Origin: an uncultured Clostridia bacterium
Lineage (GTDB): Bacteria > Bacillota > Clostridia > Oscillospirales > Ruminococcaceae
Direction: 5' to 3'
Length of the DNA stretch: 64,000 bases
Assembly (NCBI GenBank): GCA_947625155.1
Contig: CANQNG010000003.1
Location: 1 to 64,000, forward strand
How positions within the stretch are numbered: the first letter of the stretch is position 1; every line of letters begins with the position of its first letter. The position numbers and the translations under genes were made by a program. The notes beneath the pieces are model-generated. The model saw nothing but the letters and a program-made list of their open reading frames with translations. It ran no database searches and had not been told where the DNA came from. Below, one piece after another: positions 1-64,000 of this stretch.

Positions 1-73
1 TTTGCACAGACTGCTTTTGGTTAATACATAGATTATTTTTGTTTTTTGCGCTGTCTACTTGACGGGGGGCGGG

Positions 74-394
74 TCATTCCGATCCCTCCAGTAACATTTT
101 TCCGTTTTTGACAAGTTCCTCCAGTCGGGCAAGTTCCTGCCGAAGCACTGCTTTGCCGGATGCGGTGATCTGGTATTCCTTTTTGCGTGGATCACGCCCC
201 CCGGGAACGCCCTCGATCCAGCCCTTTTCGAGCATCGTGCTGATCGCACCGTAGAGCGTTCCCGCCGCAAGATGCACCCGTCCGCCGGAAAGCTGCTCCA
301 CATCCTGCATGATGCCATACCCGTGACGGGCTTTCAGCAAAGAAAGCAGGATGTAGTAGACCGCTTCCGTCAGTGCAACATTTCCGCTGTTCAT
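74..394 (-). CDS. PadR family transcriptional regulator
   Basis: Within ORF 74..721; internal ATG (MNSGNVALTEAVYYILLSLL..HGYGIMQDVE..GTLYGAI..) preceded by AAAGGAGGT; PadR winged-helix motif. Confidence 0.9.
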   Translation of the reverse strand: MNSGNVALTEAVYYILLSLLKARHGYGIMQDVEQLSGGRVHLAAGTLYGAISTMLEKGWIEGVPGGRDPRKKEYQITASGKAVLRQELARLEELVKNGKMLLEGSE

Positions 395-420
395 GTGTAC
401 CTCCTTTATATTGTATCCCG

Positions 421-441
421 ATATATCGGCAGCCGATATAT
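421..441. promoter_or_regulatory. Perfect 21-bp palindrome (atatatcggc-a-gccgatatat), likely PadR operator
   Basis: Read directly; lies just downstream of the padR -10 box. Confidence 0.75.
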
Positions 442-443
442 AT

Positions 444-472
444 AGTATAGCATAGTTCTCCCCTGCTGTCAA
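444..472 (-). promoter_or_regulatory. padR promoter, TTGACA-N17-TATACT
   Basis: -35 at 467-472, -10 at 444-449 on the minus strand, 17-bp spacer. Confidence 0.8.
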
Positions 473-494
473 GTCCTTTTTCAAAATAATTGAA

Positions 495-527
495 AAAACC
501 CCTGCCCGGTTATCGGACAGGGGTTTT
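495..527 (-). terminator. Intrinsic terminator downstream of glnN
   Basis: aaaacccctg..caggggtttt inverted repeat just after the glnN stop. Confidence 0.8.
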
Positions 528-542
528 CCCAAAGGAATGCGA

Positions 543-2636
543 TCATACAGTAAAAAGCAGATCAGTATAGGAAGGCATCGGCCAATCCTTGGAGGAAACG
601 ATCGTTTCCAGCTCATCCACAAGACCACGCAAGTTCTGCATTGCCACAAATACATCGCTGCGGCAGAACTTTGCCTGCGCCTCGGCATTTTCGATACCCT
701 GCGCTGCAATGACCTTCTCATCCAGCACGCCGACCGCCTCAGAAATGCCGGCAGTCAGTGCAGAAACTCTGGATGCATAGCCCACTTCAAAGGCATTGTC
801 GATCCCCAGCTCCTTCTTGGCAAGCGCCGCATCGCAGGCATCCTTTCCGACCTTCAAGCCGGTCGGGATGATCTGCTTCCTTGCCATATCCAGCATGGTG
901 AGGGCTTCGATGTTGATGACCTTTGCATAGTTCTCCAGCAAAATTTCCGTTCTGGACTCGATCTCCACCTTGGTGTAGACCTTGAACTTCTCAAACATGG
1001 CAACATACTGCGGTCTAGTGTATTCCGGAACAGCATCCACCGTGGACACCAGATTCGGCAGACCTCTGCGCTTTGCCTCGTCCAGCCACTCTGCGGCATA
1101 GCCATTGCCGTTGAAGATGATCTGCTTGTGTTCCTTGATGGTACGCACCAGCAGTGCCTTCAGTGCCTTGTTGAAGTCGTCAGCCTTCTCCAGCTCATCC
1201 GCAAATTCACACAGTTCCTCAGCAACGATGGTATTCAGGATCACATTGGTGCAGGAGATAGAATCCGCAGAACCCAGCATACGGAACTCAAACTTATTGC
1301 CGGTGAACGCAAACGGAGATGTTCTGTTCCGGTCTGTGGTATCTTTCTTGAAATTCGGCAGTGCATCCACGCCGATGTCAAATTCTGCCGTACTGGAAAC
1401 GTACTTCTTGCCGCTCTCCAGTGCCTCAATGACCTCTTCCAGCTCGCTGCCGATGAACATGGAGACCACAGCAGGCGGTGCTTCGTTAGCGCCCAGACGG
1501 TGGTCGTTTCCGGCAGAAGCAGCACTCAGACGCAGCAGCGGTGCATATTCATGGACGCCCTTGATGATCGCGCACAGGAACGTCAGGAACTGCATATTGT
1601 CCTGCGGCGTTGCGCCCGGGTCGAGAAGATTCTGCCCGTCATTCGAGGAGATCGACCAGTTGTTATGCTTACCGGAACCGTTGATGCCGGCAAAGGGCTT
1701 TTCATGCAGCAGGCAGACCAGCCCGTGCTTGAGGGCAGTTTTCTTCATCAGTTCCATGGTGAGCTGGTTGTGGTCGGCAGCAATATTGGAAGTCGTAAAG
1801 ACCGGCGCAAGCTCATGCTGAGAGGGAGCGACCTCGTTGTGCTTGGTCTTGGCATAAATGCCGAGCTTCCACAGCTCCTTGTCAAGGTCTTTCATGAAGT
1901 CAGAAACACGCTGCTTGATGTTCCCGAAGTAGTGATCTTCCAGCTCCTGCCCCTTCGGCGGTTTTGCCCCGAACAGGGTACGTCCGGTAATGATCAGATC
2001 CTCACGCTGGTCGTAATATTTCTTGTCAACCAGGAAATACTCCTGCTCTGGACCGACCGTTGTCATGACACGAGTAGCCGTGGTATTGCCGAACAGCCGC
2101 AGGATACGCAGTGCCTGTTCGCTGACAGCGACCATCGAACGCAGAAGCGGAGTCTTTTTGTCCAACACTTCACCCGTATAGGAGCAGAAAGCAGTCGGGA
2201 TGTACAGGGAATCATCCTTGATGAAAGCATCCGAGGTCGGATCCCATGCCGTATAGCCTCTTGCCTCAAACGTAGCACGCAGACCGCCCGACGGGAAGGA
2301 GGAAGCATCCGGCTCGCCCTTGACCAGCTCCTTGCCGGAGAATTCTAAAATGACCTTGCCATGCGGTGCAGGGGAAATGAAAGCATCGTGCTTCTCAGCG
2401 GTCACACCGGTCATCGGCTGGAACCAGTGTGTAAAATGGGTAGCCCCTCTTTCCACTGCCCAGTCTTTCATTGCGTTAGCAACTACATCTGCTACATCCG
2501 GTTCGAGGGCAATGCCGAGCTGCTTGGTACGCTGCACAGCCTTGTACACGCTTTTCGGCAGACGCTCACGCATCACTACATCATTGAACACGTTACAGCC
2601 AAAATACTCCGCTACAGTAGGTCTTACCTGTTCCAT
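543..2636 (-). CDS. glnN: Glutamine synthetase type III
   Basis: 697 aa; N-terminal VRPTVAEYFGCNVFND, GPEQEYFLVD, NGSGKHNNWS; GSIII family. Confidence 0.95.
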   Translation of the reverse strand: MEQVRPTVAEYFGCNVFNDVVMRERLPKSVYKAVQRTKQLGIALEPDVADVVANAMKDWAVERGATHFTHWFQPMTGVTAEKHDAFISPAPHGKVILEFSGKELVKGEPDASSFPSGGLRATFEARGYTAWDPTSDAFIKDDSLYIPTAFCSYTGEVLDKKTPLLRSMVAVSEQALRILRLFGNTTATRVMTTVGPEQEYFLVDKKYYDQREDLIITGRTLFGAKPPKGQELEDHYFGNIKQRVSDFMKDLDKELWKLGIYAKTKHNEVAPSQHELAPVFTTSNIAADHNQLTMELMKKTALKHGLVCLLHEKPFAGINGSGKHNNWSISSNDGQNLLDPGATPQDNMQFLTFLCAIIKGVHEYAPLLRLSAASAGNDHRLGANEAPPAVVSMFIGSELEEVIEALESGKKYVSSTAEFDIGVDALPNFKKDTTDRNRTSPFAFTGNKFEFRMLGSADSISCTNVILNTIVAEELCEFADELEKADDFNKALKALLVRTIKEHKQIIFNGNGYAAEWLDEAKRRGLPNLVSTVDAVPEYTRPQYVAMFEKFKVYTKVEIESRTEILLENYAKVINIEALTMLDMARKQIIPTGLKVGKDACDAALAKKELGIDNAFEVGYASRVSALTAGISEAVGVLDEKVIAAQGIENAEAQAKFCRSDVFVAMQNLRGLVDELETIVSSKDWPMPSYTDLLFTV

Positions 2637-2662
2637 TATAAACTCCTCCTTGTGATCTTTCT

Positions 2663-2719
2663 AAAACAAAAAGGCGCTCCGGAAGCAGCGGGCAGACCCG
2701 AACTGCATTCCGAAACGCC
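2663..2719 (-). promoter_or_regulatory. Terminator-like hairpin in the glnN 5' leader (possible attenuator)
   Basis: Minus-strand RNA GGCGTTTCGGAATGCAG...CTGCTTCCGGAGCGCC followed by TTTTTGTTTT, between the promoter and glnN start. Confidence 0.6.
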
Positions 2720-2740
2720 ATTGTTTCTTCGTACAATATT

Positions 2741-2769
2741 ATCCTACACCAGATCTCTGCATTTGTCAA
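2741..2769 (-). promoter_or_regulatory. Putative glnN promoter, TTGACA-N17-TAGGAT
   Basis: -35 at 2764-2769, -10 at 2741-2746, minus strand. Confidence 0.6.
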
Positions 2770-2845
2770 GCGGATCCGGATCTTTTTGGCGGCATGCATG
2801 AAAAGAATAAACATTTTTCACACAGATCCCGCTAATTTTAACAAA

Positions 2846-3316
2846 TCATTCTGCTTTCCCGGTCAGACTGTAGGCGATCCCCACAGCATACCCCGGCAGC
2901 AAACTCATCACGAAGAGGACGAGAAAGCCGTTTTTCGGCAAAGCGGAGACGACCACATCCGGGGAAAGCAGATCGCACACAGCAAGAAACGGCGCACACA
3001 GCAGCTTATAGTGCCGGTAGAGATCTGCCGGCAGCTTTCCGAGCCTTGCCAGTACCAACAGCCCCCAGCACGCCAGAAACGGTGCGCTCCCGACAGCCCC
3101 ATACAGAACTGCCCGTGTAGGAGAGCGCTTCTCCCGGTCAGCCCTTGCCGCTAAAAAACCGCCCTGTAACATCAGCCCGCAGAGAACGCCGACCGTGCAG
3201 AACGTACAGACGAGCCGCATGAACGTACTGCCCGAAAAACCAAGCATCCGATCAAGGAACAGCGAAAGCACTTCTGCCGCCAGCGCAAGCAGCAAAATTT
3301 GACAGCAATTTTTCAT
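2846..3316 (-). CDS. Hypothetical membrane protein
   Basis: 156 aa with several hydrophobic segments. Confidence 0.65.
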   Translation of the reverse strand: MKNCCQILLLALAAEVLSLFLDRMLGFSGSTFMRLVCTFCTVGVLCGLMLQGGFLAARADREKRSPTRAVLYGAVGSAPFLACWGLLVLARLGKLPADLYRHYKLLCAPFLAVCDLLSPDVVVSALPKNGFLVLFVMSLLPGYAVGIAYSLTGKAE

Positions 3317-3415
3317 GATATCACCAATTCAAAAAAATGACAGGTATATTTTTCGCCGGCTGCTTCATACTAACCATACAGGCGAAAAACAGCCAAAACG
3401 GAAAGGAGCAGAACT

Positions 3416-3883
3416 ATGGAAAACGAAAACGAAAGACTGGGATCCGAGGAACGCCATAATCCCGTTGAGCACGTCCTCAGCGGCTTTTACAAAAATGCCG
3501 CCGTCGGTGCGGACAGCATCAGTACCCTGCTGCCAAAGGTAGAGGACATGAAGCTCCGCCGGGAATTATTTGAACAGCGAGCATATTATGAGGATCAGAA
3601 GCGGGATCTGAAAGAACAGATGGCAGAGATCTGGCTCGAACCATCTGAGACAGGAAAAATGGCAAGGCTTTGCAGTGATATGACGATCCGTATGAAAGCA
3701 CGGGGCGGCATCACTACCGGAGAAGCTGCCAAACTCATGGTCGAGGGCACGAACATGGGCATGGTGCAGCTCCACCAACTGCTCAACAGCAACCCCAACA
3801 TCCCCGACGACTTAAAAGAACAGGGCGACCGCATCCTTGCCCGTGAGCAGCGGTATCTGGACCGCATCACGCCCTACCTGTAA
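3416..3883 (+). CDS. Hypothetical protein
   Basis: 155 aa, AAAGGAG upstream of ATG, helical/charged composition. Confidence 0.7.
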   Translation: MENENERLGSEERHNPVEHVLSGFYKNAAVGADSISTLLPKVEDMKLRRELFEQRAYYEDQKRDLKEQMAEIWLEPSETGKMARLCSDMTIRMKARGGITTGEAAKLMVEGTNMGMVQLHQLLNSNPNIPDDLKEQGDRILAREQRYLDRITPYL

Positions 3884-3903
3884 GCTTCGGAAAGGAGACA
3901 TCC

Positions 3904-4047
3904 ATGACAGAACCGCCGACCAAGGTCTATGAACCCAAAGTCACAGACCACAGCCGCCTTGCTGATCTGGCACAGAGCAATGCGCCCATCCGCATCTACC
4001 AGCCTGCCGGAAAGACCGGCACAGGGGAACGCAGCGGACAGTGCTGA
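3904..4047 (+). CDS. Small hypothetical protein, 47 aa
   Basis: GGAAAGGAGACATCC-ATG; MTEPPTKVYEPKVTDHSRLADLAQSNAPIRIYQPAGKTGTGERSGQC; below the ORF track length cut-off. Confidence 0.5.
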   Translation: MTEPPTKVYEPKVTDHSRLADLAQSNAPIRIYQPAGKTGTGERSGQC

Positions 4048-4048
4048 A

Positions 4049-4879
4049 TCATTCAGCACCCCGCAGCCTTCCCGCAAGGCAGCACAGCAGGAAGATCCCC
4101 ACACTGACCACCTCCACGCTGGCACCCGGCGTGAGATCCATTGCCACTGCCGCAAAAAAGCCAAGCACGAATCCGATCACCGACAGGACAACTGCCCCAA
4201 CGACCACGCCCCGGAAACTCCGACAAAGGCGCATCGCCGAAAGTGTCGGAATAACGATCAGGCTCGAAATGAGCAGCACCCCCATCAGCATCATGCCCAT
4301 CACGACCGTGACCGCCGTGAGTGCTGCGATCGCCATGTTATACACCCGCACCGGGATGCCTGTCGCCTTCGAGAAATTTTCATCAAATGTCACAGCAAAC
4401 ACCCTGTGATACAGCAGCACAAATGCCGCAATGACGAGCAGCGCCGTCGCCACACAGAGGATAACTTCCGACTTCTGGAGAGACAGGATACTGCCGTACA
4501 TATAGTGGCTGACATCGTTGGTCAGCCCTGCCTTAGAGGAAACTAAAATACCCACCGCCATAGCTGTTGTGGAAAAGAGGGCGACTGTATTTTCGCCTTT
4601 CAGTTTACTGGATGTCCCCTGCCCCAGCAGCAGGAACGCCGCCCCCAGCACGACCGGGATCGCCACATACAGCGGTGCAAGCTCCAGCACAGAAGCCACA
4701 CACAGCGCCCCGTAGCCCACATGGGAAAGCCCGTCCCCGATCATGGAAAACCGCCGCAGTACCAGCGATACCCCCAACAGTGCCGCACAGACCGAAACGG
4801 CGATCCCGCTGATGAGTGCCGGCAAAATAATGTGGTGCAGCAGTGCCGGGCTGAACAGTTCACGTAAATTTTCTGTCAT
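4049..4879 (-). CDS. znuB: Metal (Zn/Mn) ABC transporter permease, ZnuB-like
   Basis: Start at MTENLRELFSPALLHHIILPALISG; ABC-3 permease family; overlaps znuC. Confidence 0.85.
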   Translation of the reverse strand: MTENLRELFSPALLHHIILPALISGIAVSVCAALLGVSLVLRRFSMIGDGLSHVGYGALCVASVLELAPLYVAIPVVLGAAFLLLGQGTSSKLKGENTVALFSTTAMAVGILVSSKAGLTNDVSHYMYGSILSLQKSEVILCVATALLVIAAFVLLYHRVFAVTFDENFSKATGIPVRVYNMAIAALTAVTVVMGMMLMGVLLISSLIVIPTLSAMRLCRSFRGVVVGAVVLSVIGFVLGFFAAVAMDLTPGASVEVVSVGIFLLCCLAGRLRGAE

Positions 4880-5612
4880 AATAGACCTCCCGCAGGTGAA
4901 TGTGCTGCCGTCCCTCCTGTGCGATCTGCCGGGCAATATCCGACTGCCGAAATTCACCGATCTCCGCAAAATACTGGACATCCCCGTCCAGATACAGCAC
5001 GTGCTTGGCATCCTCCAGCCCTTTCTGCATATCATGGGAGACCATGATAATGGCAATGTGATCCTGCTCGTTCAGTTCCCGGATGATGTCGTAAAATTCC
5101 ACCGAAGCCTCCGGGTCAAGTCCGGTCACAGGTTCATCCAGCAGCAGCAGTTTCCGGGTCGCACACAGCGCCCTTGCCAGCAGCACCCGCTGCTGCTGCC
5201 CGCCGGAAAGCGTCCGGTAGCTGCGTTTCCGGAGCTGACAGATACCAAGGCGGTGCATGTTCTTCTCGGCTTCTAGCTTATCTTTTTTCGTGTAGAATGG
5301 CAGAAAGCTGTGATTCCCCAGACACCCGGAGCAAACGACTTCTTCCACGGTAGCCGGAAAATCCCGCTGGATGCCGCTTTGCTGCGGCAGGTAGCCGATC
5401 TCTTTCCGGGAGAAGTCCTCCGCTGTTCCAATACGTCCGTCCGTCAGCGGACAAAGGCGCAGCAGGCAGCGGATCAGCGTGCTTTTCCCCGAACCGTTCT
5501 TCCCGATCACGGAGAGATAATCCCCCGCCTCCACCGAAAAGCTCAGATCGGACAGTACCGTATGTGTCCCGAACTGTACCGTCACATGTTCGCATTGTAA
5601 AAGCGGCTTCAT
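4860..5612 (-). CDS. znuC: Metal ABC transporter ATP-binding protein, ZnuC-like
   Basis: Walker A GKNGSGKST, signature LSGGQQQR, Walker B LLLLDEP. Confidence 0.85.
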   Translation of the reverse strand: MKPLLQCEHVTVQFGTHTVLSDLSFSVEAGDYLSVIGKNGSGKSTLIRCLLRLCPLTDGRIGTAEDFSRKEIGYLPQQSGIQRDFPATVEEVVCSGCLGNHSFLPFYTKKDKLEAEKNMHRLGICQLRKRSYRTLSGGQQQRVLLARALCATRKLLLLDEPVTGLDPEASVEFYDIIRELNEQDHIAIIMVSHDMQKGLEDAKHVLYLDGDVQYFAEIGEFRQSDIARQIAQEGRQHIHLREVYYDRKFT

Positions 5613-6559
5613 TGCATCGCCTCCTTGATCGTCAGATAATTCTGCTCCATCAGCTCCGGCAAAGTCACACCCTCCGCAAGCTGCTCCGCTGAGACCGTGT
5701 GACACGGGTAGAGCTTCAATACCTTTGCTCCCGTCATCTCACGGATGCGGTCTGCGATCTTATCGGAGGAAAGATCGAGATACAGCACGGCATTGCAGTC
5801 ATGTGCCTCATATTCTTCCAGCAGCCGGTAAAGCGAACCGATCGTCGGTTCTGTTTCACTGCTGCACCCTGAAAAGGCAGCCGCAAAATGAAATCCATAC
5901 GCCGCCGCCAGATACCGGAACGGGAAGCGGTCTGCCACGATCAGAACGGCATCCGGACAGGCATCGGCAAGTGCCCGGAACTGTTCGTCCACCCCGGCAA
6001 GCTGTGCGATATAGGCATCTGCCCGTTCCCGAAATGCCGCTGCATGAGCCGCATCCGCCGCACAGAGGGCATCCCGCACGGCTTCTGCCATGGCGATCGC
6101 ATTGACCGGGGAATTCCAGATATGCTCATCCCATTCGCCCTGCGCCTCGTGTTCGTGTTCATGGGCGTGGTGGTGTTCCTCTTCCGCAAGCGGCTCGGCA
6201 ATGCAGTCCATCAGCGTGACGACCCCAATATGGGTCGTGTCCACGGCGGCAAGCAGCGTATCCGTCCACACCTCCGACTCACCCCCGATGCGGAGAAACA
6301 GGTCACACCGGGAGATCTCTGCCACATCCATCGGGGTCGGCTCAAAGCTGTGGATCTCCTGCCCCGCAGACAGCAGCAAGGACACATCCGCCTGATCGCC
6401 TGCGATCTGCTTTGCCATGTCATATTGCGGAAAGGCAGTCGCCACGATCTGCAATTTCCCGGAAGTCTCCGCCACAGCTTGCGTACAGCCTGTCGGCAAA
6501 AGCAGCAGCAAGACCGCCAGCAGCAGGGCAAGACGTTTCAAGACTGTCCCTCCCGGCAT
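5609..6559 (-). CDS. znuA: Metal ABC transporter substrate-binding lipoprotein, ZnuA-like
   Basis: Lipobox-like LLLLPTGC; His-rich loop EEHHHAHEHEHE; cluster A-I SBP. Exact start uncertain. Confidence 0.85.
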   Translation of the reverse strand: MPGGTVLKRLALLLAVLLLLLPTGCTQAVAETSGKLQIVATAFPQYDMAKQIAGDQADVSLLLSAGQEIHSFEPTPMDVAEISRCDLFLRIGGESEVWTDTLLAAVDTTHIGVVTLMDCIAEPLAEEEHHHAHEHEHEAQGEWDEHIWNSPVNAIAMAEAVRDALCAADAAHAAAFRERADAYIAQLAGVDEQFRALADACPDAVLIVADRFPFRYLAAAYGFHFAAAFSGCSSETEPTIGSLYRLLEEYEAHDCNAVLYLDLSSDKIADRIREMTGAKVLKLYPCHTVSAEQLAEGVTLPELMEQNYLTIKEAMQ

Positions 6560-6966
6560 TTCGCACAGATGCCGTACAAGACGGTCTTGGACTGGTCGAC
6601 CGCAAAGCCATGATGCGCCAGAATATGCGCTTCCAGCTCGTCCAGCTGCGCACAGGTGACGTGATAGAGCGTCTCACAGCGCATACATTTCAGGTGGAAA
6701 TGCTGCCGGCACGCCTCCGGCTGCGGTACATATTCATAGCAAGCCCCCGTGCGGGCATCAATGGTATATTTCCGCAGCACCCCGTCTGAAACGAGCTGCT
6801 CCAGAAAGCGGTAAATGGTCGCCGTTCCGACCCTTGTGCCGTTCTCGGCAAGGTGGTGTTCCAGTGCCTGTGCCGTGATATGCTGACCGCTGTGGGCGGT
6901 CAGGTATTGCATGATCTGTTCTTTTTGTCTGGTCTTATAGCCGCCGGGCTGTTTCATGGAAAGCAC
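6538..6966 (-). CDS. Fur family regulator (Zur/Fur)
   Basis: TRQKEQIMQYL..HITAQAL..TIYRFLEQL..; CxxC motifs MRCETLYHVTC and CAKC; first gene of the metal operon. Confidence 0.9.
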   Translation of the reverse strand: MLSMKQPGGYKTRQKEQIMQYLTAHSGQHITAQALEHHLAENGTRVGTATIYRFLEQLVSDGVLRKYTIDARTGACYEYVPQPEACRQHFHLKCMRCETLYHVTCAQLDELEAHILAHHGFAVDQSKTVLYGICAKCREGQS

Positions 6967-6973
6967 CTCTTTT

Positions 6974-6992
6974 GAAAATGAAAATCATTATC
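6974..6992. promoter_or_regulatory. Fur-box-like operator upstream of the Fur family regulator
   Basis: gaaaatgaaaatcattatc; 17/19 identical by eye to GATAATGATAATCATTATC. Confidence 0.75.
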
Positions 6993-7000
6993 ATATTCAT

Positions 7001-7029
7001 ATTATACCACAAGGATGCCCGTTTGTCAA
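7001..7029 (-). promoter_or_regulatory. Metal operon promoter, TTGACA-N17-TATAAT
   Basis: -35 at 7024-7029, -10 at 7001-7006. Confidence 0.8.
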
Positions 7030-7050
7030 GCCCCGGAACAAATAAAACCG

Positions 7051-7076
7051 CCCCTCTCCCAAAATTGGGAGAGGGG
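7051..7076 (-). terminator. Strong hairpin downstream of the 768-aa lipoprotein gene
   Basis: cccctctccc-aaaatt-gggagagggg, 10-bp perfect stem. Confidence 0.65.
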
Positions 7077-7096
7077 TTTGGTCTATAAACCGCAGT

Positions 7097-9385
7097 TTAA
7101 CCCACCTGTTCGGAGATGTACAGGCTGACACGGCTCTGGATATTTTCCGCTGCCTTTTCTGCTGTCCTGTCACCGGCAAAGTACGCACCGGCTTCCTCAC
7201 TCACAATATCACTTACCTTCTGGTCATATTCCGAAATACTCGTAATACCGTCTATATACGATCTCATCTCGTCAATGAATCCATCCGGCACAGGCGGGAT
7301 CTTAACTTCCTTATCGCCCCGCATATAAACTACACCGCTCTCATACTCATCGGCTCTTTGTTTCGATCTTTCGCACACCTTGTCAAAGCTCGAACGCCGC
7401 ACCGGGAATGAATAGTCTAATTCGTCCTGAGAACTCTCACTCAGCAAGGATCCAATAATGCTCCAGCATTCGTCCACATACGGTGTATTGGCAGAGATCG
7501 CAACCGTATAGTCACAGTTGAACTTTCCGCCGTTGCCCTTTCCGTCAGCGACCGGATAGCCGACATAGGTCACATCCTCATCTTCAAAGTACAAATACTG
7601 ATTGCTCCATGTATCGACAGCATCGTAAAGATAGCAGGGATAGAACAGGCTCTTGTCCTTGATATACTGGTAGCTTTCCTCTTCGTTATAGTCCTCCCAT
7701 TGCTCATCCGTCCAGTTATTCATGTTGTCAGTGTCTGAAAAACGATCGCAGATCTCCAAAAAGGCGATAAACTCCGGCGTGTTGAAATTGCAGGTCGCTG
7801 TATTCCGGTCAATAAAGGCGTCGAGGTTGCTGTTGACCAGTCTGTCAAGTGCATACTCTTTCGTCATGGATAAGCCGAACAGTTCCATATCAGAGGGCGT
7901 TTCGTTGATCAGATCGAGAAATGCCTTGCTGTCCAGTCCCTGCTGATCGCCGACGTGTTCTGTTTTGGCTGCAAGCGTCTGCACACTGAACGAAGGCGTA
8001 ATGCGATAGAGCTTATCCCGGTATTTGAGCGCATCGAACACACTTGTGAAATAGGTGTCCTCCGTGCCTGCCATCTTATCCGTCAGGTCAAGGAAAATGC
8101 CCTTGTTGGCAAACGACTGGAACTCCAGCCCGTCCGGACAAATGATGTCAGCCACAATGCCGCTTGTCATATCGGTCTTGAATTTTTCCAGCCCTGCCTC
8201 ATAGTCCTCATCCGTATTGTATTTGTCATAGGACATGACAGCAATGCGGCATTCGCCGTTGCTGCGGTTGTATTCATTGATAGCCGTGCCAAGGTTCGTT
8301 GGCAGATACAGGCAAGCCATCGTGATGAGCTTGACATCTTTCAGTTCATCCGGGTCACGGGGAGAGAGTACCCACAGCTTTGAGGTAGAAGAATTTCTGG
8401 TGTTTATTTCTTCACCGACCAGAAACCGTCCGTCCGGAAGCTGCAAAACATCACGGATATTGTCCCCCATAAAATCGGAATTGATCCAATTGACCACTTC
8501 CTCACAAGTCCCATTGTCCAGATCAATGCCGTACACATATTCCGAAGCACTCACCATAATTTCATAGGGTTCGCCATCTCCAGCAAAGACCGAAGAATAC
8601 CACTGCGGCAGACCCTCGACCTCGATCTTGCTGACAGTATGGGACGATGTGTCAAGCTTTCCGAAGCAGTTGTCCCAGTTGTTGTCCTGATAGTACAGAC
8701 AGAGCGAACCATCCGGCAGATAAAATGTGCTTTCCAGATACTGTATACCTGCATCGACATCTGCTACCTTTTTGAAGTCCTTGTCATAGATCACCAGCTT
8801 CATGTTGCCGTTGTTGTCATAGACAGAGGCAAGATAATTCCCGTCCGGTGTGGGAAAGAGATTGCTCAGACTGCTGCCCTCAGAAAATACATCTTTGAGC
8901 GACTTTGTGTCCTGCACCTCAAGATCAGCATCATAGGTGACGAGTGTCATACCTAAGTCCTCATAGTCCATGCCGTCCTCCGAGGACCAGTATGCCGACC
9001 AGAGTTGTAAAAGGCTGCCGTCCGCATTCGCCACAAGCGGATAGGGATACGCCTCCGCACCGTCCTTGAGTTCGCCCGGATACGTCAGCTCCAGCTCCTT
9101 GCACTCCCCCGTGGAAATGGTGTAGAGCAAGCTATGATCCTCATAGTCTACCGTATCATACCCGGAGAGCAGCACTGTGTCATCGGTCAGCAGGGTCATA
9201 TTATTCACGGATATTTCCGTGGATAAGTCCATCTCCTCCGCCTTGTAGGAATGGTCAAGCGAAATGCCGAGTTTTTCGGCGACCGGGTTGCTGCCCCCCG
9301 CTTTGTGACATCCGGTCACTGTACCGGACAAGAGCATGACTGCCGTCAGCATCGCTGCCGTGCGTTTCCAATTCATTTTCTGCAT
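7097..9385 (-). CDS. Large lipoprotein: N-terminal propeller-like region plus extracellular solute-binding domain
   Basis: Lipobox LLSGTVTGC; C-terminal SBP-like region; AAAGGAG before ATG at 9385; paralog at 52683..54860. Confidence 0.75.
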   Translation of the reverse strand: MQKMNWKRTAAMLTAVMLLSGTVTGCHKAGGSNPVAEKLGISLDHSYKAEEMDLSTEISVNNMTLLTDDTVLLSGYDTVDYEDHSLLYTISTGECKELELTYPGELKDGAEAYPYPLVANADGSLLQLWSAYWSSEDGMDYEDLGMTLVTYDADLEVQDTKSLKDVFSEGSSLSNLFPTPDGNYLASVYDNNGNMKLVIYDKDFKKVADVDAGIQYLESTFYLPDGSLCLYYQDNNWDNCFGKLDTSSHTVSKIEVEGLPQWYSSVFAGDGEPYEIMVSASEYVYGIDLDNGTCEEVVNWINSDFMGDNIRDVLQLPDGRFLVGEEINTRNSSTSKLWVLSPRDPDELKDVKLITMACLYLPTNLGTAINEYNRSNGECRIAVMSYDKYNTDEDYEAGLEKFKTDMTSGIVADIICPDGLEFQSFANKGIFLDLTDKMAGTEDTYFTSVFDALKYRDKLYRITPSFSVQTLAAKTEHVGDQQGLDSKAFLDLINETPSDMELFGLSMTKEYALDRLVNSNLDAFIDRNTATCNFNTPEFIAFLEICDRFSDTDNMNNWTDEQWEDYNEEESYQYIKDKSLFYPCYLYDAVDTWSNQYLYFEDEDVTYVGYPVADGKGNGGKFNCDYTVAISANTPYVDECWSIIGSLLSESSQDELDYSFPVRRSSFDKVCERSKQRADEYESGVVYMRGDKEVKIPPVPDGFIDEMRSYIDGITSISEYDQKVSDIVSEEAGAYFAGDRTAEKAAENIQSRVSLYISEQVG

Positions 9386-9434
9386 GTGTAACTCCTTTCC
9401 CAAGTTCCCTTTATATCGGGGCTCTTACACGAAA

Positions 9435-9463
9435 AGTATACCATACCTGACCGGCATTGTCAA
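9435..9463 (-). promoter_or_regulatory. Promoter of the 768-aa lipoprotein gene, TTGACA-N17-TATACT
   Basis: -35 at 9458-9463, -10 at 9435-9440. Confidence 0.75.
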
Positions 9464-9550
9464 GCAAATTGACTGATTTTTCTCATCATTTTAATTGTAT
9501 CTTAAGAAAGCTGTTTCTTTTTGTAATTATGCGAAATATGTGATGCATCG

Positions 9551-9592
9551 GCAAGCTGCCCCTCCCGGCAGTGCAGACCGGAAGGGGCAGCT
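9551..9592. other. Long intergenic stem-loop
   Basis: aagctgcccctcccgg / ccggaaggggcagctt, 16-bp stem with one non-Watson-Crick pair. Confidence 0.8.
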
Positions 9593-9643
9593 TTTGTGTA
9601 GAGCATAATATTTAGTATCCAGACACTGTCCGGACCCACTCCT

Positions 9644-9672
9644 AGTATAGCACATCTCCCCGGCACTGTCAA
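9644..9672 (-). promoter_or_regulatory. Orphan consensus promoter, TTGACA-N17-TATACT
   Basis: -35 at 9667-9672, -10 at 9644-9649; no CDS start immediately downstream. Confidence 0.75.
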
Positions 9673-9731
9673 GCGAATTTTGTCGAATGAGAGTGGATAA
9701 ACAGGGAGTTTTTGAAAGCAGCGTCACGCCG

Positions 9732-10475
9732 CTATTTTTCTTTATGCCGGCGCAGTGCTTCCCGGATCTCCCCGAGCAGTTCATTGTGCTGGAGCAGTTT
9801 CATTCTCGGGAAAGCCCGGATAACACGCCTGTGCTGCAAATTCAGATGCTTGAGGATCCGTTCCCGGCGCTGGCGCAGTGCTTCACGGGAAGGCAGCTCC
9901 CTGAATTTTTCCCGTGCCTCATCGACCTTCTCCTCAAAATGCTCCGCAATGGCTTCAATGCGTTCATGGAATCCGATCATGCCACAGAACGTCCAAAGGC
10001 AGTCTCCCGTAAACAGCACGAACAGCGCCCCTGCCGCAATATACAGCACCAGAACCGGCAGCCTACCGATCAGCCCTGCCACGAACGGATGAATGAACTG
10101 TGTCAGCAGCACCGCAAATGTCCCGAAAGTCACCGCCCCCAACAGACAGACACGCCCGTTCAAATTGAACGGCAGCTCCGAATAGTCCCACCACCTTGCA
10201 TGGAACAGCTTCTCCATAACGTAGGACGCAATATATTCCAGCGTACAGCAAATGACCGCACTCGACAAAAACAGACTGAGCAAGTTCGTTATCCGCCCGA
10301 ACAGCAGCAGGATGAGCAGCGCCCCCACCCCATAGATCGGGCAGTACGGTCCGTTCAGGAATCCCCGGTTGACAAATTTCCTGTCCCGGATGATGTACAG
10401 CATCACCTCAAAGGACCACCCGGCAAAGCTGTACAACAGAAAACAAAAATAATACAGGCTCATTTCCTGTAACAT
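9732..10475 (-). CDS. Putative ABC-transporter type IV (CmpB-like) membrane protein
   Basis: 247 aa; LYSFAGWSFEVMLYIIRDRKFVNRGFLNGPYCPIYGVGALLI typical of this family. Confidence 0.75.
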   Translation of the reverse strand: MLQEMSLYYFCFLLYSFAGWSFEVMLYIIRDRKFVNRGFLNGPYCPIYGVGALLILLLFGRITNLLSLFLSSAVICCTLEYIASYVMEKLFHARWWDYSELPFNLNGRVCLLGAVTFGTFAVLLTQFIHPFVAGLIGRLPVLVLYIAAGALFVLFTGDCLWTFCGMIGFHERIEAIAEHFEEKVDEAREKFRELPSREALRQRRERILKHLNLQHRRVIRAFPRMKLLQHNELLGEIREALRRHKEK

Positions 10476-10506
10476 AACGATCTCTCCTTGTTCGCATGTG
10501 TCGGGT

Positions 10507-11094
10507 TCACCTGTCCCAGCAGCGGTGTTCGTCCTCTTCCGTGATCGGACGGATGACCTTGCACGGGTTGCCGACAGCGACCGAATTGTCCGGAATGTCT
10601 TTCACCACGACGCTCCCGCCGCCGATCACGACATTGCTGCCAATGGTCACACCCGGCATGACCTGTACCCCTGCCCCGAACCAGACATTATCCCCCACCG
10701 TGATCGGGTAGGCATATTCCAGTCCCCTGTTGCGCCGTGCAAAGTCGATCGGGTGTCCGGCTGTGTGAAATCCGCAGCACGGAGCGATAAATACATTGTC
10801 CCCGAACTTCACGCCGCCGCCATCGAGAATGACAAGCCCGTGATTGGCATAGAAATTTTCCCCGACCTCGATCAGGCAGCCGTAGTCACACCAGAAAAGC
10901 GGTTCGATATGAATAGACTCCCCCGTTTTCCCGAGGATCTTTTTGAGCATAGTCTTCCGTTCCTCGAGCTGCTGCACCGGGAGCTGGTTGTACGCCTGAC
11001 ACAATGCCTTACACGCAAGGCGCTCGGCTTCGAGTTCCTTGTCATAATTGGCATCGTAGAGCTTCCCGCTGCGCATTTTTTCTTTTTCCGTCAT
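10507..11094 (-). CDS. Sugar O-acetyltransferase (LacA/Maa family)
   Basis: Left-handed beta-helix hexapeptide repeats; MRSGKLYDANYDKELEAERLACK N-terminus; VVIGGGSVVVKDIPDNSVAVGNPCKVIR. Confidence 0.9.
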   Translation of the reverse strand: MTEKEKMRSGKLYDANYDKELEAERLACKALCQAYNQLPVQQLEERKTMLKKILGKTGESIHIEPLFWCDYGCLIEVGENFYANHGLVILDGGGVKFGDNVFIAPCCGFHTAGHPIDFARRNRGLEYAYPITVGDNVWFGAGVQVMPGVTIGSNVVIGGGSVVVKDIPDNSVAVGNPCKVIRPITEEDEHRCWDR

Positions 11095-11116
11095 ACGCTC
11101 TCCTCCTCACAAAAAA

Positions 11117-11139
11117 ACGGACACCATAGCGGTGTCCGG
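11117..11139 (-). terminator. Terminator downstream of tRNA-Arg
   Basis: cggacaccatagcggtgtccg inverted repeat followed on the minus strand by T7. Confidence 0.8.
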
Positions 11140-11142
11140 TTC

Positions 11143-11219
11143 TGGTGTGCCTGACAGGACTCGAACCTGCGCTCTGAGGAGTCGGAGTCCTCTGTTTTAT
11201 CCAACTAAACTACAGGCAC
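11143..11219 (-). tRNA. tRNA-Arg (anticodon CCG)
   Basis: Minus strand GTGCCTG acceptor, GAGGA-CTCCGAC-TCCTC anticodon arm, GCAGG-TTCGAGT-CCTGT T arm, encoded CCA. Confidence 0.93.
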
Positions 11220-11321
11220 AACAACACAGCACCGCCCTTTCAGCGGCACTGTTATTATTATACCAGAATTTCACCCATTTTGCAATAGGCAGATCTGAAA
11301 CATTCCATGAACTTACTATGT

Positions 11322-11621
11322 CTATTTCATGAACTCAGTCAATAAAAAGACCCAGCTATGCAAAGCCTCATCCGTCAGACAGTATGCCGCATAGTACAGC
11401 GGACTGTCCTCCGCCAGCCAGCGCAAGGAAAGCGCATAGCTGCGCTCCAGCACCTGTACCTCGGCACGGCTGCCCTCTACGGTGACGCTCGCCATCTGAA
11501 GCTGCTCACGGTGTGTGCGGTTGTAGCCCTGCTGATAGACCCGCACTGCACCGAGCAGCACAAAGCTAATGATCAAATGCAGGGCAAGTCCCGTGCAGAT
11601 CCGCTGCCATTTACGTTTCAT
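11322..11621 (-). CDS. Hypothetical membrane-anchored protein
   Basis: 99 aa, N-terminal TM segment, overlaps spoIIP end. Confidence 0.6.
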   Translation of the reverse strand: MKRKWQRICTGLALHLIISFVLLGAVRVYQQGYNRTHREQLQMASVTVEGSRAEVQVLERSYALSLRWLAEDSPLYYAAYCLTDEALHSWVFLLTEFMK

Positions 11622-12702
11622 CGTCTTGATCCTTTAAGGTCAGCAGCGCCTTTGCCAGAGACTCCCCCACCAGCTCCCCCGCATAGGCTGCCTGCTCCAG
11701 TGTGTTTCCGTGTGTGCCCACTTCGATCAGCAGGCTGCCCGTTGTCAGATCCTGATTGTACTTCCGGTAATCAAACAGGATCGGACGTGTCAGCCCCGGA
11801 TGATCTGACTCCATCTGCTGCTGCCAGAGACAGGCAAACCGAAAATTCAGCAAATACGACGGCATCCCCATCGTCCCGTCGTCACATCCCGAAATGATCA
11901 TGACCTGACATGCCTTTTTTCCGTTGATCTCCACCGTTGGCTGTAAGATCGTGCCGTCATGCCCGATGGCATCCCGGTGAACGTCCAGCACGACCTTGAT
12001 CGACGGATAGTCGGCTAAAATGGACTTGACCGTTTCCGCACTCCTTGCATAGGAACCCGTATAAGACGGGTAATCGTGTATGGTAGTATCGTGAATGACC
12101 CCGATACCAGCAGCTTCGAGCTGTGCGGCAATGGCATCCCCGACCATGACCATATTCTTCGTGCTGTCTGTCGTGCGGTAGTTGAAACTCGCATCAAAGC
12201 TCTCCCGTTCATACGGTTCAAAGCTCTCGGTGGTGTGCGTGTGCATGATGAGCACCTGCGGCTCTCCGTGTGTGGAGATCCAAAATTCCGGTAATTTCAG
12301 GCTTTCGGCATACAATTCCGCATTCGGGAGAGATGTCACATTCTTCACCTGTCCGGCTTTCTCCAGATCAAAATACTGCTCCCCCGCAGATCTCCCGTAC
12401 TGCATCGGCACGACACTTCCGCCGGTCAGTTCCCATGTGTCCGGGTAGGGCTTCGGACCGGGGTCTGCTGCTTCTGCCGCTGTACCCTGCACCGGGATCG
12501 GTACGGGCGGCTCGGTCGGTTCGGGGACATAGGGCATCGTCTCCGCCTCGAACACATCCCCGAACCCATGCGAAAGGTGGAATTCCGGCTCTTCCTGTGC
12601 CGGAAGCGCCCGGCGCTCTGCCCTTGCCGGGATCAGCGGGATCAGTACCGCTGTTCCCGCCAGCAGAAGCGCCGCTGCTGCCTTTCGCTTGCTATGCCGC
12701 AT
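11611..12702 (-). CDS. spoIIP: Stage II sporulation protein P
   Basis: VLIMHTHTTESF, VLDVHRDAI, LIEVGTHGNTLEQA; SpoIIP amidase/lytic domain. Confidence 0.92.
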   Translation of the reverse strand: MRHSKRKAAAALLLAGTAVLIPLIPARAERRALPAQEEPEFHLSHGFGDVFEAETMPYVPEPTEPPVPIPVQGTAAEAADPGPKPYPDTWELTGGSVVPMQYGRSAGEQYFDLEKAGQVKNVTSLPNAELYAESLKLPEFWISTHGEPQVLIMHTHTTESFEPYERESFDASFNYRTTDSTKNMVMVGDAIAAQLEAAGIGVIHDTTIHDYPSYTGSYARSAETVKSILADYPSIKVVLDVHRDAIGHDGTILQPTVEINGKKACQVMIISGCDDGTMGMPSYLLNFRFACLWQQQMESDHPGLTRPILFDYRKYNQDLTTGSLLIEVGTHGNTLEQAAYAGELVGESLAKALLTLKDQDDET

Positions 12703-12836
12703 TCCCTCACCTCCAGTATGGTCTTTTCTCTATTACTTTATGCGGGAAACGGGACAAATATACCTTTTCCGGAGGGACATGCAAGCCGGTGCATTTTGCC
12801 GCATATACTGCTACAGTCCTCTGACAGAAAGGAGAA

Positions 12837-13709
12837 ATGGGCATGTATCGTTGTTTCAGTGGAAGAAGGCTGTTGTTCCTACTTTCTGTCGATGTTCTGC
12901 TTGTGGCATTGTGGCTGGTCTCCTCAGCGGTCGGAAAAGCTGTTTTCACGGATAAAGTACCGCCGGAAGGCATTTTTCTGCCCGTGGTGATGTATCACAG
13001 CATTTCGCCGCAGCCGCATGGCGATTATCAGATCACCCCCGAAGCCTTTGCGCAGGACTTGCAATACCTACAGGAAAACGGCTATGAGACTGTCAGCATC
13101 GAGCAGCTCCATGCCTACACAGAAGGTACAGGCACGCTCCCGGAACACCCGATCCTGCTGACATTTGACGACGGGTTTTACAACAATCTGTCCACCGCAC
13201 TGCCGCTTCTGGAGCAGTATGACATGTGTGCCGTAGTCTCGGTGGTGGGGTATTACACAGATGTGACCGCTGCCCGTGACCCGCACAGTGAACGGTATTC
13301 CTACCTGACATGGGAGGACATCCGGACATTGCAGGCATCCGGCAGGATAGAGATCGGCAGTCACACCTATGACCTGCACAGCAATGACGAACGGGCAGGC
13401 TGTTCCATTCTTTACGGGGAGGACGAGGAAGCCTATGCGGATATGCTCCGTAAAGATGTCGGCTTGCTCCAGACCCGGATGCGCAACGAGACCGGAACGA
13501 CCCCGACCGTCTTTGCCTACCCATATGGGTTCGTCTGCCGGGAAAGTGTACCGGTACTGCGGGAACTGGGATTTGTCTGCACGCTCACTTGTTACGAAAA
13601 GCCGAATTACATTACCCGTGACCCGGATTGTCTGTTCGGCCTGTTCCGGTACAACCGCAGCCCCGACTACACCACGGAAGCATTTTTCGCCAAGGCACTT
13701 ACACCATAG
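12837..13709 (+). CDS. Polysaccharide deacetylase family protein
   Basis: VVMYHSIS, LLTFDDGFYNN, EIGSHTYDLH, FAYPYG; NodB-type motifs. Confidence 0.9.
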   Translation: MGMYRCFSGRRLLFLLSVDVLLVALWLVSSAVGKAVFTDKVPPEGIFLPVVMYHSISPQPHGDYQITPEAFAQDLQYLQENGYETVSIEQLHAYTEGTGTLPEHPILLTFDDGFYNNLSTALPLLEQYDMCAVVSVVGYYTDVTAARDPHSERYSYLTWEDIRTLQASGRIEIGSHTYDLHSNDERAGCSILYGEDEEAYADMLRKDVGLLQTRMRNETGTTPTVFAYPYGFVCRESVPVLRELGFVCTLTCYEKPNYITRDPDCLFGLFRYNRSPDYTTEAFFAKALTP

Positions 13710-13804
13710 CGGCAGACTGCCGCCTCCGTTGTGCCTCCCACCGGCAGGCTGCCGCCTCCGTTGTGCCTCCCACCGGCAGGCTGCCGGCTCCGTGGTGCCT
13801 CCCA
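13709..13804. repeat. Three tandem 32-bp GC-rich palindromic units
   Basis: Units 13709-13740, 13741-13772, 13773-13804 (ccggcaggctgccgcctccgttgtgcctccca); each contains cggcag-n-ctgccg or a close variant. Confidence 0.9.
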
Positions 13805-14020
13805 ATGCGGCTGCGCCGCAAAGGTCGGCTTGCACGACTGACAGTGCAATTTAAGTCGGCTTGCCCGACTGCTGCTTTTATCTTATCTGGGAGCAGGACG
13901 AGGGGGCGCTTTTGGCAAAAAAGCGCCCCCTTCTTCCAATTATTAGGTACTATCCGCTCCGCCCTTGGGCGGAGCAGCATGAATGCACAAAATGACCGCA
14001 ATTTTTCCATTCCCTTATTA
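13709..14020. repeat. Mosaic hairpin repeat element, copy 1
   Basis: Tandem units, tgcggc-tgc-gccgca (13806-13820), gggggcgctttt hairpin (13902-13930), gctccgccc-tt-gggcggagc (13956-13975), tail atgcacaaaatgaccgcaattttt; modules recur near 57.2-57.67 kb. Confidence 0.85.
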
Positions 14021-14030
14021 AAAGCATCCC

Positions 14031-14954
14031 CTACCAGCCCATATGTTCCAGTTGTGTCAGGTCAAAGGGGGTCTGCTGATACACGCAGTAATTCAGCCAG
14101 TTGGAATACATCAGGTTCGCATGGCTGCGCCACTGGAAAGACGGTTCACAGTGCGGATTATCCCCCGGAAAATAATTGAACGGCACATCGATCGGCAGTC
14201 CCTTTTCCAGATCCCGGTAATATTCCTGTTTCAGCGTATTCCGTTCATACTCCATATGCCCCGTGAGGAAGAACTGCCGCCCGTTTCTCCCTGCGACAAT
14301 GGAAGGTCCTGCCAAAGGGGAATAGGCAAGGATCTCCAGTCCCTCTGCCTTTTCCACATCCTCACGCCGGATCTCCGAATGCCGGGACTGCGGCATCAGG
14401 AACACATCGTCAAATCCCCGCAGCAGCGGGCCGTCCGATTCTGCCTTGTGCGGGAACACACCGAACAATTTCCGCTTCAGCGGATATTTCGGTACGCCAA
14501 AATGATAACTCAGCCCTGCCAATGCAGCCCAGCAGATATAGATCGTCGAGTACACATGCCGCTTTGTCCACTCCATGATAGCACAAAGCTCATCCCAGTA
14601 GTCCACCTCCTCAAACAGCAGATGTTCCACCGGTGCGCCCGTAATGATCATCCCGTCAAAGTAGCTGTCCCTTACCTCCGGGAACTGCTTGTAGAACGTG
14701 CTCAAATGGCTCTGCGCCGTGTTATGGGAGATATGCTCCACCTGTAACAGCTCCACATCCACCTGTAGGGCACTGTTGCTCAACAGGCGCATGAGCTGTG
14801 TTTCCGTCTCGATCTTTTTGGGCATCAGGTTCAGGATCAGCACCCGCAGCGGACGGATGTCCTGATGTTCTGCCCGATACTGCGGCATGACAAAAATATG
14901 TTCCTTTTCTAAGATCTCATATGCTGGTAAATTTTCGGGGATACGTATCGGCAC
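14031..14954 (-). CDS. metA: Homoserine O-acyltransferase (MetA family; probably acetyltransferase)
   Basis: [64 protein letters not shown]. Confidence 0.93.
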
Positions 14955-15030
14955 AGGGATGCCTCCTTTCTATCAAATTTGCCCCCATGCCGCAGGGCAG
15001 AGGGGCAAACCGCCAGACCTCCGGAAAGGT

Positions 15031-15393
15031 CTATTGCTTGACATATTCTAACGTTGTACTGCCGTTGTCCCAGAGCATTTTGTTTCCGGAAAACGTCACC
15101 TTGTACTCCGAAACCGTCCCATACTGTGAATAGTTGATACTGATCGTATCTCCGTCAAAGGAAAAAGTATCGGAAGTCTTTGTCTCCATGGGAGGCGGTG
15201 AAGTGATCCGGATGACCTTGTCATAGGTCATATCGGCATGGAATGTGATAGTATCCGTCCCGTCCGACAGGGTACGCACCCAAGTACCGACGACATCTTC
15301 GGCGCTGTGATCCTTTCCGCCGCCGCAGGCTGTCAAACAGAAACCCAGTACCGCTGCGAGCAGCAGCGGTATCATGCGCTTCACGATGCTCAT
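15031..15393 (-). CDS. Hypothetical lipoprotein
   Basis: LGFCLTACGGG lipobox; 120 aa. Confidence 0.7.
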   Translation of the reverse strand: MSIVKRMIPLLLAAVLGFCLTACGGGKDHSAEDVVGTWVRTLSDGTDTITFHADMTYDKVIRITSPPPMETKTSDTFSFDGDTISINYSQYGTVSEYKVTFSGNKMLWDNGSTTLEYVKQ

Positions 15394-16802
15394 ACGGGAT
15401 GGATCTGCTTTTCCGGGTCGCCGTGCTTGCCGTCCAGCCCGAATTTGGCATTGCGGCGGTTCTCGAAGAATTTCACAGCCACCTGCCCGAACTGTGCATA
15501 GCTGAGTACATCTTCCTCGCTCTCAGCCCACTCGGCGCACTCCTTGCGCAGCTTGTCCAGCTCCGGTTCGAGGAGATCTGCCGGACGGCAGTCGATCGGC
15601 TTTTCATCGCCGATGATCTGCTTGCGGAATGCCGGGTCGATCGGAACAGGTGTCTGCCCGTATTCTCCACGGACAATGCCCTTGAACTCCTTCGTGACCA
15701 TTTTATACCGCTCCCCGTTGAGCACGTTAAACACTGCCTGTGTTCCCACGATCTGGGAAGAAGGCGTTACCAACGGCGGGAAACCGGCATCCTTGCGGAC
15801 TCTCGGTACTTCAAGCAGCACCTCGTTCAGGAGATCTTCCTTACCCGCCTGTTTGAGCTGACTGAGCAGATTCGACAGCATACCGCCCGGTACCTGATAG
15901 ATCAGCGCACCGGCATCGGCAGCGAGCATCTTCGGGTCAAGCAGCCCCTCGTCAAGATACTTCTTACGCAGCCCCATGAAATAGTCACGGATCTCATTGA
16001 GCAAGATCAGGTCAAGTCCCGTGTCATAAGGTGTCCCCTGCAACGCAGCCACCATGGACTCCGTCGGTGCATGGGAAGTCCCCAGCGCCAGCGGTGACAT
16101 TGCCGTATCAATGACATCTACGCCTGCCTCAATGCCCTTGAGCAAGCACATAGAAGCCAGACCGGATGTGTAATGCGTGTGAAGCTGAATGGGCAGCTTG
16201 ACATTGGCTTTGAGCGCCTTGACCAGTTCTTCCGTCTTATACGGTGTCAGGAGCGCAGCCATATCCTTGATGCAGATAGAATCCGCCCCGGCAGCCTCGA
16301 TCTTCTTGGCATAGTCTACATAGTACTCTGTCGTGAACACCTCTCCGGTCGTGTAGGAGATCGCCACCTGCACTTCCGGGTGCTTGCCGTCACGGGTCGC
16401 CTTTTTGGCAGAATTGATCGCAGTCTGGAGATTCCGGATATCATTGAGCGCATCGAAAATACGGATGACATCAATGCCGTTTTCCACGGACTTCTGTACA
16501 AATTCTTCCAGCACATCGTCCGCATAGTGCCGATAGCCGAGCATATTCTGTCCCCGGAACAGCATTTGCAGACGGGTATCAGGCATCTCACGGCGCAGTG
16601 TGCGCAGACGCTCCCACGGGTCCTCATTCAGGAAACGCAGACAGGAATCAAATGTCGCACCGCCCCAGCATTCCACAGAATGAAAGCCCACTTCATTCAT
16701 TTTCCCTAAAATGGGCAGCATCTCGTCCATGCGCATACGGGTCGCCAGCAAAGACTGGTGCGCATCACGCAGGACGGTCTCAGTAACTTTAACCTTTGCC
16801 AT
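15390..16802 (-). CDS. Oxaloacetate decarboxylase alpha / transcarboxylase 5S-type carboxyltransferase
   Basis: KVTETVLRDAHQSLLATRMRMDEMLPIL; no fused biotinyl domain at the C-terminus. Confidence 0.9.
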   Translation of the reverse strand: MAKVKVTETVLRDAHQSLLATRMRMDEMLPILGKMNEVGFHSVECWGGATFDSCLRFLNEDPWERLRTLRREMPDTRLQMLFRGQNMLGYRHYADDVLEEFVQKSVENGIDVIRIFDALNDIRNLQTAINSAKKATRDGKHPEVQVAISYTTGEVFTTEYYVDYAKKIEAAGADSICIKDMAALLTPYKTEELVKALKANVKLPIQLHTHYTSGLASMCLLKGIEAGVDVIDTAMSPLALGTSHAPTESMVAALQGTPYDTGLDLILLNEIRDYFMGLRKKYLDEGLLDPKMLAADAGALIYQVPGGMLSNLLSQLKQAGKEDLLNEVLLEVPRVRKDAGFPPLVTPSSQIVGTQAVFNVLNGERYKMVTKEFKGIVRGEYGQTPVPIDPAFRKQIIGDEKPIDCRPADLLEPELDKLRKECAEWAESEEDVLSYAQFGQVAVKFFENRRNAKFGLDGKHGDPEKQIHPV

Positions 16803-16827
16803 AGTGCAGTTTCTCCCTTTCGTTCTG

Positions 16828-17196
16828 TCAGCCTACCGTTGCCAGCGTGTCACCGCTCTGTACATTGTCACCCTTCTTGACCACAATGCTGGTGATCGTT
16901 CCGTCCACGGGCGAAACGATATCGTTCTCCATCTTCATGGCTTCCAGTACCATGATGACATCGCCTTTGGAAACGGCTGCACCGTTGGAGACTTTGACAT
17001 CTAAAATTGTACCGGGCATCGGAGCGCTGACCTTTTCGCCAGCACCAACAGCCGGGGCTGTCGGAGCTGCCGGGGCAGGCGCAGCCGCCGGAGCCACTGC
17101 CACGGGAGCAGGCGCAGGAGCGCCAGCACCGATCTCCTCAACAGCAACATCATATGCCTTTCCGTTTACGGTCACATTAAATCTTTTCATGCTCAT
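16828..17196 (-). CDS. Biotin carboxyl carrier protein
   Basis: Pro/Ala linker and biotinylation motif LEAMKMEND. Confidence 0.92.
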   Translation of the reverse strand: MSMKRFNVTVNGKAYDVAVEEIGAGAPAPAPVAVAPAAAPAPAAPTAPAVGAGEKVSAPMPGTILDVKVSNGAAVSKGDVIMVLEAMKMENDIVSPVDGTITSIVVKKGDNVQSGDTLATVG

Positions 17197-17229
17197 TTAC
17201 CACCATTCTATAGATTTTCAGCCGTTGCA

Positions 17230-18582
17230 TCAGAACGGGAAATTATTGTGCTTCTTCGGCAGATTTGTCACACGCTTGCCCTCCAGCATGGAAAGCGCAC
17301 CGGAAATGACCTTCCGCAGGTCACCTGCCGCAAGGACATCATCCACCAGCCCTGTCTGTGCGGCAGCCTCCGCACTTGCAAGAGTCTTGGCATATTCTCC
17401 GGCGAGTTCCGCACGCTTGGCAGCAAGGTCATCGCAGCCCTTGAGCTTGTCATGCCACAGAAACTCCACCACAGCCTCCGGCTGCATCGGGGCGATACAC
17501 GCACCCTCTAAAGCATACGCAAAGTCCGCATTGCAGCCCTTTCCTGCCAGTGCCGTGAATACCGCACCGACTGCCATACCGGTCACAACGGAAATTTTCG
17601 CTGTAGTCGCTTCCGCATAGCTGCCGGCAAGCCGTGTCAATGCCTTGACCGCACCGGAAAGCTCCGTATCCGCATTACCTGCAAAACCGGGCGTGTCCAC
17701 GATCGTGATGACCGGAACGGAAAACGCATCGCAGATACGCACGAACCGGGAGAGCTTTGCGCAGTCGTCCTCTGTCAGGGCAGCATCTGTCTTATTTGTC
17801 GCCGCAATAGCGACTGTCGAACCGCACACCGTTGCCAGTGCCGTGTAAGCCGCTGTCCCGTACCCTTCAAAGATCTCGACCGCACTGCCGCCATCAACAA
17901 TGCTGTTCACGGTCGCCATAAGCCCCTTTCCGCCTGCTGCGGGGGCTTCATATTCCATGCAGGGAACACTTGCCATATTGTTGACCGGGAGCAAATTGAT
18001 GAGCTTCCGGACAAGTTCTGTCGCCTCTGCCTCATCCTTGGCACACAGGGATGCCGTTCCGTTGGCAGCGCAAGCCTTTGCCGAACCTGCCCCCTTGCGG
18101 AGATCAGGCGTGAGGAACAGTTCTGCCCCCTCTGTCATCACCACGAGATCCGAAGCGCAAGCCATCATTGCCGCACTTCCGGCGCAGACACCTGCCACCA
18201 GTGCGATCTGCGGCACAACACCGGACAGCGCTGCCGTACAGGAGAGCATTTTACTGTACGCATTGAGTGAAGCCGGCGAACCGTCCATGAACGCACCGTT
18301 GGAATCATAAATGCCGACCACCGGCGCACCTGTTTTCGCAGCAAGACCGCAGAGTTTTTCGATCTTTTCCGCCTGTGCAGCGCCGACCGCACCGTGTGCC
18401 ACGCTCTGATCCTGCGCAAACGCATAGACCGGATCGCCATTGACATACCCAAAGCCCGTCACGACCCCGGCAGGTGCATCTTTCTCCGTCACATACGCAC
18501 CCAGCTCACTATATGACCCATCGTCAAACAGCGCAGCAAGGCGCTGTCTTGCAGGACTGGCTGCATTTTTCTCCATCTGCAT
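17230..18582 (-). CDS. Acyl-CoA carboxyltransferase (MmdA / 12S-like)
   Basis: Start MQMEKNAASPARQRLAALFDDGSY; carboxyltransferase fold motifs; C-terminal PKKHNNFPF. Confidence 0.88.
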   Translation of the reverse strand: MQMEKNAASPARQRLAALFDDGSYSELGAYVTEKDAPAGVVTGFGYVNGDPVYAFAQDQSVAHGAVGAAQAEKIEKLCGLAAKTGAPVVGIYDSNGAFMDGSPASLNAYSKMLSCTAALSGVVPQIALVAGVCAGSAAMMACASDLVVMTEGAELFLTPDLRKGAGSAKACAANGTASLCAKDEAEATELVRKLINLLPVNNMASVPCMEYEAPAAGGKGLMATVNSIVDGGSAVEIFEGYGTAAYTALATVCGSTVAIAATNKTDAALTEDDCAKLSRFVRICDAFSVPVITIVDTPGFAGNADTELSGAVKALTRLAGSYAEATTAKISVVTGMAVGAVFTALAGKGCNADFAYALEGACIAPMQPEAVVEFLWHDKLKGCDDLAAKRAELAGEYAKTLASAEAAAQTGLVDDVLAAGDLRKVISGALSMLEGKRVTNLPKKHNNFPF

Positions 18583-18711
18583 AGTATCGTTCCTTCCTAC
18601 CTGAAATGTACAGGGACTTCCCAGTCCCCTGAGACCGCACACAGACGTTTTACCCAAACTTCCATGCGGCGGGAGCATACAATGTTATAGTATCATTTTT
18701 TTCAGTTTTTT

Positions 18712-19107
18712 TCAAGTGTTTGCCTGATTTTCCCCACATTTTTTGCAGCTTTCCATAATATCTGCGATCGGATAGAGTATTTTTTCATCATTTTTCACAA
18801 AGCCCAGTTTTTGCAGCCGCTCCAGCATTGCCGCATCTTCCACCGGGAAAAATGCCTGCTCTATGCCTTTCAGCTCCGCCTTGAACAGCACCGACCGCAC
18901 CAGACCGTCGCACTGATCCCAATCACCGCCGTCCGCAACGGTATAGATCACCACCTGCTCCGGCTCGTAGGAATACGCAATATAGCCCTTTACCGCATCC
19001 CCGTCCTTTGCCTCCGTGAGGTGCAGCACCGTACCAGCCGGAATGGGCAGATCCCGCAGCAGTTCCGCATAGGCGGACAAGTCCTTTTGTTCTATGATCG
19101 TCAGCAT
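18712..19107 (-). CDS. Hypothetical protein
   Basis: 131 aa, GNAT-like arrangement possible but weak. Confidence 0.6.
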   Translation of the reverse strand: MLTIIEQKDLSAYAELLRDLPIPAGTVLHLTEAKDGDAVKGYIAYSYEPEQVVIYTVADGGDWDQCDGLVRSVLFKAELKGIEQAFFPVEDAAMLERLQKLGFVKNDEKILYPIADIMESCKKCGENQANT

Positions 19108-19110
19108 CGC

Positions 19111-19839
19111 CTACTCCTTTCCGATGGCGTTCCGGATCGCCCGGAGTTCCTCCGGTGTCAGGTCACGCCATGCACCGGGCTTGAGCATACCCAATTTCAG
19201 CGGTCCGACCGCTGTCCGTTTCAGGCGCACGACCGGAAGTCCGACCGCCTCGCACATGCGGCGTATCTGCCGGTTCCTGCCCTCCCGGATCGTGATCTGC
19301 AGGACAGCACGTGCCGCTTCATTCGTCAGCATCACAATGGTCGCCGGAAGTGTTTTCCGCCCGTCCAGCACGATCCCCTCGGACATAGCAGTAAGCTGCT
19401 CCTCGGTCACAGGCGGCCGCACCGTCACCCGGTAGGTCTTGCTCACATGGCGGCTCGGGTGCATGATGCCGTTGGCAAAATTGCCGTCATTGGTCAGCAG
19501 CAGCAAGCCCTCGGAATTCCTGTCCAGCCGTCCGACCGGGTAGACCCGTTCTCCGACCTCTTCGAGCAGGTCCATCACGCACCGCCTGTCCAGCTCGTCC
19601 GAGACCGTCGTCACATAGCCTCTCGGCTTGTTGAGCATGATATAGCGCATCGCTTTCTTCTTCGGGATGCGGACACGTTCCCCGTCCACGGTCAGGATGT
19701 CCGTCGGGAGCGCCTTGTCACCGGGCTTGACGGGTCTGCCGTTGCGCTGTACCCTGCCCGCCTCCATAAGTGCCTCTGCCTGACGCCGGGAACAATACCC
19801 CGCATCCGCAAGCAGCTTTTGAATTCTGATGGGTCCCAT
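19111..19839 (-). CDS. Pseudouridine synthase, RsuA/RluB family
   Basis: IRIQKLLADAGYCSRRQAEALMEAGRV, YPVGRLDRNSEGLLLLTNDG, EGRNRQIRRMCEAVG. Confidence 0.93.
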   Translation of the reverse strand: MGPIRIQKLLADAGYCSRRQAEALMEAGRVQRNGRPVKPGDKALPTDILTVDGERVRIPKKKAMRYIMLNKPRGYVTTVSDELDRRCVMDLLEEVGERVYPVGRLDRNSEGLLLLTNDGNFANGIMHPSRHVSKTYRVTVRPPVTEEQLTAMSEGIVLDGRKTLPATIVMLTNEAARAVLQITIREGRNRQIRRMCEAVGLPVVRLKRTAVGPLKLGMLKPGAWRDLTPEELRAIRNAIGKE

Positions 19840-19964
19840 GATATATTTGTATGATATAGTCAGACCTAGATCATACTCTCCTTTCATCAAAATGTAATAG
19901 GATAGAAACAGGTGCGGCGTTGTCTTACTGTTATCCTGTTCCTGACTGCTTTGACCACAAAAAA

Positions 19965-20870
19965 TTACTGCAGATCACAAGCTATATGATTTTTCAGCAT
20001 ATTTGTAAATGAGTAATGAAATCTATAATAAAAGCTGATAATATCTACTAATTTTTTGTTCTGAAAAGGAATTTCTCCGTTCTTACTTCTGAGATCAACG
20101 CCATTCCACACAAGAACAGTACCGCTTGTATTTTCCGTGATCATTGCATATTCATAGTCATCCGGTTCATCACAGTGTTTAATTCCATCCGAAATATAGG
20201 CACATTGGATCATCTTGAAACTGCGTTTTCTGTCAGTCATATAGTAGTCCAAATTTGCATTTTTACAATATCTGTAGTCAACGCTATATTTTTCTATACA
20301 GTCCATAAATTGCACTCTGTCATTTTCACTAAGAGGCTCAAAAATAAGATCCTCCGCCAGCAATTCACCCATACCCTGCCATTTTTGACTGTATTTCAGC
20401 ATGATCTTATGCTGACGTACAATGTTGAGACTGCTCCGCAAATGACTTTCTAAATTGAGTTTTCTGAACAGTTGCCGTTCAAATTCAAAAACACCTGTTT
20501 CCTCGTAGAAGCGGATAATTTCTTCCAACTGAAATTTGTCAAGTGCTGTATTTCCCTTGATCTCAAGAATTTCCAAACTTTCTACAAGATGTACCCACCT
20601 GTCATTTTTCTTTTCACTTTTAAGACCGATATTGCAGTTTACCTGCCCTGAAAAATTTTTGTATGTAAAAATATATTCTTGATATTCTTGTTCTCCTGAA
20701 TTGTGTCTGGAAAAACCTCTTGTAAAAAATAGATCATTTTCTTTATCTGCGACCCCATATATGATCCATGGATCTCTTGGTTCATATCTGTTTTTGCTTC
20801 CGTACAGCCTGAATGCTTCCATGAGATCTTCTGCTGCAGTATCATCAAAATAAACAAATCCAAGCTCCAT
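19965..20870 (-). CDS. Hypothetical protein in an AT-rich patch
   Basis: About 301 aa from MELGFVYFDDTAAED; composition clearly more AT-rich than flanks; no recognised family. Confidence 0.7.
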   Translation of the reverse strand: MELGFVYFDDTAAEDLMEAFRLYGSKNRYEPRDPWIIYGVADKENDLFFTRGFSRHNSGEQEYQEYIFTYKNFSGQVNCNIGLKSEKKNDRWVHLVESLEILEIKGNTALDKFQLEEIIRFYEETGVFEFERQLFRKLNLESHLRSSLNIVRQHKIMLKYSQKWQGMGELLAEDLIFEPLSENDRVQFMDCIEKYSVDYRYCKNANLDYYMTDRKRSFKMIQCAYISDGIKHCDEPDDYEYAMITENTSGTVLVWNGVDLRSKNGEIPFQNKKLVDIISFYYRFHYSFTNMLKNHIACDLQ

Positions 20871-20902
20871 ATTTACCTCTTTATCTGTATGCCGAAAGCA
20901 GA

Positions 20903-22045
20903 TCATCCGTCTCCTGATCCCAGCAGCCCTTTCAGCCAGTCTTTCAGCCTTGCCCAGAGACTGCTCTGCTCCGGCTTTTCTGCCATCATGCCGTCCTCAG
21001 CAGCTAAAAGCGGCACGGATGCGATCTTCCGTTCTCCGCAGTAATACGCCAGTTCGCCGAGGACATCGCCCTCTGCCACCGGTGCATACGCAAACGGCGG
21101 GAGCAGTACCCTCGCAGTCACACCGGAAGTATCACCGTGCTTCGCCCCGATCGTCACACGTTCCCCGGCTTGCAGTGCGATCTGGTCTGCACAGCCGCCG
21201 ACGACCGTCTGTGTCAATCCCTCCGGCACAGGGAGTTCCGCAGCGCTCACCTCACCAAAACCGAGATCATACAGTTTCTGATGATCCTGCCAGTCGTCCG
21301 GATCGTTCAGCGTCACGCAGAGCAGCATCACTCCGTCCCGTTCGCAAGCCGAGACAAGACACCGCCCTGCTTCATCCGTAAAGCCCGTTTTCACGCCGAT
21401 CACGCCGTCATACATCGTGAGGAGCTTGTTGGAATTGTAGAGCGTTCGCTCATAGGGGGGATCCCCGAAGCTGACCCTTGCCTCCGGCTGCGCACAGATC
21501 TCCCGGAAATCCGCATTCTGCATCGCTTCTCTTGCCAAAAGCGCCATATCATAGGCAGAACTGCCATGCCCCTCCCCTTCCAGACCGGACGGGGTAACAA
21601 AGCAAGTCCTTGTCATGCCGATCTCCTTGGCACGGGCATTCATCAGCTCCGCAAACGCCGGGATGCTCCCTGCCACCGCCACAGCCGCCGCATTGGCAGC
21701 ATCATTGCCGGACGGCAGCAGCATCCCATAGCAAAGTACACGCTTCGTGACAATATCATTCTCCTGCAAGCCCATGGAGGAACCCTCCACATGGATCGCT
21801 GCATTGTCCACAAGGAATTCTCTGTCAAGATCGCCGCTTTCGAGCGTGAGCAGTGTCGTCATGATCTTGGTCGTACTTGCCATGGAGCGCTTTTCGTAGG
21901 CATTCTGCTCAAAAAGCACCTCACCCGTTGCCGCTTCCATCAACACACACGCCTGCGCCGAGACTGTCGGTGCAGCTGCCGCATTCACAGGCACGAGCCC
22001 GGTCAGCAGCACCATTCCCATGACAACAGAAAGTATTCGCTTCAT
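20903..22045 (-). CDS. D-alanyl-D-alanine carboxypeptidase (DacF-like)
   Basis: SMASTTKIMT (SxxK), SGND, KTGFTDEAG. Confidence 0.92.
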   Translation of the reverse strand: MKRILSVVMGMVLLTGLVPVNAAAAPTVSAQACVLMEAATGEVLFEQNAYEKRSMASTTKIMTTLLTLESGDLDREFLVDNAAIHVEGSSMGLQENDIVTKRVLCYGMLLPSGNDAANAAAVAVAGSIPAFAELMNARAKEIGMTRTCFVTPSGLEGEGHGSSAYDMALLAREAMQNADFREICAQPEARVSFGDPPYERTLYNSNKLLTMYDGVIGVKTGFTDEAGRCLVSACERDGVMLLCVTLNDPDDWQDHQKLYDLGFGEVSAAELPVPEGLTQTVVGGCADQIALQAGERVTIGAKHGDTSGVTARVLLPPFAYAPVAEGDVLGELAYYCGERKIASVPLLAAEDGMMAEKPEQSSLWARLKDWLKGLLGSGDG

Positions 22046-22111
22046 CGTTTGTCCTCCTCCTGAACGTAGTTCCCTACCAGTGTATGCGGACAAACGTGGG
22101 GGTATGCGGCA

Positions 22112-22534
22112 TTATACCTCTGCCGCATCCTCCTTGACTGCTTCGGTCTCCTCAGCGGGAGTCTCGTCTTTCGTTTTCTTCTTCAGGCTGCTCAGCTTGT
22201 CGATCAGACCGGGCAGCATATCCAGAAAGACATTTGCCTTGTCGGCGTTCATGGTGAGCTGTTTCAGCTCAACTTCGCCGTTCTTCACCACCAGAAAACC
22301 GATCGGCTTGACACTGATGCCGCCGCCTGCACCGCCGGCAAAATATTCCTTTGCCGTACGGGTCGGCAGATCGGAGCCACCCGATGCAAACCCGACCGAG
22401 ACCTTGGAAACGGGAAGGATCGTCGTCCCGTCTCCGCATGGGATCGGATCACCGATCATGGTGTTGGTATCCACCATGTTCCGGATCTTCTCCATGCTGA
22501 CACCCATGTAACTGTTGATCGCACGTTCACTCAT
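22112..22534 (-). CDS. Sporulation protein YtfJ/GerW family
   Basis: SMEKIRNMVDTNTMIGDPIPCGDGTTILPVSKVSVGFASGG. Confidence 0.9.
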   Translation of the reverse strand: MSERAINSYMGVSMEKIRNMVDTNTMIGDPIPCGDGTTILPVSKVSVGFASGGSDLPTRTAKEYFAGGAGGGISVKPIGFLVVKNGEVELKQLTMNADKANVFLDMLPGLIDKLSSLKKKTKDETPAEETEAVKEDAAEV

Positions 22535-22596
22535 AGCGCATACTCCTTACTGCGGCTGTGCCGCTGATATGGAAGCGGGATGCCCCGCATACCTGA

Positions 22597-23280
22597 CTAG
22601 ATCTTTTTTTCAACGAGCTTCCCGTATTTCCGGCTGTCCAGCAGAAACCGCACGCCCAGCCAGATCCCTGCGGCAAGCACCGTGCCGATCCGCACTTTCA
22701 CCCTACAGGAAAGATCCCACCGACACTTGTCCTCTGTAAAATCACATTTCACGGATATGCTCCGGCGCTGCACACGAATGATATGCTGCGCCTGCAATGT
22801 CATCGGCAGCAGTGCCTGAACTGTGCCATACAGTTTGGCGCAGGCAGCAGCATCCTCACCGCCGATCACAAAGTCTGTCTCGATATCGCACCATTTCACC
22901 GAACGCAGCAGCTTCTGGAACGGACCCGGAAGCGCCGACAGCGCACTGCCGCCCAGATCGGCGATCCCGGCGATCTTCTGCGCCAGTTTCCACAGCTTGT
23001 CCGTCAGGAACGCCTTGCGCACCTCTTCCTTTTTTTGCTGCTTCTTCGCCTTTTTGGATCCCCCGGCAGCTTTCCGCTTCTTCTGCTTCTTTTCGGGCTT
23101 TTCCAGTCCTGACGGGGCTTTCTCCGCTTTCTTTTTCAATGGGAACACGTGTATCCCGAAATAGCTCACGCTCCATGTGAATTTGCTGTCTTTCAGTTTC
23201 ACAGAGACCACAATATCAGAAAGGCAGACTGCCACGCACAGCAGCACGAAGATCAACAAGATCACCAACAGTACCCGCAT
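22597..23280 (-). CDS. DUF2953-type membrane protein
   Basis: N-terminal TM, Lys-rich linker; conserved location between ytfJ and scpB. Confidence 0.7.
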   Translation of the reverse strand: MRVLLVILLIFVLLCVAVCLSDIVVSVKLKDSKFTWSVSYFGIHVFPLKKKAEKAPSGLEKPEKKQKKRKAAGGSKKAKKQQKKEEVRKAFLTDKLWKLAQKIAGIADLGGSALSALPGPFQKLLRSVKWCDIETDFVIGGEDAAACAKLYGTVQALLPMTLQAQHIIRVQRRSISVKCDFTEDKCRWDLSCRVKVRIGTVLAAGIWLGVRFLLDSRKYGKLVEKKI

Positions 23281-23300
23281 CGTGTGTCCGCCTCCTTTCG

Positions 23301-23864
23301 TTATGTTTCCGGCAGATCATCCGTTTCTGCCAGCTCTTGTTCCGTCTCTTCTGTCTCCACAGTCCGTTTCCCCGGAACAGGCAGTTCCTCGAGAGAATGC
23401 AGCCCGAACACCCGCAGGAACAGCGCCGTTGTCCGGTAGCCGATCGGATGCCCGGGCACGTCAATGCGCCCTGCCTCCTCTAAAAGCCCTTTCTCCACAA
23501 GGGAATTGATGACGGAGGAGCTGTCGATGCCCCGCACCCGTTCCACAAAGCCCTTGCTGGCAGGCTGATTATAGGCTATGATCGTCAGCGCCTCCATTGC
23601 CGCATTGGTCAGCGGCTGCATCCGCTTTGTCTCCATCGCCGTGCGGATGAGGGGGGCAAATTCTTCCCGTGTGCCGAGCTGAAAGGCATTTCCGGCTCTC
23701 ACCACCTGCAAGGCGCTCCCGGTCTCCGCATAGTGCCGGGAAAGGGCTTCCAGCAGTGCGGAAACTTCCGTTTCCGGCAGTTCCAGCGCCTGTGCGAGCC
23801 TTGTGATCTCCACAGGCTCACCGGCTGCGAACAGGATCGCCTCTACTTTCGCATGGTCTGTCAT
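23301..23864 (-). CDS. scpB: Segregation and condensation protein B
   Basis: VEAILFAAGEPVEITRLAQAL; ALTIIAYNQPASKGFVERVRGIDSSSVI. Confidence 0.95.
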   Translation of the reverse strand: MTDHAKVEAILFAAGEPVEITRLAQALELPETEVSALLEALSRHYAETGSALQVVRAGNAFQLGTREEFAPLIRTAMETKRMQPLTNAAMEALTIIAYNQPASKGFVERVRGIDSSSVINSLVEKGLLEEAGRIDVPGHPIGYRTTALFLRVFGLHSLEELPVPGKRTVETEETEQELAETDDLPET

Positions 23865-24574
23865 GCCGTTCCCCTCCTCTTAGCGCACAGTGTCAGCATG
23901 GTATTGTCCTCGTTCAGGCGAATGCGCCCGAAACGTGTCAGCTCCAGCACGGCTAAAAAGGTCGCCACCCGTGCAGAGCGATCATGCAAGCCCTCATAGA
24001 GCGAAGCCACCGCCACATCCCTGCCGTCAAACAAAAGCCGCAGCACATGCACGATCTTCGAGCTGACAGAAACGACCTGCTCCTGTGTCACGGTGTCGGT
24101 GATCTTTTCGGAAAGCTTCTGCTTGTCCGGCTGGATCCTGCCGATCTGGGCAAGTGCCTTTGTCAGCATTGACGGGTCATGTGTCAGCCCATAGGTCTGC
24201 TGCACTTTCGGCAGTTCCATGGGCTTTCGGACGAACACGTCATCCCCCACAAAGCATTCCCGCAGCTTGCGTGCTGCCTGCTGACAGAGGGCATATTCGA
24301 TGAGAGCGCCCTGTAACTCCCGCTTCTCCCGTTCAGCCTCCTCCTGCTTGGGCAGGAGAGAGACAGTCTTGATATAGACGAGCCGGGCTGCCATTTCGAG
24401 GAATTCTCCCGCAAGCTCCAGATCCTGCTCCTTCGCCTGTGCGATGTAGAGCAGATACTGTTCCAGAAGCTTGGTGATCTCAATGTCATTGATGTTCAGT
24501 TTGTGCTTGGCGATCAGGTGCAGCAGCAGGTCAAGCGGTCCGGTGAACACATCCAGATGAAATTCGATCGCCAT
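23861..24574 (-). CDS. scpA: Segregation and condensation protein A
   Basis: FTGPLDLLLHLIAKHKLNINDIEI; overlaps scpB by 4 bp. Confidence 0.95.
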   Translation of the reverse strand: MAIEFHLDVFTGPLDLLLHLIAKHKLNINDIEITKLLEQYLLYIAQAKEQDLELAGEFLEMAARLVYIKTVSLLPKQEEAEREKRELQGALIEYALCQQAARKLRECFVGDDVFVRKPMELPKVQQTYGLTHDPSMLTKALAQIGRIQPDKQKLSEKITDTVTQEQVVSVSSKIVHVLRLLFDGRDVAVASLYEGLHDRSARVATFLAVLELTRFGRIRLNEDNTMLTLCAKRRGTA

Positions 24575-24575
24575 A

Positions 24576-25217
24576 TCAGAACACCGCCGGGATCCAACCA
24601 GTGATGAACATCATCCCCTTGGCGATCAGCCCGACCAGAACAGACAGCGGTCTGCTCAGTATGCCCGTCATCAGCAAGAGCATCATCAGTCCATAGAACA
24701 CCATCTGATTGCGCATCAGCCACAGCTCCGCCCTCGGCGGCAGGAAATAGGTCAGGATGCGGGAACCGTCCAGCGGCGGCACGGGTATCAGATTGAACAC
24801 GGCAAGATTGATGTTGATGATCACGAAATAGAACACTGCCAGATAGAGGTATTCGTTCCGGTATAAAGAGACCGCACAAAGCTGCATGATCACGACCCCA
24901 ACGAAAGCAGCAAGCAGATTAGAGATCGGTCCGGCAATGGCAGTCAGCATCATGCCAAGGCGGCGATCCTTGAAATTCATGGGGTTGACCGGTACGGGCT
25001 TTGCCCACCCGAATCCGCAGAACAGGAGCAGCAGCGCCCCCAGCGGGTCGATATGCGCCAGCGGTGACAGGGTCAGTCTCCCCCGTTCCTTGGCGGTATT
25101 GTCCCCCAGTTTGTAGGCTACGAACGCATGGGCGCACTCATGCAGCGGATTGATGAGCAGCACGATCATGAGACAGACAAAAAATTCCAGTGTCCGTTCG
25201 GTGGAAAAAATTCCCAT
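24576..25217 (-). CDS. Site-2 protease family (M50) membrane protein
   Basis: HECAHAFVAYKLGD and NLIPVPPLDGSRIL. Confidence 0.88.
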   Translation of the reverse strand: MGIFSTERTLEFFVCLMIVLLINPLHECAHAFVAYKLGDNTAKERGRLTLSPLAHIDPLGALLLLFCGFGWAKPVPVNPMNFKDRRLGMMLTAIAGPISNLLAAFVGVVIMQLCAVSLYRNEYLYLAVFYFVIININLAVFNLIPVPPLDGSRILTYFLPPRAELWLMRNQMVFYGLMMLLLMTGILSRPLSVLVGLIAKGMMFITGWIPAVF

Positions 25218-25400
25218 ACACTTCCTCCATTTGCAGCTGTATCTGAACATTCACTTCTTTATTATACTACATTCAGCCGGATTTTGCAAGTGATTTTGCA
25301 CAAATTCTCAAAAAATTCCTCGCTGCCGCCCAAAAAAGCGGAAAGACAGGGCATTTCCGGCATTCAGGCAGATCTTTTTTGAAAAAATTTGAAAAAACAC

Positions 25401-25429
25401 TTGCTTTTTTTTGAAAGATGTGCTATACT
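25401..25429 (+). promoter_or_regulatory. rpmB promoter, TTGCTT-N17-TATACT
   Basis: -35 at 25401-25406, -10 at 25424-25429. Confidence 0.7.
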
Positions 25430-25474
25430 AATATACAGTAGTGTTTTTGGCACAAGGTGAAGGAGGTGTTTTCA

Positions 25475-25669
25475 ATGGCAAAATGTGAGATCTGCGGAAA
25501 GGGTGTTACTTTCGGCAACAAGGTGTCCCACTCCCACAGAGCATCCAACAGAACATGGAAGCCCAATGTACAGCGTGTCAAGGCGATCGTCAAGGGTACT
25601 CCCTGTCATATCTATGTATGCTCCAGATGCCTGCGTTCCGGTAAGGTGGTCCGCGCAAAGGAAGCATAA
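25475..25669 (+). CDS. rpmB: 50S ribosomal protein L28
   Basis: MAKCEICGKGVTFGNKVSHSHRASNRTWKPN; GGAGGTG upstream. Confidence 0.97.
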   Translation: MAKCEICGKGVTFGNKVSHSHRASNRTWKPNVQRVKAIVKGTPCHIYVCSRCLRSGKVVRAKEA

Positions 25670-25718
25670 TGCGCATTCGCAGTGAAAAGAGATCTCTCTG
25701 CTAACTGTGGGGAGGTGT

Positions 25719-25747
25719 ATCAGGAGCCGTAAAGCTCCTGATTTTTC
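25719..25747 (+). terminator. rpmB terminator
   Basis: atcaggagc-cgtaaa-gctcctgat followed by T5. Confidence 0.85.
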
Positions 25748-25781
25748 ATATGCGGTTTTTTGTAAGATCCCTAAAAAACAG

Positions 25782-25810
25782 TTGACTTTATTGCCGGACT
25801 GTGGTATAAT
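25782..25810 (+). promoter_or_regulatory. sseB promoter, TTGACT-N17-TATAAT
   Basis: -35 at 25782-25787, -10 at 25805-25810. Confidence 0.75.
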
Positions 25811-25869
25811 GTCAATAACAGACGGACACAGCGCCTTTTTAGGGCTGACCGATGAAATTTTAGAATGAG

Positions 25870-26673
25870 GTGAAAAGATTGGCAGAGATCAGACAAAGCA
25901 AAGTACCCGTGACCAACCCCGGTCTGGTACAGGCAATGGAGGCAATGAAACAGGAACGTACCCCCAAGACGGAGCTGACATTTATCAATCATATGAAAGC
26001 AGCACGTTTTCTCGTTCCGGCAAATATACGTCAGGTGCAGAAGGCAGAAGCCAATGAGGACGGTACGGTGGTACTGAAAGATGTACCGGAAGTGCAGATC
26101 CTGCTGTTCAACAACAAGAACGGTCAAAAATTCCTGCCCCTGTTTACTGACCCCGTGGAAGCAAGGAAATGGGAGGGTTTTCAGGATCATCAGATGTTCG
26201 CATTCAGTTTTCAGGATCTGTGCCGATTCTGTGAGACCAACAAGAATGAAACTTTAGAGGGTGTCGTGGTCGATCCCTATGGTCACAATGTCATCATTAA
26301 TGTGGACACCATCCAGCGCATGCGTGAGACGGAAAATATCGCCCCCGGCACAAAGGTGCAGATCGGCGACTACAAGGAAGAACCAAAGCCCCTGCTGGAT
26401 GCCCTGCTTGCGCATCTGCCCAGTGAAGCAGGCATCGTCAAAGCTTATCTGCGTGTGATGAAGCGTGAGGACAAGCCAGCCCCGAATTTCCTGCTCATCG
26501 TAGAACTGGACAAAAGCATCATCACCAATTCGGATGAACTGCGTGCTGCGTTCGACAAGATCGCTGAGACCGCAAAGCCCCAGTTGAGAGGGGCAGAGCT
26601 TGCGATCGTACCGTCAGACAGCAACTTTGGCGTAGCTGCTCTGCGCAATGCCGTGCCGTTCTATGAAAAATAA
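25870..26673 (+). CDS. SseB family protein
   Basis: LPLFTDPVEARKWEGF, VVDPYGHNVIIN; SseB N- and C-terminal domains. Confidence 0.85.
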   Translation: MKRLAEIRQSKVPVTNPGLVQAMEAMKQERTPKTELTFINHMKAARFLVPANIRQVQKAEANEDGTVVLKDVPEVQILLFNNKNGQKFLPLFTDPVEARKWEGFQDHQMFAFSFQDLCRFCETNKNETLEGVVVDPYGHNVIINVDTIQRMRETENIAPGTKVQIGDYKEEPKPLLDALLAHLPSEAGIVKAYLRVMKREDKPAPNFLLIVELDKSIITNSDELRAAFDKIAETAKPQLRGAELAIVPSDSNFGVAALRNAVPFYEK

Positions 26674-26679
26674 CAACGC

Positions 26680-26703
26680 AAGTCCGCCTCTTGGCGGACT
26701 TTT
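26680..26703 (+). terminator. Terminator downstream of sseB
   Basis: aagtccgcc-tctt-ggcggactt plus T-run. Confidence 0.8.
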
Positions 26704-26714
26704 CCTTTCCTTTA

Positions 26715-26745
26715 TTGTAAACTTTTTTCTAAAACAGGTTGACAA
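26715..26745. promoter_or_regulatory. BirA-type biotin operator (TTGTAAAC-N15-GTTGACAA)
   Basis: Inverted half-sites at 26715-26722 and 26738-26745; right half overlaps the bioY -35. Confidence 0.75.
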
Positions 26746-26767
26746 ACAGAAAATTTTCTGGTATACT
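26739..26767 (+). promoter_or_regulatory. bioY promoter, TTGACA-N17-TATACT
   Basis: -35 at 26739-26744, -10 at 26762-26767. Confidence 0.8.
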
Positions 26768-26818
26768 TAAATCAACAACCAAATCAAAAAACAGATTGAC
26801 AATAAAGGAGGTTTTACC

Positions 26819-27370
26819 ATGAAAACAAAAGACATTATCCTGACTGCCATGTTTACCGCACTGATCTCGGTGGGAACGTTTGTGCGCATTCCCCTGCCGC
26901 TGTGCCCCCTGACGCTCCAGCCGCTGTTCACAGCACTGGCAGGGGTCGTGCTTGGCAGCAAACGGGGCGGGGCGGCGGCATTGGGGTATCTGCTGCTGGG
27001 GCTGCTGGGTGTGCCAGTCTTTACGGGCGGCGGCGGCATCGGGTACATCCTGAAACCGACATTCGGGTTCATTCTCGGCTTCTGTGTGCAGGCATACATT
27101 ACCGGCCTCTTTGCCGAAACAGGCACACCGAAACTCCCCCGCCTGATCACCGGGACATTGTGCGGCATGCTGGTCATGTACGCTATGGGAGCCGTGTATT
27201 ACTGGCTCATCAGCGAATTTTACCTCGGGAGCTTTACGGGCGTATGGATCATGCTGCTCAACTGCTGCCTGCTGCCGCTGCCGAAAGATGTACTCTCCTG
27301 TGTTCTGGCGGCAGTGCTGGGCGTGCGGCTGCTGCCTGTCGTGAAACGTATGGAACGGCATGCGGCATAA
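26819..27370 (+). CDS. bioY: Biotin transporter BioY
   Basis: MFTALISVGTFVRIPLPLCPLTLQPLFTALAGVVLG; GGGGIGYILKPTFGFILGF. Confidence 0.94.
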   Translation: MKTKDIILTAMFTALISVGTFVRIPLPLCPLTLQPLFTALAGVVLGSKRGGAAALGYLLLGLLGVPVFTGGGGIGYILKPTFGFILGFCVQAYITGLFAETGTPKLPRLITGTLCGMLVMYAMGAVYYWLISEFYLGSFTGVWIMLLNCCLLPLPKDVLSCVLAAVLGVRLLPVVKRMERHAA

Positions 27371-27415
27371 GAGATCATTTCAGGGAACAGAGGCTGTGAA
27401 AACAAACATACCGAC

Positions 27416-27444
27416 TTGACTTTTCTCCTGAGATCGTGTATAAT
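27416..27444 (+). promoter_or_regulatory. Promoter TTGACT-N17-TATAAT
   Basis: -35 at 27416-27421, -10 at 27439-27444, upstream of the SCP2 gene. Confidence 0.75.
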
Positions 27445-27492
27445 AGAATTACCGGTCTGACCGGATCATCATTTGCAGAAGGAGAGAATTTT

Positions 27493-27822
27493 ATGACATT
27501 TGAGGAACTGTTGGCGAAAGTACGGGGCATGGCTGCCGGGTTTGATCATTCGGGCACGCAATTCCTTGCAGTGCAGATCAACATCACAGGCGATCACGGC
27601 GGCGTATTCTATATCGAGATCAAGGACGATCGTGTCAGCATCGAACCCTATGAGTACATCGACCGCAATTGTGCCGTTACCGTCAGCATGAGCAATTTCA
27701 ACAAGCTGCTCGACGGCAAGGCGGATGCCGTGGCACTGTTTACCGTCGGAAAGCTGAAAGTGGATGGCGACATCGGAAAGGCGCTGGAGTTTGCCAACTT
27801 GCTCAAACAAAAGAAAAAATAA
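27493..27822 (+). CDS. SCP2 sterol-binding domain protein
   Basis: CAVTVSMSNFNKLLDGKADAVALFTVGKLKVDGDIGKALEF. Confidence 0.85.
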   Translation: MTFEELLAKVRGMAAGFDHSGTQFLAVQINITGDHGGVFYIEIKDDRVSIEPYEYIDRNCAVTVSMSNFNKLLDGKADAVALFTVGKLKVDGDIGKALEFANLLKQKKK

Positions 27823-27825
27823 AGC

Positions 27826-27852
27826 AAGGGCTGTCGTGGACAGCCCTTTTTC
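27826..27852 (+). terminator. Hairpin downstream of the SCP2 gene
   Basis: aagggctgtc-gtg-gacagccctt followed by T-run. Confidence 0.75.
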
Positions 27853-27866
27853 AGAAAGGAACATCT

Positions 27867-28223
27867 ATGCTTACCAGGAATGATCTTTTCCGCCATGCTG
27901 CGGAAACTTACGGCGATACGCCCGAATACCTCTGGCAGCGTGACCCCCGGAGCTGTGTGCTGCGGCATCCGCAGAATGCCCGCTGGTATGCGGTCTTTCT
28001 ATCCGTTGCCGGTTCAAAGCTCGGTCTGAAAGACAATTCCCCCGTGGACATCATGGACATCAAGCTCCCGCCGGATGACATTGCCCTCCTCACGGCGGAA
28101 CAGGGGCTGATCCCTGCCTATCACATGAACAAAAAACACTGGCTCACCGTAGTCCTTGACGGTTCAGTTGAGGATATCCTTGTGCTGCATCTGCTGCAAA
28201 AAAGCTGGGAGATCACAAGGTAA
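27867..28223 (+). CDS. MmcQ/YjbR family protein
   Basis: 118 aa from MLTRNDLFRHAAETYGDTPEYLW; MNKKHWLTVVLDG. Confidence 0.8.
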   Translation: MLTRNDLFRHAAETYGDTPEYLWQRDPRSCVLRHPQNARWYAVFLSVAGSKLGLKDNSPVDIMDIKLPPDDIALLTAEQGLIPAYHMNKKHWLTVVLDGSVEDILVLHLLQKSWEITR

Positions 28224-28230
28224 CGCTGTA

Positions 28231-29829
28231 TTACTGCTGACTGGTTTCTTTTAGCTGTTCAAAGGTGATCCCATATCTGCTTGCGATCTCCCGTGCATAG
28301 CTCCTGCCGTCCGGCTTATCACAGCGGACACGGAACGCATCCGGGGTATCCCGCTTTCCCATGACAATGCTGACCGCCTCACAGACGGCATCCTCACTCT
28401 GGAGCAGTTCCGGATGTTCCGCAAGCTCCAGCATATGCGTATTAAAACAGGTGCGTGCGCCGAGGCAACACAGGTATTTCAGCACATCCTGTGCAATATA
28501 GAGCGATTCGGAATGGCTCGTTGTGGCAAAGGATTCGTTGCACAGCAGCAGGCTGTCCGGGGTCGCAGCCTTGCAGATCTCAGAAAAACGCTCCGCCTCC
28601 TCCCCCAGTCTGCCAAGGGAAAGTGTCTGGTTCTCATCCGCCGGAAAATGCGTAAAAATGCCGTCGCAAATGCGCAGCTTTCCGCTCCGGCAAGGTACGA
28701 ATACGCCCTGCTGGAACAGCAGGAACGCCAGCCCGATGCCCTGCGTGTAAATGGTCTTACCGCCCCGGTTCGGTCCGGTCAGCAGAAAAATGCGCCGTTT
28801 TCCGGCAAATCGCAGGTCATTGCAGACGATAGGGAGCGTTTCATCCCAGAGAGCGAGCCGGACATTATAGAGATCTGAAAGACAGGTGTCGTCCTCCGAA
28901 AATGCCGGCATACAGCAGGGTCGCCCTGCTGCCGTCAGCCGCTGTTCCAGTTCCATGCAGCGCAGGTAGAACACTGTTTCATCCCGCAGCGCCCCCAGCG
29001 TGTTCCCGCTCGTGTCTGCATAGCGCCTGAGCACCCGCCGTAGTTTTCCCGTTAGCTGCGGGAGCATCTCCTCGATCAGGTTCGTCAGATTGTTCATCAG
29101 CATGTCCCGGTTGTCCGGGGCATTCGATGCGTGGGACAAGATCGTGAACGGCTGCAGATCTGTATCCTCCGGATGCCGTTTCCGGTGGAACTGCATATAT
29201 TTTTCCAGAAATCCCTTTTCCGTGAAAGCATAGCTGTTCAGAGAGATGATCCCTGCCTCAGCCGGAGCGAATTCGCTGTTGAAATTGATGCCAAGCGTCA
29301 TGCTGCGGATACCTGCCACATCATCGGCAAGCACTTTCACATCCTCCGAAAGCGCCGCAAAACCGCTGCTGCGGCAGAGCGACTCCACATATCCCGCAAG
29401 CTGCCGCATCCCCTCCGATTTGAAATTTTTTCCGGCAAACAGCTCCTGCATCTGCCGCACGGACGTGCTGTAATTCTCCAGTTCCCGCAGCCGCTGGATC
29501 AGCTCCCAGATCCCGGCTTTTCCGTGACTGATACGCATCGGATCCGATGCACTGAACTGCATCCGGTCAAAGATCTCCTCCAGTTCCCTGCACAGTGCAG
29601 GGTCTTTTTTGAGGTCGGCATACACTGCCCGCCGGTATTCGATGATCTCCCGGTCGACCGGGAGCTGCATCAGAATGCGTTTCAGCACAGTCTGTTCCTG
29701 TGTCACCGCCGAAAGCTTCTCTGTCAGCAGATCCAGCGACAGGTCATTAACAGTCGTTTCGGACAATGTAACATAGCCTGTTTTTCCCGCCGGGGCAAGC
29801 AGACTGAATGGTCGGCCGTAAGGCTGCAT
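28231..29829 (-). CDS. MutS-like ATPase lacking N-terminal mismatch-binding domains
   Basis: Walker A TGPNRGGKT, Walker B region LLLCNESFATTS; best SD (GGGGG) before MQPYGRPF; an alternative start at 29859 abuts the rpoD stop. Confidence 0.85.
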   Translation of the reverse strand: MQPYGRPFSLLAPAGKTGYVTLSETTVNDLSLDLLTEKLSAVTQEQTVLKRILMQLPVDREIIEYRRAVYADLKKDPALCRELEEIFDRMQFSASDPMRISHGKAGIWELIQRLRELENYSTSVRQMQELFAGKNFKSEGMRQLAGYVESLCRSSGFAALSEDVKVLADDVAGIRSMTLGINFNSEFAPAEAGIISLNSYAFTEKGFLEKYMQFHRKRHPEDTDLQPFTILSHASNAPDNRDMLMNNLTNLIEEMLPQLTGKLRRVLRRYADTSGNTLGALRDETVFYLRCMELEQRLTAAGRPCCMPAFSEDDTCLSDLYNVRLALWDETLPIVCNDLRFAGKRRIFLLTGPNRGGKTIYTQGIGLAFLLFQQGVFVPCRSGKLRICDGIFTHFPADENQTLSLGRLGEEAERFSEICKAATPDSLLLCNESFATTSHSESLYIAQDVLKYLCCLGARTCFNTHMLELAEHPELLQSEDAVCEAVSIVMGKRDTPDAFRVRCDKPDGRSYAREIASRYGITFEQLKETSQQ

Positions 29830-29859
29830 CCTGTGTCCCCCTTTCCCATGATGCTGCAT

Positions 29860-30960
29860 TTAGTCGAGGAAATCCTTGACTTTCTTGCTCCGGCTCGGAT
29901 GGCGCAGCTTGCGCAGTGCCTTTGCCTCGATCTGGCGAATGCGTTCTCTGGTCACATTGAACTGCGCCCCCACCTCTTCCAGTGTACGGGAACGTCCGTC
30001 CAGCAAGCCGAACCGCAGGCGCAGGACATTTGCCTCCCGGTCTGTCAGCGTGGAAAGCACCTCGTCCAACTGCTCCTTGAGGAGCGTATGCGATGCCGCA
30101 TCCGCAGGGGCAGGCGCTTCCTCGTCCGGGATGAAGTCACCCAAATGGGAATCCTCTTCCTCACCGATCGGTGTTTCCAGCGAGACAGGATCCTGCGCAA
30201 TGCGCATGATCTCACGTACACGGTCTACCTGCATGTCCAGCTTTTCCGCGATCTCCTCGGCTGTCGGGTCGTGTCCGTTCTCGTGCAGGAGCTGGCTGGA
30301 GATCTTCTTCACCTTGGTGATCGTCTCCACCATATGTACCGGGATACGAATGGTCCTTGCCTGATCGGCAATGGCACGGGTGATCGCCTGACGGATCCAC
30401 CATGTCGCATAGGTCGAGAACTTGAAGCCCTTGTTGTAGTCGAATTTCTCCACCGCCTTGATAAGCCCGAGGTTGCCCTCTTGGATGAGGTCAAGGAACT
30501 GCATGCCTCTGCCGACATACTTCTTGGCAATGCTGACGACCAGACGCAGATTTGCCTCTGACAGGCGCTGCTTGGCACGCTTTGCCTGTAAAGGTGTCCC
30601 CTCTGCCATCAGCCGTGCCAGCTCGATCTCCTCGTCCCCCGAGAGCAGCGGCACTCTGCCGATCTCTTTCAGGTAGATCTTCACCGGATCGTCTACAGCC
30701 AGCCCCTCGGTAGAAAGTGCATCTTCCAGATCTTCATCCGGATTGTCACTGATCTGGATATGGTTCAGGTCAAAATTTTCATCCACGATGCTGTTGTCAA
30801 TGATCTCGATGCTGAGCTGTTCGCAGCTATCGTAAAAGGAATTGAGCTGATCGGCATCAAAATCCATTTCCTCCAGAGCATCTGAGATCTGCTTGGTCGT
30901 GAGTTTCCCGGTCGCCTTTCCTCTCTCCAGCAGTCCTTCGATGGTAGACTTCTTGTCCAT
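29860..30960 (-). CDS. rpoD: RNA polymerase primary sigma factor
   Basis: [52 protein letters not shown]. Confidence 0.97.
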
Positions 30961-30972
30961 TCGTATTCCTCC

Positions 30973-32736
30973 TTATTGCGCTGCACTGTTTCTCCTCTGC
31001 TGATCGGCAACGACCCGCAGCAGGTCATCATCTGTCATTTCCGTACCGGGTACTACCCGGTCATGCCCCTCCCGGAGCACTTCGATGCACTCTTCCAACG
31101 CATCCCTGTCCGGTGGGATCTCCCTGCTCCGGGCAGCAATGCCTGTGATACGTCCCATTTCCTCCACGCTGAATTCCTCCGAAAGGAAAGTCAGATCCGT
31201 CTGTCCTGTCTCCGCCAGATGGGTGCAAATGGCTTCATACACCCGCCTGTGGAAATTCGTCACAAATCCCTCCGGGCGAAGCATGCCCCAGACCATTTCC
31301 CAGTCCTCCGGGCGCAGCAGCAGATAGGCAAGGATCATCTGCTCCGCACGGCTCTCACGGGGATACTGCACCGCCATGGGCTCCAGCTCGTCCCGCTGGA
31401 GCGACTGTGCCTCGATCGCCTGAAATCTGGCTTTCTTGGCAAAGCCCTTGTGCTGCTTCACGGTATCATCGACCGCTTTCCGGAGCGTTTCGCTCCGGAT
31501 GTCCGTTTCCGCTGCCACACGGGAAATATACACTTCCCGCTGGAGCGGATCGGCAATGTCCGCCAGCACATGTTTCACCCGGTCCAAGTATTTCGTCTTG
31601 TCCATATCTTCCTGCAAATGCAGCCCGTCCCGGCACTTGTCTATCTGGAAATGGATGGCATCCCCTGCGTCGTCCAGCAGCCTCCGGAACGCATCTGCCC
31701 CGAATGTCTTGATGTATTCGTCCGGATCTTTTGCCCCTTCCATGTGCAGGATACGTGTCGGCAGCCCGACCTCCCCGAACCGCTGCAAAGCCCGCTGGGT
31801 AGCGGTCTGCCCTGCCCCGTCGCTGTCGTAGGCGATAATGACCTCCTTGGCATACTGTGCGATGCGCCTTGCCTGTGCAGGCGTGATCGCCGTGCCGAGT
31901 GTTGCGACCACATTCGGGAAACCTGCCTGATTGACGGCAATGACATCCATATACCCCTCCGCCAGAATGAACGAACTGGAAGCCGCATCCTTGGCAAAAT
32001 GCAGGGAAAACAGATTCGCCCCCTTATCAAAAACAGGGGTATCGGCTGTGTTGAGGTATTTCGGCTTGCTGTCGTCAAGCACCCGTCCGCCGAAGCCGAT
32101 GACGTTCCCCCGGATGTCCACAATGGGAAATATCACCCGGTTGCGGAAATTGTCGTAGACATTGCCCTTTTCACTGCGGCGGCAGACCCCGGCAGCGACC
32201 ATTTCCTCCTCTGCATAGCCGAGATGTTTCAGGTGGTCTGTGAGCTGTCCCCAACTGTCCGGCGCAAATCCAAGCCCGTATTTTTGGATAGTCTCCGGCA
32301 GGATCTTCCTGCTCCGGAAATACGCCAGCCCCGCCCTGTCCTTTCCCCGCAGCAAGTTGCTGTAGTAGAAATTCGCCGTTTCCCGGTTGATCTCATAACA
32401 GCGGCGGCGCAGGTGGGCAAGCCGTTCCTCTTCCGGATCTTGGGCAGGCATCTGGATGCCGGAACGCTGTGCCAGTGTGCGGACTGCCTCAAGAAAGGGA
32501 AGGTTCTCCATTTTCTGGACAAAAGTGATCGCCGTTCCGCCCGTGCCGCAGCCAAAGCAGTAAAAGCTCTGGTCATCCGGGTAGATCGTACAGGAAGGCG
32601 TTTTCTCACTGTGGAACGGACAGCAGCAGACATAGGTGCGCCCCCGCCGCTTCACATCCGCATAAGTACGAAATAACGCCACAATATCCGTCGTTTCCCG
32701 GATGCGGCGGATAAATTCCTCCGGCAGCCTTGGCAT
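30973..32736 (-). CDS. dnaG: DNA primase
   Basis: CPFHSEKTPSC zinc finger, TOPRIM ILAEGYMDVIA. Confidence 0.97.
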   Translation of the reverse strand: MPRLPEEFIRRIRETTDIVALFRTYADVKRRGRTYVCCCPFHSEKTPSCTIYPDDQSFYCFGCGTGGTAITFVQKMENLPFLEAVRTLAQRSGIQMPAQDPEEERLAHLRRRCYEINRETANFYYSNLLRGKDRAGLAYFRSRKILPETIQKYGLGFAPDSWGQLTDHLKHLGYAEEEMVAAGVCRRSEKGNVYDNFRNRVIFPIVDIRGNVIGFGGRVLDDSKPKYLNTADTPVFDKGANLFSLHFAKDAASSSFILAEGYMDVIAVNQAGFPNVVATLGTAITPAQARRIAQYAKEVIIAYDSDGAGQTATQRALQRFGEVGLPTRILHMEGAKDPDEYIKTFGADAFRRLLDDAGDAIHFQIDKCRDGLHLQEDMDKTKYLDRVKHVLADIADPLQREVYISRVAAETDIRSETLRKAVDDTVKQHKGFAKKARFQAIEAQSLQRDELEPMAVQYPRESRAEQMILAYLLLRPEDWEMVWGMLRPEGFVTNFHRRVYEAICTHLAETGQTDLTFLSEEFSVEEMGRITGIAARSREIPPDRDALEECIEVLREGHDRVVPGTEMTDDDLLRVVADQQRRNSAAQ

Positions 32737-32754
32737 ACTCTCACCTCCGGCGCA

Positions 32755-33750
32755 TCATTTCCACGATCTCGGCACAAAACGCTCTGTGTACAGATCGACC
32801 GCATACCGGTCGCTCATCCCGGAAATATAGTCGCAGACCGCCCTGTCCACGTCTGTTTCCTTGGCAATGCGGCAGTACAGCTCCGGCATTTTCTCCGGAT
32901 ATTTCCGGAAATACCGATACAGCTCCTCGATCAGGTTCTTTGCTTTCTGCTCCTCATTTTTAGCAGTATGGTTGTGGTAGACATTGGCATACATGAACGT
33001 ATGCAGGGTATCATGTGCTTTCTGGATATCCTCCGCCATGCCGATGCTTTCCGTACCGTGCGCCACAACGGCTGCCACGAGGGTCGTGATACGCTTTGTA
33101 TGCGTATCCCCCAGTACAGCGACCGCATCTGCCGGCAGATCTTCCCGGTGCAGGATCCCCGCACGGACGGCATCCTCGATATCGTGGTTGATGTAGGCGA
33201 TCCGGTCGGCAAAGCGCACGATATTGCCCTCCAGCGTGTCAGCGATCAAATTGGTGTGACAGACGATACCGTTGCGGACAGCCTGTGTCAGGTTCAGCCC
33301 TTCGCCGTTTTTCTCGATGCAGTCCACCACCCGCATACTTTGCTGATAGTGCTTGTACCCATGCGGACAAATGGCATTGAGAACCGCTTCGCCCGCATGC
33401 CCGAACGGGGAATGTCCCAGATCGTGTCCCAGTGCAATGGCTTCGGTCAGATCCTCATTGAGGAAAAGCGCCCTTGCAATGGTGCGTGCCACCTGGGAAA
33501 CTTCCAGTGTATGTGTCAGCCGTGTCCGGTAATGATCGCCCACCGGAGACAGGAACACCTGTGTTTTCCGTTTCAGCCGCCGGAAGGCATTGCTGTGAAG
33601 GATCCTGTCTCTGTCCCGCTGGAATGCTGTCCGGTAGGGGCAAGGCTCTTCCGGATGCAGCCGCTGCACAGCACCGGCACTGGTGCTCAAGCAGGCACGG
33701 CTGTCAAGCTCCCGTGCTTCCCTTGCCTCGAGCTGTTCTCGGATCGTCAT
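32755..33750 (-). CDS. dgt: Deoxyguanosinetriphosphate triphosphohydrolase-like protein
   Basis: HD motif RTRLTHTLEVSQVART, GHDLGHSPFGHAGE. Confidence 0.93.
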   Translation of the reverse strand: MTIREQLEAREARELDSRACLSTSAGAVQRLHPEEPCPYRTAFQRDRDRILHSNAFRRLKRKTQVFLSPVGDHYRTRLTHTLEVSQVARTIARALFLNEDLTEAIALGHDLGHSPFGHAGEAVLNAICPHGYKHYQQSMRVVDCIEKNGEGLNLTQAVRNGIVCHTNLIADTLEGNIVRFADRIAYINHDIEDAVRAGILHREDLPADAVAVLGDTHTKRITTLVAAVVAHGTESIGMAEDIQKAHDTLHTFMYANVYHNHTAKNEEQKAKNLIEELYRYFRKYPEKMPELYCRIAKETDVDRAVCDYISGMSDRYAVDLYTERFVPRSWK

Positions 33751-33841
33751 GCTGTTCCCCTCCTCCGGGTCTCTTTCAGACCCCTCTATTTATATATACG
33801 TATTTTCTGAGCGAAAACCCTTTTTTTTCGGAAAAATTTTT

Positions 33842-34462
33842 TCAGGCAAAGTCGGAAAAGATCTCCGGAGACGTTTCCATGCGGAGCTTTCCGGCAGAAA
33901 GTTCCGTCAGCGCCTTTTGCAGATCTGGCAGCACTTCCGTCCGCACCAGCAGCGAAAGCGTGACCTCTGCCCCGAAATCCGAGGACTGCTCCACTACCCC
34001 AAATCGGGGCAGCACATTCGTCACCCTGCCGTACAGCGTATAATCCATCCGCAGCGTCAGCGGCACGCACTGGCACATGTGCAGGATCTTTGCAGCCTCA
34101 CAGGCAAGGGCAGCACTGTGCGAATAGGCTCGCACCAGTCCGCCGCCGCCAAGCAGGATCCCCCCAAAATACCGCACGACCACGCAGCACACGTCCGTCA
34201 GCTCACGCTTTTGCAGGACTTCGAGGACCGGCACGCCTGCCGTTCCCTGCGGCTCGCCGTCGTCAGAATAGCGGGAAATATGGTGATCCCGCAGGATATA
34301 GGCATAGACATGGTGCTTTGCCTTGCGGTGGGCAGCCTTGACCTGTGCAATACAGGCAACTGCCTCCTCATTATGCGCCGCCGGGAACAGATACCCGATA
34401 AATTCCGAGCGTTTTTCCACAAAGGATGCCTGCACCGGCGCTGCGATCGTTCTGTAGTCCAT
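33842..34462 (-). CDS. YigZ/IMPACT family protein
   Basis: EKRSEFIGYLFP, HHVYAYILRDHHISRYSDDGEPQGTAGVPVLEVL, VVRYFGGILLGGGGLVRAYS. Confidence 0.93.
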   Translation of the reverse strand: MDYRTIAAPVQASFVEKRSEFIGYLFPAAHNEEAVACIAQVKAAHRKAKHHVYAYILRDHHISRYSDDGEPQGTAGVPVLEVLQKRELTDVCCVVVRYFGGILLGGGGLVRAYSHSAALACEAAKILHMCQCVPLTLRMDYTLYGRVTNVLPRFGVVEQSSDFGAEVTLSLLVRTEVLPDLQKALTELSAGKLRMETSPEIFSDFA

Positions 34463-34537
34463 GTTGCCCCCCATAATGAAAAACGGACAGCAATGAAAAA
34501 CGGGCAGCTTATCCAAACCGCCCGCTTTACCTTGTGA

Positions 34538-34741
34538 TCACTTGCCCAGATTGAAACGCTTCTTGAATCTGTCAACACGTCCGCCGGTATCGACAAGCTT
34601 CTGCTTACCGGTAAAGAACGGATGGCACTTAGAGCAGATCTCGACCTTGATATCCTGCTTCGTGGACTGCGTTTCGATCACGTTGCCGCAGTGGCAGGTA
34701 ATGGTGGTCTTATACAGCACCGGATGAATATCCTTCTTCAT
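34538..34741 (-). CDS. rpmE: 50S ribosomal protein L31 (cysteine-containing type)
   Basis: [43 protein letters not shown]. Confidence 0.97.
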
Positions 34742-34860
34742 TGCTTTCACTCCTTCTGCACGTTCTCTGCTCGCAGACCGGAACGGCAATGCCCAGCAGT
34801 CTACGTCAGGCTGTTACAGTAGCCCATCAGTTCCTTTAGACAGTAGTACTTAACTTAAAT

Positions 34861-34889
34861 AGTATAGCACATTCTCCCGCATTTGTCAA
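34861..34889 (-). promoter_or_regulatory. rpmE promoter, TTGACA-N17-TATACT
   Basis: -35 at 34884-34889, -10 at 34861-34866. Confidence 0.75.
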
Positions 34890-35011
34890 GTCCAAAAACA
34901 TGAGAACATATATTTTGGCAGTTGTGTACAGATCCCATTTTACACAGTCCCCGATTCACAGGCATTTCTGCTGTGGAAAAAGGTGGAATGTCCAAAAATA
35001 CGTATCTTTTC

Positions 35012-35040
35012 TTGACAAGCGGGTCGAAATGCGTTATAAT
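35012..35040 (+). promoter_or_regulatory. Promoter of the D,D-carboxypeptidase gene, TTGACA-N17-TATAAT
   Basis: -35 at 35012-35017, -10 at 35035-35040. Confidence 0.8.
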
Positions 35041-35076
35041 AGAGGGGTATACAAAGTTTTGCCGGAGGTGTACAGC

Positions 35077-36141
35077 TTGCAAAAGCAGCGTAAACGGAAT
35101 TTCGCAATGACCCAACAGGGCATGGTGATCCTGCTGATCCTGGTATTGGCGATCATGGTCGTTGGTGTGACCATTATGGTGATCGCTTTCGCAGCCCCCC
35201 CTACCCGAAGCCTTGCAACGGAGCTGGAGACGGAGACCTACATTCTCCCGACTTTAGCGCCTACGGAACCGCCGACGGAACCGGATACCTCGATCTCCTA
35301 CCCGACATTCGGGGAGGATGTACAGCATCCGGAGGATGCGCTCGGCAGCGAACATGCGATCCTGATCGACACGGAGACCAATTCCGTCCTTGCCCTGAAA
35401 GGAGAGGCGGATGAACATATCTTCCCCGCATCCATGACCAAGCTGATGACACTCATCGTTGCCATCGAACATATCGACGATCTGGATGACACGTTCACCA
35501 TGACAGAGGAGATCCTCGAACCCCTGTGGGAAGCTTCCAAAGCTGGCTTTCAGGCTGGCGAGGTCTGCAAGATACGGGATCTGCTCTACGGTGCAGCGCT
35601 CGCATCCGGTGCGGATGCGACTTCCGCTCTGGCAATTTATACTGCCGGTTCAGAAGAGACTTTCGTGGAGTGGATGAACCAGAAATGCACCGAACTCGGG
35701 CTGCAAAACACCCACTTCGTCACCACGAGCGGGCTGCATGACGAGGATCATTACAGTACCATAACAGAGATCGCCATGATCTTGGAATATTGTTTACAGA
35801 ATGACCTCTGCCGGAGCATCATTTCGACCTACAGCTACACCACTGAGCCGACCGAACAGCATCCGGAAGGCATTACGATGTACAATACCATGTACAACCA
35901 TATGTACGGTACAGAGGTAGAGGGCATTTCCATTTTAGGCGGCAAGACCGGATTTACCGATCAGGCAGGACAATGTCTGGCAAGCTACGCTGAAACGCCG
36001 GACGGACACAGATATATCTGTGTCACCAGCTTTGGCACAAGCAAATGGCATCCGGTGTTTGACTGCTTCAAGCTGTACGGCATCGTGACAGGTACTTACC
36101 CCATGGAAACTGAGGCAGCAGAAGAAGCACCCGCTGCCTGA
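35077..36141 (+). CDS. D-alanyl-D-alanine carboxypeptidase, membrane-anchored
   Basis: Likely TTG start after GGAGG; PASMTKLM (SxxK), SGAD, KTGFTDQAG. Confidence 0.88.
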   Translation: MQKQRKRNFAMTQQGMVILLILVLAIMVVGVTIMVIAFAAPPTRSLATELETETYILPTLAPTEPPTEPDTSISYPTFGEDVQHPEDALGSEHAILIDTETNSVLALKGEADEHIFPASMTKLMTLIVAIEHIDDLDDTFTMTEEILEPLWEASKAGFQAGEVCKIRDLLYGAALASGADATSALAIYTAGSEETFVEWMNQKCTELGLQNTHFVTTSGLHDEDHYSTITEIAMILEYCLQNDLCRSIISTYSYTTEPTEQHPEGITMYNTMYNHMYGTEVEGISILGGKTGFTDQAGQCLASYAETPDGHRYICVTSFGTSKWHPVFDCFKLYGIVTGTYPMETEAAEEAPAA

Positions 36142-36205
36142 ACAAAATACATACAGAGAAAAATAGCGTGTAGAACAGAGATCAAAAAGAGATGGAGACA
36201 AAACA

Positions 36206-37231
36206 ATGAAAAAGAACAAAGCAAAAGTACGGAGAAGGATCTCTCCGGATGGGTTTTTTATCCTCTCGTTCTTGGCAGTCGGGATGGTCTGGCCCATCAA
36301 TGAAGCACTGCGCACTGTACAGCAGCACAGACTCGCACCCGGAGAGGGGATCATCGTTGACGGGAGCTTCGCTGGAAGCCCGGCGGAAAGCAGTATCACA
36401 CTGGACAGCCAGCCGGATGAGAGCGAACTGCCAGCCGAAACAGCTGCTGCGGATGATGTCCGCAAAGCCGGGATAGACCTTTCCCTTGGCGGCAGCAGCA
36501 CCCCTGCTAATTGTGTCCTTATCCAAATGGAGCAAACCGACCTGCATAACGGCAGCCTGCTCCAGTTGGACAGCGAACATGAGTTTACAGGTACAGCAGC
36601 AGGGCTGACGACCTTTGCAGAAAAGAATGAGAGCTACCGACTCAAGAATATGGATCTGGAGGTCAAGCCTGTTGTTGTCGAAGCCATGAATAAAATGGCA
36701 GCTGCCTACGAGTCTGTTACAGGCAGGGCAGATCTGATGATCTACAGCACGACCTCTGCCTACGGCGTGGAAGGGAGTTTGTACCCTGATGCACTGCCTG
36801 ACCGAGGCACAGGGCTTTGCGTGGATATTTGCATCCTCAATGATGACGGCACGATCTCCAAGATCAGCGAACCGTATGCGTGGCTGGAGGAAAATGCCTA
36901 TCAATATGGCTTTGTACGCAGCTATACAGAGGCAGATGCCGATACTTCCGGCATCCCCGCAAATTACTACCACTATCGCTATGTCGGGAAAGTACATGCC
37001 GGCATCCTACATGAGCAGGGGCTTTCCCTGAACGCCTACATAGAAATGCTCCGTTCCCATACGCTTTCCGACCCGCTTTACTACACAGATGGCAGCAGTT
37101 CTTACACGGTCTACTATGTCCCCGCAGAGCTGGGGCAGACAAATGTCCCCATCCCACTCAACACGAATTATGAAGTTTCCGGCAATAACACTGACGGTTT
37201 TATTGTCGAAGCAGAGGGAAATATCGGATAA
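36206..37231 (+). CDS. VanY-like (M15) protein, probably catalytically degenerate
   Basis: GTGLCVDI, WLEENAYQYGFVRSY, YYHYRYVG align to VanY motifs but several catalytic residues differ. Confidence 0.75.
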   Translation: MKKNKAKVRRRISPDGFFILSFLAVGMVWPINEALRTVQQHRLAPGEGIIVDGSFAGSPAESSITLDSQPDESELPAETAAADDVRKAGIDLSLGGSSTPANCVLIQMEQTDLHNGSLLQLDSEHEFTGTAAGLTTFAEKNESYRLKNMDLEVKPVVVEAMNKMAAAYESVTGRADLMIYSTTSAYGVEGSLYPDALPDRGTGLCVDICILNDDGTISKISEPYAWLEENAYQYGFVRSYTEADADTSGIPANYYHYRYVGKVHAGILHEQGLSLNAYIEMLRSHTLSDPLYYTDGSSSYTVYYVPAELGQTNVPIPLNTNYEVSGNNTDGFIVEAEGNIG

Positions 37232-37242
37232 AACAACAAGAA

Positions 37243-37266
37243 AAGGGATGCTGCGGCATCCCTTTT
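37243..37266 (+). terminator. Terminator downstream of the VanY-like gene
   Basis: aaaagggatgc-tgcg-gcatccctttt. Confidence 0.75.
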
Positions 37267-37288
37267 CTGCTGTATCATAGAGAAAAAG

Positions 37289-37313
37289 GAGCGCCGGAAG
37301 GCGCTCCTTTCCC
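37289..37313 (-). terminator. Terminator hairpin downstream of the GH26 gene
   Basis: aaggagcgcc-ggaa-ggcgctcctt with A-rich flank on the plus strand. Confidence 0.7.
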
Positions 37314-39641
37314 TTATTCTGCTGCATTGTCAGCAGTTACGGGCAGTTTGTCGTACACATCGATCACAAAGCACAGAATATCCAGTGCATCTTGTGGTTC
37401 GACCTTCGTGTTCAGATCTACATCAGCGTTCATTATCTGTTCATCATCCAGCGTTGTAAGACCCAACAAAAACTTGTTCAGCTCAACGACATCGGCAAGG
37501 TTCACCTTACCGTCCAGTTTCACGTCGCCGTATACAACACCATCCGGTGCAGGCTCAGTCGGCGTATCTGTATCTGTCGGCACATCCGTATCCGTCGGTG
37601 CATCCGTTTCCGTAACTTCCTCTGTCGGGTCTGTGATCCCGGTATCTTTCTTCACCCAAGCATCCACGATGGAAACTTTTGTCGTATCCGCAGGATCCTT
37701 GCCGATACCTGCGTACCAGATCTGCCCTTGGAACGACTTCTGCTGGTTGAGCTGTTCCTTGACAGCATCAATGACCGGATCGTCCTCATCCAGCACATCC
37801 GTGCCGAGCGATACATTGTACAGGTCTTTCACAAGATCGACCTCTACGACACCGCTCTTCGTGGTTTCCCACTGCACGTTTGCCCAGTAGTATTCCCCAT
37901 CGACCTCGATCGAAACACCGAGACAGCCATTTGCGTTATTGATCGCATCATCCGCGATCTCGATCTTCAGGCAGACCACATCGCTCGGCTCAGGCAGGTC
38001 GATCTGATAGATATTGTTCTTGCTGTCAAAGGCAATGCTTGCGTGACCCTCTTCCGGTTCTTCCGGTTCGGTATTCTCGACCGGATTCGTAGCATCGGGG
38101 TCGATCTCGATCGTGCCGAAGTCCGGCAGCTCATCGAGCGTTATGCACATTTCGCTGTTGTACAGCTCCTTAAGGTCAGCCGGGTCGTTGATATTCGGGT
38201 TGCTGACGAAATTGGTGCTTTCCTGTCCGCCGTCATACCACGGCATGTAGTACAGCCATCCAGCCTGATCGCCCTGAATGTTGGCAAGTGTCGGAATGGA
38301 GTCGCACTCAAACATAGCGACCATCTTTGCGCTGTTGAAGCGTTCCATAATGTTATAGAACGTATCTGCGATCGAGCTGACATTGTGCGACTGTCCGCCA
38401 TTGCAGTTGTACTTATCATAGCCCATGATATCCACATACTGATCGCCCGGGTACCAGTTGGCAGAGGTGCTGAAATCATAGCTGTTCCACTCCCAGATGA
38501 GGTTGTGGCAGCCCTTGACATTCGTCAAGTAGTCATAAGTAAATTTCCACAGTGCCTTGTATGCCTTAGAGCCCTCTCTGCCCCACCAGAACCAAGAGGT
38601 ATTCTCACCGCCGTTGCCCTCTGCTTCGTGCAGCGGACGCCAGAGGACGGTGATGTTCTTCTCCTGCAATTTCTGGAACTGTTCAGCCAGAACGTCCAGC
38701 GACTGTGTATAGTACTGATTTTCTTTCGTGCCCTCTTCAGCAGCCTTTGACGGAGAGAAATCCGTCTTTTCAGAATAAGTCGTCTTGTCAAAGGCAAGGG
38801 AAGAACCGATCTCATAGCTTGCAAAATCTGTCGGCACATTCAGGTGGAACGATGCAGTAACGATACCGCCTTTCTGTCCCCATTCCATAGCACGGCTAAA
38901 GCTGCCGTCATCACTGCCGAAGCAGGGATTGCAGTAGTTGCCGAAATCAAAACCACGGATCGCCGGAAGTTTTCCGGTAGTTGCTTCAAGATACTTGAAT
39001 TCGGTTTCTTCATCATGCGGACCGCCGTGATAGATCTCCTGCTGTCCGACAAGGAACTGCTTGCCGTAAATGCTTGCCAAGTACGCCATGACCTGCTTAG
39101 TGCTTTCGATCGCATCGGGGTCGCAGGTGCTTGTCTGTGTCGCCTTGATCTCCGGGCGTGTCGGTGCAACATAATCCGTTACCAGCACGTAGTCAAGGTT
39201 TGTCCAGCCCCATGTACCGACAACGGTAATGGTATTTTCGCCTGCCTTGAGCGAAACTCTGCCCAGATCCAGTTCCGTGAATTCCTCGCACTCGTCAAAC
39301 TTTGCAGTCGTCAAGCCCTCGCCATTGACAGTGACATTGCCCTGCTTGCTGCCGTAGGGGGCAGAGTAGGCAATTTTCAGCGAATAATCGCCTGCCTCCT
39401 CGATGTTCACCGTTACGGAAGCTTCCGGGATAGTCCCCTCGTTGTTGCCAAGGAACACATACCCGGTACCGGAATAGCCTTCCCCCTCCGTCTGGACAGT
39501 CGCATCGTTCACCGTCTTGCCGTCCTCGAACTCTGCCTTGACATTCACCGCAGCAACCGGCATCGGCATCACCAGAAGCGTGTTCACAAGCATTGCCGCA
39601 GCCAAAGTGCCGCCGACACATCTTCTTTTCTTCATCATCAT
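37314..39641 (-). CDS. Secreted GH26 beta-mannanase with CBM35-like module, second C-terminal CBM-like module and type I dockerin
   Basis: WRPLHEAEGNGG acid/base region; MFECDSIP nucleophile region; CBM-like N-terminus; GDVKLDGKVNLADVVELNKFLLG / ADVDLNTKVEPQDALDILCFV dockerin repeats. Confidence 0.92.
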   Translation of the reverse strand: MMMKKRRCVGGTLAAAMLVNTLLVMPMPVAAVNVKAEFEDGKTVNDATVQTEGEGYSGTGYVFLGNNEGTIPEASVTVNIEEAGDYSLKIAYSAPYGSKQGNVTVNGEGLTTAKFDECEEFTELDLGRVSLKAGENTITVVGTWGWTNLDYVLVTDYVAPTRPEIKATQTSTCDPDAIESTKQVMAYLASIYGKQFLVGQQEIYHGGPHDEETEFKYLEATTGKLPAIRGFDFGNYCNPCFGSDDGSFSRAMEWGQKGGIVTASFHLNVPTDFASYEIGSSLAFDKTTYSEKTDFSPSKAAEEGTKENQYYTQSLDVLAEQFQKLQEKNITVLWRPLHEAEGNGGENTSWFWWGREGSKAYKALWKFTYDYLTNVKGCHNLIWEWNSYDFSTSANWYPGDQYVDIMGYDKYNCNGGQSHNVSSIADTFYNIMERFNSAKMVAMFECDSIPTLANIQGDQAGWLYYMPWYDGGQESTNFVSNPNINDPADLKELYNSEMCITLDELPDFGTIEIDPDATNPVENTEPEEPEEGHASIAFDSKNNIYQIDLPEPSDVVCLKIEIADDAINNANGCLGVSIEVDGEYYWANVQWETTKSGVVEVDLVKDLYNVSLGTDVLDEDDPVIDAVKEQLNQQKSFQGQIWYAGIGKDPADTTKVSIVDAWVKKDTGITDPTEEVTETDAPTDTDVPTDTDTPTEPAPDGVVYGDVKLDGKVNLADVVELNKFLLGLTTLDDEQIMNADVDLNTKVEPQDALDILCFVIDVYDKLPVTADNAAE

Positions 39642-39805
39642 CTTCCTCCCTCAGGATAATATAGGAAAAACTGTAAAACATTTTTCCTGAAAGTAGATTT
39701 TTCTACAAATATCATTATACCATTTCTCCGCCAAACTTGCAAGTGCTGTTCAGATTTTTATGCAATTTCACCAATTATTTTAGTGAATTTGCCCAAAACA
39801 GCACA

Positions 39806-39838
39806 TAAAAAAAGAGGACAGTTTCCTGTCCTCTTTAG
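39806..39838 (-). terminator. tuf terminator
   Basis: aaagaggacag-tttc-ctgtcctcttt with A-run on the plus strand. Confidence 0.8.
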
Positions 39839-39843
39839 AGCGC

Positions 39844-41043
39844 TTACTCGTCGATAGAGATGACCACACCAGAACCAACGGTTCTGCCACCCTCACGGAT
39901 AGCGAAACGCAGATTCTGCTCGATAGCGATCGGAGTGATCAGCTCTACGTGCATCTCAACGTTGTCACCGGGGCGGCACATCTCAACGCCCTCCGGCAGA
40001 GTGATGGAGCCGGTAACGTCAGTGGTTCTGAAATAGAACTGCGGCTTGTACTTGTTGAAGAACGGGGTATGACGGCCGCCCTCTTCCTTCTTCAGCACGT
40101 ATACCTGACCGGTAAACTTGGTGTGCGGATGAATAGAACCGGGCTTGCAGAGTACCTGTCCTCTCTCAACGTCCTTTCTCTGGATACCACGGAGCAGTGC
40201 GCCAACGTTGTCGCCAGCCTCGCAGAAATCGAGCGTCTTACGGAACATTTCCAGACCGGTAACGACTGTCTTTGTCTTCTCCTCTTTCAGACCAACGATC
40301 TCAACTTCTTCGCCGACATTCAGCTTACCACGCTCTACACGGCCGGTAACAACAGTACCACGGCCGGAGATCGTCATGGTGTCCTCGATCGGCATCAGGA
40401 ACGGCTTTGCATCGTCTCTCTCAGGCGTCGGGATGTAGTTGTCAACTGCATCCATCAGCTCAAGGATCGGTGCGTAAGCCGGGTCGCTGAGGTCATCCGG
40501 AGCTTCCAGAGCCTTCAGAGCAGAACCCTTGATGATCGGGATATCATCGCCCGGGAAGTCATAGGAAGTCAGGGTATCACGAATATCCATCTCTACCAGT
40601 TCGAGCAGTTCTTCGTCATCGACCTGATCAGCCTTGTTCATGAATACAACGATCGCCGGAACGCCAACCTGACGAGCGAGCAGGATGTGCTCCTTGGTCT
40701 GTGCCATAGGACCGTCAGATGCGGCGACAACGAGGATCGCACCGTCCATCTGTGCAGCACCGGTGATCATGTTCTTTACATAGTCAGCATGACCGGGGCA
40801 GTCCACGTGTGCATAGTGACGCTTGTCAGTCTCATACTCAACGTGAGCGGTGTTGATCGTGATACCACGCTCTCTCTCCTCAGGAGCCTTATCGATCATA
40901 TCGTAAGCCTCATACTTAGCCTGACCCTTCATAGCGAGGGTCTTGGTGATAGCAGCAGTCAACGTGGTCTTACCGTGGTCAACGTGACCGATCGTACCAA
41001 TGTTCACGTGCGGCTTAGTACGCTCAAATTTTGCCTTTGCCAT
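39844..41043 (-). CDS. tuf: Elongation factor Tu
   Basis: [33 protein letters not shown]. Confidence 0.98.
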
Positions 41044-41110
41044 TGGAATTTCCTCCTTAGAATTCAATTTGGTTTATCCAGCTGCGTATGCCGCAGCATC
41101 CGATAACAGT

Positions 41111-41139
41111 ATTATACCACATTTCCCTCCGGAATGCAA
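41111..41139 (-). promoter_or_regulatory. tuf promoter, TTGCAT-N17-TATAAT
   Basis: -35 at 41134-41139, -10 at 41111-41116. Confidence 0.65.
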
Positions 41140-41214
41140 GTGTTTTTGAAAAAATTTCTTGCAAGATCCCCAAAAACTTGCATCTCTTCCGGAAATATAG
41201 AACGCAGGAGCAGA

Positions 41215-43293
41215 TCAGCCCTTGTTGCGGGATGTCATAATGCCCTCTGCAATATTCTTCGGCACTTCCTTGTAGCTGTGCGGCTCCATAGAATACTGAC
41301 CACGCCCCTGTGTGTTGGAACGCAGTGTATTGGAGTAGCCGAACATCTCCGAAAGCGGAACGAGTGCATCGACCTGGACCGTGCCGGGTCTTGTCTCCTG
41401 ACCGAGGATCTCTCCACGGCGGGAGCTGAGGTCGCCGATGATATTGCCCAGATAATCATCCGGCGCAATGACAGAGACCTTCATGATCGGCTCCATCAGA
41501 GCAGGGTTTGCCTTGCGCATCGCTTCCTTGAACGCCATAGAACCAGCGATCTTGAATGCCATTTCCGAGGAGTCGACCTCATGGTACGATCCATCATACA
41601 GCTCGACCTTGACATCGACTACCTGATAGCCCGCTAAGATACCAGCCTGCATTGCGCCTTGGATACCGGCATCGACTGCCGGGATATATTCCTTCGGGAT
41701 CGAACCGCCGACAACGGAGTTCACGAACTCATAGCCCTTGCCGGATTCATTCGGGGAAACACGGATCTTGACATGACCGTACTGACCCGAACCACCGGTC
41801 TGCTTCTTGTACTTGTAATCCACATCGGCATCGCCCTTGATAGTCTCCTTGTAGGATACCTGCGGTGCGCCGACATCTGCCTCGACCTTGAACTCACGCA
41901 GCAGTCTGTCTACGATAATATCCAGATGCAGCTCGCCCATACCGGCGATGATCGTCTGACCGGTCTCCTCGTCCGTCCATGTCCGGAACGTCGGGTCTTC
42001 CTCTGCCAGCTTGGCAAGTGCGATACCCATCTTTTCCTGACCGGCTTTGGTCTTCGGCTCGATCGCAAGGTTGATAACAGGCTCCGGGAATTCCATAGAT
42101 TCCAGAATGACCGGATGTGCCTCGTCACAAAGCGTATCGCCGGTGGTGGTCACTTTCAGACCGATCGCAGCGGCAATATCGCCGGAGTATACCTTTTCCA
42201 GTTCCTTTCGTGCATTGGCGTGCATCTGAACGATACGCCCGATCCTCTCGTGCTTGTCCTTGGTGGAGTTGAGTACGCCGGAACCTGCTTCCAGTACACC
42301 GGAATACACACGGAAGAACGTCAGCTTTCCGACAAACGGATCCGTTGCGATCTTGAATGCCAGAGCTGAGAACGGCTCATCGTCCGAGGAAGGTCTTTCC
42401 TCCTCCTCACCGGTCTCGGGGTTCACGCCTGTGATAGCGGGAACGTCCAGCGGAGAGGGCATATAATCCACAATGGCATCCAGGAGCTTCTGTACGCCCT
42501 TGTTCTTGTAAGAAGTACCGCAGGTAACAGGTACCATGGTATTGGCAAGTGTGGACTTTCTGATGCAGGCTTTGATCTCCTCAATGGTAAGCTCCTCGCC
42601 CGCAAAATACTTCTCCATCAGTGCCTCGTCCTGCTCAGCAACATGCTCCAGCAGAGACTCATGGTATTCCTGTGCCTTTTCCTTCATATCGTCCGGGATC
42701 TCTTCCACACGGATATCCTTGCCGATGTCGTCATAGTACACATATGCCTTCATTTCCACGAGATCAATGATCCCCTTGAAAGTCTCCTCAGCACCGATCG
42801 GCAGCTGGATCGGAACGGCATTGCACTTCAGACGGTCGTGCATCATGTCTACGACCCTGTAGAAGTCTGCGCCCATGATGTCCATCTTGTTGACGTAAGC
42901 CATTCTCGGCACTTTGTACTTATCTGCCTGTCTCCAGACGGTCTCAGACTGCGGTTCTACGCCGCCCTTGGCGCACAGAACGGTCACAGAGCCGTCCAGC
43001 ACACGCAGGGAACGCTCGACCTCGACCGTAAAGTCCACATGCCCCGGCGTGTCGATGATATTGATACGGTGACCTGCCCAGTAAGCCGTGGTAGCGGCAG
43101 AAGTGATCGTGATACCTCTTTCTTTCTCCTGTATCATCCAGTCCATGGTGGCAGCACCCTCGTGGGTCTCGCCGATCTTGTGGTTGATACCGGTATAGAA
43201 CAGGATACGCTCTGTGGTAGTGGTCTTGCCGGCATCGATGTGTGCCATGATGCCGATATTTCTGGTCCTTTCCAGACTACAATCTCTTGGCAT
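41215..43293 (-). CDS. fusA: Elongation factor G
   Basis: [25 protein letters not shown]. Confidence 0.98.
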
Positions 43294-43321
43294 AGCATTT
43301 CCTCCTTATACCGCAGGATAC

Positions 43322-43792
43322 TTACCAGCGGTAGTGAGCAAACGCCTTGTTTGCCTCTGCCATCTTGTGGGTATCCTCACGCTTCTTGCAGGCACCGCCG
43401 GTGTTGTTGAGCGCATCAAGGATCTCTCCTGCAAGTCTTTCCTTCATGGTCTTTTCGTTACGAAGTCTGGCATACTTGGTGATCCATCTCAGACCGAGCG
43501 TCTGTCTGCGCTCCGGGCGGACTTCCATGGGCACCTGATAGGTCGCACCACCCAGACGGCGTGCCTTGACCTCCAGCTGCGGCATGATGTTTTCCATAGC
43601 TTCCGTAAAGACCTCCAGTGCATCTCTGCCGGACTTTTCGGCAACGATCTCAAATGCACCGTAAACAATTTTCTGTGCTACACCCTTCTTACCGTCCAGC
43701 ATCACGTTGTTGATCAGACGTGTCACGAGCTTGGAATTGTAGACCGGGTCTTCCAGCACATCACGCTTTGCGACATTACCTCTTCTTGGCAT
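43322..43792 (-). CDS. rpsG: 30S ribosomal protein S7
   Basis: [37 protein letters not shown]. Confidence 0.98.
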
Positions 43793-43970
43793 TTCGCTTC
43801 CCTCCTTCACATTAATTGTGCGGAACTTTCCGCAGGCGTGAATTCATAGGTACTCGTCCGGCAGTTTGCCGGTACGTCAGGGGAGAGGCTTTGTACAGAA
43901 CGCATCTATATAAAGACCCCACACACCTGTGGTGATCAATGATCCACGTAAATCGAGTAGTTGCGGCAGC

Positions 43971-44393
43971 TTACTTCTTGCCTGCCTTGGGCTTCTTGGC
44001 ACCATACTTGGAACGTGCCTGACCACGGTTAGCCACACCCTGTGCATCGAGTGCGCCACGGATGATGTGGTAACGCACACCGGGGAGATCCTTGACACGT
44101 CCGCCGCGGATCAGCACAACAGAGTGTTCCTGCAGATTGTGCCCGATACCCGGGATGTAGGATGTTACCTCGTAGCCGTTCGTCAGCTTGACTCTGGCGA
44201 TCTTACGCATAGCAGAATTCGGCTTCTTCGGGGTGGTAGTCTTTACGACCGTGCATACGCCTCTTTTCTGGGGAGCGCTCTGGTCGATCTGCACCTTCTT
44301 CTTGGCGTTGTAGCCTTTCTGGAGAGCCGGTGCTGTGGACTTGGACAGCTGCATCTTTCTGCCCTTGCGCACGAGCTGGTTAAATGTTGGCAT
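43971..44393 (-). CDS. rpsL: 30S ribosomal protein S12
   Basis: [32 protein letters not shown]. Confidence 0.98.
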
Positions 44394-44445
44394 TTGGTTT
44401 CCTCCTTTTTCGTAAATTTATGCGGCAGACACCGCATACCTTGCT

Positions 44446-44474
44446 ATTATACACCATTTTTCCGTATTTGTCAA
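44446..44474 (-). promoter_or_regulatory. str operon promoter, TTGACA-N17-TATAAT
   Basis: -35 at 44469-44474, -10 at 44446-44451. Confidence 0.8.
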
Positions 44475-44594
44475 GGGGAAACAGAAAATTTTTTTCTTTT
44501 TTCCGGAAAGATCGTTCCTGCCGCCTGTTTGTTTGCATGATAGCCAAAAATCATGTGTGGAAATTATGCAGGTCTACAAAATTTGGAGATCCCC

Positions 44595-44624
44595 TTGACA
44601 AAGACTATTATAATATGATAAAAT
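44595..44624 (+). promoter_or_regulatory. Putative rpoB promoter, TTGACA-N18-TAAAAT
   Basis: -35 at 44595-44600; -10 assignment less certain. Confidence 0.55.
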
Positions 44625-44667
44625 AAATAAATGTTCACTGCGGCAGACCGCCGCAGTCATGCAGAAT

Positions 44668-44696
44668 AGTATAGCACATCCGGCGGGTTTTGTCAA
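44668..44696 (-). promoter_or_regulatory. Second minus-strand promoter inside the rpoB leader, TTGACA-N17-TATACT
   Basis: -35 at 44691-44696, -10 at 44668-44673; followed on the minus strand by actgcgg..ccgcagt hairpin. Confidence 0.7.
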
Positions 44697-44743
44697 GCCC
44701 CGGCGGAAAATTTTTTCTGAAATTTGCAAGGAGGTATCCGCCT

Positions 44744-47700
44744 ATGGTCAATGTGACTGCCAAACAGCTCGGGAAAAACGTCAGGATGAGTTTTGGCAAG
44801 ATCCCGGAAGTCTTGGATATGCCGAACCTGATCGAGATCCAGAAAAATTCCTACAAGTGGTTCCGTGAGGAAGGGCTCAAAGAGGTGTTCCGTGATTTTG
44901 CCGCAACGGATTACAACGGCAACCTTGTACTGACTTTTACCGGGTATCGTTTTGATGACGAACATCTCAAGTACAAGACCATCGCCAAAGCCAAAGAGCA
45001 TCAGGCGACTTTCGCCTCCGCCCTGCGTGTCACCGCCAAACTCTGGAACAAGGAGACAGGCGAGGTCAAGGAAAGCGAGATCTTCATGGGAGATTTCCCG
45101 CTCATGACCGACAGCGGTACTTTCGTCATCAACGGTGCAGAGCGTGTCATCGTTTCCCAGTTGGTGCGTTCTCCCGGCGTTTACTATGACATGGAAAAGG
45201 ACAAGACCGGCAAGGAGCTGTTCCGTTCTACCATCATCCCGAACCGTGGCGCATGGCTGGAATATGAAATGGACTCCAATGACATCGTCTATGTCCGTAT
45301 CGATAAAAACCGCAAGATCCCGCTGACGACGTTCCTGCGTGCCATCGGGCTAGGCACGGATCTGGAGATCGAGGAGAAGTTCGGGCATGACGAACGACTC
45401 TACGAGACGATCCTTCAGAAAGACACTGCCAAGACCGTCAACGACGGTCTGATCGAAGTCTACAAGAAGCTCCGCCCCGGCGAACCGCCGACCGTGGAAA
45501 GTGCGACCAGCCATCTGGATATGCTGCTGTTCGACCCCCGGCGCTATGATCTGTGCAAGTTCGGACGCTATAAATACAACAAGAAGCTCGGCATTGCCGC
45601 AAGGCTTTCCGGACAGCTCGTCTCCCGTCCGGTCGTGCATCCTGTCACCGGAGAAGTGCTTGCTGAAGCCGGTGAGGTGCTGACCTATGAGAAGGCACAG
45701 GCGATCCAGCAGGCAGGTGTCATGGAGGCTTTCCTGACAGTCGAGTCCAGACAGTTCTACACGGACGAAAACGGACAGACCAACATCCGCATGGTCGAAA
45801 AGGAGATCAAAGTCCTCGGCAATGGTATGGTCGATCTGGCAGACTACGTGGATTTCGACCCGGCGGAGATCGGCATCAAGGAGCTTGTCTGCGTGCGTGT
45901 GCTCCGGGAGATCTTGGACAGCACTCCCGCTGATGAGCTGAAAGATGTCATGAAACGCCGTGCGGAAGAACTCGTCCCCAATCACATCACCCTCGATGAT
46001 ATTTTTGCCTCCGTTTCCTACTTTCTCAACCTTTGCGAGGGCGTGGGCAATATCGACGACATTGACCACCTTGGCAACCGCCGTATCCGCCGTGTCGGAG
46101 AGCTGCTCCAGAATACCATGCGTTCCGGCATGGCAAGAATGGAACGGGGCATCCGGGAGCGCATGAGCCTCCAGACACAGGACATGGATGTCATCACCCC
46201 GCAGGCGCTCGTCAACATCCGTCCCGTCACCTCACAGATCAAGGAATTTTTCTGCTCCTCTCCCCTTTCGCAGTTCATGGATCAGAACAACCCGCTTGCG
46301 GAGCTGACGCACAAGCGCCGTCTTTCCGCACTCGGTCCCGGCGGTCTGTCCCGTGACCGTGCCGGATTCGAGGTGCGTGACGTACACTATTCCCACTACG
46401 GCAGGATGTGCCCGATCGAGACCCCCGAAGGTCCGAACATCGGTCTGATCTCCTACCTTGCCACATTTGCCAAGATCAATGAATACGGCTTTATCGAAGC
46501 TCCCTACCGCCGTGTGGACAAAACGACCGGTATCGTAACGGATGAGGTCGTATATATGCCGGCTGACGTGGAGGATAACTTCATCGTTGCACAGGCGAAT
46601 GAACCGCTGACCGAGGACGGACACTTTGCACGTCCGAGAGTTACGGCAAGATTCCGGGACAAAATTCTGGAATGTGAGAACTCCAAGGTCGATTTCATGG
46701 ACGTTTCGCCAAAGATGGTCGTTTCCGTTGCAACAGCAATGATCCCCTTCCTCGAAAACGATGATGCGAACCGTGCCCTCATGGGTGCGAACATGCAACG
46801 GCAGGCTGTGCCGCTCCTGAAGACCGAGCGTCCGTTTGTGGGCACCGGTATGGAATACAAGGCAGCCGTGGATTCCGGCGTATGTGTCCTCTCCGAAACG
46901 GACGGCACTGTCACTTCCGTTTCTGCGGATAGGATCGTGGTGCAGGATCCCGACAAGATCGACCATACCTATGAACTCATCAAGTTCAAGCGCTCCAACC
47001 AAGACACCTGCGTCAACCAGCGTCCGATCGTCAGCATCGGTGAGACTGTCCGCAAAGGACAGGTGCTGGCAGACGGTCCGGCAACGGCTGACGGCGAGAT
47101 CTCCCTCGGTAAGAATGCCCTGATCGGCTTTATGACATGGGAGGGCTACAACTATGAGGATGCCGTTCTCTTGAACGAACGGCTCGTCCGGGAGGATGTG
47201 TTCACGTCCATCCACATCGAAGAATATGAGCTGGAGTGCCGTGACACCAAGCTCGGTCCGGAGGAGATCACCCGTGACATCCCCAATGTCGGCGACGATG
47301 CCCTCAAGAACCTTGACGAGCATGGCATCATCCGCATCGGTGCGGAGGTCACTGCCGGCGATATTCTGGTCGGCAAGGTCACGCCAAAGGGTGAAACGGA
47401 GCTGACTGCCGAAGAACGCCTGCTTCGGGCGATCTTCGGGGAAAAGGCAAGAGAAGTCCGTGACAACTCCCTGAAAGTACCGCACGGTGAGGGCGGCGTT
47501 GTCATTGACGTGAAGATCTTCAAGCGGGGCGAAAAGATCGCTGAGGACAACGATGCGGAAGTCTCCGAGTTAGGTACAGGCGTAAATATGCTCGTGCGCT
47601 GCTACATCGCCCAGAAGCGTAAGATCTCTGTCGGCGACAAGATGGCTGGACGGCACGGCAACAAGGGCGTTGTGTCCCGCATCCTGCCGGAGGAGGATAT

Positions 47701-48649
47701 GCCTTTCCTGCCGGACGGCACACCGCTGGACATCGTGCTCAACCCGCTGGGCGTTCCATCCCGTATGAACATCGGGCAGGTACTCGAAGTACACCTCGGC
47801 ATGAGTGCCAAGGCACTCGGCTGGCACATCATGACACCGGTCTTTGACGGTGCGCATGAGCAGGACATCCGTGCCTGCTTCCGGGAAGCCAACGAAAAGA
47901 ATGCGCCCTACCGTGACGAACCGTTTGAGATCGGGAAAATGGACAAGGTCATCAACCCCCGTGCGCTGGAAATGAACGAGGACGGCAAGTTCACGCTCTA
48001 TGACGGCAGAACGGGTGAGAAATTTGACAACCGTGTCACGGTCGGCTATATGTATTACCTGAAACTCCACCATCTGGTCGATGATAAGATCCATGCCCGT
48101 TCCGTAGGTCCTTACTCACTGGTAACACAGCAGCCGCTTGGCGGTAAGGCACAGTTCGGCGGTCAGCGTTTCGGTGAGATGGAAGTATGGGCACTGGAAG
48201 CTTACGGTGCTGCCTACACATTACAGGAGATCCTGACCGTCAAGTCGGACGATACCATAGGACGTGTCAATACCTATGAACACATCGTCAAGGGGCAGAA
48301 TGTCCCGAAGCCGGGCATCCCGGAATCTTTCAAGGTACTCATCAAGGAAATGCAGTCTCTTGGTCTGGATGTCAAGGTGCTGGACGAAGATCATGAGGAG
48401 ATCGACCTCAAGCAGCATTTTGAGGAGGACGATGAGATCGTTATCCCGTCTGCGGACTATTCCGACGACTTCCGCAATGACAGCAGCGAATCCGAATTTG
48501 AGGAAAACGGCTTTACGACCGGCGATGTGGAGGACATTGACAACTTCACGGATGACGAGGATGAGGACGAAAACGACATGTTCACAGGACCGGCAGAGCT
48601 GGATATTGAAGATCCTTTTCATGATGAGGACGAGGACTTTCAGTTCTGA
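44744..48649 (+). CDS. rpoB: DNA-directed RNA polymerase subunit beta
   Basis: [45 protein letters not shown] upstream. Confidence 0.98.
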
Positions 48650-48702
48650 TACAGGCAGCGGGCTGTGCCTGCTGTGCCACTACTTTGAAGGAGGTATAAG
48701 GT

Positions 48703-51700
48703 TTGGAATCTACCACGTTTGACTCATTGCAGATCGGTCTTGCCTCCCCGGAGCGCATCCGGGAATGGTCCTACGGCGTTGTAGAACGCCCTGAGACTAT
48801 CAACTACAGAACACAGAAACCGGAAACCGGCGGTCTGTACTGCGAGCGCATTTTTGGCCCGACCAAGGACTGGGAGTGCCACTGCGGCAAATTCAAGAAG
48901 ATACGCTTCAAGGGTAAGATCTGCGACCGCTGCGGCGTAGAAGTCACCCGTGCCAAGGTGCGCCGTGAGCGCATGGGACACATCGAGCTGGCTGCACCGG
49001 TCTCGCATATCTGGTATTTCAAGGGAACACCGTCCCGCATCGGGCAGGTGCTGGAAGTTTCCCAGAAACGTCTGGAAGAAGTTCTGTATTTTACCAAATA
49101 TATCGTTTTAGAGCCGGGCGATACTTCCCTTGTCAAGAACCAGCTCATCACGGAAAAGGAATATCAGGAGACACAGGAACAGTACGGAGATACGTTCATT
49201 GCGGAAATGGGCGCAGAGGCGATCCAGTGGCTGTTACAGGAATATGACCCGGACAGCTATGTGCGCTTCTTTGAGAAACACATCCAGATGTTCTCCAAGG
49301 TCATCGGGCTGTCCGAAAAGGAGATCCACAACTACCTGCACCGCTTCACCTATTATGTGGAAAGTGCAGAGAATTCCGGCTACCATGACGGCGACATTGT
49401 CGGCTATGCGGACTATAAGGAAATGCTTCTCCCCTACAACCGCAAGTGTGAGGACAATCCGTCCGACAAGCCCGCTGTCATCAAGACCGGTTTCCCCTAT
49501 ATGCTCGAACTGTTTGAGCAGAATTTTGACCCCACCAATGAGGAATTTGCAGAGATCCGCCGTGAAAACTGGGTCGATGATCTCCAGTACACCGCCAACG
49601 AACTGAAAGCGGAACTGCGTGACCTTCCCAGCGGACAGAAGAAGATCAAGCTGCTCAAGCGTTTGGAGATCGTGGAGGCATTTCTCCAGTCCGGCAACAA
49701 GCCAGCATGGATGGTCATGGATGTCATTCCGGTCATTCCGCCCGATCTGCGCCCGATGGTCATGCTCGACGGCGGCAGATATGCGACCTCTGACCTGAAT
49801 GACCTCTACCGCCGTGTCATCAACCGCAACAACCGCCTCCAGAGAATGCTGAAACTCGAGGCACCGGACATCATCGTCCGCAATGAAAAGCGCATGCTGC
49901 AGGAGGCTGTGGATGCCCTCATCGACAACGGCAGACACGGCAGACCCGTCACCGGGCCGAACAACCGTGCCCTCAAATCGCTTTCTGATATGCTCAAGGG
50001 CAAGCAGGGACGTTTCCGCCAGAATCTCCTCGGCAAGCGTGTGGACTACTCCGGACGTTCCGTTATCGTTGTCGGTCCTGAACTGAAAATGTACCAGTGC
50101 GGTCTCCCGAAAGAAATGGCACTGGAACTGTTCAAGCCCTTTGTCCTGAAACGCCTTGTGGATACCGGCGTGATCGCCAACATCAAGTCCGCCCGCAAGA
50201 TCGTGGACAGAGCAACTGACAAAGCTGTCTGGGATGCCCTCGAACACGTGATCAAGGCGCATCCGGTACTGCTGAACCGTGCGCCCACGCTCCACCGTCT
50301 GGGGATCCAAGCATTTGAGCCGATCCTCGTAGAGGGGCGTGCCCTGAAACTGCATCCGCTGGTATGTTCGGCATTCAATGCCGACTTTGACGGCGACCAA
50401 ATGGCAGTGCATCTGCCGCTTTCCGCTGAGGCACAGGCAGAGGCACGTTTCCTGATGCTGGCTGCCAACAACCTGCTCAAGCCCTCCGACGGCAGACCGG
50501 TGGCTGTACCTTCGCAGGATATGGTACTTGGTTCGTACTACCTGACCCTCCTCAAACCTGATGACAAGGGCGCAGGCAAGTGTTTCCGGGATGTGGACGA
50601 AGCGATGATGGCTTACTATGAGGGCGATGTCACGCTCCATGCCCCCATCCGGGTACGCATCACCAAGGATGTCGCAGAAAAGAAGCTCTCCAAGATCATC
50701 GACTGCACCATCGGCAGACTGATCTTCAACGAAAATATCCCGCAGAACCTCGGCTATGTAGACCGTACCAGCTCGGAACGGCAGTTTGATCTGGAAATTT
50801 CCTTCCTCGTCAAGAAAGGGAATCTCTCCGAGATCATTGACCGCTGCATCCGTATCCACGGTACGACCACAACTTCTGAAGTGCTTGACAAGATCAAGGC
50901 GCTCGGCTTCAAATATTCCACACGTTCTGGCATCACCACCGCTGTCTGCGATGCGACCATCCCGCCGCAGAAGCAGGATATCCTGAAAGCTGCCGATGAA
51001 CGCATTGCCCTCATCAACAAGCAGTACGAAATGGGACGTATCTCAGAACTGGAAAAATCCAAGCTGGTCGTTTCCACGTGGAACGCTGCCACCGATCAGG
51101 TGACGGATGCCCTGAAAGCCAACATGGATCCCTATAATCCCATCCAGATGATGGCAGACTCCGGTGCTCGTGGTTCTATCTCCCAGCTTCGTCAGCTTGC
51201 TGGCATGCGTGGACTGATCTCCAACACCTCCGGTACGACCATTGAGATCCCGATCCGTGCCAACTACCGTGAGGGACTGAACATTCTCGAATACTTCATC
51301 TCCTCCCGTGGTGCCCGCAAGGGACTTGCCGATACGGCACTGCGTACCGCAGACTCCGGGTATCTGACCCGCCGTCTGGTCGATGTTTCACAGGATGTCA
51401 TCATCCGGGAAACAGACTGCGGCACAACAGACGGCATTGATGTCTATGAGATCAAGAACGGGAACGAACTGATCGAAAAGATGAGCGAACGTCTGATCGG
51501 GCGCTTCCTCTGCGCCGATCTGCGGGATGCGGAGACCGGAGAACTGGTCGTCAGCAAGGACAGACTCATCACCGAAAAGGAAGCTGCCCGCATCATCGAC
51601 ATGGGCGTGGAACGCATCAAGATACGCTCCGTCCTCAAATGCAAGGCAAAGCGTGGTGTCTGCGCTAAGTGCTACGGTGCGAACCTTGCCAACAACAACC

Positions 51701-52638
51701 TCGTTTCCGTGGGTGAGGCAGTCGGCATCATCGCCGCACAGTCCATCGGTGAGCCGGGTACACAGCTGACCATGAGAACGTTCCATACCGGCGGTATCGC
51801 ATCCGGCGGTGAGGGCGATATCACACAGGGTCTGCCCCGTGTCGAGGAGCTGTTTGAGGCGAGAAAGCCGAAAAATGCTGCCCTGATCGCAGGGCGTGAC
51901 GGTGTGCTGGAACTGCGTGAGGACAAGAACATCCGCACTCTCATCATCCGTGACCCCGAGACCGGCGATACCGAAGAAGTCAATGTCCCCTACAACTACA
52001 AATATTGCCAGAACGTCCGGGACGGCGCTGCCGTCAAAAAAGGCGACCGCCTGACCGAGGGCAATGTCTATCCGTCCCGTATCCTTGAGGTACTGGACAC
52101 TTCGGCGGTGCAGGACTATATCATCATCGAAGTGCAGAAAGTGTACCGTTTACAGGGCGTTGACATCAACGACAAACACATCGAGGTCATTGTCCGCCAG
52201 ATGCTCCGCAAGGTACGAGTGGAGGATCCGGGCAGCAGCAACGACCTGCCGGGCGTGGAGTATATGCTCATCGGCAATCTTGTCGAGCGCAAGCGAGTGG
52301 ATGAGATCAACGAGCGCATTCAGGCACTCATTGATGCCGGGGAACCGGATATGCGCCTGATCGAGACTTCTCCTGTTTTGCAGGGTATCACGAAAGCAGC
52401 CTCCAGCTCCGATTCGTTCCTGTCTGCGGCTTCTTTCCAAGAGACCACCAAGGCGCTGACCGATGCTGCGATCCGCGGCAAGATCGACGATCTGCAGGGC
52501 TTGAAGGAGAACGTCATCATCGGCAAGCTCATACCTGCCGGCACGGGCATGGACATCTACAACAATGTCCAGATCGTCAAGACCGCCAAGCCGGAAAACA
52601 GTCAGCATGAACACAATCCACTGAACACAATGGTATGA
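48703..52638 (+). CDS. rpoC: DNA-directed RNA polymerase subunit beta'
   Basis: TTG start after [20 protein letters not shown] catalytic motif. Confidence 0.98.
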
Positions 52639-52646
52639 CCGTAAAA

Positions 52647-52673
52647 CTCCCCTGCCGGACGGCAGGGGAGTTT
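52647..52673. terminator. Bidirectional terminator between rpoC and a convergent lipoprotein gene
   Basis: actcccctgccg-gac-ggcaggggagt. Confidence 0.8.
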
Positions 52674-52682
52674 CTGTATCAC

Positions 52683-54860
52683 CTATTTTCTTTCCGAAAG
52701 GTAAAGCTCTGCCCGGCTCTGGATCTTTTCCGCTGCCTGTTCCGCGGTCTGGTCGCCGGCAAGATACATCCCCAGTTCCTCGTTCAGGATCTCATCTATG
52801 TGGAGATCGCTGTAGCGGCTTGCGGTCGTATGTTCGAGCATTTCCATGAACTGTGTCATTTCCGCATCGGTGGCTGCACCGCTTAGTACTTCATTCTGGG
52901 TGAGCATGTCCCATGCCCTGTGGGTGCTGTCCTGTTTGGCAGCTTCGATCTGCTCGGCAAGCGCTTCCCGGCTCACAGGGAGCGAAGTTACCCCCTGCTG
53001 GTACTCGTCCGACAGCATATAGTCCATCCACTTCCAGATCAAGTCCTGCTCTTTGGACATGGCATTCACAGAGATCGTAAAGTCCGGGTCGAACAGGTTC
53101 CCGGCTGACGGATAGCCCACTGCCGTGACATCGTCACCCTTGAACTGTACAGCATGGATATCATGCCAATCGATCGGACTGGATATATAACTTCTTTGCA
53201 GCAGGGCAGTGTCGCTCTCCACATTTGTACCGTCTGCATAGCTATAAGTCCCCTGCTCTAACACCGCTAAAGAAGGCATAGATGCACTCAATGACAGGAG
53301 CTGTGCAAATTCCGGCGTTTGAAAGCTGCACGTCCCCTGTTCCCAGTCAATGAAGCTGCTCTCCGCAGGCTGCACAAAGTAATACAGAAAATTATCCGCA
53401 GGTGCGCCGCTTTCCAGCAGTGTCATATCCTCCGGGCGATCCTGCGCCATTGCCGTAAAATCGGCAACTGACAGTCCTGTCTCCGTTCCGACACGCTCCG
53501 TCCTGCCGGTGAACGTATCCAGAAAATAGGAAAACCCGATCTGCTGCAGCTTTCCGCTGTACTCCATGCTGTCAAAGAAATTCATCAAGTGATCGTCCGG
53601 GTCGATCTCTTTCTCCAGTCTCGGGCGGAGATCTTCAAACAAGCCCTTGGAAGCCAGTTCCGGGAAAGGCAGATCATCCGTGCAGATCACGTCCGGTACG
53701 ACCCCGGAGAGCAGATCTTTCTGAAACGCCTCTACACTTGCCGGATAGGGGTAGGGATCATCCGGCTGAGCATAATCTACTGTCACAATGCGTACCTCAC
53801 TCTGACTGCGGTTAAAATGAGACACGGCATCGATCAGTTCGTCATCCAGAGCCACGCCTGCAAGGCTGATGAGCCGGATATTATCCTTTTCCTCCTGTGT
53901 ACGTTCCCGTGCCAGATAGCAATTCCATTGATCCTCGGAGAGGGGCTGCTCTGCTATAAATAAACGCCCGTCCGGCAGTGCTGTCACGCCCATGGAACTG
54001 CTCGAAAAGTCCGATCCAATGGCATCCATGAGCAGTTCTTCCTCTGTCTGTGTACCGTTGATCTGTATGCCGTAGACATCAAAATGCCTTCCGAGCAGAA
54101 GCAGTTCATAGTCTCCGTATCCCGTCTCAAGGCCGAACATACTGAATGACGTTTCTTCCGTGTCGATCTCCTCCGTTTCCGTACCGTCCAGCCGCAAAAG
54201 CCGGATAGCATCCCCGCCGGATGCCGGCGCCCACAGTGCCGCATACACTGCCCCGGAAGCCCCCCTTGTCAAGCGATAGATCTCCCAGCTGCCAAGATCG
54301 ATCTCTCCCATCTGCTGGAGATCACTGTCATAAGCAAACAGATGAGACACGCTGTCGTTCCCATAGTAAGTCAGATACAAACGTCCGTCCGCATCGGCTG
54401 CACCGTCTCCCATGCTCTGACAGTCCTCCGGGAGTTCCACGGAAATGATCTCCTCTTCCTTGCCGTCGGCTGACATTTTGACAGCGGCACAGCTGTTCAG
54501 CGTTGTATTCCAGTTTTTATCGACCGCAATATCCTGCCGGAACTGTAACAGTTTGCCATCCGGCAGCGGCAGGATCAAACCGCTAACTTCCAGCGGATAG
54601 CTCCGGCTCTCGCCCGTTTCCGGATCTAAGAAAAGCAGTTCCTCCCCTGACTTTCCCTGATAGCTGACATCCAGTGCGACCTCCGTCCCGACAGCAAACA
54701 AGGGTGAAATGAAGCTGACATCGCCGTCAAGCTCGACCTGCTGTGACGTGTACGAGTGGTCAAGGTTGACCGCAAGGGTCGCCCCGGTCTTTTCCCTGCG
54801 GCAGCCCGTAAAGCTGAAAAGCAGTACCGCAGCGGTGAGACATGCCATTCCTTTTTTCAT
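52683..54860 (-). CDS. Large lipoprotein: N-terminal propeller-like region plus extracellular solute-binding domain
   Basis: MKKGMACLTAAVLLFSFTGC lipobox; shares (L)DHSY N-terminus and AGDxTAExAAExIQSRxxLYxSE C-terminus with 7097..9385. Confidence 0.78.
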   Translation of the reverse strand: MKKGMACLTAAVLLFSFTGCRREKTGATLAVNLDHSYTSQQVELDGDVSFISPLFAVGTEVALDVSYQGKSGEELLFLDPETGESRSYPLEVSGLILPLPDGKLLQFRQDIAVDKNWNTTLNSCAAVKMSADGKEEEIISVELPEDCQSMGDGAADADGRLYLTYYGNDSVSHLFAYDSDLQQMGEIDLGSWEIYRLTRGASGAVYAALWAPASGGDAIRLLRLDGTETEEIDTEETSFSMFGLETGYGDYELLLLGRHFDVYGIQINGTQTEEELLMDAIGSDFSSSSMGVTALPDGRLFIAEQPLSEDQWNCYLARERTQEEKDNIRLISLAGVALDDELIDAVSHFNRSQSEVRIVTVDYAQPDDPYPYPASVEAFQKDLLSGVVPDVICTDDLPFPELASKGLFEDLRPRLEKEIDPDDHLMNFFDSMEYSGKLQQIGFSYFLDTFTGRTERVGTETGLSVADFTAMAQDRPEDMTLLESGAPADNFLYYFVQPAESSFIDWEQGTCSFQTPEFAQLLSLSASMPSLAVLEQGTYSYADGTNVESDTALLQRSYISSPIDWHDIHAVQFKGDDVTAVGYPSAGNLFDPDFTISVNAMSKEQDLIWKWMDYMLSDEYQQGVTSLPVSREALAEQIEAAKQDSTHRAWDMLTQNEVLSGAATDAEMTQFMEMLEHTTASRYSDLHIDEILNEELGMYLAGDQTAEQAAEKIQSRAELYLSERK

Positions 54861-55130
54861 AGATAGACCTCCTTTTTTGCCTTTGTGAAAAAGGCTTCTA
54901 GTTATTAGAACACATGAGAAAAGAAAAACCTGACACATTTCCGGGAACTTTGTAACTATGCACAGATCCCGGAACTCAATTTGGGCAGATCGTATAGGTG
55001 CTGTCGCTGTCCGGCTGTGCATATACTTATATGAAGCACTGGAAACCGTTGGAATTTCCGGCATAGCCCTTTACAGATCCCAAAAAGTATGGTATACTGA
55101 AAGTAAGAAATTTGTCGAAAGGAGAGACCC

Positions 55131-56081
55131 ATGCACGATCTGAAACTCATTACCATTTTCCAGTCCATACTCATTATCCTGCTGCTGTGTATCGTTGTAT
55201 TCCTGCTGCTGCGGGGCAAGCCGGAGAACGTACCCGCCTCTCTCGAGGCAACGGATCCCCCTTCCCCCACCGAAGCAGAAACCACCGCCGCAACAGAAGC
55301 ATCCCCCTTTTACCGGACAACGGGAGAAAAGATCCTGCTCGAAGAGGGCGGCTACGGGGAGATCTGGCTGCCTGTACTGGCGGACGTGCCTGCCTGCTCC
55401 CATGACCCGGAACAGACAGTCAACCGCAACGGGCTGAATTATTACATAGAGGACGGAAAGATCACCTCTGTTGTGGGCGTGGACGTGTCTGCCCACCAGA
55501 AAGAGATCGACTGGCAGACCGTCAAGGCTGCCGGTGTGGGATTTGCCATGATCCGCTGCGGCTTCCGGGGGTACGGTTCGGGGGAGTTAGCGATCGACCC
55601 CTATTTCGATGCCAATGTACAGGGCGCAATGGCTGCCGGACTGGATGTGGGCGTTTATTTCTACTCACAGGCGATCACCCCGCAGGAAGCCGTTGAAGAA
55701 GCGGAAATGACACTTGCCCTTGTGGGCGATTATCCCCTCACCTACCCGATCGTCTACGACTGGGAGACAGTCTCCACGGATACTGCCCGGACGGACGGTA
55801 TGGCAGTGGATACGCTCACGGACTGCACCATTGCCTTCTGTGAAACGATCAAGGCTGCTGGCTTTACGCCGATGGTCTACCAGAACAAGCGGACAACGCT
55901 CCTCAAGCTCGAACTGCCGGCGCTGACAGACTACGACTTCTGGCTGGCAGAATACAATGATGCAGCCACCTACTACTACGACTACCGTATGTGGCAGTAT
56001 TGCTCAGACGGGCACATTCCGGGCATTGCAGGCGATGTGGACATCAACATCTGCTATCAGCCCTATGGTGAAACGTCATGA
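55131..56081 (+). CDS. Membrane-anchored GH25 family lysozyme
   Basis: GVDVSAHQKEIDWQTVKAAGVGFAMIRCGFRGYG; YPIVYDWE; MWQYCSDGHIPGI. Confidence 0.93.
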   Translation: MHDLKLITIFQSILIILLLCIVVFLLLRGKPENVPASLEATDPPSPTEAETTAATEASPFYRTTGEKILLEEGGYGEIWLPVLADVPACSHDPEQTVNRNGLNYYIEDGKITSVVGVDVSAHQKEIDWQTVKAAGVGFAMIRCGFRGYGSGELAIDPYFDANVQGAMAAGLDVGVYFYSQAITPQEAVEEAEMTLALVGDYPLTYPIVYDWETVSTDTARTDGMAVDTLTDCTIAFCETIKAAGFTPMVYQNKRTTLLKLELPALTDYDFWLAEYNDAATYYYDYRMWQYCSDGHIPGIAGDVDINICYQPYGETS

Positions 56082-57181
56082 AGCTCAGGCGCTCCACAAA
56101 GGTCATGTTCCTCCTCTGCCTGCAGATGCTTGCCGTTAATGGCTTGGCACGGCTCTGTCACCCGGCAGTGGACTGGTACATTGCGCACGTATTCCCGCAC
56201 TTGTCTGCATTCTGGTGCAGGATCTCCGGCATTCTCCCCTTTTCCATCGGAGAATGGGTGATCGTGGCAGGGATCGTGCTGGCGGTGCTGGTCATCGTGA
56301 GCTTTCCGCTGTGCATGATCTTCGGGAAAGGAAAACGGGGCAAGATCACCTGCTTCTACGGACGGTGCTGCGGCTGGGTGCTTACGTATGTGTTTTGTGT
56401 GGCAACGATGCACTTTTTCGTACTCTATCAGGGTACACAGAAAAGCAAAACACTGGGAGACTGCACCTATGAAAACACGGAAGTGCTCCATGTCTATGCT
56501 TCTCTTGTGGCACAGGCGAATGCAGCAGGCGAACAGGTCGCACGGGATGCGGACGGCTATTTCACCCTGACGGACGACCTCATGGACGAGGCGAAAGCTT
56601 GTATGGGACGGCTTGCGGAAAGTGAACCGCAGTATGCAGGGTACTACCCGGATGCCAAGCCGATCTTTCACAGCTACTTCTTTTCGCAGCAGGGGCTGCT
56701 GGGCATCTACTATCCGCATTCCATGGAAGCGAACTATAACCCGGATGTTTACCCGGTCAATCTGCCTGTCACGGTCTGCCATGAATACACCCACCTGAAG
56801 GGCAATATTTTCGAGGATGAAGCTGGATATTATGCATTTCTGGCGTGCATGACAAGTGAAAGTGCAGATTTCCGCTACTCGGCGCTGATCAGTGCGCTGG
56901 AATGGCTGGAACTGGATCTCGGGGACGATGAAGCGGCTTGGGCGGAGTACAAAGCCATTTCAGCCACCATGTCCGATGGCGTGCGGCAGGATATGTATAC
57001 CTTCGTACCGGCGGATTACTGGGAGACCAATCAAGAGAAAGAGGTCATCCCGACAGATGTTGTCAACCAGACAGCAGACAAGGTCATGGACACCTCCCTG
57101 AAAGTCAACGGCGTGCCGGACGGGGTGCATTCCTATCATGGCATGACGGCATTGCTGCTGCATTATTATCTGAATGAATGA
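56078..57181 (+). CDS. DUF3810-like membrane protein with HExxH motif
   Basis: VCHEYTHLKGNIFEDEAGYYAFLAC; overlaps the GH25 gene by 4 bp. Confidence 0.82.
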   Translation: MKLRRSTKVMFLLCLQMLAVNGLARLCHPAVDWYIAHVFPHLSAFWCRISGILPFSIGEWVIVAGIVLAVLVIVSFPLCMIFGKGKRGKITCFYGRCCGWVLTYVFCVATMHFFVLYQGTQKSKTLGDCTYENTEVLHVYASLVAQANAAGEQVARDADGYFTLTDDLMDEAKACMGRLAESEPQYAGYYPDAKPIFHSYFFSQQGLLGIYYPHSMEANYNPDVYPVNLPVTVCHEYTHLKGNIFEDEAGYYAFLACMTSESADFRYSALISALEWLELDLGDDEAAWAEYKAISATMSDGVRQDMYTFVPADYWETNQEKEVIPTDVVNQTADKVMDTSLKVNGVPDGVHSYHGMTALLLHYYLNE

Positions 57182-57196
57182 AGAGTGGCAGGCGAC

Positions 57197-57675
57197 AGGC
57201 TCCGTTGTGCCTCCCAATGCCGGGCTATGCCCGGCAAAGGTCGGCTTGCTCGATTGCTACTTAATCTTAACTGAGAGCAGTCGCCCTTTGCGCCGAAGGT
57301 GCATTGGGCGACAAGACAAAAGTTTTTTGCTCCAGCTTTTTTTCAAAAAAGCTGGCGGGTGTCCAGAGGGCAGCGCCCTCTGGTCGCCGCCCGCAGGCGG
57401 CGAAACACTTCTATACTTCGCCATTTTCAGGGGTGAAGTCCAAAAACAGCATGGATGCTGTTTTTGGACGAGGGGGCACTTTTGGCAAAAAAGTGCCCCC
57501 TTCTTTCCTCTTATTTGAACTATCCTTTCCGCCCTTGGGCGGAGCAGCGTGACGCTGCACCCGTCCTGCCTCCCAATGCGGCTACGCCGCAAAGGTCGGC
57601 TTGCTTAACTGCTGCTTTTATCTTACCTGAAACAGAGTAGATGCACATAATAACCGCAATTTATTCACTCCCATA
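57197..57675. repeat. Mosaic hairpin repeat element, copy 2 (expanded)
   Basis: Shared modules with 13709..14020 plus additional perfect stem-loops at 57218-57236, 57280-57312, 57332-57355, 57363-57383, 57384-57403, 57438-57469, 57471-57501, 57529-57542, 57544-57558, 57577-57591. Confidence 0.88.
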
Positions 57676-57687
57676 TTTTCCCAGCGC

Positions 57688-57716
57688 TTGACAAGATCCT
57701 TTTTTTGTGGTAAGAT
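57688..57716 (+). promoter_or_regulatory. Promoter of the topoisomerase A gene, TTGACA-N17-TAAGAT
   Basis: -35 at 57688-57693, -10 at 57711-57716. Confidence 0.75.
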
Positions 57717-57768
57717 AGTAAAGTACGCTATTCCCCGCCCTAAGGCGGCTCCATAGAAAGGATACATT

Positions 57769-60003
57769 ATGCCAAGGAAAAAAGAACCCCCAAGACCCAA
57801 AAAACCAGCCATGGATGCATGGTTCGAGAACGAAGGCACTACGCAGGAGGAGGAGATCACCGACACCCTCGAAAAGAACTACCTCCCCTATGCAATGAGT
57901 GTCATCATTTCCCGTGCGCTTCCGGAGATCGATGGCTTCAAGCCCTCACACCGCAAGCTGCTCTACACCATGTACAAAATGGGCTTGCTCAACGGTCCAC
58001 GCACCAAGTCCGCCAACGTGGTAGGACAGACCATGCACCTGAACCCTCACGGCGATCAGGCGATCTATGAGACTATGGTGCGCCTGACACGCGCGAACGA
58101 ATGCCTTCTTCACCCCTACGTGGATTCCAAGGGAAATTTTGGTAAATATTACAGCCGGGATATGGCATTTGCCGCTGCCCGTTACACGGAAGTGAAGCTT
58201 GCCCCTATCTGTGAGGCATTATTCTCGGAGATCGACAAGGAAACGGTAGATTTTGTCCCAAATTACGACAATACCATGACTGAGCCAACGCTGCTCCCGG
58301 CAACGTTCCCGTCCGTTCTCGTCAACGCCAATATGGGTATCGCCGTCTCGATGGCAAGCAATATCTGCCCGTTTAACCTCGAAGAGCTGTGCAAAACGTG
58401 TATCAAGCTCATGGACGACCCGAAACACGACATTCTCTCTACCCTCAAAGGACCGGATTTCCCCGGCGGCGGCATTTTGCTCTATGACGAAGAGGAAATG
58501 CGCAAAGTCGTGGAGACCGGGCGGGGCAGCCTGAAACTTCGGGCAAAGTGGAATTACGACAAGGCAGCCCGCTGCATCGAGATCACGGAGATCCCCTACA
58601 CCACAACACTGGAGCAGATCAAGGACAAGATCACGGAACTTGCCAAAAACGGAAAGCTGCGTGAAGTCACCTATGCCCGTGATGAGATCGATGTGAACGG
58701 CTTCCGTCTTGCCATTGATGTGAAGCGGGACATCGACCCCGAAAAGCTGATGCAGAAACTGTTCCGTATGACACCTTTGCAGGATACGTTCGGCTGTAAT
58801 TTCAACATTCTGATCGGCAATATGCCACGGGTCATGGGTGTGCGGGAAATTCTGGAAGAATGGCTCTCTTTCCGCATGGAATGTGTCAAGCGCCGGGTAT
58901 TTTTCGACCTCAACAAAATGAAAGACCGCCTGCATCTGCTGCTCGGTCTGAAAAAGATCCTACTGGACATCGACAAGGCGATCGCGATCATCCGGGCTAC
59001 ACCCGAAGAGGTGCAGGTCGTTGCCAATTTGATGGACGGCTTTAGCATCGATGAGATCCAAGCGGAATATGTGGCAGAGATCAAGCTCCGTCACCTCAAC
59101 CGGGAGTACATCCTCAACAAACTTGCCGATGTGGACAAGCTGACGGAAGAGATCTCTGACATGGAGGATATTCTTGCCAAGCCGGGGCGCATCCGCACCA
59201 TTATCAAGGAGGAGCTGAAAGCTGCGGCTAAGAAATACGGTCAGCCCCGCCGGACGCTCATCATGGATGCCGTTGACGAAGAGCCTTACGTTCCGGAAGA
59301 TGATACACCGGATCATCCGGTACACATTTTCCTCTCCAAAGAGGGCTATTTCAAGAAGATCACGCCGCAAAGCCTGCGCATGAGCGGTGAGCAGAAAGTC
59401 AAGGACGGCGACAGTCTTATTCTCCAGCTCGATGTCACGAATAAGACCGAGCTGCTGTTCTTTACGGATAAGGCGCAGGTCTACAAGGCAAGGGCAAGTC
59501 AGTTTGAGGATTCCAAGGCAAGTTTGCTGGGCGACTTTATCCCGGTCAAGCTTGAATTTGAGGAAAATGAACATCTAGTCGCCATGCTGCCTGCCGGGGA
59601 CTACACCGGTTCGCTGCTGTTCGTCTTTGAAAACGGCAAGATCGCCCGTGTGCCGCTTTCTGCCTACACGACCAAGACAAACCGGAAACGCCTGACGAAC
59701 GCCTTTTCTGACAGATCCCCGCTTGTCAAGCTGTTCCACATTGCGGAAGATGTTCCCCTGCTGCTTCGCTCTTCCGGAAATCGTGCGATCCTTGTGCAGA
59801 CCGGTCAGATCCCGGAGAAATCCACACGCACTTCTCAGGGCGTACAGGTCATGACTTTGAAGGCAAAGCAGACCGTCACCTCTGCGGAACTCCCCACCGG
59901 AGAACGGCTCGCACAGGTGGAGACCTTTGCAGCCCCGAACATTCCGGCTGCCGGAAAGCTGGCAAAAGACCTCGAAGATGCCGGACAAATTTCACTGATC
60001 TAA
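57769..60003 (+). CDS. DNA topoisomerase (ATP-hydrolysing) subunit A, gyrA/parC family
   Basis: LPYAMSVIISRALPEIDGFKPSHRKLLYTMYKMG; NPHGDQAIYETMVRLT; RYTEVKL active-site region. Confidence 0.92.
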   Translation: MPRKKEPPRPKKPAMDAWFENEGTTQEEEITDTLEKNYLPYAMSVIISRALPEIDGFKPSHRKLLYTMYKMGLLNGPRTKSANVVGQTMHLNPHGDQAIYETMVRLTRANECLLHPYVDSKGNFGKYYSRDMAFAAARYTEVKLAPICEALFSEIDKETVDFVPNYDNTMTEPTLLPATFPSVLVNANMGIAVSMASNICPFNLEELCKTCIKLMDDPKHDILSTLKGPDFPGGGILLYDEEEMRKVVETGRGSLKLRAKWNYDKAARCIEITEIPYTTTLEQIKDKITELAKNGKLREVTYARDEIDVNGFRLAIDVKRDIDPEKLMQKLFRMTPLQDTFGCNFNILIGNMPRVMGVREILEEWLSFRMECVKRRVFFDLNKMKDRLHLLLGLKKILLDIDKAIAIIRATPEEVQVVANLMDGFSIDEIQAEYVAEIKLRHLNREYILNKLADVDKLTEEISDMEDILAKPGRIRTIIKEELKAAAKKYGQPRRTLIMDAVDEEPYVPEDDTPDHPVHIFLSKEGYFKKITPQSLRMSGEQKVKDGDSLILQLDVTNKTELLFFTDKAQVYKARASQFEDSKASLLGDFIPVKLEFEENEHLVAMLPAGDYTGSLLFVFENGKIARVPLSAYTTKTNRKRLTNAFSDRSPLVKLFHIAEDVPLLLRSSGNRAILVQTGQIPEKSTRTSQGVQVMTLKAKQTVTSAELPTGERLAQVETFAAPNIPAAGKLAKDLEDAGQISLI

Positions 60004-60036
60004 AAAAAGCCCCCTGCCGGAAACGACAGGGGGTAA
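60003..60036 (+). terminator. Terminator downstream of the topoisomerase A gene
   Basis: ccccctg-ccggaaacga-caggggg hairpin between convergent genes. Confidence 0.6.
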
Positions 60037-60062
60037 GTTGATGTTTTGCGAATTGGGAGTCA

Positions 60063-60992
60063 TTACTCCTTGACACCGCCGAGTGCAACGCCGGCGATAA
60101 TGAACTTAGACAGGCAGAAGTAAATAATAACGATCGGCAAGATCGACAGACATACGCAGAGGTAGTTTACACCATAGTTCGGTGTTCTGTCGAAGCCCAA
60201 GATGGAGGATACCATGATCGGTATCGTTTTCTTGCTCTGATCCTTGAGGATCATGTTCTGCGTGTAGTAGTTGTTCCAGTTTGCAACGAATGCGAAGATC
60301 GCCTGAACTGCAATTGCGGGCTTCATCATGGGAAGTGCAATTGTCAGGAATGTCCGATACTCGCCACAGCCGTCTATTCGGGAAGCCTCCACGATGTCCA
60401 GTGGGAAACTCGACTTCATGTACGACTTCATGAAGAAGATGACCGCAGGTGCCGCAACTGCCGGAATGATCAGCGGGATGAAGCTATCGATCAGGTTGAG
60501 CTGATACATAAAGTTTACGAAACCAGCCGAAGATACCTGTACCGGGATCATCATCACAGCGATGATGAACGTATAAGCCGGACCGCTGAGTTTGAAATCA
60601 TAGACTGTCAGACCGTAAGCTGTCATGGCGGAGAAGAACACCGTCAGCAGCGTGGTGCAGCCCGCAATGATCAGCGAGTTTATGTAACCTTTGACAACAT
60701 TGAACTGACCAGCATACATCTGAGCAGTATTCTTGTCGGTACGGCTCGCATCCTCCGGGAGCTTCTCCAACAGGAAGTTGATGTTCGTCATCAGAGCATT
60801 GCCGGGAAAGAACTGTGAAGCGTTTCTGCGGAGTTCCTCAGACGTGTGTGTCGCATTGACGATCAGAATGTAGATCGGCACAAGGCATAGCAAAGTCAGC
60901 AAAATACACACAATAAATACTGCAGTAGATTTCGCAACGATCTTTGCATGATAATTATCCTTGGGCTGAGCGTAAATGTCCTTTTTACTCAT
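60063..60992 (-). CDS. Carbohydrate ABC transporter permease (MalG type)
   Basis: EASRIDGCGEYRTFLTIALPMMKPAIAVQAIF EAA motif. Confidence 0.93.
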   Translation of the reverse strand: MSKKDIYAQPKDNYHAKIVAKSTAVFIVCILLTLLCLVPIYILIVNATHTSEELRRNASQFFPGNALMTNINFLLEKLPEDASRTDKNTAQMYAGQFNVVKGYINSLIIAGCTTLLTVFFSAMTAYGLTVYDFKLSGPAYTFIIAVMMIPVQVSSAGFVNFMYQLNLIDSFIPLIIPAVAAPAVIFFMKSYMKSSFPLDIVEASRIDGCGEYRTFLTIALPMMKPAIAVQAIFAFVANWNNYYTQNMILKDQSKKTIPIMVSSILGFDRTPNYGVNYLCVCLSILPIVIIYFCLSKFIIAGVALGGVKE

Positions 60993-62017
60993 AGCGTCAA
61001 CCCTCCCTGCTTCATCTTAGCTTTGTACTGCTTTTCAGCTCTCTTGCGCTGCTTCTTCTTCGCGATCTCGTCCTTATCACGGTTCATATAGAACGTGATC
61101 GAGCCTAGTATCGCCGTTATGACGAAGATGATCATGGAGGCAGCGCCCGCCAGACCATAGTTGGATACATTGGCAGGACCGTTGTTGAAGTTAGCATATA
61201 CGAAAACTGCGACCGTTTCCAGATTCTTGCTATACTGAGCGCCAGTCCTCAGCAGATAAGGAATATCGAACATCTGGAGACCACCGATCATGGAAGTAAC
61301 GAGCGTGTACACCATGATAGGCTGCAGCAGAGGCAGAGTTACCCTGAAGAAGATCTGTGACGAGTTTGCGCCGTCGATATCGGCAGCCTCGAACAGAGAT
61401 GGGTTGATACCCATGATACCGGACATGAGCATGATCATGGTATTACCGAACCACAGCCATGTCTGAATAAACATGACAAGGATACGTGCCGGCCAAGGTG
61501 TGGAAAGGAACTTGATCGGATCTTCCATGCCAAAGTTGTGCATCAGCAAGGAGTTTACGAAGTAACGCTCCGAATCACCGAAGAGGTTCACATACAGAGC
61601 TGCAACGGATGCAGCCGTGATGATATTCGGCATGTACATAACGACTTTGAAAAATCCCTTGCCCGGAAGCTTGAGTTTTGCATCTGTAAACCATACAGCA
61701 AGCAGCAAAGACAGCAGGATCTGCGGCACAAAGTTACCGAACCACAGGATAAAAGTCTGTCCGAGCGCTTGTAAAAATTCTGCCTTGATGTTGGCAGCAC
61801 CGGGAGCAAGACCTTGTCCAAGCACAATGGTGGTATAGTTATCAAGTCCTACCCACGCACCACAGTTGGACTGGTTGCCCTTGAAAGAAAGAATAAAGGT
61901 GTAGATCAGAGGCCAAATCTGGAAAAAGGCATACACAAGGAAAAAAGGTGCAATGAACATATATCCGTATTTGGCATAACTGATAGATTTGATGCGACGC
62001 TGTGCAGCTGAAGCCAT
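60989..62017 (-). CDS. Carbohydrate ABC transporter permease (MalF type)
   Basis: FEAADIDGANSSQIFFRVTLPLLQPIMVY EAA motif; overlaps the downstream permease by 4 bp. Confidence 0.93.
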   Translation of the reverse strand: MASAAQRRIKSISYAKYGYMFIAPFFLVYAFFQIWPLIYTFILSFKGNQSNCGAWVGLDNYTTIVLGQGLAPGAANIKAEFLQALGQTFILWFGNFVPQILLSLLLAVWFTDAKLKLPGKGFFKVVMYMPNIITAASVAALYVNLFGDSERYFVNSLLMHNFGMEDPIKFLSTPWPARILVMFIQTWLWFGNTMIMLMSGIMGINPSLFEAADIDGANSSQIFFRVTLPLLQPIMVYTLVTSMIGGLQMFDIPYLLRTGAQYSKNLETVAVFVYANFNNGPANVSNYGLAGAASMIIFVITAILGSITFYMNRDKDEIAKKKQRKRAEKQYKAKMKQGGLTL

Positions 62018-62125
62018 TGCTTGTTCACCCTCTCAACATGAATTTACAACATGTTGCCTATGGGGGCAGAATACCCCCACAGGCGACATATTTAGTATTT
62101 GGTTTCCTAGTTCTAAACAGAGGGC

Positions 62126-63544
62126 TTATGCCTCAGGAGCAGACAGGTCGGTGTTCTTGGATGTAGCATCAGCCACGAAGTCAGCGATGACAGTGTCAAC
62201 ATCTTTGGACTCGATCTCATCCTTCAGTGTGTTCAGGAAGCTATCCTTCAGGCTCTGGTCATACTTGGAGATGGAGTCGCTCATGTTGATGCCATCAGCA
62301 ACTTCCGTCAGTACAGCGAACTGATCCTGACCGCCCAGCAGCGGGTTGGAGTTGGACTTTTCTTCCACGATCTCAGCCATAGCAACCTTGTTGTTTACAA
62401 AGTCGCCGGAGCTCAGAGCGTATTCCTTCATAGTATCCTTGTTTACAGTGAAGTATCTGATGAAGTCAGCAGCAGTAGCCTTGGTGTTGATGGTCTTTGC
62501 AACGCAGAGCCAAGAACCGCCCCAGAAGTATTCCTGCGGACCTACAACGATGTTCCAGTTACCTTCTGTACCGCAGTTACCCTCGAGCTGTGCACCCTGA
62601 GTCAGGCACCATGTGGAGAAGAAGTAGCCGAGGCACTTACCGTCTACACCGTAGTTGAACCAGTCGCCATCCCACTGTGCAATAGCAGGATTTACATAAC
62701 CGTTGTCAACATACTTCTTTGCCATCTCAGCAAAGTCCCTAGCGGTAGCAGTGTTGATCACGCCATCCTCTACCCATGCACTGTCGATAGCGGTGGAGTA
62801 GCACTGCCACATACCGCCCAGAGAGCAGGTCATGTATACATCGCCGCCAGTAGCATCCTTCAGCTTGCCAGCAGTCTCCTCGAACTTATCCCAGTCAGCA
62901 ACAGCTGCCTGCATATCCTCAGGTGTCTCGATACCGAGCTGCTCCTTAGCAATGTCGGTATTGTAAGCCCAGCCGCCTGCTGCTGCCTGCCAAGAGCAGC
63001 CCATCAGGTCGCCGTTCTCGTTGGTAGCAACGTCTACGGTGTACTGATAAGCGTCCTTGTAGTCATCCTTGGTGAGACCCAGCTCGGAAACCGGCAGAGC
63101 ATACTCATCGGTGATGTAGTTCAGGATCCAGCCAGCTTCTGCAACGAACAGGTCGATGTCCTTACCGGAGCCCAGGAATGTTGCATACTCAGTGGAAGCA
63201 GAAGTACCGTCTGTACCGGACTGTTCCCACTTTACGTTCTCGTTGCCGTACATATCCATCATCGGACCGAGGTCGTTGTTGTTCCAGCAAACGATGGTCA
63301 GTGTAGGATCGTCATCGGTCAGGTCAACGGAAGGTGTCTCCTCGCCAGAGCTTTCCTCATCGGAACTCTCATCTGCGGAGCTCTCATCTGCGGAGCTCTC
63401 ATCTGCGGAACTTTCATCAGCGGAACTCTCGGTAGCGGAACTGCTGTCGTTGCTGGACTCGCTGCCACCATTACAAGCTGTGAATGCAGTAGCAGACATA
63501 GCCAGAACAGCGAGCAGAGCCAGTGTTCTTGTCAATTTGCTCAT
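62126..63544 (-). CDS. Extracellular carbohydrate-binding lipoprotein
   Basis: AMSATAFTAC lipobox, Ser/Asp/Glu repeat linker, family 1 SBP-like body. Confidence 0.92.
   Translation of the reverse strand: MSKLTRTLALLAVLAMSATAFTACNGGSESSNDSSSATESSADESSADESSADESSADESSDEESSGEETPSVDLTDDDPTLTIVCWNNNDLGPMMDMYGNENVKWEQSGTDGTSASTEYATFLGSGKDIDLFVAEAGWILNYITDEYALPVSELGLTKDDYKDAYQYTVDVATNENGDLMGCSWQAAAGGWAYNTDIAKEQLGIETPEDMQAAVADWDKFEETAGKLKDATGGDVYMTCSLGGMWQCYSTAIDSAWVEDGVINTATARDFAEMAKKYVDNGYVNPAIAQWDGDWFNYGVDGKCLGYFFSTWCLTQGAQLEGNCGTEGNWNIVVGPQEYFWGGSWLCVAKTINTKATAADFIRYFTVNKDTMKEYALSSGDFVNNKVAMAEIVEEKSNSNPLLGGQDQFAVLTEVADGINMSDSISKYDQSLKDSFLNTLKDEIESKDVDTVIADFVADATSKNTDLSAPEA
63366..63440. repeat. 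Five 15-bp tandem units encoding ESSAD-type pentapeptides
   Basis: ctctcatctgcggag and variants at 63366, 63381, 63396, 63411, 63426. Confidence 0.9.
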
Positions 63545-63616
63545 TGGTATTTTCCTCCTTAAGATATATATATTATATTTCCTTGTGAAATATAATATGC
63601 TTGGGTTTCGGCACGG

Positions 63617-64000
63617 TCAAAGGCGTGCCACGGTCTTTCCTTTCAGCAATTCGGTCTGCACCGTGCAGATGCGTTCGCTTTCGGGAATTTCATCTTTCTG
63701 AAGCAGCCGGAGCATGAGAGCCGCCGCACGCTCACCGATCTCTTTGGTATCCTGCCGGACAGTTGTCAGGTACGGACCAGCCATTTGCAGAAGCGGATTT
63801 CCGTCGAATCCAACGACGGACACCTCACCGCCTACCACAAGATCGGCATCCCGTATCGCCTGCATACCTGCTACGGCGCTGATATCATCGGGATAGAAAA
63901 TGCAGGTCGGCTGCAATTTCCGGAGAAGCTGCGTGGTCAGTTCATAAGCAAGTGCTGAGTGGAGATATTTTCCCTGCAACAGCATGCTGCCGTCCACTTC
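63617..64000 (-). CDS. LacI family transcriptional regulator, C-terminal part (N-terminus beyond window)
   Basis: SVVGFDGNPLLQMAGPYLTTVRQDTKEIGERAAALMLRLL; reading frame open at the window edge. Confidence 0.85.
   Translation of the reverse strand, partial: EVDGSMLLQGKYLHSALAYELTTQLLRKLQPTCIFYPDDISAVAGMQAIRDADLVVGGEVSVVGFDGNPLLQMAGPYLTTVRQDTKEIGERAAALMLRLLQKDEIPESERICTVQTELLKGKTVARL

Follow-up and report, generated by a model that had tools for sequence, protein, structure and literature searches.

Hairpin copies at the locus

The window analysed here, a 64,000-nt stretch of a contig from an uncultured Clostridia bacterium, contains two copies of a hairpin, designated h6, the first of which lies between two convergent genes. 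Copy 1 reads GGGGGCGCTTTT-GGCAA-AAAAGCGCCCCC at 13902-13930 and is the G-C variant, as originally predicted. The predicted sequence of copy 2, GGGGGCACTTTT-GGCAA-AAAAGTGCCCCC, was likewise recovered, although its bounds had been set one base too far out at either end (57471-57501 for a true 57472-57500). A G-C to A-T exchange at stem position 7 is indeed the sole difference between the two copies over 29 nt, and dinucleotide shuffles gave a mean of 0.00 chance matches to this 29-nt hairpin at 3 mismatches. The block common to both copies exceeds the hairpin, extending over 87 nt at 84 % identity (GGACGA, the hairpin, TTCTT and a second hairpin, CCGCCCTTGGGCGG), and this second hairpin, h7, displays more compensatory change than the reported h6 pair. 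The upstream GACGA, described as part of the conserved flanks, matches between copies 1 and 2, but a printout of the flanks of all copies showed it replaced by different sequence at many others, wherever another module precedes the hairpin.

Hairpin h6 is not itself the unit but belongs to a mobile element with about seven hairpins (Table 1). All seven, h1 to h7, are present in the copy 2 region (57332-57544), which folds as single-stranded DNA with z = -11.3. The flanks of h6 copies form a mosaic, with either module A or a hairpin run ending in h5 usually found upstream and h7 nearly always downstream, while versions from sister species, obtained with a covariance model, retain the hairpin order and differ in most stem sequences. 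Neither window copy is intact from one terminal inverted repeat (TIR) to the other, copy 1 because its upstream module differs and its 3′ end is degenerate, copy 2 because only a 3′ TIR was found. Terminator scoring flagged h6 at copy 2 and not at copy 1, with terminator finds overall close to shuffle expectation.

Table 1 Features of the two cassette copies in the window (G009, a close relative)
Feature	Position	Strand	Evidence
Module A, CCTCCCAATGCGGC..GCCGCAAAGGTCGGCTTGC..TTTTATCTTA, the alternative module common upstream of h6	13790..13889	+	repeat search, flank printout
Hairpin h6, copy 1, G-C variant	13902..13930	+	direct sequence, copy search
Hairpin h7, copy 1, GCTCCGCCC-TT-GGGCGGAGC	13956..13975	+	sequence; covariation
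Degenerate 3′ terminal repeat, copy 1, TTTTTCCATTCCC for TTTATCCACTCCC	14002..14014	+	weak, at least 2 mismatches
Stretch missing at the orthologous G009 site; contains module A, h6, h7	13704..14027	+	comparison with G009
Hairpin h1, copy 2, CCAGCTTTTTTTCAAAAAAGCTGG	57332..57355	+	sequence, DNA folding
Hairpin h2, copy 2, CCAGAGGGCAGCGCCCTCTGG	57363..57383	+	sequence, alignment, DNA folding
Hairpin h3, copy 2, TCGCCGCC-CGCA-GGCGGCGA, Watson-Crick-only covariation across species	57384..57403	+	alignment, pair counts, DNA folding
Weak hairpin h4, copy 2, CTTCGCC..GGGGTGAAG region	57415..57440 (approximate bounds)	+	alignment, DNA folding
Hairpin h5, copy 2, GTCCAAAAACAGCATGGATGCTGTTTTTGGAC, bidirectional intrinsic terminator shape	57438..57469	+	alignment, DNA folding; terminator reading by eye
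Hairpin h6, copy 2, A-T variant, scored terminator-like on the + strand	57472..57500	+	direct sequence, terminator scoring
Hairpin h7, copy 2, core CCGCCCTTGGGCGG	57527..57544	+	sequence, covariation, DNA folding
3′ terminal inverted repeat, copy 2, matching the reverse complement of GGGAGTGAATAAA with one mismatch	57660..57672	+	TIR search

Several other features were recorded. Just past the 3′ TIR of copy 2 is a promoter-like site (57688-57716; TTGACA-17-TAAGAT, extended TG), followed downstream by a 744-aa ORF at 57769 that resembles type II topoisomerase subunit A. A 36-nt motif occurs at seven places between 441 and 44700 of the window (repeat family D1), its reverse complement resembling a sigma-70 promoter (TTGACAAATGCGGGAGAATGTGCTATACTATT), and a short array of tandem 15-nt repeats (TCTCATCTGCGGAGC; repeat family D5) occupies 63337-63426. 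IS3-family-like element ends (TGAA..GTTAGACAA inverted repeats) abut the cassette at L010, L011, L013 and L080 of this genome and at L096 and L097 of genome G002, in two species and several times at the T-run of h5, with orfA/orfB present in L096, which suggests that an IS3-family-like element inserts recurrently into the hairpin array. At L005 (C15:7846) the downstream flank of h6 is found inverted on both sides, as if the hairpin were a point of inversion or fusion.

Distribution of the hairpin and the cassette

The genome searched (1.96 Mb, 38 contigs, 86.5 % complete) contains 19 copies of h6 within 3 mismatches, every one with at most 1 mismatch, compared with 0 for a reversed control. 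Close copies were found in 3 of the 36 other species of the genus searched, numbering 9, 2 and 1, and a search of 24 other genera of the order gave no such copy. The named records found to carry h6 are all metagenome-assembled genomes (MAGs) from uncultured Clostridia, their samples labelled 'Lapin'. A cassette model spanning h3-h6 matched 15 of 38 genomes of the genus and, across the order, 28 of 247 genomes in a patchy distribution over 22 of 127 genera and several families, often with at least 14 copies per genome. The stronger of these matches display a common architecture in their sequences; the weakest (E near 1e-5) were only partly checked and some are doubtful. As the genomes are fragmented MAGs with many copies at contig ends, all copy counts are lower bounds. 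By rough ORF calls the copies lie mostly downstream of genes. The exact hairpin was absent from viral contigs and no cassette was found in plasmids, while phages gave two partial, unannotated matches of about 80 % identity.

Mobility in the window species and a close relative

The end sequence GGGAGTGGATAAA occurs exactly 13 times in the genome (control 0), and paired GGGAGTGGATAAA ends bound elements of 282-472 bp with 8-bp flanking duplications, namely AGATCTCT (contig C1), CCTAAAAA (C18) and TCCGGGCAG (C11). An intact h1-h7 element of 335 bp at C8:27998 has the degenerate duplication ATGCGRT, and one element in the close relative G009 has TCTTTATT on both sides. In having TIRs and target-site duplications these short non-coding elements, of 282-472 bp here and 287-362 bp in the sister species, are like MITEs. 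Genome searches returned no transposase with the TIR GGGAGTGGATAAA, and the duplications in this genome are of 8 bp without a palindrome, no copy showing a duplicated stem-loop. With its GGGAGTGGATAAA TIR and non-palindromic 8-bp duplications, this genome's form lacks the TIRs and stem-loop target that would mark an IS1182-family derivative.

The copy 1 insertion is missing from G009, where flanks of 93-95 % identity enclose about 50 bp in place of 324 bp (13704-14027) and a plain terminator-like hairpin lies between the same two convergent genes. The sites C8:19962, directly after a terminator T-run, and C8:23364, where the insertion interrupts a terminator-like palindrome, are also empty in G009. 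Because one or both ends are not clean TIRs, these sites show gain or replacement of the array as opposed to textbook insertion, and the copy 1 site differs in contents with no clean cut at a duplicated target. At L124 and L131 the flanks fall on different G009 contigs, so that no clean empty site could be demonstrated there. Taken together, the elements end in TIRs with target duplications and some insertions are missing from the close relative, the best-supported view being of a MITE-like element family built around one old hairpin cassette.

IS1182-type ends in the sister species

Different ends, TCAGTCTGTCRAAAAA..TTTWTYGACARRCTGA, bound the cassette in the sister species. Among 10 intact elements (287-362 bp), 7 have the same palindromic, terminator-like stem-loop stretch of 16-28 nt on both sides, compared with a maximum common stretch of 8 nt when left and right flanks were swapped. 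The duplicated palindromes differ from site to site and lie at the element edge or a few bases off; the remaining 3 of 10 lack a full duplication. Two elements of the genus, L112 and L115, have closely similar ends; they encode an IS1182-family transposase and are themselves flanked by duplicated palindromes of 29 and 31 nt. The L115 transposase scores 357 bits against NF033551 (cut-off 270) and has DUF772 and DDE domains, while the L112 frame is split into two ORFs. The TIRs of L115, TCAGCCTGTCRAAAAA, compare with the sister-cassette TIR TCAGTCTGTCRAAAAA, which makes the ends of the sister form IS1182-like. The flanks indicate a target chosen by stem-loop, as has been reported for IS1272 (PMC5678879), with duplication in place of replacement. 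The window's own genome also contains an IS1182-like remnant with the TIR TCAGCCTGTCAAAAAA beside a palindrome (L118 / L165, G000:C24).

Compensatory change in the stems

Compensatory base changes are the usual grounds for inferring a functional RNA structure. A single pair compared between two copies is insufficient as proof, since one double change spread by copying looks identical. A covariation analysis of many copies, run with shuffle and slide controls in place of R-scape, found the stems preserved. In 29 close aligned copies h6 is 98.9 % paired, the reported pair being A-U (A-T) in 23 and G-C in 6 with 0 intermediates, and h7 has double changes at four pairs in the same copies. Across the genus (29 elements, eleven species) compensatory double changes affect 25 of the 49 cassette pairs. 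Compensatory cells number 165 against 48.5 in shuffles (0 of 500 as high) and stems are 97.8 % paired against 48-58 % with partners slid, with the proviso that both controls leave some relatedness and that what was counted is sequences, which need not be independent events. The stems are preserved through compensatory change. This genus-wide covariation supports the original prediction of selection on the folded structure, or of a copying mechanism preserving it, without separating the two.

The character of the changes is most apparent in h3, where the loop gives the strand: over 62 distinct contexts 245 of 248 variable pairs are Watson-Crick, with G-U 0 and A-C 1, and all four pair types occur at one position. 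Single changes in h6 comprise 3 G-U and 4 A-C. Hairpin-anchored counts replaced those for h2, h4 and h6 from alignment A3, which were set aside as their arms were out of register; in the anchored counts h5 and the TTGCAA-loop copies of h6 match both strands so that strand asymmetry cannot show there. The pattern favours upkeep of a DNA palindrome because selection at the RNA level would tolerate G-U over A-C, and the near absence of G-U in h3 thus favours a DNA-level cause. Template switching is a described route by which palindrome arms are kept complementary (PMC8794818); inverted h3 loops, a possible trace of it, numbered 0 of 37, although switching confined to the arms would escape this count.

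These counts bear directly on the alternative that the cassette functions as a structured RNA or as a terminator/attenuator, its hairpins selected at the RNA level and its dispersal secondary. Conservation of the architecture over the order, the location of most copies downstream of genes, the terminator-like score of h6 at copy 2 and the bidirectional terminator shape of h5 would all fit such a role. However, besides the absence of G-U from h3 and its failure to outnumber A-C in h6, terminator finds stay near shuffle expectation, no Rfam family was matched (Rfam 15 returned only a tRNA for the window and at best 27 bits, far below cut-off, for the sister loci), and the TIRs and target duplications show mobility. 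We regard an RNA-level explanation as unlikely.

The distribution of the h6 variants bears on a second alternative, namely that there is no ongoing structural constraint and that the G-C and A-T forms descend from two old founders, each copied many times, so that the exchange happened only once. The copies are related, the pair is only A-T or G-C in close copies (23:6) and the G033 copies are all A-T. Yet each variant is found with either upstream module and with either downstream flank type, and with no linkage of variant to upstream module seen among the few copies available (Fisher p = 0.61) the variant has therefore been shuffled or has recurred; double changes also occur at many other pairs, in several helices and across species. 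As an account of the cassette, descent from two founders is quite improbable, though for this single h6 pair it may still be right. A REP/BIME-like origin, in which a domesticated TnpA-REP (RAYT) transposase would spread single palindromes and the mosaic would correspond to a BIME, is highly improbable. The cassette shares with REP/BIME and TnpA-REP systems its many intergenic palindromes in mosaics, but has no GTAG tetranucleotide beside the palindrome (its flanks are GACGA/TTCTT or other module ends) and is bounded by TIRs with target duplications (PMC8266576).

A probable mobile cassette of DNA palindromes

We favour, with a probability of roughly 0.7, the reading that the hairpin stands sixth in a series of about seven that makes up a non-coding, MITE-like cassette of ~300 nt, which spreads intergenically and whose stems are kept paired at the DNA level. 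The cassette would spread as a non-autonomous element whose intergenic insertion sites are mostly gene 3′ ends and transcription terminators. Common ends and target habit suggest that the sister-species elements are moved in trans by an IS1182 transposase; for the form in this genome some other transposase would be responsible. By insulating the neighbours, the terminator-like hairpins within the element may render insertion beside genes harmless. The most likely level for both the origin and the persistence of the compensatory changes is that of DNA, with each arm kept the exact complement of the other, candidate causes being arm-to-arm template switching or selection for the DNA palindrome. 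The reported G-C/A-T exchange would be an example, and its present occurrence with both flank types would result from recombination or recurrence.

A wider extension, which we put forward only tentatively, is that the order-wide cassette is a portable, self-insulating cargo common to two or more transposition systems, including an IS1182-like one with duplication of whole terminators and another with 8-bp duplications, and that its palindromes are kept perfect at the DNA level by structure-dependent transposition or arm-to-arm copying, so that covariation would mark DNA and not RNA. Hairpin h3 offers an abundant natural case of one helix with Watson-Crick-only covariation and all four pair types that appears better explained at the DNA level. 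The cassette accordingly calls for care in RNA discovery based on covariation, and models of template switching or structure-dependent transposition could be tested on it. Duplication of a terminator stem-loop would offer a simple reason for insertion beside genes without breaking termination.

Comparison with known systems

Palindromic candidate structured RNAs from the human microbiome resemble the cassette in having motifs on both strands, most of them predicted terminators, and the main text of that study does not describe the cassette (PMC8040213). IS1272, of the IS1182 family, replaces its target stem-loop and leaves no duplication, stem-loop duplication being drawn as an alternative pathway only in the published model (PMC5678879). 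The sister elements are like IS1272 in their closely similar TIRs and in sites that are stem-loops of unrelated sequence; unlike IS1272 they have the stem-loop on both sides, so that the same terminator stem-loop flanking IS1182-type elements is an arrangement allowed by that model and not observed there with IS1272 (PMC5678879). The elements described here are also ~290 nt, non-coding and hairpin-filled, and those of the window species have other TIRs and 8-bp duplications. As short non-coding intergenic repeats with TIRs, target duplications, clustering, nesting and, in some cases, terminator-like hairpins they are similar to bacterial MITEs and to the pneumococcal BOX, RUP and SPRITE elements, but unlike BOX, RUP and SPRITE they comprise one seven-hairpin cassette common to many genera and associated with two types of TIR and target duplication (PMC10969869).
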